Shown here: one piece after another, positions 1 through 64,000 of the stretch
Numbering within the stretch: the first letter of the stretch is position 1
Layout of the letters: each line of letters opens with the position of its first letter
NCBI RefSeq assembly: GCF_900105115.1
Contig: NZ_FNRV01000001.1
Location: 4,758,501-4,822,500 of the forward strand
Reading direction: 5' to 3'
Source: Pseudomonas mohnii
Lineage (GTDB): Bacteria; Pseudomonadota; Gammaproteobacteria; Pseudomonadales; Pseudomonadaceae
Length of the DNA stretch: 64,000 nt
The notes under the pieces: model-generated
The model's database searches: none
Seen by the model: only the letters and a program-made list of their open reading frames with translations
What the model was told of the DNA's origin: nothing
Program-made: the position numbers and the translations under genes

Positions 1-961
1 GGCTGTAGAGTCTGGCAGTATCGCCGCCAAGGCCGGTTTGAACCCGGGTCAGGAAATTGTTTCCATCGACGGTGAGCCGACTTCCGGTTGGGCGGCGGTG
101 AATTTGCAGTTGGTCCGTCGACTCGGGGAAAGCGGTTCCCTGCAAGTGTTGGTTCGTGAACAAGGCTCCACGGTCGATTCTCCGCGTGAGCTGGCTCTTG
201 ATAAATGGCTCAAGGGGGCTGATGAGCCGGATCCGATTCGATCGCTGGGTATCCGTCCCTGGCGTCCGGCGTTGCCGCCGGTCCTGGCTGAACTTGATCC
301 AAAGGGCCCGGCGCAGGCTGCTGGCCTGAAAACCGGTGACCGACTGCTGGCGCTGGACAGCAAGGCACTGGATGACTGGCAGCAAGTGGTCGACACCGTC
401 CGTATGCATCCTGATACCAAAATCATGCTGCGGGTCGAGCGCGAGGGTGCTCAAATCGACGTCCCTGTGACACTGGCTGCGCGTGGCGACAGGAAGGCAC
501 CGAGCGGTTACCTGGGGGCTGGGGTCAAGCCTGTCGACTGGCCGCCGGAGATGATTCGGGAGGTCAGTTACGGTCCGGTGGCCGCGATTGGGGAGGGGGC
601 GCGGCGTACTTGGACCATGAGCCTGCTGACCCTGGATTCGCTGAAGAAAATGTTGTTCGGCGAGCTCTCGGTAAAAAACTTGAGTGGACCGATAACCATT
701 GCTAAAGTGGCGGGCGCTTCGGCCCAGTCGGGTGTTGCTGATTTCCTGAATTTCCTTGCTTATCTGAGTATTAGCCTGGGAGTTCTGAATTTGCTGCCCA
801 TTCCTGTGCTGGATGGGGGGCATTTGTTGTTTTATCTGATTGAGTGGGCGCGTGGTCGTCCCTTGTCGGATCGGGTGCAAGGTTGGGGGATACAGATCGG
901 TATCAGTTTGGTGGTCGGAGTGATGTTGCTTGCTCTGGTCAATGATCTGGGTCGTCTGTAA
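1..961 (+). CDS. rseP: RIP zinc metalloprotease RseP, C-terminal part (5' end outside window)
   Basis: Inner-membrane site-2 protease that cuts anti-sigma factor RseA/MucA and so releases sigma-E/AlgU. The open frame runs from base 2 with no start, so it is cut by the window edge; about 319 residues remain of a family length near 450. The N-terminal HExxH zinc site is outside the window. What remains shows the end of the first PDZ domain, a second PDZ domain (about residues 80-155 of the fragment), and the C-terminal membrane part with NLLPIPVLDGG, the motif carrying the third zinc ligand. It is followed 72 bp later by bamA, the usual pseudomonad order, which ties envelope stress sensing to outer-membrane assembly. 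Confidence 0.96.
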   Translation, partial: AVESGSIAAKAGLNPGQEIVSIDGEPTSGWAAVNLQLVRRLGESGSLQVLVREQGSTVDSPRELALDKWLKGADEPDPIRSLGIRPWRPALPPVLAELDPKGPAQAAGLKTGDRLLALDSKALDDWQQVVDTVRMHPDTKIMLRVEREGAQIDVPVTLAARGDRKAPSGYLGAGVKPVDWPPEMIREVSYGPVAAIGEGARRTWTMSLLTLDSLKKMLFGELSVKNLSGPITIAKVAGASAQSGVADFLNFLAYLSISLGVLNLLPIPVLDGGHLLFYLIEWARGRPLSDRVQGWGIQIGISLVVGVMLLALVNDLGRL

Positions 962-1033
962 CGTCGCTGAATTGCGAATCTGCCGCATTTTGCGGCAGTT
1001 TGTTTATTGCCAGTTGGAATAAGAAAGGACTTC

Positions 1034-3412
1034 ATGAAACGTCTGCTGCTAACTGCGGTTCTCACCGTATTGATGATCGCCGAAGTTCACGCCGAGTCCT
1101 TCACTATCTCTGATATTCGCGTCAATGGCCTCCAGCGGGTCTCCGCGGGTAGCGTCTTTGGTGCTTTGCCGTTGAACGTCGGTGAACAGGCGGATGATCA
1201 TCGCCTGGTGGAATCCACTCGTGCGTTGTTCAAAACCGGTTTCTTTCAAGATATCCAGCTGGGCCGCGATGGCAACGTCCTGGTTATTACTGTAGTCGAG
1301 CGTCCGTCGGTCGCCAGTATCGAGATCGAAGGTAACAAGGCGATTTCCACAGAGGACCTGATGAAGGGCCTCAAGCAGTCCGGTCTGGCCGAAGGCGAGA
1401 TCTTCCAGCGTGCGACCCTTGAAGGTGTACGTAACGAGCTGCAGCGCCAGTACGTCGCTCAGGGTCGCTACTCCGCCACCGTCGACACCGAAGTGGTACC
1501 TCAACCGCGCAACCGCGTCGGTTTGAAGGTCAACATCAACGAAGGCACCGTGGCGGCTATCCAGCACATCAACGTGGTGGGCAACACGGTCTTCCCGGAT
1601 GAAGACCTGATCGACCTGTTCGAACTCAAGACAACCAACTGGTTGTCGTTCTTCAAGAACGACGACAAGTATGCTCGTGAAAAACTGTCCGGTGACCTGG
1701 AGCGTCTGCGTTCCTACTACCTGGACCGTGGCTATATCAACATGGATATCGCTTCGACCCAGGTGTCCATCACTCCGGACAAAAAGCACGTCTATATCAC
1801 CGTCAACATCAACGAAGGCGACAAGTACACCGTTCGTGACGTCAAGTTGAGCGGTGACCTGAAGGTTCCAGAGGATCAGGTCAAGTCCCTGCTCCTGGTG
1901 CAGAAAGGCCAGGTGTTCTCGCGCAAGCTGATGACCACGACGTCCGAGCTGATCACCCGTCGTCTGGGTAACGAGGGTTACACCTTCGCCAACGTCAACG
2001 GCGTACCGCAGCCTCATGATGAAGACCACACCGTAGACATCACCTTCGCTGTCGATCCGGGCAAGCGTGCTTACGTCAACCGCATCAACTTCCGTGGCAA
2101 CACCAAGTCCGAGGACGAAGTGCTGCGCCGTGAAATGCGCCAGATGGAAGGCGGTTGGGCGTCGACTTACCTGATCGACCAATCCAAGACACGTCTGGAG
2201 CGACTGGGCTTCTTCAAGGAAGTCAACGTTGAGACGCCGGCCGTACCTGGCGTCGATGACCAGGTGGATGTGAACTACAGCGTTGAAGAACAAGCGTCCG
2301 GTTCGATTACCGCCAGCGTCGGTTTTGCCCAGAGTGCCGGTTTGATCCTTGGTGGTTCGATTACCCAGAACAACTTCCTGGGTACGGGTAACAAGGTCAG
2401 CATCGGCTTGACTCGCAGCCAATATCAAAGTCGCTATAACTTCGGTTATGTCGACCCGTACTGGACCGCTGATGGTGTGAGCCTGGGTTACAACGCCTTC
2501 TATCGCACCACCGACTACAAAGACCTTGATGTCAACGTAGCCAGCTACGCCGTTGACAGCCTGGGAGCGGGCGTCAGCGTCGGTTATCCAATCAGCGAGA
2601 CGTCGCGTCTGACCTTCGGATTGACTGCGCAACAAGACAAGATCAAGACGGGTCTTTACACCGTCGACGAAATTTTCGACTTCGTTAACCAGCAAGGTGA
2701 TCAGTATCTGAACTTCAAGGCCTCGGCCGGTTGGTCCGAGTCCACATTGAACAAAGGCGTACTGGCGACCCGTGGTCATTCCCAAAGCCTGACTGCGGAA
2801 GCGACAACCCCGGGCAGCGATTTGTCGTTCTTTAAACTGGATTACCGCGGTCAATTGTTCCAGCCGTTGTCTGAAAACTACACCATGCGCCTGCACACCG
2901 AACTGGGTTATGGCGATGGTTATGGTTCCACTGATGGCTTGCCGTTCTATGAAAACTACTATGCTGGTGGTTTCAACTCGGTTCGTGGCTTCAAGGACAG
3001 CACTTTGGGGCCTCGCAGTACCCCGAGCCGGGGCGTGAACCCGGGAACAGCAGTCGATCCAGACCAGGATCCATTGCCGTTTGGTGGTAACGTCCTGATT
3101 CAGGGTGGTGTAGAACTTCTGTTCCCGTTGCCGTTCGTGAAAGACCAGCGTTCGTTGCGCACCTCGGTATTCTGGGATGTGGGTAACGTGTTCGATTCGA
3201 CCTGCAAGCAGAGCACCAATGCCGATGGCTCGAAGTCCAACACTCAATGTAACGACGTCAGCCTGAGCAATATGGCCAGTTCTGTGGGTGTTGGTGTGAC
3301 TTGGGTGACCGCCCTTGGTCCGTTGAGCTTCGCGTTAGCGATGCCAGTTAAAAAGCCGGACAGCAATGCCGAGACTCAAGTGTTCCAATTCTCCCTCGGC
3401 CAGACGTTCTAA
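1034..3412 (+). CDS. bamA: Outer membrane protein assembly factor BamA
   Basis: Central subunit of the BAM complex that folds and inserts beta-barrel proteins into the outer membrane. About 792 residues: signal peptide (MKRLLLTAVL..., cleavage near EVHA-ES), five POTRA domains to about residue 420, then a C-terminal beta-barrel with the VRGF motif (NSVRGFKDSTLGP) and a terminal Phe (SLGQTF). The open frame begins further upstream at 1007, but the ATG at 1034 is preferred because it has a purine-rich ribosome site (aagaaagga, 1021-1029) and begins the signal peptide. It lies between rseP and skp and is probably co-transcribed with them. Confidence 0.98.
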   Translation: MKRLLLTAVLTVLMIAEVHAESFTISDIRVNGLQRVSAGSVFGALPLNVGEQADDHRLVESTRALFKTGFFQDIQLGRDGNVLVITVVERPSVASIEIEGNKAISTEDLMKGLKQSGLAEGEIFQRATLEGVRNELQRQYVAQGRYSATVDTEVVPQPRNRVGLKVNINEGTVAAIQHINVVGNTVFPDEDLIDLFELKTTNWLSFFKNDDKYAREKLSGDLERLRSYYLDRGYINMDIASTQVSITPDKKHVYITVNINEGDKYTVRDVKLSGDLKVPEDQVKSLLLVQKGQVFSRKLMTTTSELITRRLGNEGYTFANVNGVPQPHDEDHTVDITFAVDPGKRAYVNRINFRGNTKSEDEVLRREMRQMEGGWASTYLIDQSKTRLERLGFFKEVNVETPAVPGVDDQVDVNYSVEEQASGSITASVGFAQSAGLILGGSITQNNFLGTGNKVSIGLTRSQYQSRYNFGYVDPYWTADGVSLGYNAFYRTTDYKDLDVNVASYAVDSLGAGVSVGYPISETSRLTFGLTAQQDKIKTGLYTVDEIFDFVNQQGDQYLNFKASAGWSESTLNKGVLATRGHSQSLTAEATTPGSDLSFFKLDYRGQLFQPLSENYTMRLHTELGYGDGYGSTDGLPFYENYYAGGFNSVRGFKDSTLGPRSTPSRGVNPGTAVDPDQDPLPFGGNVLIQGGVELLFPLPFVKDQRSLRTSVFWDVGNVFDSTCKQSTNADGSKSNTQCNDVSLSNMASSVGVGVTWVTALGPLSFALAMPVKKPDSNAETQVFQFSLGQTF

Positions 3413-3457
3413 GCGTCTGACCCAAGATAACGACAATGGATTTTGTAGGAGTGCATC

Positions 3458-3961
3458 GTGCGTAAGTTGACTCAATTGGTTCTCCTGGCTTCCGTACTGG
3501 TAGCAGGCCCGGCTTTTGCCGACATGAAAATCGCCGTTCTGAACTATCAGATGGCCCTATTGGAATCCGATGCGGCCAAGAAGTACGCCGTGGATGCCGA
3601 GAAAAAATTCGGTCCTCAACTGACCAAGCTCAAGACACTGGAAAGCAGTGCCAAGGGTATTCAGGATCGTCTGATGGCCGGTGGCGACAAAATGCAGCAA
3701 GGCGAGCGTGAGCGTCTGGAGCTTGAATTCAAGCAAAAGGCTCGTGACTTCCAGTTCCAGTCCAAGGAACTGAACGAAGCCAAAGCCGTTGCCGACCGTG
3801 AAATGCTGAAACAGCTCAAGCCGAAACTGGACAGCGCTGTGGAAGAAGTCATCAAGAAAGGTGCTTTTGACCTGGTCTTCGAGCGTGGCGCAGTGATTGA
3901 TGTCAAGCCTCAGTACGACATCACGCGCCAGGTTATCGAGCGCATGAATCAGCTGAAGTAA
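3458..3961 (+). CDS. skp: Periplasmic chaperone Skp (OmpH family)
   Basis: Periplasmic holdase that carries unfolded outer-membrane proteins to BamA. 167 residues with a clear signal peptide ending PAFA-DM and a long charged helical region (about residues 50-120) that forms the trimer tentacles. The start is GTG at 3458 with an aggag ribosome site at 3447-3451, seven bases away. It lies 45 bp after bamA and ends 3 bp before lpxD, as expected for one transcription unit. Confidence 0.96.
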   Translation: MRKLTQLVLLASVLVAGPAFADMKIAVLNYQMALLESDAAKKYAVDAEKKFGPQLTKLKTLESSAKGIQDRLMAGGDKMQQGERERLELEFKQKARDFQFQSKELNEAKAVADREMLKQLKPKLDSAVEEVIKKGAFDLVFERGAVIDVKPQYDITRQVIERMNQLK

Positions 3962-3964
3962 TCC

Positions 3965-5020
3965 ATGACTGCGACTATCAAACTCGGCCAACTGGCCGAG
4001 TTCCTCGGTGCCACATTACGTGGCGACGCGGAGAAGGCAATTACTGGGCTAGCCACCTTGCAGGAGGCTGGCCCAACTCAGTTGAGCTTTCTCGCAAATC
4101 CCCAATACCGTAAATACCTGGCAGGCAGCCAGGCTGCAGCCTTGTTGCTGAAAGCCTCTGATGCTGAGGGGTTTGTCGGTAATGTGTTGGTGGTGCCTGA
4201 TCCATACGCTGCCTACGCGCGCATTTCTCACCTGTTCGATCCCAAGCCCAAGGCGGCGGCCGGTATTCATCCGACCGCAGTCATTGCGGCGGACGCGGTG
4301 GTCGATCCGGCGGCGAGTATCGGAGCGTTTGTAGTCATCGAGAGCGGTGCGCAAGTTGCCGCGGGGACAACCGTTGGCGCGCACTGTTTCATCGGTGCTC
4401 GTAGCGTCATTGGCGAAGGTGGCTGGCTCGCTCCCCGTGTCACGCTGTATCACGACGTTCGCATCGGCAAACGAGTGGTCATCCAGTCGGGTGCCGTACT
4501 CGGTGGCGAAGGCTTTGGTTTTGCCAACGAAAAGGGTATCTGGCAGAAAATTGCCCAGATCGGTGGCGTTCTGGTCGGTGACGACGTGGAAATTGGCGTG
4601 AATACTGCCATCGACCGCGGCGCGCTCGCCGATACCATCATCGGTAATGGCGTTAAGCTCGACAACCAGATTCAGATCGCCCACAACGTCCAGATTGGTG
4701 ATCACACGGCCATGGCCGCGTGCGTGGGAATTTCCGGCAGCACCAAAATCGGCAAGCATTGCATGCTCGCCGGTGGCGTAGGTCTGGTGGGACATATCGA
4801 TATTTGCGACAACGTTTTCATTACCGGGATGACCATGGTGACTCACTCGATCACCGAGTCAGGTTCCTATTCTTCCGGTACGGCAATGCAGCCAGCGGCC
4901 GAGTGGCGCAAAAGCGCGGCCCGTATCCGTCAGCTCGATGACATCGCACGGCGTTTGCGACAGCTGGAAAAGCAAGTAGGGGAAGTGACCCCTGACGGTA
5001 ATGCTTCTTCAGATGGCTGA
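3965..5020 (+). CDS. lpxD: UDP-3-O-(3-hydroxyacyl)glucosamine N-acyltransferase LpxD
   Basis: Third step of lipid A synthesis: adds the N-linked 3-hydroxyacyl chain from acyl-ACP. 351 residues, family length. N-terminal uridine-binding domain, then a left-handed beta-helix of hexapeptide repeats (about residues 100-300), with the catalytic His in the [10 protein letters not shown] segment, and a C-terminal helix. The ATG comes 3 bp after the skp stop, indicating translational linkage. Confidence 0.97.
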
Positions 5021-5128
5021 TACCATTTCCATATCAAATGTGCGCAGCCGCTAGACTGTGTCCTTGATTTGCTAGAGGAGTGCGCGTAAGTCGCGCGCTC
5101 CCAATCTTTACATAGGCTTCCCCCCGAA
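5021..5128 (+). other. lpxD-fabZ gap with a GC-rich hairpin
   Basis: 108 bp without a gene. An inverted repeat at 5078-5100 can form a stem of nine pairs (one G-T) around a 5-base loop. It has no T-tract, so it does not look like a standard terminator. No strong Shine-Dalgarno sequence precedes the fabZ start. Confidence 0.5.
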
Positions 5129-5569
5129 ATGATGGACATCAACGAGATTCGCGAATACCTGCCTCACCGTTACCCGTTCCTGCTGGTGGACCGGGTCGTG
5201 GATCTGGATGTGGAAGGCAAGCGCATTCGCGCCTACAAGAATGTCAGCATCAACGAACCTTTCTTCAATGGTCACTTTCCGGCGCATCCGATCATGCCGG
5301 GCGTACTGATCATCGAAGCGATGGCTCAGGCTGCCGGGATCCTTGGTTTCAAGATGCTCGACGTGAAACCGGCCGATGGCACCCTTTATTACTTCGTCGG
5401 TTCCGACAAGCTACGCTTCCGCCAGCCGGTGTTGCCGGGTGATCAGTTGATTCTTGAAGCCAAGTTCATCAGCTGCAAGCGTCAGATCTGGAAGTTCGAG
5501 TGCCAGGCTTCGGTCGACGGCAAGCCAGTCTGCTCAGCTGAAATCATCTGCGCGGAACGTAAACTATGA
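5129..5569 (+). CDS. fabZ: (3R)-hydroxyacyl-ACP dehydratase FabZ
   Basis: Dehydrates beta-hydroxyacyl-ACP in fatty-acid elongation and competes with LpxA for the 3-hydroxyacyl-ACP pool. 146 residues in a hot-dog fold. The catalytic His is in [12 protein letters not shown] and the Glu in [12 protein letters not shown]. The start is ATG-ATG (5129/5132). Its stop overlaps the lpxA start by four bases (ATGA), so the two are probably translationally coupled. Confidence 0.98.
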
Positions 5570-6342
5570 GTTTGATTGACCCTCGCGCAATCATCGATCC
5601 GACGGCCGTCCTGGCTGACGGTGTCGAGGTCGGGCCGTGGTCGATCATCGGCGCAGGTGTGGAGATCGGCGAGGGGACGGTTATCGGGCCGCATGTGATT
5701 CTTAAGGGCCCAACCCGAATCGGTAAGCACAACCGCATCTATCAGTTCTCCTCGGTAGGTGAAGACACGCCTGATCTGAAGTACAAGGGCGAAGAAACTC
5801 GCCTGGTGATCGGTGACCACAATGTCATTCGCGAAGGCGTGACCATTCACCGTGGAACCATTCAGGATCGTTCGGAAACCACCCTGGGCGATCACAACCT
5901 GATCATGGCCTATGCCCACATCGGTCACGACAGCGTCATCGGAAACCACTGCATTCTGGTCAACAACACCGCACTTGCCGGTCATGTGCACGTTGAAGAC
6001 TGGGCGATCCTGTCCGGGTTTACCCTGGTTCACCAGTATTGCCACATTGGTGCCCACAGCTTTTCCGGCATGGGTACCGCCATCGGCAAGGACGTTCCCG
6101 CGTTCGTTACGGTGTTCGGCAATCCGGCCGAAGCCCGTAGCATGAACTTCGAAGGCATGCGCCGTCGCGGTTTCAGCGAAGATGCGATCCACGCCCTGCG
6201 TCGTGCCTACAAGGTGGTCTATCGCCAGGGCCTGACAGTTGAGCAAGCACTCGCCGAACTGGCCGAACCTTCGGAGCAATTCCCGGAAGTTGCGGTGTTC
6301 CGTGACTCCATCCAGTCTTCGACGCGCGGCATCACCCGCTAA
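5566..6342 (+). CDS. lpxA: UDP-N-acetylglucosamine O-acyltransferase LpxA
   Basis: First step of lipid A synthesis. 258 residues, the usual length, with hexapeptide repeats building a left-handed beta-helix (residues 1-190) and a helical C-terminus. The catalytic His lies in [15 protein letters not shown]. It overlaps fabZ by four bases and ends 2 bp before lpxB. Confidence 0.98.
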
Positions 6343-6344
6343 TC

Positions 6345-7475
6345 ATGGCCAATCTGCGTATTGCGCTGGTGGCGGGTGAGGCTTCCGGTGACATTCTGGG
6401 CGCGGGGCTGATGCGTGCGCTCAAGGCTCAACACCCGGCAATCGAATTCATCGGTGTCGGTGGCCCGCTGATGCAGGCTGAAGGTTTGACTTCATACTTC
6501 CCGATGGAGCGCCTGTCGGTCATGGGCCTGGTGGAGGTCCTTGGCCGATTGCGCGAATTGCTGGCACGTCGCAAGAAACTGGTCGCAGACCTGATTGCCG
6601 CAAAGCCGGACGTGTTCATCGGAATCGATGCCCCGGATTTCAATCTCAATATCGAACTCAAACTGCGTCAGGCCGGGATCAAGACCGTGCATTACGTCAG
6701 TCCGTCGGTCTGGGCTTGGCGACAGAAGCGTGTGCTGAAGATTCGTGAAGGTTGCGACCTGATGCTGACGCTGTTTCCGTTTGAAGCAAAGTTCTATGAA
6801 GAGAAGGGCGTGCCAGTGCGGTTTGTCGGGCACACCCTGGCCGATGCTATTCCGCTCGAGGCCGACCGTGCCGCAGCGCGGGCCGAGCTTGGATTGCCTG
6901 ACGGGCCGTTGGTCGCGCTGATGCCCGGCAGTCGCGGCGGCGAAGTGGGCCGTCTGGGTGCATTGTTTCTCGACACGGCCCAACGCCTGCGGGCACTGCG
7001 TCCTGGCGTGCGGTTTGTCTTGCCGTGTGCCAACCCGCAGCGTCGCGCGCAGCTTGAAGAGCTGTTGGTCGGCCGCGATCTGCCGCTGACCTTGCTCGAT
7101 GGCAAGTCCCACCTGGCCTTGGCCGCGTGTAACGCAGTGCTGATCGCGTCCGGAACGGCAACGCTTGAAGCCCTGTTGTACAAACGCCCAATGGTGGTCG
7201 CTTATCGCTTGGCGCCGCTGACGTTCTGGATTCTCAAGCGGATGGTGAAAAGCCCCTACGTCTCCTTGCCGAACCTGCTGGCCCAGCGACTGCTGGTGCC
7301 CGAGTTGCTGCAAGACGATGCGACGGTCGAAGCGCTGGCCCAGACCCTGTCGCCGCTGATCGAGGGTGGGGAAGAGCAAACTCGCGGTTTTGACGAAATC
7401 CACCGTACCTTGCGTCTGGATGCCTCTAATCAGGCGGCGGATGCGGTGCTGAATTTGATCGGCCAAGCACAATGA
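6345..7475 (+). CDS. lpxB: Lipid-A-disaccharide synthase LpxB
   Basis: Joins UDP-diacylglucosamine and lipid X into the lipid A disaccharide at the inner membrane. 376 residues, GT19 family, with N-terminal [15 protein letters not shown] and the C-terminal nucleotide-binding half (MPGSRGGEV and a [21 protein letters not shown] segment). It overlaps rnhB by four bases. Confidence 0.97.
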
Positions 7476-8113
7476 GTAAAACAAGCATGCAGATGGGGCT
7501 GGATTTCACCTTGGTCGCTGAAGTGGAAGAGTTGGTTGCCGGCGTCGACGAGGTCGGTCGCGGCCCGCTCTGTGGCGCCGTGGTGACTGCGGCTGTGATC
7601 CTCGATCCGAACCGTCCGATTCTCGGCTTGAATGACTCGAAGAAGCTCACCGAAGCTCGCCGGGAAAAACTCTACGATGAAATCTGCGAGAAAGCCCTGA
7701 GCTGGTGCATCGCCCGCGCGGAAGTCGAAGAGATCGACGAGCTGAACATACTCCATGCCACCATGCTGGCCATGCAGCGCGCGGTAGCAGGGCTGCATAT
7801 ACAGCCGAAACTCGCGATGATCGACGGTAATCGTTGCCCGAAATTGCCGATGCGCGCCGAAGCGGTGGTGCAGGGTGATGGCAAGGTGCCAGCCATCGCG
7901 GCTGCATCGATTCTGGCCAAGGTCAGTCGTGACCGTGAAATGGCTGCGTTCGAATTGATTTATCCCGGCTACGGCATTGGCGGGCATAAAGGTTACCCGA
8001 CGCCAGTCCATCTTGAAGCGCTCGCTCGTCTGGGGCCGACCCCGATCCATCGGCGCTCGTTTGCCCCGGTGCGCTTGGCGTATGAGGCGCGGGAAAGCCT
8101 GATCGAGAGTTAG
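7472..8113 (+). CDS. rnhB: Ribonuclease HII
   Basis: Cuts RNA in RNA-DNA hybrids and removes misincorporated ribonucleotides. 213 residues with the metal site [10 protein letters not shown] (two acidic residues) and a third Asp in [21 protein letters not shown] is also characteristic. The start lies inside the lpxB stop (ATGA). It is the last gene before a terminator-like hairpin and dnaE. Confidence 0.97.
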
Positions 8114-8135
8114 CAGCAAGGCTGATTTTTTTTGC

Positions 8136-8167
8136 CAAGGCCCGGTACAATCCGGGCCTTGTTGTCT
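8136..8167 (+). terminator. Hairpin between rnhB and dnaE
   Basis: A 10-bp GC-rich inverted repeat (8136-8145 with 8152-8161, 6-base loop) followed by a short T-rich stretch. It may end part of the lpx-rnhB transcript before dnaE. The T-tract is weak, so read-through is likely. Confidence 0.55.
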
Positions 8168-8197
8168 TCACGTTTCTAGTTTCTAGACAGGATCACT

Positions 8198-11719
<3,522 letters not shown>

Positions 11720-11858
11720 CGGTCAGTGCTGTTGGATGGCCCTGGCCTTGACCTGAATTTTTAATCTCGACCTGAACGCGCCTGTCCCTTAAGGTAGGGC
11801 GCGAATATACAACCGGCCGGCCCAAGCTCTCTTGGACGTCGACCCAAGACGGACGCCT

Positions 11859-12806
11859 ATGAACCCGAATTTTCTAGATTTCGAACAGCCGATCGCCGAC
11901 CTGCAAGCCAAGATCGAAGAGTTGCGCTTGGTCGGTAATGACAATTCGCTGAATATCGGCGATGAGATCTCCCGCCTGCAGGACAAAAGCAGCACGCTGA
12001 CCGAAGATATCTTCGGCAAGCTGACCAGCTGGCAGATCGCGCGTCTGGCGCGTCACCCGCGTCGCCCTTACACCCTGGACTACATCGAACACATCTTCAC
12101 CGAGTTCGATGAGTTGCACGGTGACCGCCACTTCTCCGACGACGCCGCCATCGTAGGCGGTATCGCCCGCCTGGATGACCAGCCAGTGATGGTGATCGGT
12201 CACCAGAAAGGCCGCGAAGTGCGCGAAAAGGTTCGCCGCAACTTCGGCATGCCGCGTCCGGAAGGCTACCGCAAGGCCTGCCGCCTGATGGAAATGGCCG
12301 AACGTTTCAAGATGCCGATCCTGACCTTCATCGACACGCCGGGCGCTTACCCTGGCATCGACGCTGAAGAGCGCAACCAGAGCGAAGCCATTGCCTGGAA
12401 CCTGCGGGTCATGGCTCGCCTGAAAACCCCAATCATCGCCACCGTGATCGGTGAAGGTGGTTCCGGTGGTGCTTTGGCGATCGGCGTTTGCGATCATTTG
12501 AACATGCTGCAGTACTCGACCTATGCGGTGATCTCTCCGGAAGGTTGCGCTTCGATTCTGTGGAAAACCGCCGAGAAAGCACCGGACGCCGCTGAAGCCA
12601 TGGGTATCACCGCCGAGCGCCTGAAAGGCCTGGGCATCGTGGACAAAGTGATCAGCGAGCCTTTGGGCGGTGCGCACCGTGATCCAGCGGCGGCAGCTGC
12701 AAATATCCGTGCCGAGCTGAGCTCGCAACTGGGGATGCTGAAGAAGCTCGACCACAAGGCGCTGCTGGCCCGTCGTTACGAGCGTCTGATGAGCTACGGT
12801 CTCTGA
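11859..12806 (+). CDS. accA: Acetyl-CoA carboxylase carboxyltransferase subunit alpha
   Basis: With AccD transfers the carboxyl group from biotin to acetyl-CoA, giving malonyl-CoA. 315 residues, the family length, when started at ATG 11859 ([10 protein letters not shown]); the open frame continues upstream to a TTG that adds nine residues unlike the family. Conserved [18 protein letters not shown] and [13 protein letters not shown] segments form the acyl-CoA site. Confidence 0.97.
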
Positions 12807-12830
12807 TCTGACCGCGCTGTTCGCTCTACC

Positions 12831-12926
12831 CTGTGGGGGCGAGCCAGCTCGCGATGGGGCTTAACATTCGACCAATCCGTCGCCTGTTATACCGCTATCG
12901 CGAGCAAGCTCGCTCCCACATTTGAT
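12831..12926. repeat. REP doublet between accA and tilS
   Basis: Two REP units in opposite orientation: about 12833-12860 and 12893-12925. Each has the core gcgagc..agctcgc or its complement next to a tgtgggggcg / cgctcccaca end. This is the common pseudomonad BIME-type layout. The second unit ends just before the tilS start and may sit in its leader. Confidence 0.85.
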
Positions 12927-12934
12927 TTGTGTGA

Positions 12935-14272
12935 ATGAAGGATATGAGCCAGGCCAATAGTGATCTGCCAACCAGACTTCTCCTGAATCTCGCGCCCTGG
13001 CGCAACGCCAAAACCTGGCGCATCGCCTTCTCCGGGGGGCTTGACTCCACTGTCCTGCTGCACCTTCTCGCAACACTCGCGAAAACCGAATCCCTGCCGC
13101 CATTAAGTGCCATTCATGTTCATCATGGTCTTCAGGCTGTGGCTGAAGCCTGGCCGGACCATTGTCGGTCGTTGTGCGCGGCGCTGGGCGTACCGTTGCG
13201 GGTTGTCCGTGTGCAAGTGCAGCCCGGCGCCAGTCTTGAGCGTGCGGCCCGGGATGCCCGTTATGGCGCGTTCGTCGAGGTTACCGGGGTCAACGACGTT
13301 CTGTTGACCGGTCAGCATCGTGATGATCAGGCCGAAACCCTGCTTTTCCGTTTGTTGCGTGGGGCCGGGGTGCGAGGTCTGTCGGGAATGCCTCGCCAGC
13401 GTCGGCTGGGTAACGGCTATCTGTTGCGGCCCCTGCTGGAGGCGACTCGCGCCGATCTGGAAGCCTATGCGGCCAAGCATCAATTGAGCTGGATCGAGGA
13501 TCCTTCCAACCAGGATCGACATTTCTCGCGCAATTACCTGCGTCATCAAGTGTTCCCCGCATTGACCGCGCGGTGGCCGCAGGCCGCCGCGACCATGGCC
13601 CGCAGCGCTGCGCATCTGAGCGAGGCGCAGGGATTGCTCGACGACCTGGCACAAATGGATCTGCTCGACGCCAGCACGGACAGTCCTTTCGAGTGGCTCA
13701 AGTTGCCATCGCTGGAGTTGGCAGCACTGCAGAAACTCTCCGCCGCGCGTCAACGCAATGCGCTTGGCCATTGGCTCGAGTCGCTGACAGGGCTACCGGA
13801 CACCGACCATTGGTCGGGTTGGCAAGATTTACGCGATGCGGCGGGTGATGCCCGTCCGGTCTGGCGGTTGGCCGATGGCGAATTGCATCGGTCTGGCGGC
13901 CGCATCTGGTGGCTGACCGGCCACTGGTTGCGCGCTTGCCCCGCTGTCGGGGCATGGCTGGACCCAGCGTCTCCTCTGGCCTTGCCCGAAAATGGGGTGC
14001 TGAAAATCACCGGGGCAATCCCGGAGGGTCCGCTGCATATCCGCTATCGTGAAGGCGGAGAAGTGATGGATTTGCCAGGTCGAGGGCATCGCGATCTGAA
14101 GCGTTTGCTTAACGAATGCGCTGTACCGTTGTTCGTGCGCGGCAGATTGCCGCTGCTGTTCAAAGGTCAGCAATTGCTGGCGGTAGCGAACCTGCCGGGG
14201 CTCGATGGCGCTGCGGCGGGAAGCTGGAATTTACATTGGCAGCCGCCTGACGAGGATCAAGGTTTGAGATGA
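12935..14272 (+). CDS. tilS: tRNA(Ile)-lysidine synthetase TilS
   Basis: Modifies C34 of tRNA-Ile(CAU) to lysidine with ATP and lysine, changing its codon from AUG to AUA. About 445 residues with the PP-loop SGGLDSTVLLHL (about residues 33-44), GQHRDDQAET, and TilS middle and C-terminal domains. Two in-frame ATGs are possible (12935, 12944). Neither has a good ribosome site, probably because the REP doublet occupies the upstream DNA. Start uncertain, identity not. Confidence 0.94.
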   Translation: MKDMSQANSDLPTRLLLNLAPWRNAKTWRIAFSGGLDSTVLLHLLATLAKTESLPPLSAIHVHHGLQAVAEAWPDHCRSLCAALGVPLRVVRVQVQPGASLERAARDARYGAFVEVTGVNDVLLTGQHRDDQAETLLFRLLRGAGVRGLSGMPRQRRLGNGYLLRPLLEATRADLEAYAAKHQLSWIEDPSNQDRHFSRNYLRHQVFPALTARWPQAAATMARSAAHLSEAQGLLDDLAQMDLLDASTDSPFEWLKLPSLELAALQKLSAARQRNALGHWLESLTGLPDTDHWSGWQDLRDAAGDARPVWRLADGELHRSGGRIWWLTGHWLRACPAVGAWLDPASPLALPENGVLKITGAIPEGPLHIRYREGGEVMDLPGRGHRDLKRLLNECAVPLFVRGRLPLLFKGQQLLAVANLPGLDGAAAGSWNLHWQPPDEDQGLR

Positions 14273-14525
14273 AAGGGGCTTTCCGGTAGACTACGCTCCC
14301 TTCTTGATACAACTTCTGTGGATTCGCCTGAATTGCAGGAGTTGCCGATTACCAAGCAGTCTTTGCTGGGCGATTCCAAAAAATGTGTAGCGAGCAACGT
14401 ACCGGTGTTTCATCTTCCGGTCTGTCCCAACGCGGCGGTTTTTTTGAAAGGTGCACTGTGATTAATGCAGGTGATCGGGGGCTTCGGCCTTCCTTCGCTT
14501 TCCCCGGCGGCTCGGACCGCTTTAA

Positions 14526-17029
<2,504 letters not shown>

Positions 17030-17047
17030 TCCTCAATTCTCCGGTAA

Positions 17048-18475
<1,428 letters not shown>

Positions 18476-18555
18476 TCGCTACACAAAAAAAGACACCGGA
18501 TTGTGTCGGAAAAATCGCTACGGCGACGTTTTTAGCACTAATCTGATGCCTTATT

Positions 18556-18587
18556 AGCACAAGCCTGGTTCATCCAGGCTTCGTGCT
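18556..18587 (+). repeat. Strong inverted repeat in the eno-ftsB gap
   Basis: agcac-aagcctgg (18556-18568) pairs with ccaggctt-c-gtgct (18574-18587) around a 5-base loop. There is no T-tract directly after it. It could be a Rho-independent terminator of poor form, a processing site, or an element in the ftsB leader. Confidence 0.5.
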
Positions 18588-18644
18588 ATCAGTAGCTTCA
18601 TGTTTTGGTATGGCTGTCTTTTTTCACTGGATACCTGATATTCG

Positions 18645-18923
18645 ATGCGCAGTCCCAATTGGTTGTTCCTCGTCTTGCTCCTGCTGCTGGCTGGCCTGCA
18701 GTACCGCCTGTGGGTGGGTAATGGCAGCCTGGCGCAAGTGGCCGAACTGACTCAGCAGATCGCGGATCAGCACGCTGAGAACGAGTCTTTGCTGGAGCGC
18801 AATCGGGTGATGGACGCTGAAGTCAGCGAGTTGAAAAAGGGCATGGAGACCGTTGAAGAGCGGGCTCGCCATGAGCTGGGCATGGTCAAGGACGGTGAAA
18901 CCCTTTACCAGTTGGCACAATGA
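18645..18923 (+). CDS. ftsB: Cell division protein FtsB
   Basis: Bitopic divisome protein that forms a complex with FtsL and FtsQ. 92 residues: short cytoplasmic N-terminus, one membrane helix (about residues 5-22, LFLVLLLLLAGLQY), then a periplasmic coiled coil (about 30-70) rich in heptad hydrophobics. Its stop overlaps ispD by four bases (ATGA), a conserved pairing in gamma-proteobacteria. Confidence 0.95.
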   Translation: MRSPNWLFLVLLLLLAGLQYRLWVGNGSLAQVAELTQQIADQHAENESLLERNRVMDAEVSELKKGMETVEERARHELGMVKDGETLYQLAQ

Positions 18924-19627
18924 ATTTGTCTCTACCGGCCTTCTGGGCCGTGATTCCTGCCGCGGGCGTCGGTGCCCGTATGGCTGCGGACCGTCCCAAG
19001 CAATACTTGCAATTGGGCGGGCGCACTATTCTCGAACACAGCCTCGGCTGTTTCCTTGATCACCCATCTCTTAAGGGATTGGTGGTCAGTCTTGCGGTTG
19101 ACGATCCTTATTGGCCGAACCTGGCGTGTGCTTCCGATCGGCGCATTCAACGCGTTGATGGCGGTGCTGAACGTTCCGGATCGGTACTCAATGCGCTGTT
19201 GCATTTGCATGCGTTGGGTGCGGATGACGAGGATTGGGTGTTGGTGCACGATGCCGCACGGCCCAATCTGAGTCGCGATGATCTGGACAAGTTGCTGGGC
19301 GATCTGGCGGATGATCCGGTGGGTGGACTGCTGGCGGTGCCGGCACGGGATACCTTAAAGCGGGTCGACAAGCAGGGTCGTGTGGTTGAAACCGTGGATC
19401 GCAGCGTGATCTGGCAAGCCTATACGCCGCAAATGTTCCGTCTTGGCGCATTGCATCGCGCGCTGGCGGACAGCCTGGTGGCCGACGCCGTCATCACCGA
19501 CGAAGCTTCGGCCATGGAGTGGGCGGGGATGGCGCCGCGCCTGATCGAAGGGCGCGCCGATAACCTCAAGGTCACGCGCCCCGAAGATCTGGAATGGTTG
19601 CGTCAGCGCTGGGCTAACCGAGGCTAG
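18920..19627 (+). CDS. ispD: 2-C-methyl-D-erythritol 4-phosphate cytidylyltransferase IspD
   Basis: Third step of the MEP isoprenoid pathway: CTP + MEP to CDP-ME. 235 residues with the nucleotide-binding start IPAAGVGARMAADRPKQYLQL and VHDAARPNLS. It overlaps ftsB. IspF, two steps later in the pathway, lies 3 kb downstream, separated here by the LysR/formaldehyde genes. Confidence 0.97.
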   Translation: MNLSLPAFWAVIPAAGVGARMAADRPKQYLQLGGRTILEHSLGCFLDHPSLKGLVVSLAVDDPYWPNLACASDRRIQRVDGGAERSGSVLNALLHLHALGADDEDWVLVHDAARPNLSRDDLDKLLGDLADDPVGGLLAVPARDTLKRVDKQGRVVETVDRSVIWQAYTPQMFRLGALHRALADSLVADAVITDEASAMEWAGMAPRLIEGRADNLKVTRPEDLEWLRQRWANRG

Positions 19628-19634
19628 ACGATCC

Positions 19635-20531
19635 CTAACCCCGGTATTCGGGTCTTTCCGCCAATCCTTCCTTCAGATAATCGACGAGTTTGCGCACCTT
19701 GGGCGACAGATGCCGTTGCTGTGGATAAAGCGCCCACACGGCCGTATTCGGCGGCTGATGCGCCTCCAATAGCGAAATCAGTGCACCGCTTTTCAGATGT
19801 TCCAGCACGTAATAATCCGGCAGCTGGCATAACCCTACGCCCTGAAGTGCCGCATCCAGCACCGCTTGCCCACTGTTGCAACGCCAGTTTCCCTGGACTC
19901 GTTGGGAAAATTCCCGCCCGTTCTGTTCGAGTTGCCAGAGATCGGAACTGCCGATCAGGCAATTGTGACGGCTCAACTCCGACAAACTGTGGGGCCGGCC
20001 ATAACGTTCCAGGTAGGAAGGCGACGCACAAAGAAACATGCGCCGTGGCGCGAGGCGGGTGGCGACCAGTCGCGAGTCCTGCAGGCGACCCAGGCGGATG
20101 GCCAGGTCCAGGCCTTCATGCACCAGATCGAGTTGCCGGTTGCTCAGTTCGATGTCGATCCGCAGTTGCGGATAGAGCCCCATGAATCGCGTCACCAGCG
20201 GCACGATAAAGCGTTCGCCGTAGGCGACGGCGCAGGTCATGCGCAACATGCCCTTGGGTTCGCTGGTCAAGTCGCCGACCGCGCGCAACGCCTCCTCACG
20301 ACCGTCCTGTAAACGCTGGCAATGCTGCAAAAAAGTTTGCCCGGCTTCGGTCAGTGCGACCCGGCGCGTACTGCGATAAAGCAATCGGGTTTGCAGGCGT
20401 TCTTCCAGGCGTACAATTTGTCGACTGATGTGGGAGGAAGAAACCCCCAGGCGTTCGGCGGCAGCGGTGAACTGACTGCATTCGGCGACCGCGACAAATT
20501 CGTCGATGCCTTCCCAGCGATTGTCGGACAT
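19635..20531 (-). CDS. LysR-family regulator divergent from the formaldehyde pathway
   Basis: 298 residues: N-terminal winged helix-turn-helix (about 5-65; FTAAAERLGVSSSHISRQIVRLEERL) and a periplasmic-binding-like effector domain. It converges on ispD (7 bp between stops) and is divergent from the class III alcohol dehydrogenase with a shared 107-bp gap, so it probably controls that gene. That is inference from position; the effector is not visible in the sequence. Confidence 0.9.
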   Translation of the reverse strand: MSDNRWEGIDEFVAVAECSQFTAAAERLGVSSSHISRQIVRLEERLQTRLLYRSTRRVALTEAGQTFLQHCQRLQDGREEALRAVGDLTSEPKGMLRMTCAVAYGERFIVPLVTRFMGLYPQLRIDIELSNRQLDLVHEGLDLAIRLGRLQDSRLVATRLAPRRMFLCASPSYLERYGRPHSLSELSRHNCLIGSSDLWQLEQNGREFSQRVQGNWRCNSGQAVLDAALQGVGLCQLPDYYVLEHLKSGALISLLEAHQPPNTAVWALYPQQRHLSPKVRKLVDYLKEGLAERPEYRG

Positions 20532-21751
<1,220 letters not shown>

Positions 21752-21758
21752 GAAGCGG

Positions 21759-21828
21759 CAGCAAGCTGCAAGCCATAAGCTGCAAGAGAGCGCGCCTCGA
21801 CTTGCAGCTACAAGCTTGCGGCTTGCTG
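21759..21828. repeat. Long near-perfect hairpin between adhC and fghA
   Basis: A 15-base arm at 21759-21773 pairs with 21814-21828 with one mismatch, and an inner arm at 21776-21786 pairs with 21801-21810. The repeats are built from cagcaagc/tgcaagc units similar to those at 43544-43622, so this is a second REP-like class. It ends 2 bp before the fghA ribosome site. Confidence 0.75.
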
Positions 21829-21842
21829 CTGGGAGGATTCCC

Positions 21843-22688
21843 ATGAGTTTGGAAAATATTTCCTGCCAGAAAAGCTTCGGCGGTTGGCACAAACGCTACC
21901 GGCATCGTTCCGAGGTGCTCGGCTGCGACATGGTGTTCGCCGTATACCTGCCGCCACAAGCGGAGCTGGGCGGCAAGCTGCCCGTGCTTTATTGGTTATC
22001 CGGCCTGACCTGCACCGACGAGAACTTCATGCAGAAGGCCGGCGCGATGCGCATGGCGGCCGAGCTGGGTTTGATCATCGTTGCACCGGACACCAGTCCC
22101 CGTGGTCCGGACGTACCGGGCGATCCGGACGGCGCCTGGGACTTCGGTCTCGGCGCCGGGTTTTATCTGAATGCCACGCAGGAACCGTGGTCGCGCCACT
22201 ATCGGATGCATGACTATGTCGTGCAGGAATTGCCGGCTTTGGTCGAAGCCCATTTCCCGGCGTCCGACAAACGTGGCATTAGCGGTCACTCCATGGGTGG
22301 CCATGGCGCGTTGGTCTGTGCCTTGCGCAATCCTGGGCGCTATCTCTCGGTGTCAGCGTTTTCGCCGATCAACAATCCGATGGACTGCCCTTGGGGCCAG
22401 AAGGCTTTTTCTCGATACCTCGGGGAAGACCGTTCGAAATGGCGCGATTGGGATGCCTGTGCATTGATTGCCGAGGCCGACGAGAAGCTGCCGCTGCTTG
22501 TAGACCAAGGAGATCGCGATGATTTTCTGGCCACCCAGCTCAAGCCGGAAGCCTTGCAGCAGGCGACCAAACTGGCGGGTCATCCGCTGACCTTGCGTCT
22601 GCAACCCGGCTATGACCACAGCTATTTCTTCATCGCCAGTTTCATCGATGATCACTTGCGGCATCACGCGCATGCTCTAGGTGCCTAA
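21843..22688 (+). CDS. fghA: S-formylglutathione hydrolase
   Basis: Hydrolyses S-formylglutathione to formate and glutathione, the second step of formaldehyde detoxification. 281 residues, esterase D family; nucleophile Ser in [10 protein letters not shown], with Asp and His further on ([21 protein letters not shown]). Start at ATG 21843 with gggagg at 21831-21836; the open frame extends upstream into adhC but those residues do not fit the family. Confidence 0.96.
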
Positions 22689-22701
22689 TGCAGGTAGAAT
22701 C

Positions 22702-22731
22702 ACGCCCTGACAAAATTCGGGGCGTTTTTTT
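22702..22731 (+). terminator. Intrinsic terminator after fghA, touching the ispF start
   Basis: acgccc (22702-22707) pairs with gggcgt (22719-22724), then an unbroken run of T up to 22731. The ispF ATG is the next base (22732). A -10-like TAGAAT lies at 22695-22700, just before the hairpin. Confidence 0.75.
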
Positions 22732-23205
22732 ATGCGTATTGGCCACGGCTATGATGTGCACCGTTTCGCTGAAGGCGATTTCATCACTCTGGGCGGCGTG
22801 CGTATTGCACATGGCTTCGGGCTGCTCGCTCACTCCGACGGTGACGTCCTGCTGCACGCCTTGAGCGATGCCTTGCTCGGCGCGGCTGCGCTGGGCGACA
22901 TCGGCAAGCACTTCCCGGACACCGACCCGCAATTCAAGGGCGCCGACAGCCGTGGGCTGTTGCGTCATGTCGTCGCATTGATCCACGCCAAGGGCTGGAA
23001 AGTCGGCAACGTCGATAACACCATTGTCGCCCAAGCGCCAAAAATGGCCCCGCATATCGAATCGATGCGCGCACTGATTGCCGCGGATCTTCAAGTTGAG
23101 TTGGATCAAGTGAACGTTAAAGCTACCACTACCGAAAAGCTTGGCTTTGTCGGTCGCGAAGAAGGCATTGCGGTGCACTCCGTTGCCTTGTTGCTGCGCG
23201 CATGA
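22732..23205 (+). CDS. ispF: 2-C-methyl-D-erythritol 2,4-cyclodiphosphate synthase IspF
   Basis: Cyclises CDP-ME-2-phosphate in the MEP pathway. 157 residues; zinc ligands in GHGYDVHRF (Asp and His) and a His in the [17 protein letters not shown] segment. No ribosome site is visible: the ATG directly follows the T-tract of a terminator hairpin. It overlaps truD by four bases. Confidence 0.97.
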
Positions 23206-24247
23206 ACGAACTGCAATTGCTCGGCCCGCGGGCCTATGGTGAAGCCCTCGGCACTGCAGTCCTGAAAGCCATCGCGGAAGATTTTCAGGTCGACGAAGTC
23301 CTTGATATTCCGCTGAGCGGTGACGGTGAACACCTGTGGATCTGGGTGGAAAAACGCGGTCTGAACACTGAAGAAGCGGCGCGGCGAATCGCCAAGGCAG
23401 CCGGCGTTTCATTGCGCACTGTCAGTTATGCCGGGCTCAAGGATCGCCAGGCGCTGACCCGCCAGTGGTTCAGCGTTCAACTGCCGGGCAAGGCCGATCC
23501 GGATCTGTCGGCGGCAGAAAACGACACGCTGAAAATCCTCAAGACCAGTCGGCACAAGCGCAAGCTGCAACGCGGCGCCCACTCGGCCAATGGCTTTACT
23601 TTGCGCCTGACGCAGTTCGCCGGCGACAAGGCCGCCATTGAAGAGCGCCTGCAGTTGATCGCCCAACAAGGCATCCCCAACTATTTCGGGGCGCAGCGCT
23701 TCGGGCACGACGGCGGCAATGTGGTCGATGCCCGCGCCTGGGCTGCGCGCAAGGCGTTGCCGGAGCAGCGCAACGTTCGTTCGCGCCTGCTCTCCACAGC
23801 CCGTAGCTTTCTGTTCAACCAGGTGTTGGCAGCCCGTGTTGCCGATGGCACCTGGCAGCGCGCCCAAGTGGGTGACTTGCTGGCATTCACCGATAGCCGC
23901 AGCTTCTTTCCGGCCGGTGAGGCCGAGTGCAGCGACCCTCGTCTGGCGATTCTCGATCTGCATCCGACCGGCCCGCAGTGGGGTGAAGGTGACTCGCCGG
24001 CCACGGGCGCTGTCCATGAATTGGAGCAGGCAATCGCCGCACGCGAAGCCGACCTTCGCGATTGGTTGATTAACGCCGGAATGAGCCACGAACGTCGCAT
24101 CCTGCGACTGCCCATAGCCGGGTTGACGTGGCATTATCCCGAGCCTGACATTCTGCAACTGGAATTCGTCCTGCCGGCCGGATGCTTCGCCACTGTATTG
24201 GTGCGCGAACTTGTTGATCTGGTGCCGGTGGGGCAGACGGACAGCCC

Positions 24248-24260
<13 letters not shown>
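23202..24260 (+). CDS. truD: tRNA pseudouridine(13) synthase TruD
   Basis: Makes pseudouridine 13 in tRNA-Glu. 352 residues with the catalytic Asp in [11 protein letters not shown] and the TruD insertion domain in the C-terminal half ([14 protein letters not shown]). It overlaps ispF by four bases and surE by 13, in the conserved ispF-truD-surE-pcm cluster. Confidence 0.97.
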
Positions 24261-25674
<1,414 letters not shown>

Positions 25675-25885
25675 TCATTTGTTTCAGCGTTCTGAATTCT
25701 CTTCGATTGCCTTTGTCTTACAGCGGCGTCGATCGGTTAAACGGGTTGTTTTGTCTAGCAGCAAACGTGTGCGCGAAGCCATTTCGCTTCATTAAAGGTA
25801 AAGCGTGCACGGCCCGTTATACTTGCGACATTTCATGCCGGACCACGGCAAATCATATTTTCAGCCACCACAAAGGGAGCGGCGG

Positions 25886-26740
25886 GTGAGTCTCACAGTC
25901 ATTGCGCAGCGTATGGGTACAACGAGCTTTCAGCGCCTGGTGACTGGCCTTGTCTTGAGCACCTTGCTGGTCGGTTGTTCCAGCAACAAATCCAGCGATG
26001 TACGCGTGGTCGATCGCAACAATGCCGTCGCCCAGCGTCCGGCGGTAACGACGGGGCAGTATGTCGTCCGCCCCAAGGACACGCTGTTTTCCATTGCCTT
26101 TCGTTACGGCTGGGACTACAAGGCCCTGGCGGCACGCAACAACATTGCTGAGCCCTATACGATCCATCCGGGTCAGACGATTCGCTTCGACGGGCGTAGT
26201 GATTCAACGTCGACGACGGTCAGTTCGTCGAATTCAACGCCTTCGTCCTCGAGTAAAACCACGGTTTTCCGTCGTCCGGTAAACGGTTCGACCAGCACTG
26301 CGACAGCGGTTGTACCGTCCGTCGCCAACAAGCCAGCACCCGCTCCGATGCCTCCGGCCGGTCCGGCCCCGACCGGCTGGGGATGGCCATCTAATGGCAT
26401 TTTAATTGGAAAATTCTCTTCAAACGGTAGTTTGAATAAAGGAATTGATATCGCCGGGGATTTGGGACAGCCTGTTTTAGCTGCGTCTGATGGGACGGTG
26501 GTATACGCCGGGAGTGGCTTAAGGGGCTACGGCGAATTAGTGATCATCAAACACAGCGAAACCTACGTCAGTGCCTACGGACATAACCGCAGGCTGTTGG
26601 TTCGGGAGGGGCAGCAGGTCAAGGTCGGACAGACAATTGCCGAAATGGGGTCAACGGGTACGGACCGGGTGAAACTGCATTTTGAGATTCGCCGTCAAGG
26701 TAAACCTGTAGATCCGCTGCAATTCCTGCCACGTCGTTGA
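25886..26740 (+). CDS. nlpD: NlpD-type lipoprotein, LysM plus degenerate M23 domain
   Basis: Outer-membrane lipoprotein expected to activate the septal amidase AmiC. About 284 residues from GTG 25886, chosen for the aagggag site at 25872-25878; ATG 25913 is an alternative. Lipobox LLVGC, a LysM domain (QYVVRPKDTLFSIAFRYG...), a Ser/Thr/Pro-rich linker and a C-terminal M23 domain. The M23 zinc ligands look incomplete (NKGIDIAGD lacks the first His; KLHFEI lacks one of the His pair), as in other non-catalytic NlpD/EnvC activators. It directly precedes rpoS, and rpoS promoters lie within nlpD in relatives. Confidence 0.92.
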   Translation: MSLTVIAQRMGTTSFQRLVTGLVLSTLLVGCSSNKSSDVRVVDRNNAVAQRPAVTTGQYVVRPKDTLFSIAFRYGWDYKALAARNNIAEPYTIHPGQTIRFDGRSDSTSTTVSSSNSTPSSSSKTTVFRRPVNGSTSTATAVVPSVANKPAPAPMPPAGPAPTGWGWPSNGILIGKFSSNGSLNKGIDIAGDLGQPVLAASDGTVVYAGSGLRGYGELVIIKHSETYVSAYGHNRRLLVREGQQVKVGQTIAEMGSTGTDRVKLHFEIRRQGKPVDPLQFLPRR

Positions 26741-26843
26741 TCGCTTACCAGCCTGTTCCATCGTAGAGGGGACAGGCTCCAGCGTTGCCAAGGATAAAGG
26801 CGCCGCTTGAGCTTGAGGTCGAACTCACCAAAGGACTATAACA

Positions 26844-27851
26844 ATGGCTCTCAGTAAAGAAGTGCCGGAGTTTGACATCGACGATGAGGTTCTCCTGATG
26901 GAGACCGGCATCGGTGCGGATTCGATGTCGAATGATGAAGGGGCGGCTCCACCTTCCGTTCGTGCCAAATCCAAACACTCCACTTCGCTAAAGCAACACA
27001 AGTACATTGACTACACGCGGGCGCTCGATGCCACGCAGCTGTACCTCAATGAAATCGGTTTTTCCCCGCTGTTGTCCCCTGAAGAAGAAGTGCATTTTGC
27101 GCGCCTGTCGCAAAGTGGCGATCCGGCCGGGCGCAAGCGCATGATTGAAAGTAACTTGCGACTGGTGGTGAAAATCGCCCGACGTTACGTCAATCGTGGT
27201 CTGTCGCTGCTTGATCTGATCGAAGAGGGCAACCTGGGGTTGATCCGGGCGGTGGAGAAGTTTGATCCTGAACGTGGCTTCCGCTTCTCGACCTACGCGA
27301 CCTGGTGGATTCGTCAAACCATCGAACGCGCGATCATGAATCAGACCCGGACCATCCGGTTGCCGATCCATGTGGTCAAAGAGCTCAACGTGTACCTGCG
27401 GGCCGCACGGGAGCTGACGCAAAAACTCGACCATGAACCCTCACCTGAAGAAATCGCCAATCTGCTGGAAAAACCGGTAGGCGAGGTCAAGCGCATGCTC
27501 GGCCTGAACGAGCGAGTTTCCTCAGTCGACGTCTCGCTGGGCCCGGATTCGGATAAAACCCTGCTGGATACCCTTACCGATGATCGCCCAACCGATCCAT
27601 GCGAGTTGTTGCAGGATGACGACCTGTCCCAGAGCATTGATCAATGGCTTTCCGAGTTGACCGATAAGCAACGCGAAGTGGTAGTTCGTCGCTTCGGCCT
27701 GCGAGGTCATGAGAGCAGCACCCTTGAAGACGTAGGCCTGGAAATTGGCCTCACCCGGGAACGGGTCAGACAAATTCAGGTTGAAGGCCTGAAGCGTCTT
27801 CGGGAGATCCTGGAGAAAAATGGCTTGTCTAGCGAGTCGCTGTTTCAGTAA
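26844..27851 (+). CDS. rpoS: RNA polymerase sigma factor RpoS
   Basis: Sigma-38, the stationary-phase and general stress sigma factor. 335 residues: regions 1.2-2 ([31 protein letters not shown] motif area), 2.4 ([18 protein letters not shown]), 3, and region 4.2 helix-turn-helix ([21 protein letters not shown]). ATG 26844. In fluorescent pseudomonads it works together with Gac/Rsm, whose RNA RsmZ lies directly downstream. Confidence 0.99.
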
Positions 27852-27872
27852 CAGCCTTGTGTAGCAGCTAAC

Positions 27873-27902
27873 AAAAAGCCCCGACTGGTTCGGGGCTTTT
27901 TG
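27873..27902 (+). terminator. rpoS terminator
   Basis: aaaaagccccga, loop, tcggggctttttg: a classic GC stem with flanking A and T runs 22 bp after the rpoS stop. Confidence 0.9.
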
Positions 27903-27958
27903 TTGCCATGGAAAAACAATCTAAGCGCAGGGTGCTCATCTGGTTCGTAGTCTCGCGT

Positions 27959-27976
27959 TGTAAGTCTTCGCTTACT
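27959..27976 (+). promoter_or_regulatory. GacA-type upstream activating box of rsmZ
   Basis: TGTAAG-N6-CTTACT, one base from the TGTAAG-N6-CTTACA palindrome bound by phosphorylated GacA upstream of rsm small RNA genes. Its centre is about 180 bp before the proposed rsmZ start, the distance known for rsmZ in this group. Confidence 0.85.
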
Positions 27977-28111
27977 CTTTCGTAAGTGTTCGTTATTTTT
28001 ACAGGGTGATAGTTGCTCAGAATTTCAGGCGAGAATTTTATCTAACTGAAAAATAAGTAAATTTTTATACATTTACGGCGTGTGACAAGCGGTTGGGGAG
28101 CCAGGCCCCGA

Positions 28112-28139
28112 TTGCTCTTGCCACGGAACGCTCTAGTAT
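28112..28139 (+). promoter_or_regulatory. rsmZ promoter
   Basis: TTGCTC (28112-28117), 16-bp spacer, TAGTAT (28134-28139), placing transcription start near 28148 where the RsmZ-type 5' hairpin begins. Confidence 0.6.
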
Positions 28140-28147
28140 TCGGGTTG

Positions 28148-28277
28148 TGTCGACGGACAGACACACCCTTCAAGGACGAAGGGAAGGGACATCGCAGGAA
28201 GCGATTCATCAGGACGATGAAAAGGAACACAGGGAATAGGGAAAAAAATGCGGGCGGGTCAAACCGCCCCTTTTTTT
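28148..28277 (+). ncRNA. rsmZ: Small regulatory RNA RsmZ
   Basis: Sponge RNA that titrates the translational repressors RsmA/RsmE. About 130 nt. The 5' end is a tgtc/gaca hairpin exposing a GGA. Nine GGA trinucleotides follow across the transcript (28155 to 28242), several in short hairpin loops such as gcaGGAagc and tcatcaGGAcgatga. The 3' end is a GC stem (28252-28257 with 28264-28269) and seven T. Position between rpoS and fdxA is the conserved rsmZ locus. It is expressed under GacS/GacA, as the upstream box suggests. Confidence 0.93.
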
Positions 28278-28291
28278 GCCCATGAAAAAGC

Positions 28292-28316
28292 AAAAAGGCC
28301 CGCAAGGGGCCTTTTC
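28292..28316 (-). terminator. fdxA terminator
   Basis: Stem ggccc/gggcc with flanking A and T runs. It is read on the minus strand after the fdxA stop and faces the rsmZ terminator 15 bp away. Confidence 0.75.
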
Positions 28317-28332
28317 GTGAGCGCGGGTAAAA

Positions 28333-28656
28333 TCAGCGTTCGAGATCTTTGATCTTGCCTTTGACACCATCCCACTCTTCGGCATCGGGCAACGATTCTT
28401 TCTTTTCGGTGATGTTGGGCCAGATTTCAGCCAGCTCAACGTTGAGCTGAATGAACTCCTGCATCTCCTCCGGGACTTCATCTTCGGAGAAGATGGCCAC
28501 GGCAGGGCATTCTGGTTCGCACAGTGCGCAGTCGATGCACTCATCCGGGTGAATCACCAGGAAATTCGGGCCTTCGTAAAAGCAGTCCACCGGACACACT
28601 TCTACGCAGTCGGTGTACTTGCACTTGATGCAGTTGTCGGTGACGACGAAGGTCAT
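28333..28656 (-). CDS. fdxA: Ferredoxin FdxA (7Fe type)
   Basis: Small electron carrier. 107 residues from the ATG at 28656 ([12 protein letters not shown]), with gaggag upstream; a longer frame to 28698 is not supported. Cysteine motifs [20 protein letters not shown] and [12 protein letters not shown] fit one [3Fe-4S] and one [4Fe-4S] cluster. Convergent with rsmZ; mutS follows upstream on the same strand. Confidence 0.96.
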
Positions 28657-28797
28657 TTCTAATTTTCTCCTCAGGCGCGGCTTGCTGCGCCCCTTCACGT
28701 GGGGGTCGCAAGGTTCGGGAGCGATAGTCTGCAGGCCAGGCTATAGCCAGCAGCATCCCAAACCGCGCGAGATTCTAACAGCTTGCAAGCCTATGCG

Positions 28798-31377
28798 TTA
28801 GATCCGTGTCTTCAGTGTATAGAGCATTTCGAGTGCACGACGTGGTGTCATGTCGTCCAGGTCGAGTTTGGCCAGTTCATCCAGCACGGGATGTGGCAGG
28901 CTGGCGAACATATCGCTTTGCTGTGGCGCGGCCGGTTTGCCTTTGACTGGCTTGGGCGCCTCGTGAGGCAGGGCGGTATCTTCCAGTCGGCTTAAATGCT
29001 CGCGGGCACGCACAATCACTTCGCTTGGGACGCCGGCCAGCTGCGCAACAGCCAGGCCGTAGCTTTGGCTGGCAGGCCCTGGCAGAACGTGGTGCAGGAA
29101 CACGATGCGCTCGTTGTGCTCGGTGGCATTGAGGTGCACGTTGGCCACCAGCGGTTGGGCTTCCGGCAGGACCGTCAACTCAAAGTAGTGAGTGGCGAAC
29201 AGCGTGTAAGCCCGCAAATGCGCCAGGCGCTCCGCTGCCGCCCACGCCAGGGACAGACCGTCGAATGTACTGGTGCCGCGTCCGACTTCGTCCATCAGCA
29301 CCAGGCTGCGCTCGGTGGCGTTGTGCAGGATGTTGGCGGTTTCGCTCATTTCGACCATGAAGGTCGAGCGCCCGCCGGCCAGGTCATCACTGGAACCGAT
29401 CCGGGTGAAGATCCGGTCGACCAGGGACAGCTCGCAACTGGCCGCCGGTACGAAGCTGCCGATGTGTGCCAACAGCACGATCAGCGCGGTTTGCCGCATG
29501 TAGGTGGATTTACCGCCCATGTTCGGACCGGTAATCACCAGCATCCGCGTGCTGTCGTCCAGGTTCAGGTCGTTGGCGACGAACGGGGTGGTCAGGACTT
29601 GTTCGACTACCGGGTGACGGCCCTGCGTGATGCGCATGCACGGCTCGCTGACGAAGCGTGGGCAGTTCAGGTCGAGGTTCAGCGCGCGCTCGGCCAGGTT
29701 GCTCAGAACGTCTAGCTCGGCTAGCGCCGCAGCGGTGTCCTGCAGCGGTGGCAACTGTGCGATCAAATCTTCCAGTAGCGCTTCGTAGAGCATTTTTTCC
29801 CGGGCAAGGGCACGGCTCTTGGCCGACAGCGCCTTGTCTTCGAAGGCCTTCAGTTCTGGTGTGATGAAGCGTTCGGCGCCTTTGAGTGTCTGGCGGCGGA
29901 TGTAGTCAGCCGGTGCTGATTCGGCCTGCTTGCTTGGCAGTTCGATGAAGTAACCGTGAATGCGGTTGTAGCCAACCTTCAGGTGCGAGAGGCCGGTGCG
30001 GGCTTTTTCTCGGGCTTCGAGGTCAATCAGGAACTGCCCGGCGTTTTCGCTGAGCGATTGCAGTTCGTCGAGTTCACTGTCGTAACCGGTCTTCAACACG
30101 CCGCCGTCACGGATCACCGCGGGTGGATTGTCGATGATGGCTTTATCCAGCAGCGCCGCCAGTTCGGGGTAGGTGCTGGTGGTCCTGGCCAGTTGAATAA
30201 TGTGCGGGGCTTCGAGCTCAGTCATCGCCACTTGCAGTGCCGGCAGTGCACCGAGGGCGTCACGCAGGCGTGCGAGATCGCGGGGGCGAGCATTGCGCAG
30301 GCCGATTCGCGCGAGAATTCGTTCGATGTCACCGATTTCCTTGAGCTGCGGTTGCAGTTTCTCGAATCGGTAGCCATCGAGCAGGCAGGTGATCGATGTC
30401 TGGCGAGCCAGCAATACGGTCAGATCGCGCAGAGGACGGTTCAGCCAGCGGGTCAGCAGGCGGCTGCCCATGGCCGTCTGGCAACGGTCGACCACCGACT
30501 GCAGGGTGTTGTCACGGCCGCCGGCCAGGTTGGTATCCAACTCCAGGTTGCGGCGGCTCGCGCCGTCGAGTACGACAGTGTCGTCCAGGCGTTCATGACG
30601 CAAGCTGCGCAAGTGAGGCAATGCGGTGCGTTGGGTTTCTTTCGCGTAAGCCAGCAGGCAACCGGCGGCGCCGATGGCCAGGGTCAGGTTTTCACAACCG
30701 AAACCTTTCAGGTCTTGGGTAGCGAATTGCTGGCAAAGACTTTTCAGTGCCGAATCGCGCTCGAAATCCCACGGCGCACGGCGACGCACCCCACGGCGTT
30801 TTTCCGCCGGCAGGTCTTTCGGCCAGTCATCCGGGATCAAAAGCTCCACCGGATTGACCCGCTCGAGTTCCGCCAACAGGTTTTCCCAACCCTTGATTTC
30901 CAGCACGCTGAAGTTGCCGCTGGTGATGTCCAGCACCGCCAAGCCGAACAGACGCTCGTCACCCAATACCGCGGCGATCAGGTTATCCCGACGCTCGTCC
31001 AGCAACGCCTCATCGCTCACTGTCCCCGGCGTGATGATCCGCACCACTTGGCGATCCACCGGCCCTTTGCTGGTCGCCGGGTCGCCAACCTGTTCACAGA
31101 TCACCACCGACTCGCCAAGCTTCACCAGTTTCGCCAAATAGCCTTCGGCCGCGTGGTAAGGGATACCGCACATCGGAATCGCTTGGCCGGCCGACTGCCC
31201 ACGGGCAGTGAGTGTGATGTCCAGCAACTTGGCGGCCTTCTTCGCGTCTTCGTAGAAGATCTCGTAGAAGTCGCCCATGCGGTAGAACATCAACTGATCA
31301 GGGTGCTGGTTCTTCAGGCGCCAGTACTGCTGCATCATCGGCGTGTGGGAGGACAGGTCGGACAGGGCTTTATTCAT
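28798..31377 (-). CDS. mutS: DNA mismatch repair protein MutS
   Basis: Recognises mismatches and starts repair. 859 residues: mismatch-binding N-domain with [12 protein letters not shown] (Phe-x-Glu), connector, lever/clamp, and the ABC-type ATPase at the C-end with Walker [14 protein letters not shown] and [15 protein letters not shown] at 31377. It marks the left border of the mutS/cinA interval. Confidence 0.98.
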
Positions 31378-31510
31378 CGGGAATCGGAAAACTCATTGAA
31401 AGGTGTGGGGCAAAGGTGGGCATCGGCCCGGCTTTTCCGCAATGGGCGCAAGATTAACATGGGCGGTCCGCCGGACGCAGGCACGAACGCCACACGGCTT
31501 GCTTCTGCTG

Positions 31511-31585
31511 ATCTATGCATGAGGCATGCAAATCAGCATTTGTTTTCCATGCAAAGAACAAGCACTATGCACAGTATGCAAAAAC
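31511..31585. promoter_or_regulatory. Candidate repressor operator and promoter region
   Basis: Repeated TATGCA/TGCATG words at 31514-31530, 31549-31554, 31566-31571 and 31575-31580, plus an inverted repeat CAAAT-N4-ATTTG (31529-31542). The same words recur before the holin gene (32454-32468), suggesting autoregulation by the repressor encoded here. No firm -35/-10 pair could be assigned. Confidence 0.5.
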
Positions 31586-32310
31586 GCAACGTTTCTACCG
31601 TCTTAAGAGCACTGCTCGACCAGCACGGAATCTCCCCCACGGAGCTTCACCGTCGCACTGGCGTGCCCCAATCCACGCTCTCGCGGATTCTCAGCGGGAA
31701 GATCGTCGACCCATCGGATAAACACATCTCGAAGATCGCCGAGTACTTCGCCGTGAGCACCGATCAGTTGCGTGGTCGCGTGGACATCACGCCGACAGCC
31801 AATGCCGGGCGCGGTCGATCGCATGCTGAACTCAAGGATATAAGTCTGTGGGACGACGATACCCCTGTCGATGACGACGAGGTGTCGGTCCCCTTTCTTC
31901 GCGAGGTTGAATTGGCGGCGGGATCGGGAAGATTCGTCATCGAAGAGAGCGAACGCGCCAGCCTGCGCTTTGGCAAGCGCAGCTTGCGCCATAACGGTGT
32001 GCAGTTCGACCAGGCCAAATGCGTAACCGTGCGTGGTAACAGCATGCTGCCGGTACTGCGCGACGGTGCCACGGTTGGGGTTAACGCCGGCAAATGCGGG
32101 ATTGGCGACATCGTTGATGGCGACCTCTACGCCATCAACCACAACGGTCAACTGCGGGTGAAACAGCTTTATCGCCTGCCTACCGGAATTCGCCTGCGCA
32201 GTTTCAATCGCGATGAACACCCGGACGAGGACTACAGCTTCCAGGAAATGCAGGAAGAGCAAATCGTCATCCTCGGTCACGTCTTCTGGTGGGGCATGTA
32301 CGCCCGATAA
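31576..32310 (+). CDS. Phage-type repressor, helix-turn-helix plus LexA-like S24 peptidase
   Basis: 244 residues from ATG 31576; ATGs at 31567 and 31549 are also in frame, and none has a good ribosome site. N-terminal Cro/CI helix-turn-helix (about 6-60, SPTELHRRTGVPQSTLSRIL). C-terminal S24 domain: candidate Ala-Gly cleavage bond in LAAGSG (about 115-116), catalytic Ser156 in RGNSMLPVL and Lys196 in LRVKQLYR. These residues predict RecA-stimulated self-cleavage in the SOS response. The frame stays open far upstream inside mutS antisense, which is not coding. It stands in the mutS/cinA tailocin site before a holin gene. Confidence 0.9.
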   Translation: MQKRNVSTVLRALLDQHGISPTELHRRTGVPQSTLSRILSGKIVDPSDKHISKIAEYFAVSTDQLRGRVDITPTANAGRGRSHAELKDISLWDDDTPVDDDEVSVPFLREVELAAGSGRFVIEESERASLRFGKRSLRHNGVQFDQAKCVTVRGNSMLPVLRDGATVGVNAGKCGIGDIVDGDLYAINHNGQLRVKQLYRLPTGIRLRSFNRDEHPDEDYSFQEMQEEQIVILGHVFWWGMYAR

Positions 32311-32331
32311 CCTCCCGTCACTGTCAGATAA

Positions 32332-32357
32332 AACCCGCCATCAGGCGGGTTTTTTTC
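32332..32357 (+). terminator. Terminator of the repressor gene
   Basis: acccgcc / ggcgggt stem with a 4-base loop followed by a run of T, 21 bp after the repressor stop. Confidence 0.9.
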
Positions 32358-32443
32358 ACCTGCGCCAAAAGCGCGAACGCCCTTGTTTGCATGAGTGAGA
32401 ATGCGTTTGTGCATTTTGTGTGCGGTTGGAATGCACTTTAACA

Positions 32444-32472
32444 TTGACAAAATATGCACCTATGCATAAATT
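32444..32472 (+). promoter_or_regulatory. Holin promoter with overlapping TATGCA operator
   Basis: TTGACA (32444-32449), 17-bp spacer, TAAATT (32467-32472). The spacer holds TATGCA-cc-TATGCATA (32453-32468), matching the words upstream of the repressor gene. Binding there would block polymerase, so the promoter is expected to open when the repressor is cleaved. Confidence 0.55.
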
Positions 32473-32592
32473 CGATCTCAACCCGGTCTGTTAATCGGTT
32501 CCAACGAAGGTTTCTGCCTGCGTGATGTAAGACTCAGCAACGGACATGGTTAAGCGCACTTACACCCCATCGATTACTCCAGGAGGCATGAC

Positions 32593-32940
32593 ATGACCAT
32601 TGAGCCGCCAGCGTTGCTGGACATTCCGATCTGGCTGGTCGTCGTCCTTGCGTTGGTGGGTGGGCTGTCCGGTGAGATGTGGCGCGCCGACAAGGATGGC
32701 GCCCGTGGTTGGGCGTTGCTTCGGCGGCTGGCCCTGCGCTCCGGGGCCTGCATGGTCGGCGGGGTATCGGCAATCATGCTGTTGTATGCCGCCGGCCTGT
32801 CGATCTGGGTCGCCGGCGCCTTCGGTGGCCTCACTGCGATGGCCGGGGCGGACGTGGCGATCGGTCTTTATGAACGGTGGGCGGCCAAGCGGATCGGCGT
32901 TTGTAAAATGCCACCCCGAGACTCTCGGCCCGACCAATAA
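32593..32940 (+). CDS. Phage holin-like membrane protein
   Basis: 115 residues with a strong aggagg site (32581-32586). Three hydrophobic stretches (about 8-22, 50-67, 68-85) and a basic tail fit the small holins that head tailocin clusters in fluorescent pseudomonads. Holins make the pore that releases the lysin. No endolysin, baseplate, tail or fibre gene follows before cinA, so the gene is isolated. Family assignment is from size, topology and position. Confidence 0.75.
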   Translation: MTIEPPALLDIPIWLVVVLALVGGLSGEMWRADKDGARGWALLRRLALRSGACMVGGVSAIMLLYAAGLSIWVAGAFGGLTAMAGADVAIGLYERWAAKRIGVCKMPPRDSRPDQ

Positions 32941-33150
32941 TGAATCCCGTCGATAAATAAACAGGAAGTGCTTTGTCAGTCGCCGATGTGATCGTGACGT
33001 CCATGCCAGCGACCGCGGACGGATTGCCTTGCAGACGTGTCAGGCTTATATCAGAGCGCCCGCGCGCTAACATTTTGATCGATCCTGTAACTTGCAAGCG
33101 TGATCCGCTCGTGTACGGTAGGCCTCATTCCGCCTGATCAGGAGATGACT
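32941..33150 (+). other. Holin-cinA gap
   Basis: 210 bp with no clear gene. A 54-codon frame from a TTG at 32973, with aggaag at 32963-32968, runs to a stop at 33135-33137. It may be the decayed start of the next phage gene or chance. No terminator is visible. Confidence 0.35.
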
Positions 33151-33651
33151 GTGAAAGAAATCACACAGCTGGCCGCCGAGCTCGGTAGACGCTTGCAGGT
33201 TCTCAACGCCCATGTCACCGCAGCAGAGTCCTGTACGGGCGGCGGAATTTCCGAGGCGATAACCCGGATTCCGGGCAGTTCGGCATGGTTCGAGGCGGGT
33301 TACGTCACTTACTCCAACCGTCAGAAGACCCAGCAGTTGAATGTCCCTGCCGAGTTGTTTTCAACGGTGGGGGCGGTCAGTCGAGAGGTCGTCGAAGCCA
33401 TGGTCCGCGGCGCGCAGGAAAGAAGCCATGCGCGTTTTGCCGTAGCAGTCAGCGGCGTCGCCGGCCCGGACGGCGGTTCGCCAAGTAAGCCGGTCGGCAC
33501 CGTATGGCTGGCCTGGGGCGTCGGCGAGCAGGTGTTCAGTGAGTTACAGCACTTCCCGGGTAATCGCGACGAAGTTCGCCGACAAACGGTGAAGGCCGCG
33601 CTAGAGGGGCTGCTGCGACATGCCGCCGGAGAAATCTCAAATCAGGGGTAG
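33151..33651 (+). CDS. CinA-family nicotinamide-nucleotide amidohydrolase (PncC domain)
   Basis: Deamidates NMN in pyridine-nucleotide recycling. 166 residues, only the C-terminal CinA domain (no MoaB-like N-domain). Conserved [21 protein letters not shown] and [19 protein letters not shown]. The start GTG 33151 is preferred: ggag at 33141-33144 is 6 bases upstream, whereas the in-frame ATG at 33145 abuts it. It lies just before recA, as usual. Confidence 0.93.
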
Positions 33652-33678
33652 GCGATCCTCGAACGCTGTGGAATAATA

Positions 33679-33694
33679 CTGTCTACTTATACAG
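33679..33694 (+). promoter_or_regulatory. LexA box of recA
   Basis: CTGT-N8-ACAG, an exact match to the gamma-proteobacterial SOS box, 41 bp before the recA ATG. Confidence 0.92.
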
Positions 33695-33734
33695 GTGTTG
33701 GCCGTCAGGCCTTATTGATTACGTGAGGACTTTA

Positions 33735-34787
33735 ATGGACGACAACAAGAAGAAAGCCTTGGCTGCGGCCCTGGGTCAGATCGAACGTCAATTCGGCAAG
33801 GGTGCCGTAATGCGTATGGGCGATCAGGACCGTCAGGCGATCCCATCCATTTCCACTGGCTCTCTGGGTCTGGACATCGCACTGGGCATTGGCGGTCTGC
33901 CAAAAGGCCGTATTGTTGAAATCTACGGTCCTGAATCTTCCGGTAAAACCACTCTGACCTTGTCCGTCATCGCCCAGGCTCAAAAAGCCGGCGCGACTTG
34001 TGCATTCGTCGATGCTGAACACGCTCTCGATCCTGAATACGCCGGCAAGCTGGGTGTCAACGTTGACGACCTGCTGGTTTCCCAGCCGGACACCGGCGAG
34101 CAAGCCCTGGAAATCACCGACATGCTGGTGCGTTCCAACGCGGTTGACGTAATCATCGTCGACTCCGTGGCGGCGCTGGTGCCAAAGGCTGAAATCGAAG
34201 GCGAAATGGGCGACATGCACGTTGGCCTGCAAGCCCGTCTGATGTCCCAGGCGCTGCGTAAGATCACCGGTAACATCAAGAACGCCAACTGCCTGGTGAT
34301 CTTCATTAACCAGATCCGTATGAAAATCGGCGTGATGTTCGGCAGCCCGGAAACCACCACCGGTGGTAACGCGCTGAAGTTCTACGCTTCGGTTCGTCTG
34401 GATATCCGTCGTACTGGCGCGGTGAAAGAAGGTGATGAAGTCGTCGGTAGCGAGACCCGCGTCAAGGTTGTGAAGAACAAGGTGGCTTCGCCGTTCCGTC
34501 AGGCCGAGTTCCAGATTCTTTATGGCAAAGGTATCTACCTCAATGGCGAGATGATCGACTTGGGTGTTCTGCACGGTTTCGTTGAAAAATCCGGTGCCTG
34601 GTATGCCTACAACGGCACCAAGATCGGTCAGGGCAAAGCCAACTCGGCCAAGTTCCTGGCGGATAACCCGGAAATTGCAGCGACCCTTGAAAAACAACTG
34701 CGCGACAAACTGCTGACGCCAGCGCCGGACGTCAAAGCTTCGCCAGTCAAAGAGACTGAAGATGACCTGGCTGACGCTGACATCTGA
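33735..34787 (+). CDS. recA: Recombinase RecA
   Basis: Strand exchange and SOS co-protease. 350 residues; Walker [10 protein letters not shown] (about 67-75), MAW-like core, loop L2 region [17 protein letters not shown] and an acidic tail. ATG 33735 ([13 protein letters not shown]); a GTG at 33723 would add four residues. It is preceded by a LexA box and followed 9 bp later by recX. It would be the trigger for cleavage of the S24 repressor nearby. Confidence 0.99.
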
Positions 34788-34796
34788 TAAGAACCG

Positions 34797-35264
34797 ATGA
34801 CTGCCGTACTCGATACCCTCGTCGCGGTGCGGCGAACTGCCATGGACCTGCTCGCACGTCGTGAGCACGGTCGGGTCGAGCTGACGCGTAAGCTGCGTCA
34901 GCGCGGCGCTCTCCCCGAAATGATCGAGACAGCCCTCGACCGATTGACGGAAGAGGGTTTGTTGTCCGAATCCCGATACCTTGAAAGCTTCGTTGCCTAT
35001 CGTGCCCGTTCCGGTTATGGCCCTCTGCGTATTCGTGAAGAGTTAAACCAGCGGGGCCTGCAGCGCAGTGACATTGAACTCGCCTTGCGCGAAAGCGGGA
35101 TAGACTGGCAGGAGCGGTTGGCTGACACCTGGCAGCGCAAGTTCTCCGGGCATCTACCGATCGACAACCGGGAACGTGCCAAACAAGGCAGGTTCCTGGC
35201 GTATCGGGGCTTCTCCATGGAAATGATCGGCCGCTTGTTCAGTGGTCGAGGGATGGACGATTAA
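34797..35264 (+). CDS. recX: RecA regulator RecX
   Basis: Binds RecA filaments and limits their extension. 155 residues made of tandem three-helix repeats ([18 protein letters not shown], then [15 protein letters not shown]). Immediately after recA and probably made from read-through of its transcript. Confidence 0.96.
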
Positions 35265-35267
35265 CTG

Positions 35268-35303
35268 AAACGGCTCGCTATTTCGATAGCGGGCCGTTTT
35301 TTA
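35268..35303 (+). terminator. recA-recX terminator
   Basis: aacggc-tcgctat pairs with atagcg-ggccgtt around tttcg and ends in six T. It lies between convergent recX and the LOG gene. Confidence 0.88.
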
Positions 35304-35307
35304 TGCC

Positions 35308-36426
35308 TCACGTAACCTTTGATGGCTCACGAGTGTGCTGTTGCGCCTGAGGTTGGGGCTGCGCCCAGTTTTCCGGCAGATTGATGTAGTCCACCAGTTC
35401 TCGCAGCCGGCCATGATCACGGGCGTTGAAATTGAAGGCCAATCGCGCCAAGTGGCTGAACTGCGCTTCGTCGTGTTCTTCGCCGCCGTAGACATGTTGA
35501 TGGAAGTGGTCGCTGAGGCACAGGTCGGCAAATGCCACCTGCATGTGTTCGAGCGCCGGGTCACTGAGTGTGTGATTCATGCGAATCAGAAATTGACGCT
35601 TGAGCCAGCGGCTGGAGTGGAAGTTGCTGTAGAACTGGTTGATGTGCTCCACCGCTTCATCGACGCAGTAGACCAATTTCACCAGTTTCATGTCGGTGGG
35701 CAGGATGTAGCGGTTCTCCGCCAATTGCTGATGAATGAAGTCCAACGCGACCTGCCAGAATTTGCCGCCCGGGGCATCCAGCAACACGACCGGTACCAAT
35801 GGCGTTTTTCCGGTCTGGATCAGTGTCAGTACTTCCAGTGCTTCATCCAGCGTGCCGAAGCCACCGGGGCATAGCACCAGCGCATCGGCTTCCTTGACAA
35901 AGAACAGTTTGCGCGTGAAGAAAAAGTGGAAGGGCAGCAGATTGGTGGTGCCGCTGACTGTCGGGTTGGCGTGTTGTTCGAAGGGCAGGGTGATGTTGAA
36001 GCCCAGGCTGTGCGTGAGGCCGGCCCCTTCATGGGCCGCGGCCATGATACCGCCACCGGCGCCAGTGATAACCATCAGGTCTGAGCGGGCCAGAGCGGCG
36101 CCGAGTTCACGGGCCATTCCGTACAGCGGATGTTCAACGGGGGTGCGGGCCGAACCGAAAACCGTGACTTTACGCCGTCCCTTGAACTGCTCCAGTACGC
36201 GGAAGGCCTGCTCCAGTTCGCGCAAGGTTTGAAGGGTGATCTTGGCATTCCAGCGGTTGTGGTCTTCTTGGGCCATGCGCAGCACGGTCAGGATCATGTC
36301 ACGATAGATCGGGATGTTCGGGCTGTTGGGTGAAACCAGGTTGAGTTGTTCTTCGACCTTGCTGATGAGGTCGTGGCCGCTTTCTTCAAAATGACGGCTC
36401 AAGAGGTCATTCGGTTGGTAAGGCAT
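35308..36426 (-). CDS. LOG-family (TIGR00730) Rossmann-fold protein
   Basis: 372 residues. Core fold from about residue 85 with both LOG motifs, GAGGGIMAAAHEGAG and PGGFGTLDEALE. Family members release the base from nucleoside 5'-monophosphates (cytokinin-activating phosphoribohydrolases; PpnN in E. coli). The length, with N- and C-terminal extensions, fits the larger bacterial type, so the physiological role is more likely nucleotide turnover than hormone synthesis. aaggag lies before the ATG at 36426. Confidence 0.88.
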   Translation of the reverse strand: MPYQPNDLLSRHFEESGHDLISKVEEQLNLVSPNSPNIPIYRDMILTVLRMAQEDHNRWNAKITLQTLRELEQAFRVLEQFKGRRKVTVFGSARTPVEHPLYGMARELGAALARSDLMVITGAGGGIMAAAHEGAGLTHSLGFNITLPFEQHANPTVSGTTNLLPFHFFFTRKLFFVKEADALVLCPGGFGTLDEALEVLTLIQTGKTPLVPVVLLDAPGGKFWQVALDFIHQQLAENRYILPTDMKLVKLVYCVDEAVEHINQFYSNFHSSRWLKRQFLIRMNHTLSDPALEHMQVAFADLCLSDHFHQHVYGGEEHDEAQFSHLARLAFNFNARDHGRLRELVDYINLPENWAQPQPQAQQHTREPSKVT

Positions 36427-36909
36427 TCAACTTCTCCTTCTGCACAGAGCCCTCGACATCGACAACGCATTCGTCAATGCCACGACACCTCGTGTGTCGC
36501 CGTCTGCCCAGACCCATGCCTGGGCGACCCACTTGACCCGATGGTTGGCGGATCATCCATACAGGCTCTGTTTTTTCCTTGGGTGAAAGAAACATTCGCA
36601 AAGCTTGGTACGTAACGGACGGCCCCTTTCCAGCCCTGAAAAATTGAACGTGGCTAACCTGAAATCTAGACCCTCGCGATGATTTGCGCTGTCTTGATCA
36701 TTGCGCCGCAAAGTCTTTCCTGGCAACCGCTTATTGACGATTTACAAGGTGGTTTCACCACTCGTCTGAAGGCGCGCCCGGGGGGCTGCATTCTGATTAA
36801 CTGAATGACAGGTGTATCACAACAACTTGGCGTCAAGGGTAGGGCGCACGGTACGAGCGGTTTAAGGATTTGTCGCTCAACAAGAGCGAGGAGCAAGGAG
36901 GCGGGAGCC
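36427..36909. other. 483-bp gap between divergent genes
   Basis: No convincing gene. It contains the leader of the LOG gene (-) and a leader for the small gene at 36910 (+). Near the latter a small hairpin cgctc-aacaa-gagcg (36874-36888) precedes aaggagg (36895-36901), and several GGA motifs cluster there. Short frames across the gap lack ribosome sites or family resemblance. Confidence 0.6.
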
Positions 36910-37110
36910 ATGGCCAGAGTCATTCTGGAAATAGAGATCGATACGAGTTTGTATCGATTGCTGAAGTCGTCAGCCGAGACCCATCATTTGAGTCTCGAAG
37001 AGGAGTGCTGTCGACGGCTTGAGGGAGCAGAGCCGCACTCTCGTTACCTGCAGGCGTTACTGGCGGAGCTGCGCGCCGAAGATGAACAGCGGCGCGCCAA
37101 GTCCCACTGA
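36910..37110 (+). CDS. Small protein with ribbon-helix-helix-like pattern
   Basis: 66 residues from ATG 36910, chosen for the strong aaggagg site at 36895-36901; the longer frame to 36805 has none. The start (ARVILEIEIDTSLYRLLKSSAE) looks like one beta strand followed by helices, as in MetJ/Arc DNA-binding proteins and antitoxins, and the C-terminus is charged and helical. No toxin gene is next to it: the neighbour is the convergent PA3611-like gene. Function unknown. Confidence 0.7.
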   Translation: MARVILEIEIDTSLYRLLKSSAETHHLSLEEECCRRLEGAEPHSRYLQALLAELRAEDEQRRAKSH

Positions 37111-37533
37111 TTACTTTTTCTTCTGAGGTGCTTTCGGGCAATCCGATTCCCGGTAGCTGGCCGAGCCGACCGAACGGTTGGACTTCACTTCGGTGAAGTC
37201 GTAACGCATGGTTGCGCCTTTGGCCATCAGCTTGCGGAACGACGGGTTGTTGCATACCGAGGCACCGAGTTGGAAATACACGGCTTTTGGATCGGCGCGC
37301 ATCTTGGTGGCGTGGCTGCTTTGCACGCTCAGGTGGTTGATCAATGTCGTTCCTTCGACGGTATAGCCCTGATCAAGAATGTCTTCATTGATTGCTCGTG
37401 GAGTACCAACACTGCTTTGCGCGGCGACGTTTTGCAGCTCTTTGTTCAGATTCTGTTCACTCAAGGACGCAGCCTGGGCGCTGAATGACGACGCCAGCAG
37501 AATGGCAGCGGTGGGAACGATAAGGCGCAGCAT
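37111..37533 (-). CDS. PA3611-like secreted protein (putative quorum-sensing-regulated, DUF4146)
   Basis: 140 residues from the ATG at 37533 (MLRLIVPTAA), with ggagag upstream. Signal peptide with cleavage near SAQA-AS, then a small, mostly helical mature part with two Cys (ASVCNN, ESDCPK) that could pair. Resembles the Pseudomonas-specific PA3611 family; the link to quorum sensing comes from P. aeruginosa expression data, not from this sequence. Its stop abuts the stop of the convergent small gene. Confidence 0.7.
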   Translation of the reverse strand: MLRLIVPTAAILLASSFSAQAASLSEQNLNKELQNVAAQSSVGTPRAINEDILDQGYTVEGTTLINHLSVQSSHATKMRADPKAVYFQLGASVCNNPSFRKLMAKGATMRYDFTEVKSNRSVGSASYRESDCPKAPQKKK

Positions 37534-37723
37534 GAAACTCTCCTGATTCAGTGACTGAGTGCTTCGACCAGTCACATGACTGTGCGTTCAGTGGTGGCGA
37601 ATTATAGGGGAGGTGGTCGGGACGGTACAGGTTTGCGCTCAGCGCTCTGTTAAACTGTCGGCCTTTATTGCCCTGCCGAGAGTTGTTCGTGTCAATTTCC
37701 CCATTTTGTCGGCGTTGCCTTCG

Positions 37724-38467
37724 ATGAGCCATGCTCCCAACGCCGTAGCCCGGCTGCGCGATCAACGTGAAGAGGAAGGCATCAAGCCGATTCAGGCCCG
37801 TGGCTGGCGGGCAACCCGTTGCCGCGATTGTCGTGTGATCGAGAGCCATTGCCTGTGTGCCTGGCGCCCGCAGGTCGAAACCCGCTCCGGCGTGTGCTTG
37901 ATCATGACCAACAAGGAAGTGTTCAAGCCAAGTAATACCGGCTGGCTTATCGCCGATGTGGTGCGGGACAATCACGCGTTTATCTGGTCGCGCACCGAGG
38001 TCGACCCAAAGCTGCTGGCATTGCTATCCGACCCGCAATGGCAACCTTACCTGGTGTTCCCGGGCGAATACGTCGCGCCTGAGCGGGTGACCCATGGTGT
38101 GACGCCTGATAGCACCAAGCGGCCGCTGTTCATATTGCTCGACGCGACCTGGACCGAAGCCCGCAAGATTTTTCGTAAAAGCCCCTACTTCGACGCATTG
38201 CCGATCCTCAGCCTGCTGCCGGAAAAACTCTCCCGCTATCAGTTGCGTCGCTCTACACGCAGTGAGCATCTGTGCACTGCGGAAGTGGCGGCGTTGTGCC
38301 TCGATCTTGCCGGCGATGCGCAGGCGGCGTCGGCGCTGGACGCTTATTTCGACGTCTTTAGCCAGCATTACCTCGATGCCAAGCGGCAGCTTGAAATGAA
38401 CGTTGAAACAGCGGCGCACGCTGAGTTGATGCCATTCGTGCAGGGTAACGCCGCCTCAATGAGCTAA
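37724..38467 (+). CDS. tapT: tRNA-uridine aminocarboxypropyltransferase (DTW domain, TapT)
   Basis: Adds the 3-amino-3-carboxypropyl group of SAM to U47 of tRNA (acp3U). 247 residues from ATG 37724 (MSHAPNAVARL). Cys cluster RCRDCRVIESHCLCAW for zinc, then LLDATWTEARKI with the family DTW triplet (here DATW) and the SxxLCTAE-type segment near the C-terminus. The open frame upstream to 37613 is not supported. Confidence 0.87.
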   Translation: MSHAPNAVARLRDQREEEGIKPIQARGWRATRCRDCRVIESHCLCAWRPQVETRSGVCLIMTNKEVFKPSNTGWLIADVVRDNHAFIWSRTEVDPKLLALLSDPQWQPYLVFPGEYVAPERVTHGVTPDSTKRPLFILLDATWTEARKIFRKSPYFDALPILSLLPEKLSRYQLRRSTRSEHLCTAEVAALCLDLAGDAQAASALDAYFDVFSQHYLDAKRQLEMNVETAAHAELMPFVQGNAASMS

Positions 38468-38579
38468 TTGTCGCCCATACTGCAAAGAACTGTCCGGGCC
38501 ATGCACCTTGACCACCCCGGCTACGCTGGGCATGCTTGGCGCCGATTGGGGCGCGGCCAAGGTTTGATACGCCATTTTT

Positions 38580-38641
38580 TCACGTGAGATCCACGTGACT
38601 GGCGTTTAGCGTGCCCTTTGGTGCAGCTCCGTGGCTGCACC
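38580..38641 (+). promoter_or_regulatory. Two perfect palindromes upstream of erdR
   Basis: TCACGTG-N5-CACGTGA at 38580-38598 and GGTGCAGC-N6-GCTGCACC at 38620-38641, 34-95 bp before the erdR ATG. They could be operator sites or leader hairpins. The first follows six T. Confidence 0.5.
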
Positions 38642-38674
38642 TTGAGCTGTTTGAAGAACAGGATGATTTGAAAA

Positions 38675-39325
38675 ATGGCCACATACGAAATCCTGATAGC
38701 CGATGACCACCCGCTTTTTCGTTCCGCCTTGCACCAAGCGTTGACTCTGGGTCTTGGCCCGGATGTCCGTCTTGTCGAAGTAGCGAGCATTGCGGAGCTG
38801 GAAACCCGTCTGACCGAAAAGGCCGATTGGGATCTTGTACTGCTGGATCTGAACATGCCGGGGGCATACGGTTTTTCCGGGTTGGTGCTGTTGCGCGGTC
38901 AGTATCCGCAGATTCCTGTGGTCATGGTCTCGGCCCAGGAAGAGGCTACGATCATGGTCAAGTCCCGTGAATTTGGCGCCAGTGGCTTCATTCCCAAGTC
39001 CAGCGACCTGGGCGTGATCCAGAAAGCCGTGCGGGCGGTCCTCGATGGCGATGTTTACTGGCCACCGCAAGCGTTTGAAGCCGTCAGTGTTTCCGAAGAG
39101 GCTAAAGCGGCCAGTGCAGGCCTTGCGAGCCTGACGCCGCAGCAGTTTCGCGTGTTGACCATGGTCTGTGAAGGACTGCTGAACAAGCAGATCGCTTACG
39201 AACTGAGCGTTTCCGAGGCGACCATCAAAGCCCACGTAACCGCGATTTTCCGTAAACTGAATGTCCGGACCCGAACCCAGGCCGCGCTGCTTCTGCAACA
39301 ACTTGAGTCAATTCCGAGCCATTAA
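38675..39325 (+). CDS. erdR: LuxR-type response regulator ErdR
   Basis: 216 residues: receiver domain with acidic pocket (ADDHPLF), phospho-Asp in LVLLDLNMPG and the Lys in GFIPKSS, then a C-terminal GerE/LuxR helix-turn-helix (LTPQQFRVLTMVCEGLLNKQIAYELSVSEATIKAHV). ErdR (PA3604) controls ethanol/acetate oxidation in P. aeruginosa, and as there it is followed by dgkA. The cognate kinase is not in the window. Confidence 0.87.
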   Translation: MATYEILIADDHPLFRSALHQALTLGLGPDVRLVEVASIAELETRLTEKADWDLVLLDLNMPGAYGFSGLVLLRGQYPQIPVVMVSAQEEATIMVKSREFGASGFIPKSSDLGVIQKAVRAVLDGDVYWPPQAFEAVSVSEEAKAASAGLASLTPQQFRVLTMVCEGLLNKQIAYELSVSEATIKAHVTAIFRKLNVRTRTQAALLLQQLESIPSH

Positions 39326-39401
39326 GAAGCAGCGTCTTCACGCTTTTTTGACTTTGGCTCATCTAGCCTTCCCACCTCTTTTTTGGTCAGTTGCATACTC
39401 T

Positions 39402-39764
39402 ATGTCACCTTTCAAAGGCCAGACCGGCCTGAAACGCATCCTCAACGCCTCCGGCTATTCCCTTGACGGCCTGCGCGCAGCTTTCACCGGCGAAGCCGCT
39501 TTTCGCCAGTTGGTGTTGCTTAACGTCATCCTGATTCCGCTGTCGTTCTTCCTGAATGTCAGCCGTGTCGAGCAGGCATTGCTGATTGCGGTCTGCCTGC
39601 TGGCCTTGATAGTCGAGTTGCTCAATTCGGCAGTGGAAGCAGCCATCGACCGCATTTCCCTTGAATTGCACCCGTTGTCGAAAAACGCCAAAGACATGGG
39701 CAGTGCCGCGCAATTGGTGGCGTTGAGCATGATCGCGCTGGTGTGGGCCGTGATTCTGCTTTAA
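39402..39764 (+). CDS. dgkA: Diacylglycerol kinase
   Basis: Small integral-membrane kinase that recycles diacylglycerol to phosphatidic acid. 120 residues from ATG 39402 (MSPFKGQTGLKR); three membrane helices and the family signature EAAIDRISLELHPLSKNAKDMGSAAQ. Its stop overlaps the stop of convergent finR by two bases. Confidence 0.95.
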   Translation: MSPFKGQTGLKRILNASGYSLDGLRAAFTGEAAFRQLVLLNVILIPLSFFLNVSRVEQALLIAVCLLALIVELLNSAVEAAIDRISLELHPLSKNAKDMGSAAQLVALSMIALVWAVILL

Positions 39765-40687
39765 GCGATTGTCGGCAGCACGATCTCGTCGCTGCGCTGA
39801 ACCCCGGCGGTGAAGGCGCGGCAGAGATCGAGAAACTCACGCATCGCCGACGTCTGGTATTTCTGTTTGTGCCAGATGAAATAAAACTGCCTCGCCAGGT
39901 CCAGATCCGGTGTCTCCACCGGCACCAGGCTGCCGCGCCGGAATGCGTCCCGTAGCGCCAGTCGCGAGATGCAACCAATCCCCAGGCCAGACTCCACTGC
40001 GCGTTTTATCGCTTCGGTGTGTTCCAGCTCAAGACGGATGTTGAGCGAACTTCGGTGATGACGCATCGCCTGATCGAAGGTCAATCGCGTGCCCGAGCCT
40101 TGTTCGCGCAGAATCCAGGCTTCGTGACTCAACTCATCCATGGTCGCCGTGCCGCGTTTGGCCAAGGGATGCTGCGGTGCGCAAAACACCACCAGCTCAT
40201 CCTCGACCCAGCTCTGCACTTCGATGTCCGGATGGCTGCAGTCGCCTTCGATTAGACCCAGGTCAATTTCGTAGTGGGCCACTTGTTGCACAATATTGGC
40301 AGTGTTCTGTACGTGCAGCTTTACCTGGCTTTCCGGGTGGCGTTGCATGAAGCTGCCGATCAGCAAGGTGGCCAGGTAATTGCCGATGGTGAGGGTCGCG
40401 CCCACCGCCAGAGAGCCGAAGCCGGACTTGCCGTTGAGCAGGTCTTCGATTTCCTTGGCCTGATCCAGCAGGGCGACGGCTTGCGGCAGCAGCTGCTTGC
40501 CAAGGGCATTGAGGCTCAGCCGTTTGCCGGCGCGGTCGAACAGCTGGCAGCTGCATTGGCGCTCAAGCTCGGTGATCGAGGTGCTCGCCGCCGATTGCGA
40601 GAGATTGAGCAGGCCCGCAGCACGGGACACGCTTTCCTGCTGGGCGACGGCGACAAATACTTGAAGTTGACGGAGAGTAAATCGCAT
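39761..40687 (-). CDS. finR: LysR-family regulator FinR
   Basis: Activates the divergent fpr gene under oxidative stress in pseudomonads. 308 residues from ATG at 40687 (MRFTLRQLQVF); a 50-residue upstream extension of the frame is not supported. Winged helix-turn-helix (VSRAAGLLNLSQSAASTSITELE) and effector-binding domain. Assignment rests on the family and the divergent fpr neighbour. Confidence 0.88.
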   Translation of the reverse strand: MRFTLRQLQVFVAVAQQESVSRAAGLLNLSQSAASTSITELERQCSCQLFDRAGKRLSLNALGKQLLPQAVALLDQAKEIEDLLNGKSGFGSLAVGATLTIGNYLATLLIGSFMQRHPESQVKLHVQNTANIVQQVAHYEIDLGLIEGDCSHPDIEVQSWVEDELVVFCAPQHPLAKRGTATMDELSHEAWILREQGSGTRLTFDQAMRHHRSSLNIRLELEHTEAIKRAVESGLGIGCISRLALRDAFRRGSLVPVETPDLDLARQFYFIWHKQKYQTSAMREFLDLCRAFTAGVQRSDEIVLPTIA

Positions 40688-40699
40688 ATCTATATAACC

Positions 40700-40753
40700 G
40701 ATAACCCTTATCTTAATAATCCATTTAACAGATATTGTCGCTGCCTTTAGAAT
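40700..40753 (+). promoter_or_regulatory. fpr promoter with candidate FinR site
   Basis: TTAACA (40725-40730), 17-bp spacer, TAGAAT (40748-40753). A perfect inverted repeat GATAA-CCC-TTATC (40700-40712) lies about 55 bp before the expected start, where LysR activators bind. Confidence 0.6.
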
Positions 40754-40826
40754 GCGATGCAATTGCGCGAAGCCAGCTCTTTTTCGCAGGGCAGGGCGCA
40801 GACCAATCTCCAGGAGTCCCACGTAC

Positions 40827-41606
40827 ATGAGCAACATGAACCACGAGCGTGTCCTCAGTGTTCACCACTGGAACGACACTCTGTTCAGCTTCAAGTGCAC
40901 CCGCGATCCGGGTCTGCGCTTCGAGAACGGTCAGTTCGTGATGATCGGCCTGCAACAGCCCAATGGCCGGCCGCTTATGCGCGCTTACTCGATTGCCAGC
41001 CCGAACTGGGAAGAGCATCTCGAGTTCTTCAGCATCAAGGTACCGGATGGTCCGCTGACTTCGCAGTTGCAACACCTGAAGGAAGGCGACGAGATCATCA
41101 TCAGCAAGAAGCCTACCGGCACGCTGGTGCTGGATGACTTGAAGCCTGGCAAACATCTGTACCTGCTCAGTACCGGTACCGGTCTGGCGCCGTTCATGAG
41201 CGTCATCCAGGATCCGGAAACCTACGAGCGTTTCGAAAAAGTGATCCTGTGCCACGGCGTACGTTACGTCAATGAAGTCGCGTACCGCGAATTCATCACC
41301 GAGCACTTGCCGCAGAACGAGTTCTTCGGCGAAGCGCTGCGTGAGAAGTTGATCTACTACCCGACCGTGACCCGCGAGCCGTTCGAGAACGAAGGCCGCC
41401 TGACCGACCTGATGCGCAGTGGCAAGCTGTTCCGCGACATCGGTCTGCCGCCAATCAACCCGCAGGACGACCGCGCCATGCTGTGCGGCAGCCCGAGCAT
41501 GCTCGACGAAACCAGCGAAGTGCTGAACAGCTTCGGCCTGAAAGTGTCGCCGCGGATGCGCGAACCGGGTGACTACCTGATCGAGCGTGCGTTCGTCGAG
41601 AAGTGA
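40827..41606 (+). CDS. fpr: Ferredoxin-NADP(+) reductase Fpr
   Basis: FAD enzyme passing electrons between NADPH and ferredoxin/flavodoxin; supplies iron-sulfur repair. 259 residues from ATG 40827 with aggag at 40812-40816. FAD motif RAYSIASPNW, NADP motif STGTGLAPFMSVI, and C-terminal ERAFVEK typical of the bacterial subclass. Divergent from finR. Confidence 0.95.
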   Translation: MSNMNHERVLSVHHWNDTLFSFKCTRDPGLRFENGQFVMIGLQQPNGRPLMRAYSIASPNWEEHLEFFSIKVPDGPLTSQLQHLKEGDEIIISKKPTGTLVLDDLKPGKHLYLLSTGTGLAPFMSVIQDPETYERFEKVILCHGVRYVNEVAYREFITEHLPQNEFFGEALREKLIYYPTVTREPFENEGRLTDLMRSGKLFRDIGLPPINPQDDRAMLCGSPSMLDETSEVLNSFGLKVSPRMREPGDYLIERAFVEK

Positions 41607-41619
41607 CCGTAGGTCACCT

Positions 41620-41720
41620 GTAGGCGCGAACCAGCTCGCGACGGAGGTCAACGATAACGCGGGAAGCTTGATACCCCGCGGTGTCCTCAGGTTTTTCGCG
41701 AGCAGGCTCGCTCCTACAGT
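41620..41720. repeat. REP doublet downstream of fpr
   Basis: Inverted pair: tgtaggcgcgaaccagctcg (about 41620-41642) and cgcgagcaggctcgctccta (about 41697-41718). Confidence 0.82.
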
Positions 41721-41740
41721 AGTTTTTGCAGCGTATCTGA

Positions 41741-41778
41741 AAAGCCCGCATGGCCTGGTAAGGTCATGCGGGCTTTTT
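41741..41778. terminator. Bidirectional terminator between fpr and trmO
   Basis: aaagcccgcatg pairs with catgcgggcttt, with A and T runs on both flanks. It serves the convergent pair. Confidence 0.88.
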
Positions 41779-41790
41779 CGTTTCCGGCGT

Positions 41791-42489
41791 TCAAGCTTTT
41801 GCTGGAATGACTTCGATCACGCGGATCAGCTCCGGTGTCGGGTAATGCCAGCGCACGTCCAGGTCCCAGAACTGCGCGCCGTACTCCCGTTCCGGTACCG
41901 GTGTCTGATAGGCCGGGCGAGGGTCTTGCGCCAGGCACTGTTCGATCAGCTCGACCAGGGGCTCCTGAAGGCGCTGAGCGTGCCCATGGGCCTGTTGCAG
42001 GGCGGTGTCCGTCCATTGCACAGGAATCAGCTGTGGCGCGGCGCTGGCGATGGTGTTGGTGGCGCTCTCGATAACGTCGGCATAAGGCACGTAGGGCTTG
42101 ATGTCGAGAATCGGCGTGCCGTCCAGCAGGTCTATGCCGGATATCCACAAGCGATTGGCTTCGACCTTGTCCAGTTTGACCACGGACTGGCCAATGCCGT
42201 TGGGTCGGTGGGTCGCGCGGGTGGCGAACACGCCCATGGATTTGTTGCCGCCGAGGCGAGGCGGGCGGACCTTCAGTCGTGGTTTATCTTCCAGGGCTTG
42301 ATGAAACAGGAACAGCAGCCAGACGTGGCTGACCTGTTCCAAACCCTGCACCGCATCGCCCTGATCGAATGGCGCCACCAGCTCCAGCACGCCGCGTGCG
42401 GCCGGTGCCAGTTGCGGCTGGCGCGGGATGGCGAACTTCTCCTTGAAGCAGGAACGCACGAAGCCGATGGGAGAAACGCTGTAGGTCAT
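41791..42489 (-). CDS. trmO: tRNA (adenine(37)-N6)-methyltransferase TrmO (TsaA/YaeB family)
   Basis: Methylates N6 of t6A37 in some tRNAs with SAM. 232 residues from ATG at 42489 (MTYSVSPIGFV). Family motifs FATRATHRPNGIGQSVVKL and LLDGTPILDIKPYVPYAD, then a C-terminal domain. Longer upstream frame not supported. Confidence 0.9.
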   Translation of the reverse strand: MTYSVSPIGFVRSCFKEKFAIPRQPQLAPAARGVLELVAPFDQGDAVQGLEQVSHVWLLFLFHQALEDKPRLKVRPPRLGGNKSMGVFATRATHRPNGIGQSVVKLDKVEANRLWISGIDLLDGTPILDIKPYVPYADVIESATNTIASAAPQLIPVQWTDTALQQAHGHAQRLQEPLVELIEQCLAQDPRPAYQTPVPEREYGAQFWDLDVRWHYPTPELIRVIEVIPAKA

Positions 42490-42563
42490 GGTGTGGGATC
42501 GAAGCGGAATGGGGGCGGGAATGATAACCCGATCAACCCGTGCATCGGTGCAGACTGTGAGTC

Positions 42564-42662
42564 TGCTATCGCGGGCAAGCCACACTCCCACTGTTATTGG
42601 AATGGGCGTGCCTTGTGTGTTCGCTCAAGAACCCTATGGGAGCGTGGCTTGCCCGCGATGGC
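42564..42662. repeat. REP doublet between trmO and the rhlG-like gene
   Basis: Inverted pair ctatcgcgggcaagccacactccc (about 42566-42590) and gggagcgtggcttgcccgcgat (about 42638-42660). Confidence 0.82.
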
Positions 42663-42675
42663 CACGCCGCAAATT

Positions 42676-43446
42676 TCAGAGACTGAACCCCCCATCCAAC
42701 GGAATGATATTGCCGGTCATGTAAGCCCCCGCCGTACTCGCCAGACTGATCGCCAGCGCCGCCATCTCTTCCTCCCGGCCCCAGCGCTTCATTGGAATCA
42801 ACGCGGTATCTTCGGCCAATGCCTGCTCATCGTTGCCGATGTGCCGGGTCATCTTGCTCGGAAAACGTCCCGGAGCGATCACGTTGACGTTGATGTGCTG
42901 GCTCACCAGCTCCCGCGCCAGAATGCGTGACAGTTGATGCAGGGCCGCCTTGCTCGGTCCGTAGGCATAGGCTTGTTCACCGAAGGACGAAATTCCTGCA
43001 ACCGAACCGATGTTGATGATCCGGGCCGGATTCGTCGGTGAGCCGGCCTTGCGCAGCAGTGGCAGGAATTGCTGGATGCAGTTGAAGACCGACGTCACAT
43101 TGAGCTGCATGACCTTTTCCCAGCCCTTGACCGGGTAACTCTCCAGTGGCGCCCCCCAGGTCGTACCTGCGTTGTTCACCAGGATATCGAGTTGGCCGAT
43201 CTGCTCGCTCAAGCGTGCGGCCAGTTGCTGCACGCCTTCTTCCGTGGCCAGGTTGGCGGCGACGGCGTGACAGCGGCCAAGTGCGCCGAGCTCATCAGCC
43301 GTTTGCAGGCAGGCTTCGGCATCTCGGGCGCAGACGTAAACGGTAGCGCCCGCCTCGACATAGGCCTTGGCGATCATTTTGCCGATACCGCGAGTGCCGC
43401 CGGTCACCAGTGCGGTGCGGCCTTGCAGGGAAAAGTAGGGGTGCAT
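42676..43446 (-). CDS. rhlG: RhlG-like short-chain dehydrogenase/reductase
   Basis: NADPH-dependent beta-ketoacyl reductase family. 256 residues, the same length as P. aeruginosa RhlG (PA3387) and very similar through MHPYFSLQGRTALVTGG, VMQLNVTSVF and the C-terminal end. Cofactor motif TGGTRGIG, NNAG, catalytic Ser in IGSVAGIS and YxxxK in YGPSKAAL. RhlG was first linked to rhamnolipid precursors, but that role is disputed. No rhamnolipid genes lie here. Confidence 0.87.
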   Translation of the reverse strand: MHPYFSLQGRTALVTGGTRGIGKMIAKAYVEAGATVYVCARDAEACLQTADELGALGRCHAVAANLATEEGVQQLAARLSEQIGQLDILVNNAGTTWGAPLESYPVKGWEKVMQLNVTSVFNCIQQFLPLLRKAGSPTNPARIINIGSVAGISSFGEQAYAYGPSKAALHQLSRILARELVSQHINVNVIAPGRFPSKMTRHIGNDEQALAEDTALIPMKRWGREEEMAALAISLASTAGAYMTGNIIPLDGGFSL

Positions 43447-43543
43447 GGCGATTCCTGAGAACTGAAGGTCTTAACACCCTAGTCGTCAGCCGCTGGAAGC
43501 GGAGCCACTATTTTTGTGCGGAATGGGGGGGTATACGGCCCGG

Positions 43544-43622
43544 CTACAAGCTACAAGCTACAAGCTACAAGCTACAAGCTACAAGCCGGGCCCTGTCCGC
43601 TTGCGGCTTGTAGCTTGCAGCT
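43544..43622. repeat. Six tandem CTACAAG heptamers plus inverted arm
   Basis: Six exact 7-bp copies at 43544-43585, then a spacer and the inverted counterpart cttgtagcttgcagct (43607-43622). The copies can pair with the inverted arm in several registers. It lies upstream of the rhlG-like gene and directly after the DUF1456 stop. Related in sequence to the adhC-fghA hairpin. Confidence 0.9.
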
Positions 43623-43625
43623 GCT

Positions 43626-44093
43626 TCAGGCTCTCACTCGAAGAGTGAGCCCCTTAAGGAAATTGCGCAGCAACTGGTCGCCGCACGGGCGATAGTTGGT
43701 GTGGCCGAACTTGCGGAACAGGGCGCTCAACTCAGGTTTGGACACCGGGAACTCGGCGGCCTTGAGAATCGCGTGCATGTCGTCTTCTTTCAGTTCGAAG
43801 GCCACGCGCAGCTTTTTCAGGATGATGTTGTTGGTCACTGGCACTTCGATTGGCTGCGGTGGACGGCTTTCGTCCTTGCCGCGCTTGAAGATCACCAGGC
43901 CATCGAGGAAATGCGCCATGACTTCGTCCGGGCAGCGTACGAAGCCTTCTTCGTCTTCCTCTTTCTTGTCGAGGTAGCTCACCAGGTCGGCCAGGGCCAC
44001 GTCCATGCCGCCGAGCTTGATGATCTCGATGACTTTCTTGTCGCTGATGTCCAGCATGTAGCGCACGCTGCGCAGTACGTCGTTATGAATCAT
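43626..44093 (-). CDS. DUF1456 family protein (YehS-like)
   Basis: 155 residues with two copies of the DUF1456 unit (starting MIHNDVLRSVRYMLDISDKK and TNNIILKKLRVAFELKEDDM), separated by an acidic linker. Cytoplasmic, no signal or membrane segment. Function not known. Confidence 0.88.
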   Translation of the reverse strand: MIHNDVLRSVRYMLDISDKKVIEIIKLGGMDVALADLVSYLDKKEEDEEGFVRCPDEVMAHFLDGLVIFKRGKDESRPPQPIEVPVTNNIILKKLRVAFELKEDDMHAILKAAEFPVSKPELSALFRKFGHTNYRPCGDQLLRNFLKGLTLRVRA

Positions 44094-44168
44094 GTGAGCA
44101 ATCCTGATAATTCAGCTATGGGCGTCGCAGAAAACAGCGATGCCGAAATGTAGGGCGGCGTGAGCGTC

Positions 44169-44879
44169 TTAGAACTTCTCTTTGCCGGTCAGGTAGCGCC
44201 ATTGCCCCAGGGGCACTTTGCCGATGGACACACCGCCGATACGGATGCGGCGGATGGCCACGACCTTCAGGCCGACAGCCTGGCAGAACAGGGCGATCAC
44301 GCCCGGTTGCGGGTTCTTCATGGCGAACCGCAGGCGGTTTTCGTTCTGCCAACTGGCCTTCACCGGTGGCAGCTCCTTGCCCTTGTAGGTCAGGCCGTGC
44401 TGCAAGCGATTGAGGCCGTGCTCAACCATGTCGCCCTCGACCTCGACCACGTATTCCTGCTCGATCTTGCTCGCGTCGGCGGTGAGTTTGCGCAGGATCT
44501 TCCAGTCCTGGGTGAACACCAGCAAGCCGCTGGCATTGGCTTGCAGGTCGGTGCTGGCGGTCAGGCGCAGGAAGTGACCCTTGAGCGGGCGTTTGCCGTA
44601 GCGGTGCTCCTCGCTCAGGGTTTCGGCGCTAATGGTCGCCATGGCGGTTTGCGCATCCATGCCGGCAGGCACGTTGAGCAGAAGGGTCACCGGCTCCGGC
44701 GCGCTAGCCTTGGCATCCTTGTCGAGTTCGACTTTCTGGTCGCCAACCTTGAATTGCGGTTCATCGATGACTTCGCCGTCGACGGTGACCCAGCCGCCCT
44801 CGATGAACAGCTCAGCCTCCCGACGGGAGCAGCCGACGAGTTCGATGAGGCGTTTGGAGAGTCGAATCGGGTCAGTCAT
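44169..44879 (-). CDS. rRNA pseudouridine synthase, RsuA/RluF family
   Basis: 236 residues from the ATG at 44879 (MTDPIRLSKRLIEL). N-terminal S4 RNA-binding domain (about 4-55), then the catalytic domain with the Asp in STDLQANASGLLVFTQD and a C-terminal VVAIRRIRIGGV segment. Which rRNA or tRNA site it modifies cannot be told; RluF-like is most probable. A long upstream frame to 45161 is not supported. Confidence 0.85.
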   Translation of the reverse strand: MTDPIRLSKRLIELVGCSRREAELFIEGGWVTVDGEVIDEPQFKVGDQKVELDKDAKASAPEPVTLLLNVPAGMDAQTAMATISAETLSEEHRYGKRPLKGHFLRLTASTDLQANASGLLVFTQDWKILRKLTADASKIEQEYVVEVEGDMVEHGLNRLQHGLTYKGKELPPVKASWQNENRLRFAMKNPQPGVIALFCQAVGLKVVAIRRIRIGGVSIGKVPLGQWRYLTGKEKF

Positions 44880-44994
44880 GACAAGGCCGTAACAAAAAAG
44901 GGGTGGGCATTGTACCTGCCTGGCGCCGGTTAATCCCGGAACCATTTTGCCGCAGGGGCTTTTTGTAGGCGCTGACTTGTCGTTCCGTGTGGTG

Positions 44995-45468
44995 TCAGCC
45001 AAGTCGTGAGCGCTGCTGGTTTTGGCGCATCCGCATATGTAACAGCGGATACGGCTGCCCCATGCCGTCGACTTCAGAGCGTCCAATGACTTCGAAGCCC
45101 TGTTTAAAGTAAAAACCGAGGGCTTGCGGATTCTGTTCGTTGACGTCCAGTTCATCGGCATTCAGGTGCTCCATGGCGTAGCGCAGCAACTGCTTGCCCA
45201 AGCCCTGGCCGCGGTGTGCGGGGTCGATGAAAAGCATTTCGATCTTGCCTGCCGCGACCCCGGCGAATCCGGTAATGCGCTGGCGTGGGTCTTTGGTGCA
45301 GATCAGCATGACCGCGTCGAGGTAGCGGGTCAGCACCAGGTTTTTCAGCAATTCGATGTAGCTCTCTGGCAGAAAGTCATGGGTGGCCCGTACCGAAGCC
45401 TCCCAAACCCGTGTCAGTTCTTCGTAGTCGCTCAGTTTCGGCGTATGGATGACCGAATGTTGGCGCAT
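44995..45468 (-). CDS. GNAT-family N-acetyltransferase
   Basis: 157 residues. Acetyl-CoA motif A in IDPAHRGQGLGKQLLRYAM, then DVNEQNPQALGFYFKQGFEVIGRSE as in the YjaB-type subgroup. Substrate unknown. Stand-alone gene, separated from rimO by a terminator. Confidence 0.88.
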   Translation of the reverse strand: MRQHSVIHTPKLSDYEELTRVWEASVRATHDFLPESYIELLKNLVLTRYLDAVMLICTKDPRQRITGFAGVAAGKIEMLFIDPAHRGQGLGKQLLRYAMEHLNADELDVNEQNPQALGFYFKQGFEVIGRSEVDGMGQPYPLLHMRMRQNQQRSRLG

Positions 45469-45540
45469 GCCTGACTGCTCCTTCTTTTTTCAACCGGTTG
45501 TGAGGGAAGAGAAATCCGTTCTTCATAAAACGATAGCCGT

Positions 45541-45580
45541 AAAAAAGCCCCGCATCTCGTCAAGAGAGCGGGGCTTTTCG
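45541..45580 (-). terminator. rimO terminator
   Basis: Stem agccccgc..gcggggct with A and T runs at both ends, 13 bp beyond the rimO stop. Confidence 0.85.
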
Positions 45581-45592
45581 TATTTTTGGCGC

Positions 45593-46930
45593 TTAGATCT
45601 GTTCAGCCCACAGGTCATATTCGTCGGCGTCGGTCACTTTGCACCAGACCTTGTCGCCCGGCTTCAGGTTGCTGCCGTTGTCGATGAACACGTTGCCATC
45701 AATTTCCGGGGCATCGAAGAAGCAACGGCCGACTGCGCCTTGCTCGTCGACCTCATCGACCAGCACTTCGATTTCACGGCCAATGCGCAGTTGCAGGCGC
45801 GCCGAGCTGATCGCCTGCTGGTGCGCCATGAAGCGCTCCCAGCGATCCTGTTTGACTTCGTCCGGGACGACTTCCAGATCCAGATCGTTGGCGGGAGCGC
45901 CTTCGACCGGCGAATACTGGAAGCAGCCGACGCGGTCGAGCTGCGCTTCGGTCAGCCAGTTCAGCAGGTATTGGAAGTCTTCTTCGGTTTCGCCGGGGAA
46001 GCCGACGATGAAGGTCGAACGGATGATCAGGTCCGGGCAGATCTCGCGCCAGTTCTTGATACGCGCCAGGGTTTTGTCTTCGAACGCCGGGCGTTTCATT
46101 GCCTTGAGGACTTTCGGGCTGGCGTGCTGGAACGGGATGTCCAGGTACGGCAGGATCTTGCCGTCGGCCATCAGCGGGATCAACTCATCGACGTGCGGGT
46201 ACGGGTAGACGTAGTGCAGACGAACCCAGACGCCCAGGGTGCTGAGGGCCTCGCAGAGTTCGGTCATGCGGGTTTTCACCGGCGCGCCGTTCCAGAATCC
46301 GGTGCGGTATTTCACGTCGACGCCGTAGGCGCTGGTGTCCTGGGAGATCACCAGCAGCTCCTTGACGCCGGATTTGACCAGGCGCTGGGCTTCGTCGAGC
46401 ACATCACCCACTGGACGGCTGACCAGTTTGCCGCGCATCGACGGGATGATGCAGAAGCTGCAGCTGTGGTTGCAGCCTTCGGAAATCTTCAGGTAGGCGT
46501 AGTGGCGCGGGGTCAGTTTGATCCCTTGAGGCGGTACCAGGTCGATCAGCGGGTTGTGATCCTGTCTCGGAGGCACGACGTCATGCACGGCGTTGACCAC
46601 TTGCTCGTACTGCTGCGGGCCTGTCACGGCCAGCACGCTCGGGTGCACGTTGCGGATATTGCCTTCTTCGACGCCCATGCAACCGGTCACGATGACCTTG
46701 CCGTTTTCCTTGATGGCTTCGCCGATCACTTCCAGGGATTCCGCCTTGGCCGAATCGATGAAGCCACAGGTATTGACGACCACTACGTCCGCATCCTGAT
46801 AAGTGGACACGACGTCATAGCCTTCCATGCGCAGCTGGGTAAGGATGCGCTCGGAGTCGACCAGTGCTTTCGGGCAACCCAGGGATACGAAGCCAACCTT
46901 GGGATTGGCCGGCGCAGGAGTGGTGGACAT
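45593..46930 (-). CDS. rimO: Ribosomal protein S12 methylthiotransferase RimO
   Basis: Radical-SAM enzyme that methylthiolates Asp88/89 of ribosomal protein S12. 445 residues: N-terminal UPF0004 domain with three Cys ([19 protein letters not shown]), radical-SAM CxxxCxxC in [11 protein letters not shown], and a C-terminal TRAM domain. Divergent from kup across a 291-bp gap. Confidence 0.97.
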
Positions 46931-47221
46931 GTCTAACCTCGGTATTTTGTGACGCCTCCAGCCATGATCGGCAAGGCGACAGATGGACGCTTTATCGCGC
47001 CTCTGATCAAAAAGTGCGCAATTCTAGCGATGGCAAGCGCACTTGACCAGCTTTATGCAGGGAAATACGACGAGTGCTGCGCTATGCTTCGCGCCGTTAG
47101 GCTTTACCGAATTTTTACAGTCATCAAAACGTCTGTAACGCGAAGTAAAACAGCGCATGCTGCACGACAAAGCATAGTGCTTCTTCAAAAGAAGCCCGGG
47201 TCTGGGTAGTAGGAGTGGTGG

Positions 47222-49123
47222 ATGGGTCAGGCAAGTAGTCAGGCTGCGGGCGCCGGGCATTCGACGGCAAAGCCGATCGGCATGCTGGTCGCGGCGGTTG
47301 GGGTGGTATATGGCGATATCGGCACGAGCCCGCTGTACACCCTCAAAGAGGTGTTTACAGGCCACTATGGAGTTCCGGTCAATCATGACGGCGTATTTGG
47401 GATTCTGGCGCTGATTTTTTGGTCGCTGGTCTGGGTTGTTTCGATCAAGTACGTGCTGTTCATTCTGCGGGCAGACAACCAGGGCGAAGGCGGGATCATG
47501 GCGCTGACGGCGCTTGCTCGTCGCGCCTCATCGCCCTATCCGAAGCTGCGATCAGTGCTGGTGATTCTGGGACTGATCGGCGCGGCGCTGTTTTATGGCG
47601 ACAGTATGATCACCCCGGCGATTTCCGTGCTGTCGGCGGTTGAGGGTATGGAATTGGCATTCGAGGGCCTGGATCGCTGGGTGGTGCCCTTGGCACTGCT
47701 CGTGCTCGTGGCGTTGTTTCTGATCCAGAAGCACGGTACAGACCGAATCGGCAAGCTGTTCGGCCCAGTCATGGTGCTGTGGTTCGTGGTGCTGGGTGTG
47801 CTTGGCGCCAACGGTATTGTGCAGCACCCGGAAGTCCTTAGCGCGCTGAACCCGATGTGGGGCGTGCGGTTCTTCATGGTGCATCCGGGCATGGGTGTTG
47901 CCATCCTGGGCGCTGTGGTGCTGGCCTTGACCGGTGCCGAAGCGTTGTACGCTGACATGGGTCACTTCGGCCGCAAGCCGATCGCTCGTGCCTGGTTCGC
48001 CCTGGTGCTGCCGGCGCTGGTGCTCAACTACTTTGGCCAGGGCGCCTTGCTGCTGGAAAACCCGGACGCGGCGCGCAACCCGTTCTACCTGTTGGCGCCG
48101 AGCTGGGCGTTGATCCCGCTGGTGGTGTTGGCGACCCTGGCCACGGTGATTGCTTCGCAAGCAGTGATCTCCGGCGCGTTCTCGTTGACTCGTCAGGCGA
48201 TTCAACTGGGATATATCCCGCGCATGCACATTCAGCACACCTCCAGTGCCGAGCAGGGGCAGATCTACATTGGCGCGGTGAACTGGGCGCTGATGGTTGG
48301 CGTGATCCTGCTGGTGCTTGGCTTTGAATCCTCCGGCGCGTTGGCCTCGGCCTATGGCGTGGCGGTAACCGGAACCATGCTGATCACCAGTATTCTGGTC
48401 TCCGCTGTGATGCTGTTGTTGTGGAAATGGCCACCCGTGCTGGCGGTGCCAATCCTGGTGGGCTTTCTGCTGGTGGACGGTCTGTTTTTTGCCGCCAACG
48501 TGCCAAAAATCATTCAGGGTGGTGCCTTCCCGGTTCTGGCGGGGATCGTGTTGTTTGTCCTGATGACCACCTGGAAGCGCGGCAAAGAGTTGCTGGTGGA
48601 TCGGCTGGACGAGGGCGGCCTGCCGCTGCCGATTTTCATCAGCAGTATCGCCGTACAACCACCGCATCGTGTTCAGGGCACCGCCGTATTCCTCACGGCG
48701 CGGCCAGACGCCGTGCCTCACGCGTTGTTGCACAATCTGTTGCATAACCAGGTGCTGCACGAGCAAGTGGTGCTGCTGACGGTGGTGTATGAGGACATCC
48801 CGCGTGTGCCCTCATCACGACGGTTCGAGGTCGACGCCTATGGTGAGGGTTTCTTCCGCGTGATCCTGCACTTCGGTTTCACTGACGAGCCGGACGTACC
48901 GCAAGCGCTGAAGCTGTGCCATCTGGATGAGCTGGACTTCAGTCCGATGCGCACGACCTACTTCCTCAGTCGTGAGACGGTCATCGCCTCTAAAATCGAA
49001 GGCATGGCCCGCTGGCGTGAGGCGCTGTTCGCCTTTATGTTGAAAAACGCCAACGGCAACCTGCGTTTCTTCAATCTGCCGCTGAACCGGGTGATCGAGC
49101 TGGGTACTCAGGTCGAGATGTAA
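47222..49123 (+). CDS. kup: Potassium transporter Kup
   Basis: K+ uptake permease of the KUP/HAK family. 633 residues; about twelve membrane helices to residue 430 with conserved [16 protein letters not shown] and [17 protein letters not shown], then a soluble C-terminal domain. aggag at 47210-47214 before the ATG. Own terminator downstream. Confidence 0.97.
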
Positions 49124-49132
49124 GCCTGAATC

Positions 49133-49170
49133 AAAAGCCCCCGGTGCCTTGCGGTGTCGGGGGCTTTTTG
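49133..49170 (+). terminator. kup terminator
   Basis: aaaagcccccg pairs with cgggggctttt, and T's follow, 10 bp after the stop. Confidence 0.88.
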
Positions 49171-49307
49171 TTGTCTGGTCATTGATCTGCTCCCCGTGGA
49201 TATCGCCCAAGGGAGAGCGCTTGTTCGCTAACGGACAGTCAGTCAGCGCATCTGCGCAATGTGATGACCTGTTCGCGAGCAAGAGGGCCCTGGTGTCCGC
49301 AGCAACG

Positions 49308-49346
49308 AAAAAGCCCCCGCTACCGTGCAAGTAGCGGGGGCTTTTT
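49308..49346 (-). terminator. Terminator of the mprF-virJ unit
   Basis: aaaaagcccccgctac pairs with gtagcgggggcttttt, a 16-bp perfect stem; acts on the minus strand after the VirJ-like gene. Confidence 0.85.
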
Positions 49347-49362
49347 GTCAGCGCGGCTTAGA

Positions 49363-50652
49363 TCACTCTTCAGCGACCTTGGGCTGACGCTTCTCGATCA
49401 CATCCACCAGGCGCTTGGCCAGGGCCGGGTAGTTCTCGTCGAAGTGGTGGCCGCCAGGCAGTTTGATGGCTTCGCCCACGGCGGTTTTGTCGGTGCAGCC
49501 GCTTTCGTCGACTTCTTCTTCACCGTAGATGCACACCACTTTGGCGGCAGGCAGCTTGGCCATTTCCGGGCCGGTGGCGGCTTCCTTGCCGGCGTTGCCA
49601 AGCCAGCCTTCGACTTCGATCTCGAAGCTGCCGGTGCGGGCGAAGGCCAGCAGGATGATCGCGTCGACGCGCTGCTGTTCGGACTCTGCCAGGCGGTTGT
49701 AGATCGCAGGCAACACATCGGCACCAAACGAGTAGCCGGTGAGGATGAAGCGCTTGGTGCCCCATTTCTGCCGGTAGTGCTGCATCAGCTCGGCAAGGTC
49801 CAGGGCGCTTTGCTCAGGGCTTTTGTGCTGCCAGTAGTAGCGCAGGGTGTCGATGCCGACCACAGGGTAGCCGATCTTCGCCATTTCGCCCGCCACGTCG
49901 CGGTCGAGGTCACGCCAGCCACCATCTCCGGACAGGAACAGGGTCACGGTGTCCTTGGCCTGGCCGGCCGGCACTTCAACCACAGGAATCTGCAGGCCGC
50001 CCGAGGACTTGTCGCCACCGACCAGGATCTTGCGCAGTTCGTTGTTCAGCACTTGCGGCAGGTTGATGTCGTAGTCGCTGATGCTGGTTTCGGCGTTGGG
50101 CTGGTCGCGCACGAAGCCGGCACTGGTGTCATCCGGGTTGTCGTTCCACGCTACCAGCCAATGGCCGTGGGAGGCGCTTTTTGGCAACAGGTGCGTGCAG
50201 CCACCCTTTTCCAGGGCCAGGTCGACCGAGACAGCCTGGGCCTTGTCGTTTTTCTGTTCGGACAACCAGCGCCAGGCGAGTACTGCGCCGGGGCCGATGC
50301 CGCTGACCAGGGTTGCCGGGCCTTTGAGTTCTCTCAAGCCCGACTGCAGGGCGCGGCTTTGCAGCAGGCAGTCCTTGGGCAGGATCACTTGAACAATCTG
50401 CGCTGAGCCGCTGCGGCTCAGGGTCATCAATTGTTTGTCGCTGAGCTTCTGTTCCTCGGTGACCGCCACCAGCACCTGGGCGTGTGGCGTGGTCCCGGGA
50501 GTGACGCGAGTCATCGCCGCGCCATCGGCCGGGGTCAACAGTTCGAGGGTCGGTTCCGGTGCCGGGCGTTTCAGGTACCAGTAGCCACCACCGAGAATCA
50601 GGGCCAGCACCACCAGTGTGCCCAGGACGTACCGCAAGGAGCGTTGAATCAT
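49363..50652 (-). CDS. VirJ/AcvB-like lipase, probable aminoacyl-phosphatidylglycerol hydrolase
   Basis: 429 residues with an N-terminal signal anchor (about 5-27) placing it in the periplasm. C-terminal VirJ alpha/beta hydrolase domain with LFLSGDGGWRDLDRDVAG and nucleophile elbow GYSFGADVLP; His near GGHHFDENY. PA0919 of P. aeruginosa, in the same arrangement, hydrolyses alanyl-phosphatidylglycerol, and Agrobacterium AcvB acts on lysyl-PG. The start overlaps the mprF stop by one base, so the synthase and the hydrolase are made together. Confidence 0.87.
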   Translation of the reverse strand: MIQRSLRYVLGTLVVLALILGGGYWYLKRPAPEPTLELLTPADGAAMTRVTPGTTPHAQVLVAVTEEQKLSDKQLMTLSRSGSAQIVQVILPKDCLLQSRALQSGLRELKGPATLVSGIGPGAVLAWRWLSEQKNDKAQAVSVDLALEKGGCTHLLPKSASHGHWLVAWNDNPDDTSAGFVRDQPNAETSISDYDINLPQVLNNELRKILVGGDKSSGGLQIPVVEVPAGQAKDTVTLFLSGDGGWRDLDRDVAGEMAKIGYPVVGIDTLRYYWQHKSPEQSALDLAELMQHYRQKWGTKRFILTGYSFGADVLPAIYNRLAESEQQRVDAIILLAFARTGSFEIEVEGWLGNAGKEAATGPEMAKLPAAKVVCIYGEEEVDESGCTDKTAVGEAIKLPGGHHFDENYPALAKRLVDVIEKRQPKVAEE

Positions 50653-53294
50653 CAGCGTTTCACCAATCCAGTCAAGCCGCCCGCGATCAGGGCAGCAGTA
50701 TCGGCCAGGGCAACCAGCGGATCGAGTCCGGCGGGCACGGCCATATAACGGGGTTCCCAGTCTGGCTGGAACTTGTCTTTGAAGCGGCGCAAGCCTTGGA
50801 AGTTGTAGAGCTGCTCACCACGGCGGAAAACCATCGAGCCCAGGCGCTGGGTCAAGGGGGCGCCGCGACGGGGTTGTAACCCTGACAATGGCACCATGCC
50901 CAGGCTGAAGCGCGCATATCCATGATTTTTATAATGCTGAATCAGGCCGACCATCATGAATTCCATGGTCAGTTTGGGTGCGTCCGGGTGCGCGCGCATC
51001 AGGTCGAGGCTGGCCAGGTCATGGCTATAGGTCTCGAGCAGGTTGGCGAATGCCACCGGGCGTCCTTCGAAACGAATCACCGCAATGCGGAAATGCTTGA
51101 GGTAGTCATCGCTGAAGCGGCCAAGGGAGAAGCCTTTCTCGCGTACATTCTTGCCGGTCAGCCAGGCATCGGATATCACCTTAAGCTCATCCATCGGCGC
51201 CTGGCCCGGCTCGAAGATCTCCAGCGACAGGCCGTCGCGTGTGCCACGGTTCCAGGTGTAGCGCAGGTCCTTCATCTCTTTGCCTTTGGCTTCGAGATCG
51301 AAGCGATGCAGATCCACACGGGCTTCTTCGCCAAGTTTTATCGCAGTCAGGCCGATGTCCATGTAGTACGGCAGGTTCTCCGCGCGCACTTGATAAAACA
51401 CGGGGCGGGCGTGGTGGATGTCGCACAGGTCACGGAACTGCCAGATCATTTCCGCCCGTTGCTGGCCCGGACCGATCGGGTCATACAGCGCCACCAGGCT
51501 GCGGCCACGGCGGGCGTACATCAGGAACGCCTCGTCGTTGGGGTGAAACAGCAGTGCCTTGTCGCCGGTCAGCGCCAGGCCGCCATCGGGTTGCGCCGAG
51601 GCCATCAGAATCTTGCTGGCGCGCTCCAGTTCATCGGGGGTCGGCAGGTGGATGACCGGGCGCGCAGTGCGCAGCAGCCAGGTCAGGGACACCACGACCA
51701 GCAGCACGGCGGCACCGAGCAACGAGCGCAAGCCGCGGGGTGCGTCGGCGTCGAGGGTGAACTGCCACCAGAGTTGATGGCTGTACGGGACGTCTTGATA
51801 GGCAAACAGCAGCAGCCACATCGAGGCGCCCAGCACGCACAGGCTGGCCACCAGATAGAGTGGTGAGAACGGCACTTCCGTCAGGCGGCTGGGGCGATAG
51901 AACGAACGCCGGAAAACCCCCAGCAAAGCGGCGGTCAGGGTCATCAGGCAGGCTTCTTCCCAGTCGAAGCCCTTGAGCAGCGAAAGCAGGGCGCCCACCA
52001 GCAACAGAATGGTGGTCAGCATCCACGCGGCCGACAGTCGACGACGCAGGCCCTGGGCCAGCAACAGGCAAAGCACGCCGATCAGGCTGGCGCCAAAGTG
52101 AGAGGCATCGACCAGTCGATGGGGAATCAGAAAACCGATGTGTTCCAGTCGGGTGTCGATTTCCGGCGTGGCGCCTGAAAACAACAGCACCACGCCGGAC
52201 AGGAACACCAGCACTGCCAGAATCGGCGCAGCCAGGCCCGATGCCGCCCTTAGGGACTGGCGCGTCTGGAATACGCGCTGACCTTCGTTGATCAGCAACA
52301 ACAGGCAGGCCACCAGCATCGGCAGTACGACGTAGATCAGGCGATACAGCAGCAGCGCGGCGGCCAGTGGCGCGGCACCGAGTTTGTCGGAAAACGCGGC
52401 CAGCAAAATCGCCTCGAATACACCGACACCACCCGGTACGTGGCTGAGTACGCCAGCGGCCAGGGCCAGCAGGTAGACCAGCAGAAAGGCGCCGAAGGGC
52501 GGTGCTTCCGGCAGCAGCAAGTAAAGCACGGTGGCGGCGGCGGCAACGTCCAGGGCTGTGATGATCAATTGCAGGAAGGTCAGGCGACGCCCCGGCAGGC
52601 GCAAGGTGCGACGCCCGACCTTGACCATCAGGTTGTCCGCGTAAGGTTGTTCCGGCAAGCGACGACGGTAGATGCCGATGGCCAGTACCGAAAACAGTAG
52701 TAATACGGCAGTGGCTACGGCACCCAGCAAGATTTCGGATAGACCCAGTGCAGCGGAGGCCGCTGGCAGGTCGCTGAGCGTCGCCAGCGCGGCGAGCGGT
52801 GGCAGGGCGCACCCAAGCGAGAGGCTGGCGAACAAGGTCATGTGGGCGACCTCGGCGGCCCCCAGACCGTGACGTGCATATAACCGGTAGCGAACCGAAC
52901 CGCCTGACAGCATCGAAAGGCCGATGGCATTACCAATGGCGAATGCGGTGAAGCCTCCCAGTGCCAGGGTTCGCGGCGCCAGGTTCACGCCGGCGTAGCG
53001 ACTGGCCGACCATTCGTAACCCAGCAAAATGATGAAACCCACCACGGTAGCGCCCAGAGCGCCCAGCAATGCGGGTTTGGGAACGTCGAGGATCGAGTCG
53101 TGCAGAGCGTCCAGATCGAGCTCGCTCAACAAATGACGGCAGGCAATCAGCGCGATCGCGAACAGCAGCAGGGTCACCGCCAAGCCAATGGGCTGACGGT
53201 ATTTGCTGACCAGATCGAGCAGGCGCAGGCGCTCCGCCTTGATCGGTTGTGTCGCTGTGACGGTGTCTTGTGAATCAGACGAGTTGGCGCGCAT
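50652..53294 (-). CDS. mprF: Aminoacyl-phosphatidylglycerol synthase/flippase MprF
   Basis: Transfers an amino acid from tRNA to phosphatidylglycerol and flips the product, lowering membrane negative charge. 880 residues from ATG 53294 (MRANSSDSQDT), with an agaggtg site; a TTG just before adds one codon. About fourteen membrane helices over residues 35-540, then a soluble GNAT-like synthase domain (DUF2156; LFHPNDEAFLMYARRGRS, RGTRDGLSLEIFEPG). The P. aeruginosa homologue PA0920 uses alanine, so alanyl-PG is the likely product. Confidence 0.92.
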   Translation of the reverse strand: MRANSSDSQDTVTATQPIKAERLRLLDLVSKYRQPIGLAVTLLLFAIALIACRHLLSELDLDALHDSILDVPKPALLGALGATVVGFIILLGYEWSASRYAGVNLAPRTLALGGFTAFAIGNAIGLSMLSGGSVRYRLYARHGLGAAEVAHMTLFASLSLGCALPPLAALATLSDLPAASAALGLSEILLGAVATAVLLLFSVLAIGIYRRRLPEQPYADNLMVKVGRRTLRLPGRRLTFLQLIITALDVAAAATVLYLLLPEAPPFGAFLLVYLLALAAGVLSHVPGGVGVFEAILLAAFSDKLGAAPLAAALLLYRLIYVVLPMLVACLLLLINEGQRVFQTRQSLRAASGLAAPILAVLVFLSGVVLLFSGATPEIDTRLEHIGFLIPHRLVDASHFGASLIGVLCLLLAQGLRRRLSAAWMLTTILLLVGALLSLLKGFDWEEACLMTLTAALLGVFRRSFYRPSRLTEVPFSPLYLVASLCVLGASMWLLLFAYQDVPYSHQLWWQFTLDADAPRGLRSLLGAAVLLVVVSLTWLLRTARPVIHLPTPDELERASKILMASAQPDGGLALTGDKALLFHPNDEAFLMYARRGRSLVALYDPIGPGQQRAEMIWQFRDLCDIHHARPVFYQVRAENLPYYMDIGLTAIKLGEEARVDLHRFDLEAKGKEMKDLRYTWNRGTRDGLSLEIFEPGQAPMDELKVISDAWLTGKNVREKGFSLGRFSDDYLKHFRIAVIRFEGRPVAFANLLETYSHDLASLDLMRAHPDAPKLTMEFMMVGLIQHYKNHGYARFSLGMVPLSGLQPRRGAPLTQRLGSMVFRRGEQLYNFQGLRRFKDKFQPDWEPRYMAVPAGLDPLVALADTAALIAGGLTGLVKR

Positions 53295-53534
53295 CAATCA
53301 CCTCTTGGATTGTGCGCGACAGGATGGGGGTATCCAGCCAAGTTACCAATCCCTGTAGAAAAAAATAATCACAAATATTAACGCCTATCACCGGCTCTCG
53401 GCGACGGCACGTCATCAGTCGTAGAGGGCCAAGTCTGCGATTGAGCATAGTCGGAACTCAGCGCATCGGTGGCCCCGGACGGCTCACTACACAGTGACAG
53501 ATCATTGTTGCGAAAGGGTTTTTTCAACAGATAC
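53295..53534. other. mprF upstream region
   Basis: About 240 bp between the mprF start and the first tRNA terminator. It should contain the mprF promoter; I see an AT-rich stretch (53357-53382) but no boxes I would name. Short frames here have no support. Confidence 0.5.
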
Positions 53535-53566
53535 AAAAAAGGCCACTCTTTCGAGTAGCCTTTTTT
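53535..53566 (-). terminator. Terminator of first tRNA-fMet
   Basis: aaaaaaggc-actc pairs with gagt-gcctttttt with one mismatch; directly downstream of the tRNA on the minus strand. The copy at 53841-53872 is identical. Confidence 0.85.
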
Positions 53567-53572
53567 GATGTT

Positions 53573-53649
<77 letters not shown>

Positions 53650-53662
53650 TCTGTGTGGCGGC

Positions 53663-53690
53663 ATTCTATAGAGATACGCCGGGGTGTCAA
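53663..53690 (-). promoter_or_regulatory. Promoter of tRNA-fMet copy 1
   Basis: On the minus strand: TTGACA (53690-53685), 16-bp spacer, TAGAAT (53668-53663), 13 bp before the mature 5' end. Confidence 0.8.
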
Positions 53691-53840
53691 CCGTTAATCC
53701 TGAACCAAGTCAAATAAACGCAAAAACGCGGCGAACGGTCGCAGGTGAGGCTTAAGTTTCGGAATCAGAACGATTTCTGGATTGCCGTGGCGCTGATGCG
53801 TGCCCTTATGGTGCGCCTTCTGCACAAAACAGGCACGCAC

Positions 53841-53872
53841 AAAAAAGGCCACTCTTTCGAGTAGCCTTTTTT
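53841..53872 (-). terminator. Terminator of second tRNA-fMet
   Basis: Same hairpin and T-run as the copy at 53535-53566, on the minus strand. Confidence 0.85.
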
Positions 53873-53878
53873 GATGTT

Positions 53879-53955
<77 letters not shown>

Positions 53956-53968
53956 TCTGTGGATCGGC

Positions 53969-53996
53969 ATTCTATAGAGATACGTCAGCGTGTCAA
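53969..53996 (-). promoter_or_regulatory. Promoter of tRNA-fMet copy 2
   Basis: On the minus strand: TTGACA (53996-53991), 16-bp spacer, TAGAAT (53974-53969). Confidence 0.8.
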
Positions 53997-54256
53997 TCAT
54001 AAATTTCGATAAAACCTGTTTCTGTTCAATCGCTTAGCTTGCTTTTGACGGTATGTGGCAGGGCTGGAAGGCAGGCGCGGCAAGGCTTTCAGCTCTATTG
54101 GCGTAAGTAATTCGATTGAAAAAATAAATTTGTCGGTGGCTTTCCTACGATTGGAAAAGAACATTCCGACTACTGGTGCTATATACAGGTGTCAGTGAGA
54201 TACTGCCCGTCTGACACGGCATGACGCCGTTTCTTCACCCTGAACACCGCGTTGAT
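53997..54256 (+). other. Upstream region of dinB
   Basis: About 260 bp between the tRNA promoter and dinB, with the LexA-like site near its right end (54173-54188). No gene seen. Confidence 0.6.
54173..54188 (+). promoter_or_regulatory. LexA-like box of dinB
   Basis: CTGG-TGCTATAT-ACAG, one base from CTGT-N8-ACAG, about 70 bp before the dinB start. Suggests SOS control. Confidence 0.75.
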
Positions 54257-55318
54257 ATGACCCAGCGAAAAATCATCCACGTCGATTGTGACTGTTTCTA
54301 CGCCGCCATCGAGATGCGTGACGACCCGCGCCTGGCCGGTAAACCCCTGGCGGTCGGTGGGTCGGCGGATCGGCGTGGAGTGATCGCGACCTGTAATTAC
54401 GAAGCGCGGGCTTACGGTGTGCGCTCGGCGATGTCCTCCGGGCATGCGTTGAAGCTGTGCCCGGACCTGACCATCGTCAGGCCGCGAATGGATGCCTACA
54501 GAGAGGCATCCAAGGAAATTCACACGATTTTTCGCGATTACACCGACATCATCGAGCCGCTTTCCCTGGATGAGGCCTATCTCGATGTGTCGGACAGCGC
54601 GCATTTCGGCGGCAGTGCCACGCGAATTGCCCAGGATATTCGCCGACGAGTGTCCAATCAGTTGCATATCACCGTTTCAGCAGGCGTGGCGCCGAACAAA
54701 TTTTTGGCCAAAATCGCCAGCGACTGGAAAAAACCCAACGGTTTGTTTGTCATCACGCCGGATCAGGTCGAAGACTTTGTCAGCGGCTTGCCGGTGAACA
54801 AGTTGCACGGGGTCGGCAAGGTCACTGCGGATAAGTTGGCCAAACTCGGAATTGCCGATTGTCTGCAATTGCGCGAGTGGGAAAAGTTGGCGCTGGTGCG
54901 GGAATTCGGCAGTTTTGGTGAGCGACTCTGGAGTCTGGCCCGTGGGATTGACGAACGCCTGGTGCATAACGACAGTCGCCGACAGTCGATCAGTGTCGAA
55001 AATACCTACGATGTCGATCTGCCCGATTTGCGGAGTTGCCTGGATAAGTTGCCAGAACTGCTGGAAACCCTGAAAACCCGCATGGAGCGAATCGACAGCA
55101 GCTATCGGCCAGGCAAGCCGTTCGTCAAAGTGAAGTTTCATGACTTTACCCAAACCACACTGGAGCAGGCCGGGGCAGGGCGGGATTTGGGCAGTTATCA
55201 GTTGATGCTGACCCAGGCGTTCAATCGCGGCGGTAAGCCGGTGCGATTGTTGGGTGTGGGAGTGAGGCTGGAGGATTTGCGCGGCGGGTTCGAGCAGATG
55301 GAATTGTTTGAGCGGTAG
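54257..55318 (+). CDS. dinB: DNA polymerase IV
   Basis: Y-family translesion polymerase. 353 residues from ATG 54257 (MTQRKIIHVDCDCFYAAIE); an upstream in-frame ATG at 54221 adds residues not typical of the family. Catalytic acidic residues in HVDCDCFY and SLDEAYLDVS, steric-gate region FYAAIEMRDDP, then thumb and little-finger domains. Confidence 0.95.
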   Translation: MTQRKIIHVDCDCFYAAIEMRDDPRLAGKPLAVGGSADRRGVIATCNYEARAYGVRSAMSSGHALKLCPDLTIVRPRMDAYREASKEIHTIFRDYTDIIEPLSLDEAYLDVSDSAHFGGSATRIAQDIRRRVSNQLHITVSAGVAPNKFLAKIASDWKKPNGLFVITPDQVEDFVSGLPVNKLHGVGKVTADKLAKLGIADCLQLREWEKLALVREFGSFGERLWSLARGIDERLVHNDSRRQSISVENTYDVDLPDLRSCLDKLPELLETLKTRMERIDSSYRPGKPFVKVKFHDFTQTTLEQAGAGRDLGSYQLMLTQAFNRGGKPVRLLGVGVRLEDLRGGFEQMELFER

Positions 55319-55342
55319 TCCCAAGGTGCCTGTCAGACGCCT

Positions 55343-55368
55343 TCGCGGGCGATTCGATTTGCCCGCGA
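55343..55368. repeat. REP-like single hairpin between dinB and the lipoprotein gene
   Basis: tcgcgggc (55343-55350) pairs with gcccgcga (55361-55368) over a 10-base loop. Lone REP-type unit between convergent genes; it may also end transcription. Confidence 0.65.
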
Positions 55369-55380
55369 TGCTCTGAGCGT

Positions 55381-56334
55381 TTAGTTCGGCCCCGGATCTG
55401 CTACCAGTCGTCCGGCATCCTTGGTCAGTGCCTTGAGGAATTCGGTCTGCAGTTCAGGATCGTTACGGGTCAGTTCAATCAGGCTTTGTTCCAGTTCACT
55501 GGCTTCTTCCTCCAGCCCCAGTTCCGACAGGCGTTTGACCCGGTGTACCCATTGGCTCACTTCGTCGTCTTCGAGGTCGTCGTAAATCAGGCCATGAGCT
55601 TCGAGCAATTTGCCGCGCAGCGTGCTGCTGAGCGCCAGGGAAGAATCGCTATGCACATCGCCCTTTGAGTCATCGACGCTGATCTGCAGCTTACCCAGAT
55701 GATTGAGGTCATATTCGGCGAACGGGCTGTCCAGCAGATTCAGGCGCAAGACGCCGTTTTTGTCGGTGGTCAGCTCGAAGGTTTCCTTGCCGGCCTTGAC
55801 CTCGACCGGGCGCTCGCTCCACGGCAGGCTCGAGTATTCCTTACGCTTGTCGCGCTGGACTTCATCGATACCGGCCAGGTTCTGTTGCGCACGACCGTTG
55901 GATTGGACGTTCATGAACGGGTTGAGTCCGGCGAAACCGTAGCTGAGCCAGTCCTTGGTCATGCTGTCGGGAAGATTGCCCAGGGCAAACACGTTAACCA
56001 CGTTCGCGCCCACGCCGCCCACCACCGCCACTGCACCCAGCGGGATCTCGTAGATCTCCCGCCAGGGTTGATAAGGCGTATAGCGATCGTAATGACGGGT
56101 GACTTCGAACTCGGTGACTTCGAAGGTCTTCTGCTCGTGGATCTTTACCCGGCGTTGCGGGAGCTCAAGTACCTTGGGCTCACCGACATCGATCTGCAGG
56201 CTGTGATCGAGCAATTTGCGCTCGACACGTTCCTCGTGCTCGCTGCGTTGTGACATGTGATTGGCACAGCCGCTGACCAGCAGGGTGCCGCACAGGGCGG
56301 CACCACCGAGGCCTAAGGTGTTTCGCTTGAACAT
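55381..56334 (-). CDS. Uncharacterised lipoprotein
   Basis: 317 residues. Lipoprotein signal with lipobox LVSGC (Cys at about 23) and Ala-Asn after it, so probably outer membrane. A charged N-terminal part, a central glycine/valine stretch (GAVAVVGGVGANVVNV) that could touch the membrane, a beta-rich segment and a helical acidic C-terminus. No family I recognise. It lies 17 bp downstream of proS on the same strand, so probably co-transcribed. Confidence 0.75.
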   Translation of the reverse strand: MFKRNTLGLGGAALCGTLLVSGCANHMSQRSEHEERVERKLLDHSLQIDVGEPKVLELPQRRVKIHEQKTFEVTEFEVTRHYDRYTPYQPWREIYEIPLGAVAVVGGVGANVVNVFALGNLPDSMTKDWLSYGFAGLNPFMNVQSNGRAQQNLAGIDEVQRDKRKEYSSLPWSERPVEVKAGKETFELTTDKNGVLRLNLLDSPFAEYDLNHLGKLQISVDDSKGDVHSDSSLALSSTLRGKLLEAHGLIYDDLEDDEVSQWVHRVKRLSELGLEEEASELEQSLIELTRNDPELQTEFLKALTKDAGRLVADPGPN

Positions 56335-56351
56335 GACGTCTCTATCTGGTT

Positions 56352-58067
56352 TCAGCGGCGGATACGGGCCTGCAGGAAAGACAGTACGTCAGCGACCGGC
56401 AGCGCTTGCGGCTCGGCCTCGGTACGGCTCTTGTATTCCAGGTTGCCTTCGGCGAGGCCGCGGTCACTGACCACGATCCGGTGAGGAATGCCGATCAGCT
56501 CCATGTCCGCGAACTTGATGCCCGGGCTGGTTTTCTTGTCGCGGTCGTCCAGCAGTACTTCGAAGCCGGCTGCAGTCAGTTCTGCATACAGCTTGTCGGT
56601 AGCTTCGCGAACCAGGTCGGTTTCATAGCGCAGTGGTACCAGGGCGATCTGGAACGGCGCGAGCGCGTCACTCCAGATAATCCCTTTTTCGTCGTTGTTC
56701 TGCTCGATGGCAGCCGCAACCACGCGGGACACGCCAATGCCGTAGCAGCCCATTTCCAGGGTGATCGGCTTACCGTTCTCGCCCAGCACTTCGCACTTCA
56801 TCGCTTTGCTGTACTTGTTGCCCAGCTGGAAGATATGCCCGACTTCGATGCCGCGCTTGATTTCCAGGGTGCCTTTGCCATCCGGGCTTGGGTCGCCGCT
56901 GACGACGTTACGCAGGTCGGCAACGGTCGGAACCGGCAGGTCGCGTTCCCAGTTCACGCCGAAATAGTGCTTGTCGTCGATGTTCGCACCGATGCCGAAG
57001 TCGCTCATCAGCTCGACCGAGCGGTCGATGATGATAGGCAGTGGCAGGTTCAGCGGGCCGAGGGAGCCGGCGCCGGCGCCGATGGCGTCGCGCAGTTCGG
57101 TTTCGGAGGCCATGACCAGCGGGCTGGCAACGCCAGGCTGGTTGGCGGCCTTGATTTCGTTCAGTTCGTGGTCGCCACGGATGATCAGGGCAATCAGCTT
57201 GCCTTTCTCTTCAGCGTGAACCACCAGGGTCTTGATGGTCTTCTCGATCGGCAGGTTGAAGCCTTCGACCAGTTGCGCGATGGTCTTGGCGTTCGGCGTG
57301 TCGACCAGGCGCAGTTCTTCAGTTGGTGCTGCGCGGGAGGTTTCGCGCGGTACGGCTTCGGCTTTCTCGATGTTCGCGGCGTAGTCGGAGCCGTTGCTGA
57401 AGACGATATCGTCTTCGCCGGACTCGGCCAGTACGTGGAATTCATGGGAGCCGGCACCGCCGATGGAGCCGTTATCGGCTTCAACCGGGCGGAATTTCAG
57501 GCCCAGGCGGGTGAACACGTTGCAGTACGCCTGATGCATGCGGTCGTAGGTGATCTGCAGCGATGGCTGGTCAGCGTGGAACGAATAGGCGTCCTTCATG
57601 ATGAATTCGCGGCCGCGCATCAAACCGAAGCGTGGGCGGATTTCGTCACGGAATTTGGTCTGGATCTGGTAGAGGTTGATCGGCAGCTGTTTGTAGCTGC
57701 TCAGCTCGTTGCGCATCAGATCGGTGATGACTTCTTCGTGGGTCGGGCCGGCACAGAAGTCGCGACCATGGCGATCCTTGAAGCGTAGCAATTCAGGGCC
57801 GTACTCCTCCCAGCGACCGGATTCCTGCCACAGCTCTGCCGGTTGAGTGCTCGGCATCAACACTTCAAGCGAGCCGGCAGCGTTCATTTCTTCACGAACG
57901 ACGGCTTCGACCTTGCGCATCACTCGCAAGCCCATCGGCAGCCAGGTATACAGGCCCGAGGCGAGTTTGCGGATCATGCCGGCGCGCAGCATCAGCTGGT
58001 GGCTGATCACGACCGCATCGGAAGGCGTTTCTTTCTGTGTGGCGAGCAAAAATTGACTGGTGCGCAT
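56352..58067 (-). CDS. proS: Prolyl-tRNA synthetase
   Basis: 571 residues, bacterial (prokaryote-like) type. Class II motifs in the N-half (motif 1 ...[21 protein letters not shown]; motif 2 [17 protein letters not shown]), the YbaK-like editing insertion (about 225-390), motif 3 [13 protein letters not shown] and a C-terminal anticodon-binding domain. Confidence 0.97.
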
Positions 58068-58208
58068 GGTTGGCCGTTGTCGGTTGCTGATGACGAGAAA
58101 TGACGGAGCATTGTACGGGCGAGATCCGCTGTCGTACAGAAGTGCGGCCGGCGGTGTGGCAGGAGGGCGGGAATCTCTGCGCCCTCTGCAAGGTTTCCTG
58201 CGTGTTTC

Positions 58209-59768
58209 TTACGATTCCTCCGCGACCTGGGTCGGAACCGGTTCCGGCGTCGGTGTCGGTCCTGCGCGGCGGCTCTCCTGGAACCAGTGCAAGGCGATCA
58301 ATACCAGGGTCGGAACGCCCAGCATGGCGGTGATCAGGAAGAAGTTGTGGTAGCCGAATTTCTCCACCATGACGCCTGAGTAGCCGCCGATCAGGCGTGG
58401 CAGCAAGAGCATGATCGAGCTGAGCAGGGCATATTGGGTGGCTGAGAACTTCAGGTTGGTCAGGCTCGACAGGTAAGCGACGAAGGCTGAAGTCGCCATG
58501 CCGGAGCTGAAGTTATCCAGTGAAATGGTGACGATCAGCATGTTCAGGTTGGGGCCCATGTCCGCGAGCATCAGGAACAACAGGTTGGTTCCCGCCGATG
58601 CGGCGCCACCGATGAACAGGATCGGCAAGATGCCGAAACGCACGATCAGCAGGCCGCCCATGCCGGCGCCCACCAGCGTCATGATCAGGCCGAAAATTTT
58701 GCTGACGCTGGCAATCTGATCTTTGGTGAAGCCCTGGTCGATGTAGAAGACGTTGGCCATCACACCCATGACCGTATCGGACATCCGATAGGTGGCGATC
58801 AGCCCAAGCAGCAGCAGGGCTTGCCAGCGGTAACGCAGAATGAAGTCGTTGACCGGCGTCAGCACTGGCGCCAGGCCACGGCGACCCATGGTCGACAGGC
58901 ACAGCGCAGTCAGCGTGGTATAGAGAATTGCCCGAAGGAACGCGCGGTCTTCGAGCAGCAGATCGAGCAGGCTCACGCCATGGAAGAGCACGCTGGCAAA
59001 GTCGGTGTTGTAGAGCTGGGTGAACATCGCCGGGACGGACACCAGCAGTACGATCAGTACGAACACTGAAGCCAGTTGATGCGCGAAGCTATAACGCCCG
59101 GCCTGCAGTTGGGTGCGCAGCGGGACCGGTGGTTCGCGCATGAAGAGGGAGGTCAGCAGCGCCGGGATCATCAGGGCGCCGAACAGCACGTAGGTGCCGG
59201 TCCAGGCGGAGTGCTGATAGTTGAAACCGGTGGAGCCGAACCCTTCGGCGAAGAACAGGGCACCTGCCGTCGCCAGCAAAGCGGCAATCCGATAGCCGGA
59301 CATGTAACTGGCGGCGAGGGCGGCCTGGCGACTGTCTTCGGCGATCTCCAGGCGGTAGGCGTCCACGGCGATGTCTTGCGTTGCCGAGGCGAATGCGACA
59401 ATGACCGCGATGGCGATCAGCCAGGAAAGGTGTTTTTGCGGGTCGCAAAAGCCCATCCCGATCAGGCCGAGGATCACCAGTGATTGCGACAAAACAAGCC
59501 AGGAGCGTCGTCGACCGAGCTTGCCCAGCAGGGGCAGACGCCATTGGTCTAGCAGAGGCGACCAGACCCATTTGAAGGCATAGGCCAGACCGATCAGGCT
59601 TGCGTAGCCGATGGTTTCGCGAGCCACACCGGCTTCGCGTAGCCAGACCGAAAGAGTCGAGAATACCAGCATGTACGGCAGGCCGGCGGCGAAACCCAGC
59701 AGTAACAGTACAAGCGTCGAGGGGCTGGCATATGCGGCGAGCGCGGCGCGCCAGGTTTTACGGGGCAT
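58209..59768 (-). CDS. ampG: Muropeptide permease AmpG
   Basis: MFS transporter importing anhydromuropeptides for cell-wall recycling; a key input to AmpC beta-lactamase induction in pseudomonads. 519 residues with twelve to fourteen membrane helices; family segments GFAAGLPYMLVFSTLSVWLREAG, ASATQDIAVDAYRLE and YRMSDTVMGVMA. Pseudomonads have two AmpG-like proteins, so AmpG versus AmpP is not certain. Confidence 0.88.
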   Translation of the reverse strand: MPRKTWRAALAAYASPSTLVLLLLGFAAGLPYMLVFSTLSVWLREAGVARETIGYASLIGLAYAFKWVWSPLLDQWRLPLLGKLGRRRSWLVLSQSLVILGLIGMGFCDPQKHLSWLIAIAVIVAFASATQDIAVDAYRLEIAEDSRQAALAASYMSGYRIAALLATAGALFFAEGFGSTGFNYQHSAWTGTYVLFGALMIPALLTSLFMREPPVPLRTQLQAGRYSFAHQLASVFVLIVLLVSVPAMFTQLYNTDFASVLFHGVSLLDLLLEDRAFLRAILYTTLTALCLSTMGRRGLAPVLTPVNDFILRYRWQALLLLGLIATYRMSDTVMGVMANVFYIDQGFTKDQIASVSKIFGLIMTLVGAGMGGLLIVRFGILPILFIGGAASAGTNLLFLMLADMGPNLNMLIVTISLDNFSSGMATSAFVAYLSSLTNLKFSATQYALLSSIMLLLPRLIGGYSGVMVEKFGYHNFFLITAMLGVPTLVLIALHWFQESRRAGPTPTPEPVPTQVAEES

Positions 59769-59812
59769 GGGCTGGAGTCTGCCTCAAGAAATACGGAAAC
59801 AAAGCGCGCACT

Positions 59813-60226
59813 CTAACCGCTGTGCTCTACCGGGCGCCAGCCATGGCGCCGAATATCAACACGATTGTTCAGGATACTGATGCCCTCCATGCGCAATCGG
59901 GCGCGTTGTTCGTCCCCGGATGGACTGCCCGCGGGCAAGCTGATGCGCCCGCCGGCGGCGAGTACGCGGTGCCAGGGTAATTTGCTGTCGCCGGGCAACT
60001 GGCTCAGTGTCCGCCCGACCCAGCGAGCGGCGCGCCCCAGTCCGGCCAGTTCGGCCAATTGGCCATAACTCACCACTTTGCCCTCCGGCACTTGTGCGAG
60101 TGTCAGGTAGAGCGCCGTGCGTCGGATTTGTGCCGCACTCTCGGTGCCATTGGTTGGTTCGATCACGTCCTGGGTTCCTGAAAAAGTTCGCAGTACCGTC
60201 TGTAGAGTAAATCCTTGATCGTCCAT
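59813..60226 (-). CDS. Alkyltransferase-like protein (ATL, YbaZ family)
   Basis: Related to O6-methylguanine-DNA methyltransferase but with PWHRV where the repair enzyme has PCHRV, so it cannot take the alkyl group. Such ATLs bind O6-alkylguanine and hand it to nucleotide-excision repair. 137 residues from ATG 60226; a GTG at 60166 with an agga site 9 bases upstream would give 117 and is about as likely. Helix-turn-helix region VSYGQLAELAGLGRAARWVGRTL. Confidence 0.87.
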   Translation of the reverse strand: MDDQGFTLQTVLRTFSGTQDVIEPTNGTESAAQIRRTALYLTLAQVPEGKVVSYGQLAELAGLGRAARWVGRTLSQLPGDSKLPWHRVLAAGGRISLPAGSPSGDEQRARLRMEGISILNNRVDIRRHGWRPVEHSG

Positions 60227-60329
60227 TGAGAAATGAACTCAATAGATAGGGTCGGGGTCAGTCCTAGCCAGGGCCTTATTCCTGCGAATAGGGTCAATTC
60301 TTTTCGCGTACCTGAGCCTGTATTTGCTT

Positions 60330-61337
60330 ATGTTCTCCAGAACCGTGTTGTGTCTCGCCATCGTCAGTGCTTCTACCCCCTTGCTCGCGGATACCGTGTG
60401 GTTGAAGAACGGTGACAAGTTGAGTGGCAAGATCATTCTGTTCGATGGTGGCAAGCTGTTGATCCAGACCGAATACGCCGGCGCGGTCCCCATTGACTGG
60501 AAGCAGGTCAAAACCCTGGAAAGTGATCAGGAACTGTTGGTCAAGCAGGACGCCTACACCGGCGAGAAGGCCAAGTCGTTGCATGCTGCGGAGGATGGCA
60601 AGGTCATTTTGGCCAATGGCGAAGCTCCCAAGACAGTCGAGCTGGCCAGTGTCCAACAAATCCTCAAACCCAAGCCGGTGGTCGAAGACTTGGTATGGAA
60701 GGGCAATATCGACGCGGCTCTGGATTACCAGCGTGCGGACAAAGATACCGATGATTACGACATCGACTTCAAGACCACTGCCCGCCATGGCCGTTGGCGG
60801 CACATCGCGGAAGGCGAATACAACCGCGAGTTCCAGGATGACGTTGTCACTACGGACAACTGGAGAGCTGAATACTCCCTCGACCGCTTCATCACCGATA
60901 AATGGTTCTGGGAAGGTCGTCTGGTTTACAAGCGCGACAAGGTAGAAGACCTGTCTCGCCAGCGTACCGTGGGTACCGGTCCTGGCTATCAGTTCTGGGA
61001 TGACGAATTGGGTGCATTTTCCCTGGGGTCGCTGGTCAATCGCACCGATTATGAGTTCCGCGACGGCAGCAAGGAGAATTTCTATTCCTTGGCCATGAAG
61101 TGGGATTACAACCGTTACCTGATTGGCAAGAAGGTGGAGTTCTTCACCAATGGTGAGGTGGCCAAGCCGTTGTCGGGCGTGGCCGACTACGCGCTCGATG
61201 CCGAGATGGGGCTGCGCTATAAAGTGACCGATTGGGCGTCGCTGAACCTGAAGGCCGAGAGGGATATTGTCAGTGGTTCCGATGAGGCTGACTTGAGTAA
61301 GACCCGTTACACCGCAGGGTTTGGCGTGACTTGGTAA
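60330..61337 (+). CDS. DUF481 outer-membrane beta-barrel protein (YdiY-like)
   Basis: 335 residues from ATG 60330 (MFSRTVLCLAIV); a TTG at 60324 lies just before. Signal peptide with cleavage near LLA-DT. Residues 25-110 form an SH3-like region (WLKNGDKLSGKIILFDGGKLLIQT) typical of this group; from about 120 come alternating amphipathic strands ending in GVTW, the aromatic end expected for BAM recognition. Role unknown. Confidence 0.87.
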   Translation: MFSRTVLCLAIVSASTPLLADTVWLKNGDKLSGKIILFDGGKLLIQTEYAGAVPIDWKQVKTLESDQELLVKQDAYTGEKAKSLHAAEDGKVILANGEAPKTVELASVQQILKPKPVVEDLVWKGNIDAALDYQRADKDTDDYDIDFKTTARHGRWRHIAEGEYNREFQDDVVTTDNWRAEYSLDRFITDKWFWEGRLVYKRDKVEDLSRQRTVGTGPGYQFWDDELGAFSLGSLVNRTDYEFRDGSKENFYSLAMKWDYNRYLIGKKVEFFTNGEVAKPLSGVADYALDAEMGLRYKVTDWASLNLKAERDIVSGSDEADLSKTRYTAGFGVTW

Positions 61338-61343
61338 GTGCTG

Positions 61344-61369
61344 AAAAACGCAGCTTCGGCTGCGTTTTT
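61344..61369 (+). terminator. Terminator of the DUF481 gene
   Basis: aaaaacgcagc-ttcg-gctgcgttttt, a perfect 11-bp stem with a TTCG tetraloop. Confidence 0.9.
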
Positions 61370-61395
61370 CTATGCCTGGAAAAACACGCAGGCAC

Positions 61396-61428
61396 AAAAA
61401 AGCCCCGCTGTTGAGGGCGGGGCTTTTT
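61396..61428 (-). terminator. Terminator of the cold-shock gene
   Basis: aaaaagccccgc pairs with gcggggcttttt; faces the DUF481 terminator. Confidence 0.87.
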
Positions 61429-61445
61429 ACTAAAGCAAGTACAAG

Positions 61446-61655
61446 TTAGATAACTTGAACTTCTTCAGCTTGCATGCCTTTCTGACCGCGGGTAGCGATG
61501 AAAGAAACCTGTTGGCCTTCTTTCAGGCTTTTGAAGCCGTCGGATTGGATAGCTTTGAAGTGAACGAACAGGTCGTCACCGGATTGTGGAGTGATGAAGC
61601 CGAAGCCTTTTTCATCGTTGAACCACTTAACGGTACCGGTTTGGCGATTAGACAT
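61446..61655 (-). CDS. Cold-shock domain protein (CspA family)
   Basis: RNA chaperone, 69 residues, one OB fold with RNP1 KGFGFI and RNP2 DLFVHF. aaggag before the ATG. A 354-bp gap precedes dcd on the other strand and should contain the csp promoter and a leader RNA, as is usual for cold-shock genes. Confidence 0.96.
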
Positions 61656-62009
61656 GGTGTAACTCCTTGAACAAAGATAACTGCGACTCAGGAAGAACCC
61701 TGGCCGAGACTGAGTGCAAAGAGCAGGAAAAATTCTTGTAGATGGTTGGATCGAAATTCAACATATCGTGTAGAGATTCTCAGTGACACAAGCAGCACAG
61801 TGACGCCACCTTAACCCTTTTTCCGGAACGTGCCAATGTTTCTTGCGAAGGTTTCTTTGTTTTCGTGATCGACGGTGCCTCCGATTGTTTCAAGGGGCCA
61901 GTGATTTCGGATGATTGTCGAGAATTGTGCCCCGGTCTTTGAACCCAAGGGCGTGCCCCGGTAAGATGCCGGACAGATTTTTTCCACCTCGCTATTCAGG
62001 ACACCCGCC
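61656..62009. other. 354-bp divergent gap: csp leader and dcd promoter region
   Basis: No gene. The left half should be the untranslated leader of the cold-shock gene (minus strand) and the right half the upstream region of dcd, with caggac at 61996-62001 as its weak ribosome site. A frame at 61811-62062 (-) has no family resemblance and overlaps dcd. Confidence 0.6.
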
Positions 62010-62576
62010 ATGAGCATCAAATCGGACAAGTGGATTCGCCGCATGGCGCAAGAGCACGGCATGATCGAGCCCTTCGTGGAGCGTCAGGTGCGCGGCAGCG
62101 ACGATAGCCGTGTGATCTCCTATGGCGTGTCCAGCTACGGCTACGATGTGCGTTGCACCAATCATTTCAAGGTCTTCACCAACATCAATTCGGCTATCGT
62201 CGACCCGAAAAACTTCGATGCTGGCAGCTTCGTCGACATCCACAGCGACGTATGCATCATTCCACCGAACTCCTTCGCCCTGGCCAGCACCGTCGAATAC
62301 TTCCGCATTCCACGTAATGTGCTGACCATTTGCCTGGGTAAAAGTACCTACGCGCGTTGCGGCATCATCGTCAACGTCACGCCGCTCGAGCCTGAGTGGG
62401 AAGGTCACGTGACCCTGGAATTTTCCAACACCACCAACCTGCCGGCGAAAATCTACGCCAATGAAGGCGTGGCACAGATGCTGTTCCTTGAGTCTGACGA
62501 AGAGTGTGAAGTGTCTTACAAGGACCGTGGCGGCAAGTATCAGGGCCAGCGTGGCGTGACCCTGCCGCGGACCTGA
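62010..62576 (+). CDS. dcd: dCTP deaminase
   Basis: Converts dCTP to dUTP for thymidylate synthesis. 188 residues, typical length; trimeric dUTPase fold with [30 protein letters not shown] (catalytic Glu). C-terminus closes over the nucleotide. Confidence 0.96.
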
Positions 62577-62683
62577 GTCAGCCGTCTGACGAACCGTGGG
62601 AATTCCTGGGCGAGCGTACACTCTATGGAGTGTACTGCTCTGATTCGCGCAACGCGGACCGGACCATCGCTCAGGAGTGCTTT

Positions 62684-62893
62684 ATGAAGATCGACCCGCG
62701 AATAAGTGCCGAACTGGCAAGTCTTGAGCCCAATCAGGTTGGCGTCTTGGCCTGGTCCTTGTTGGCACACCCTCCGATCAGCATGGCAGGAGGCATCCCC
62801 GGCCAACCTGATCCCGATACCCCCAACGAACAGCCCACCGAGCCCGGTGAGCCTACCCTGCCGGATGAGCCGCCTCCCGCCCCTGTGGCCTGA
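62684..62893 (+). CDS. Small acidic, proline-rich hypothetical protein
   Basis: 69 residues from ATG 62684, with cagga at 62671-62675. N-terminal half (MKIDPRISAELASLEPNQVG) is folded-looking; residues 38-69 are almost only Pro, Glu, Asp, Gly and Thr and probably disordered. Not recognised. A 20-bp hairpin follows 21 bp after the stop. Confidence 0.65.
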   Translation: MKIDPRISAELASLEPNQVGVLAWSLLAHPPISMAGGIPGQPDPDTPNEQPTEPGEPTLPDEPPPAPVA

Positions 62894-63230
62894 CCGCCTG
62901 CGCAGAAAAATGAATGGTCAGTCAGCTGAGGTCTGTGAAGACTTCAGCTGACTGACCATATTTCGTTGTCGCCGATGACAAAGATCCTACAGTTGTTGTC
63001 CCGGCGGACTTCATGGTCACCAGCCAACGCATCGAAAGCGCTGCTGCTTGTGCGTCGGTGCGGGCGAAGTTCGCTTCAGTGTTGATCGACTCATATCCGG
63101 CAATAACTGTAATCGCCGTTGAAACCTATTTCCGATCCGGCCGTGTTTTTATTCCGGCGTTGCTCGTTCTGCGACTTTTTGGAAAAGGTCGGCGGCGGGC
63201 AGTTATTCCGCCTATGAAAAGGACATTCAG
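62894..63230 (+). other. 337-bp gap with hairpin
   Basis: Holds the inverted repeat 62915-62958 and otherwise nothing I can name. A 73-codon frame at 63013-63234 lacks a ribosome site and was rejected. Confidence 0.6.
62915..62958. repeat. Perfect 20-bp inverted repeat, GTGA loop
   Basis: 62915-62934 pairs fully (one G-T) with 62939-62958 around gtga. There is no T-tract after it, so it is not a standard terminator. It could be an operator, an RNA stabiliser or a Rho-independent element of unusual form. Confidence 0.85.
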
Positions 63231-63611
63231 ATGAGTACAAATCGATCGGGGCATTTAAGTGCCGATGTGAGCACGGCCGGCGATCCCCTACCGTTTCGCG
63301 TGACGCACGGACTCTACTTCCATGATCGGCCAGGCATCCACTGTATCGAGGCTGATAACGGGAAGGGGACAGCGTTTTATGTCTATCTGCCGGTTGGAAT
63401 CCAGAGTGGCAGCTTCAGTCTGGGGCTTAGTGAGCGGTCCCCCATGGTTATCCATGTGACGGGCAACTCCGAAGCCGAGTTGTATCGAGGCGCACTTGAT
63501 TTGACCGTGGGTGGAGATGCGCTGTTTGCCGGAAGCTTCAGTGGGATAGATGCAGACGGTCTGGAAGTGACCAATGGCCGTTTCAGGCTTGAGCACGATG
63601 CGAGTGCTTGA
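63231..63611 (+). CDS. Hypothetical protein, 126 residues
   Basis: Start ATG 63231 with aagga at 63220-63224. No signal peptide or membrane segment. Beta-rich with alternating Gly/Ser/Val stretches (GTAFYVYLPVGIQSGSFSLGLS, GALDLTVGGDALFAGSFSGIDADG), suggesting a beta sandwich. No known family recognised; its own terminator follows. Confidence 0.7.
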   Translation: MSTNRSGHLSADVSTAGDPLPFRVTHGLYFHDRPGIHCIEADNGKGTAFYVYLPVGIQSGSFSLGLSERSPMVIHVTGNSEAELYRGALDLTVGGDALFAGSFSGIDADGLEVTNGRFRLEHDASA

Positions 63612-63621
63612 TGTTTGAGTG

Positions 63622-63652
63622 AGGGGAGCCGGGAATGCGGCTCCCCTTTTTT
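63622..63652 (+). terminator. Terminator of the 126-residue gene
   Basis: aggggagcc pairs with ggctcccct, then six T. Confidence 0.88.
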
Positions 63653-63664
63653 CGTTTTCGGCGT

Positions 63665-64000
63665 TTATTTCAGGTTACCGCTGAGGAATTGCTTCAATCG
63701 CTCACTCTTCGGATTGCCCAGCACGTCTTCCGGCGCGCCTTCCTCTTCCACCAGGCCCTGATGCAGGAACAGCACCTGGCTCGAGACCTTGCGGGCGAAG
63801 CTCATTTCGTGGGTCACCATGATCATGGTCCGGCCCTCTTCGGCCAGGCCCTGGATTACGCGTAGCACCTCACCCACCAGCTCCGGGTCGAGCGCCGAAG
63901 TCGGCTCATCGAACAGCATGACCTCCGGCTCCATGGCCAGCGCCCTGGCAATGGCCACCCGCTGTTGCTGGCCGCCGGAGAGGAATGCCGGATACTGGTC
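63665..64000 (-). CDS. Amino-acid ABC transporter ATP-binding protein (5' end outside window)
   Basis: C-terminal 111 residues of a polar-amino-acid importer ATPase (GlnQ/HisP/AotP type). Seen: signature [14 protein letters not shown], Walker [15 protein letters not shown] and the switch His in [10 protein letters not shown]. Walker A lies beyond the window. The substrate cannot be told without its permease and binding protein genes. Confidence 0.95.

Follow-up and report, generated by a model that had tools for sequence, protein, structure and literature searches.

A tailocin locus of Pseudomonas mohnii stripped to its repressor and holin genes may be a minimal cell-death switch

Introduction

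The closest described systems are the tailocin (phage-tail bacteriocin) loci lying between mutS and cinA in the P. fluorescens group, among them prophage 01 of Pf-5, ssh6 of Q8r1-96, and the locus of CHA0. The loci investigated in Pseudomonas protegens and P. chlororaphis are described as encoding PrtR, holins, and lysins (PMC7815802), and the Pf-5 holin homolog, PFL_1211, is reported to be lethal to Escherichia coli on induction (PMC2647930). In P. aeruginosa, the AlpR–AlpA–AlpBCDE pathway lyses cells in response to DNA damage and has a terminator before alpB (PMC7969949); AlpB, described as having no known lysin of its own, acts together with the Lys protein encoded in the pyocin cluster (PMC8131026). 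At the RNA level, putL of HK022 is described as a cis-acting antiterminator (PMC9378689).

We analyzed a 64,000-nucleotide stretch of the P. mohnii genome (contig NZ_FNRV01000001.1, positions 4,758,501 to 4,822,500; hereafter, the window), in which the same interval is reduced to a repressor and a holin. Were these 2 genes retained for a function of their own, they would form about the smallest conceivable SOS-triggered death switch.

Results

Gene content of the mutS–cinA interval

The interval holds exactly 2 genes, encoding a PrtR-type S24 repressor and a holin. The region contains the following features (window coordinates; strand, with a dot where none is assigned; description; basis):

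28798..31377, −, mutS, left flank (Pfam MutS I–V)
31516..31530,., operator-like word TGCATGAGGCATGCA, upstream of prtR (pattern scan, sequence)
31568..31580,., operator-like word TGCACAGTATGCA, across the prtR start codon (pattern scan)
31576..32310, +, prtR, PrtR-type repressor with HTH_3 and Peptidase_S24, 244 aa (Pfam; start codon by relatives)
32334..32356, +, hairpin CCCGCC-ATCA-GGCGGG plus T7, probable prtR terminator (read from the sequence; aligned in relatives)
32444..32472, +, holin promoter TTGACA-17-TAAATT (pattern scans)
32455..32466,., probable PrtR operator TGCACCTATGCA, inside the promoter spacer (pattern scans; binding predicted)
32473..32592, +, short 5′ UTR, the site of a leader RNA and terminator in cargo-bearing relatives, both absent here (alignment, model search)
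32593..32940, +, hol, holin, 115 aa, PF16085 (Pfam, alignment)
33003..33076, +, scar, the last ~24 codons of a lost spanin (Rz) gene (local alignment to relatives)
33151..33651, +, cinA, right flank, start codon provisional (Pfam CinA, 9e-53)
33679..33694, +, box CTGTCTACTTATACAG before recA, which we take to be of the LexA type (pattern scan; the pattern occurs once in the window, with 0.67 expected by chance)

Two protein query sets (E ≤ 1e-4) found no tail genes in the 64-kb window. The first, 27 of the 30 annotated proteins of the Q8r1-96 tailocin with its Mu/SfV-type tail (EU982300), matched PrtR and Hol alone; from the second, 26 reading frames of 2 loci with P2-type tails (L069 and L065), only frames that are or overlap hol and cinA gave matches. 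Together with the Pfam calls, this bears out the original prediction that repressor and holin stand alone between mutS and cinA. The interval contains no lysin or baseplate gene and no prtN, its spanin is a remnant of ~24 codons only, and neither of its 2 genes fits the AlpA antiterminator or the alpBCDE operon.

The window also contains a PrrB/RsmZ small RNA (RF00166, 135.5 bits; 28146–28277, +) between a sigma-factor gene and a ferredoxin gene, both named by eye; the same RNA was found inside 5 of the 6 relatives' loci scanned. Two tRNA-Met genes lie on the minus strand at 53573–53649 and 53879–53955, with a spacing of 229 bases.

A spanin scar and the loss of cargo

The scar between hol and cinA aligned with the 3′ end of the pre-cinA spanin gene in all 9 cargo-bearing or intermediate loci tried, with 47 to 65 identities across 55 to 76 bases and scores of 52 to 109, against shuffled maxima of 24 to 29 (300 shuffles per locus); for L068, the figures were 65 of 72 bases, a score of 109, and a shuffled maximum of 28. 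The spanin gene is identified by Pfam as Phage_lysis (Rz) in L069 and falls just under the cut-off in L066. A short spanin remnant is also present in Pseudomonas sp. QTF5, and P. moorei carries, by eye, a lysin-like fragment (AFLAQVGHES) in place of the scar. The mutS tree described below gives no direction of change by itself, and it is the scar that sets the direction as loss: as judged by alignment, it shows a locus that was stripped rather than small from its origin.

Upstream of the holin, P. mohnii and P. moorei appear by eye to have a common leader-deletion junction, so that the leader loss would predate their split. With the leader lost upstream and the spanin and cargo downstream, sequence was removed on both sides of a spared holin, which would represent at least 2 events, unless a single recombination imported a short allele. 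The spanin remnant and the absent leader RNA are features beyond the original prediction.

Recurrence of the stripped form in the genus

We surveyed 199 genomes from the genus; all 199 contain cinA, 137 contain the holin, and 132 have a repressor match at E ≤ 1e-40. The prtR–cinA distance, measured by hand in the 107 genomes with both genes listed on one contig, was 8 to 36 kb in 79, 1.5 to 5.2 kb in 12, and below 1.3 kb in 16, including P. mohnii; in the other 25, cinA was not among the matches listed or was on another contig (18 genomes), or the only PrtR-like match was distant (7 genomes). Of seven loci with 12 to 16 kb of cargo, three (L066, L067, and L068) have tails of the Mu/SfV type, and four (L065, L069, L070, and L072) match the P2-type queries. 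Related strains thus do carry tailocin clusters at this position, as had been supposed. Four intermediates (L053, L054, L058, and L063) contain repressor, holin, lysin, and spanin homologs, and no tail structural genes were found in them. The extra genes of an intermediate locus include a Proteo-phage-1 RNA (RF03044; L060:7623-7703, +).

All 16 short-interval genomes have a holin, just 56% to 62% identical to that of P. mohnii in L039, L040, and L048. Three of the genomes (G128, G030, and G161), in which the sequence examined ends before mutS, were dropped as two-gene loci owing to tail or prophage genes upstream of prtR: a contractile tail in G128 (L154 and L155), lambda-type tail genes and Rz in G030 (L156), and a T7-type tail fibre in G161 (L157). 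Two loci with mutS beyond the sequence examined (L043 and L050) were left out of the count. Eleven survey loci, together with those of P. moorei CCUG 53114 (L073) and Pseudomonas sp. QTF5 (L103), which came from a scan of the best 80 of 383 relatives, make up 13 stripped loci with mutS in view (P. mohnii, L038, L039, L041, L042, L045, L047, L048, L049, L051, L052, L073, and L103). The mutS–prtR distance is 157 to 212 bases in 12 of them and 1,269 in L047, and the Q8r1-96 queries find nothing beyond PrtR and Hol in the 12 stripped loci other than that of P. mohnii.

On a mutS tree (FastTree, 88 rows), which places P. mohnii and P. moorei as sisters with full support, the distribution of the 13 stripped loci requires 9 changes, of which well-supported branches force 8. 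The two-gene form, for which a comparison of the mutS–cinA interval had been proposed, hence recurs, with at least 8 changes, and none of the 13 loci has an interrupted prtR or hol frame, which is also true of all 18 loci initially classed as two-gene, the 13 among them.

One explanation for a conserved pair amid changing neighbors is that PrtR represses incoming elements with the same operator, while the prtR–hol segment docks new cargo by recombination. Cargo varies between loci, tail or prophage genes lie upstream of the pair in the 3 genomes dropped above, and, according to Mavrodi et al., the segment between the conserved prtR–hol pair and lys may be a hotspot of recombination (PMC2647930). 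We nevertheless regard this immunity or landing-pad role as highly improbable: it leaves unexplained the purifying selection on the holin protein (see below), and the lysin arm of the recombination site has been lost here.

Repressor and control region

The prtR product is a Cro/CI-type protein by Pfam (HTH_3, 1.9e-11; Peptidase_S24, 1.9e-17). Numbered from the start at 31576, the point at which the relatives' alignments begin, it has the Ser156/Lys196 dyad and an Ala115–Gly116 cleavage site, and both are invariant in 18 aligned sequences, in agreement with the original prediction; from these residues, PrtR is predicted to undergo RecA-dependent self-cleavage. Pairwise dN/dS (NG86) of prtR in two-gene pairs ranges from 0.022 to 0.113. 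Elsewhere in the genome (C1:1298000-1317900, L159), a prophage-like gene set includes a second PrtR-like repressor, about 52% identical.

The control elements had been described as intact, and this holds for the repressor, operator, promoter, and ribosome site (AGGAGG at 32581–32586, before the holin), but not for the structured leader and terminator, which are gone. The operator words are likewise present, but not above chance by themselves: TGCAN4TGCA was found twice in the window against 1.9 expected, and 1 promoter-like site was found in 31380–33760 against 1.1 expected. Because neither scan exceeds chance, both were rejected as evidence when taken alone, and we relied on the composite pattern of promoter plus operator, which has a single perfect site in the 6.59-Mb genome; three further sites have 3 mismatches, against 2 control hits. 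On the plus strand, no terminator-like site was found between the holin promoter and the holin of P. mohnii.

All 13 stripped loci have at least 1 TGCAN3-5TGCA word in the prtR–hol spacer, and the promoter pattern was found in all but L041 and L048 (11 loci); in L049, L051, and L052, the perfect operator word lies solely upstream of the −35 element. The control layout thus differs from that of P. mohnii in 5 of the 13 loci.

Conservation of the holin

The holin belongs to Phage_holin_3_5 (PF16085, superfamily III; 2.4e-49), with a full-length profile match over residues 1–111, is 80% identical to that of Q8r1-96, and presumably permeabilizes the membrane. It is the only holin of this kind in the complete genome (6.59 Mb, 2 contigs). 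Among the hol rows listed in the genus survey, one (G189:C17:104782-105117) has an in-frame TAG stop, and none of the 13 stripped loci does.

The dN/dS of both genes had been singled out for measurement and proved to be low in pairwise comparisons. For hol, pairwise NG86 dN/dS, in which part of each branch may predate cargo loss, is 0.108 between P. mohnii and P. moorei (dS 0.41), 0.024 to 0.044 among L049–L052 (0.031 to 0.043 for L049, L051, and L052), and 0.156 between L039 and L040. Between P. mohnii and P. moorei, 11 of 115 codons are changed in amino acid, against about 80 nonsynonymous differences expected under neutrality. Conversely, end branches of the holin are longer in stripped loci, with a median of 0.15 (n = 15, including L043 and L050) against 0.054 for all 106 rows; holin dN is 0.057 between P. 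mohnii and L069, against 0.008 between the cargo-bearing L069 and L085, and in two-gene pairs dS is often higher for hol than for mutS. The longer branches and high dS could reflect relaxed constraint or less recombinational exchange.

These rates bear on whether the pair is a passive remnant in transit, from which cargo and leader are gone and in which hol has not yet decayed; the repressor would then be kept because its loss would free a lethal holin. The longer holin branches fit such a reading, as do the 4 intermediates that retain holin, lysin, and spanin and the erosion seen in a leader fragment of L042 and a decayed leader of L046 (see below). The absence of any broken hol among the 13 stripped loci and the shortfall in changed codons speak against it, and the addiction argument protects prtR, not hol; we consider a passive remnant unlikely, if still the most credible of the alternatives to a retained switch. 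The original prediction had offered loss of cargo or retention of the module as alternatives, and both are supported together: the scar indicates loss, whereas low dN/dS, recurrence, and open frames, along with the operator words, argue for retention of the pair.

Lysins and tails elsewhere in the genomes

Lysin homologs occur at 4 places in the P. mohnii genome (C1:1262857, 1275156, 1348485, with 2 stops, and 5205612) and could provide a lysin in trans. They were found elsewhere in 9 of the 11 stripped genomes searched, P. mohnii included, and gave no match in the other 2 (G130 and G051).

The sheath profile PF04984 had 0 matches in the P. mohnii genome and likewise 0 in G086, although P2-type genes for tube, baseplate, and fibre are present in L069, the locus of the latter. 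Since PF04984 misses such loci, its use as proof of a tail-free genome was withdrawn, and a P2-type tailocin may be present elsewhere in the P. mohnii genome. Beside the P2-type tube gene of L069, a 388-residue protein without a Pfam match (7110–8273, −) is a possible sheath unseen by PF04984. A PF04984 sheath is encoded elsewhere in 4 of the 10 other stripped genomes, so not all stripped genomes are tail-free. PDB sequence searches found nothing.

The holin might accordingly be a shared release device that frees bacteriocins, tails, or prophage particles made elsewhere, together with their lysin. The lysin homologs (one with stops), the sheaths in other stripped genomes, and the second PrtR-like repressor in its prophage-like gene set agree with this, and AlpB, CidA, and Hol are described as serving one Lys in P. 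aeruginosa (PMC8131026). With a single perfect promoter–operator site in the genome, however, we see no sign that PrtR also controls other cargo, although common SOS control could serve instead; we judge a release device improbable, somewhat more so than a passive remnant.

A structured leader RNA lost with the cargo

In cargo-bearing loci, promoter and holin are separated by a further block of about 220 to 270 bases, with a terminator hairpin at its end (for example, L066:4752-4980 and aligned relatives; hairpin z −7.5 in L066). A first alignment comprised 46 of 65 distinct sequences chosen by motifs at both ends from loci picked for having the terminator, with 25 further long-gap loci, which failed one end motif, remaining outside it; it was too conserved for covariation analysis (RNAalifold, double changes in 2 of 61 pairs, uninformative). 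A second alignment of 35 sequences, with diverged copies from other genomes and phages, contains 3 hairpins with double changes in 9 of 19 pairs and 44 cells, against 10.9 cells in shuffled alignments, none of 500 shuffles being as high, and the signal is destroyed by sliding the partners. The structure rests on this covariation, because the fold energy of the core is unexceptional (z −0.86 and −0.27) and the minimum-energy folds differ from it.

A covariance model of the second alignment scored above 100 bits in 17 of the 19 cargo-bearing or intermediate loci with a complete prtR–cinA stretch (one of them, L066, itself in the alignment) and in 0 of the 13 stripped loci (Fisher p 3e-7, without correction for shared descent). 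The exceptions are L063 (34.6 bits) and L064 (no match); among stripped loci, L042 has a leader fragment (49.6 bits) and L045 (G167) just the terminator end, by DNA match. Three loci were kept out of this comparison: L044, which retains the leader (111 bits; in the second alignment), L046, with its decayed leader (52 bits), and L071, in which the leader is present and the sequence stops before cinA. By DNA match, partial ones counted, the leader occurs in 118 of the 199 survey genomes. The P. mohnii genome has no such match apart from a 22-base chance one, nor an R1 match in a search run without a positive control, and the best model score in the window was 14.9 bits (E 0.058), inside cinA.

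The leader was also found in 10 phage records and at least 120 IMG/VR stretches. Of the 104 copies examined, 74 are preceded on the same strand by an S24 repressor, at a distance of no more than 420 bp in 49, and 20 are followed by a strict terminator pattern within 400 bases. In PseuP_224 and Medea1, the RNA core is located between a cI-type repressor gene, on the same strand as the core, and a run of further genes; in Orimi01, the leader has no repressor before it on that strand. Outside the genus, the leader was found in none of 274 genomes from the class, in a search with strict filters, 15 candidates scored per genome listed, and no positive control.

A known Rfam family was ruled out by the absence of Rfam 15 matches, at gathering in 6 loci and at E ≤ 10 for the L066 core. 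A protein gene was rejected as well, since the frame shifts between loci and the stems covary; the "Com" CDS of EU982300 begins at the leader's end. No kinship to HK022 put was detected (best 10.1 bits in HK022), so the likeness of leader and put is one of analogy. By that analogy, the leader is a candidate cis-acting, put-like antiterminator; alternatively, its terminator may release a small RNA. This covarying RNA, which has no entry in Rfam and lies in front of tailocin operons, is a candidate explanation for the full transcription of intervals that reach about 35 kb.

Discussion

A retained SOS-triggered repressor–holin switch, derived from a stripped tailocin locus, is the reading we lean towards, with slightly more confidence than doubt. 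Alignment with relatives shows that the tailocin locus was deprived, on either side of the holin, of the leader RNA, the tail genes, the lysin, and most of the spanin. Upon SOS induction, RecA* is predicted to promote self-cleavage of PrtR at Ala115–Gly116, which would free the operator in the holin promoter; with no terminator left between promoter and holin, the holin would be made directly, would permeabilize the inner membrane, and would cause cell death, or lysis given a lysin encoded elsewhere. The benefit could lie in an SOS-triggered self-killing of damaged cells or in the release of products made elsewhere. A holin that merely kills its own cell should be easily lost, so the benefit must be social or indirect.

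The stripped form has turned up in several lineages, with hol intact, and may therefore act as a minimal cell-death switch. Several observations count against a switch, namely the faster evolution of the holin in stripped loci, the divergent control layouts in 5 of 13 loci, tails in 4 of 10 genomes, and the 2 of 11 without a lysin match. If the reading is true, the switch arose several times from a weapon by losing the weapon, and its benefit is testable by a one-gene deletion. The wider proposal, that Pseudomonas tailocins repeatedly decay to a two-gene SOS death switch and that the leader lost with the cargo is a cis-acting, put-like processive antiterminator of the long tailocin operon and of an operon in related phages, is a tentative one, which we find possible and rather doubtful. 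The titles and abstract openings searched, from a collection with few subscription journals, contained no description of the recurrent repressor–holin form or of the leader RNA.

Comparison with known systems

The P. mohnii locus has in common with the mutS–cinA tailocin loci its place and its prtR–hol start, and promoter and operator type agree in the loci compared; it differs in having no tail, lysin, complete spanin, leader RNA, or terminator. The Alp pathway, triggered by DNA damage (PMC7969949, PMC8131026), similarly places a putative holin outside a phage under a self-cleaving repressor, a likeness drawn from the published descriptions, whereas the locus described here has 2 genes, no antiterminator gene, and no alpCDE, and the terminator found before alpB has no counterpart before its holin. 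Control of the R and F pyocins of P. aeruginosa by PrtR and PrtN, in part described in PMC2647930, likewise involves a PrtR-type repressor and a pyocin-type holin; without prtN in the two-gene interval, repression here looks direct. Finally, the leader, whose activity is putative, differs from HK022 put in its 3 hairpins and in sequence, but resembles it in its small adjacent stem-loops and in its position, the leader core following the repressor gene in PseuP_224 and Medea1 as putL follows PL.
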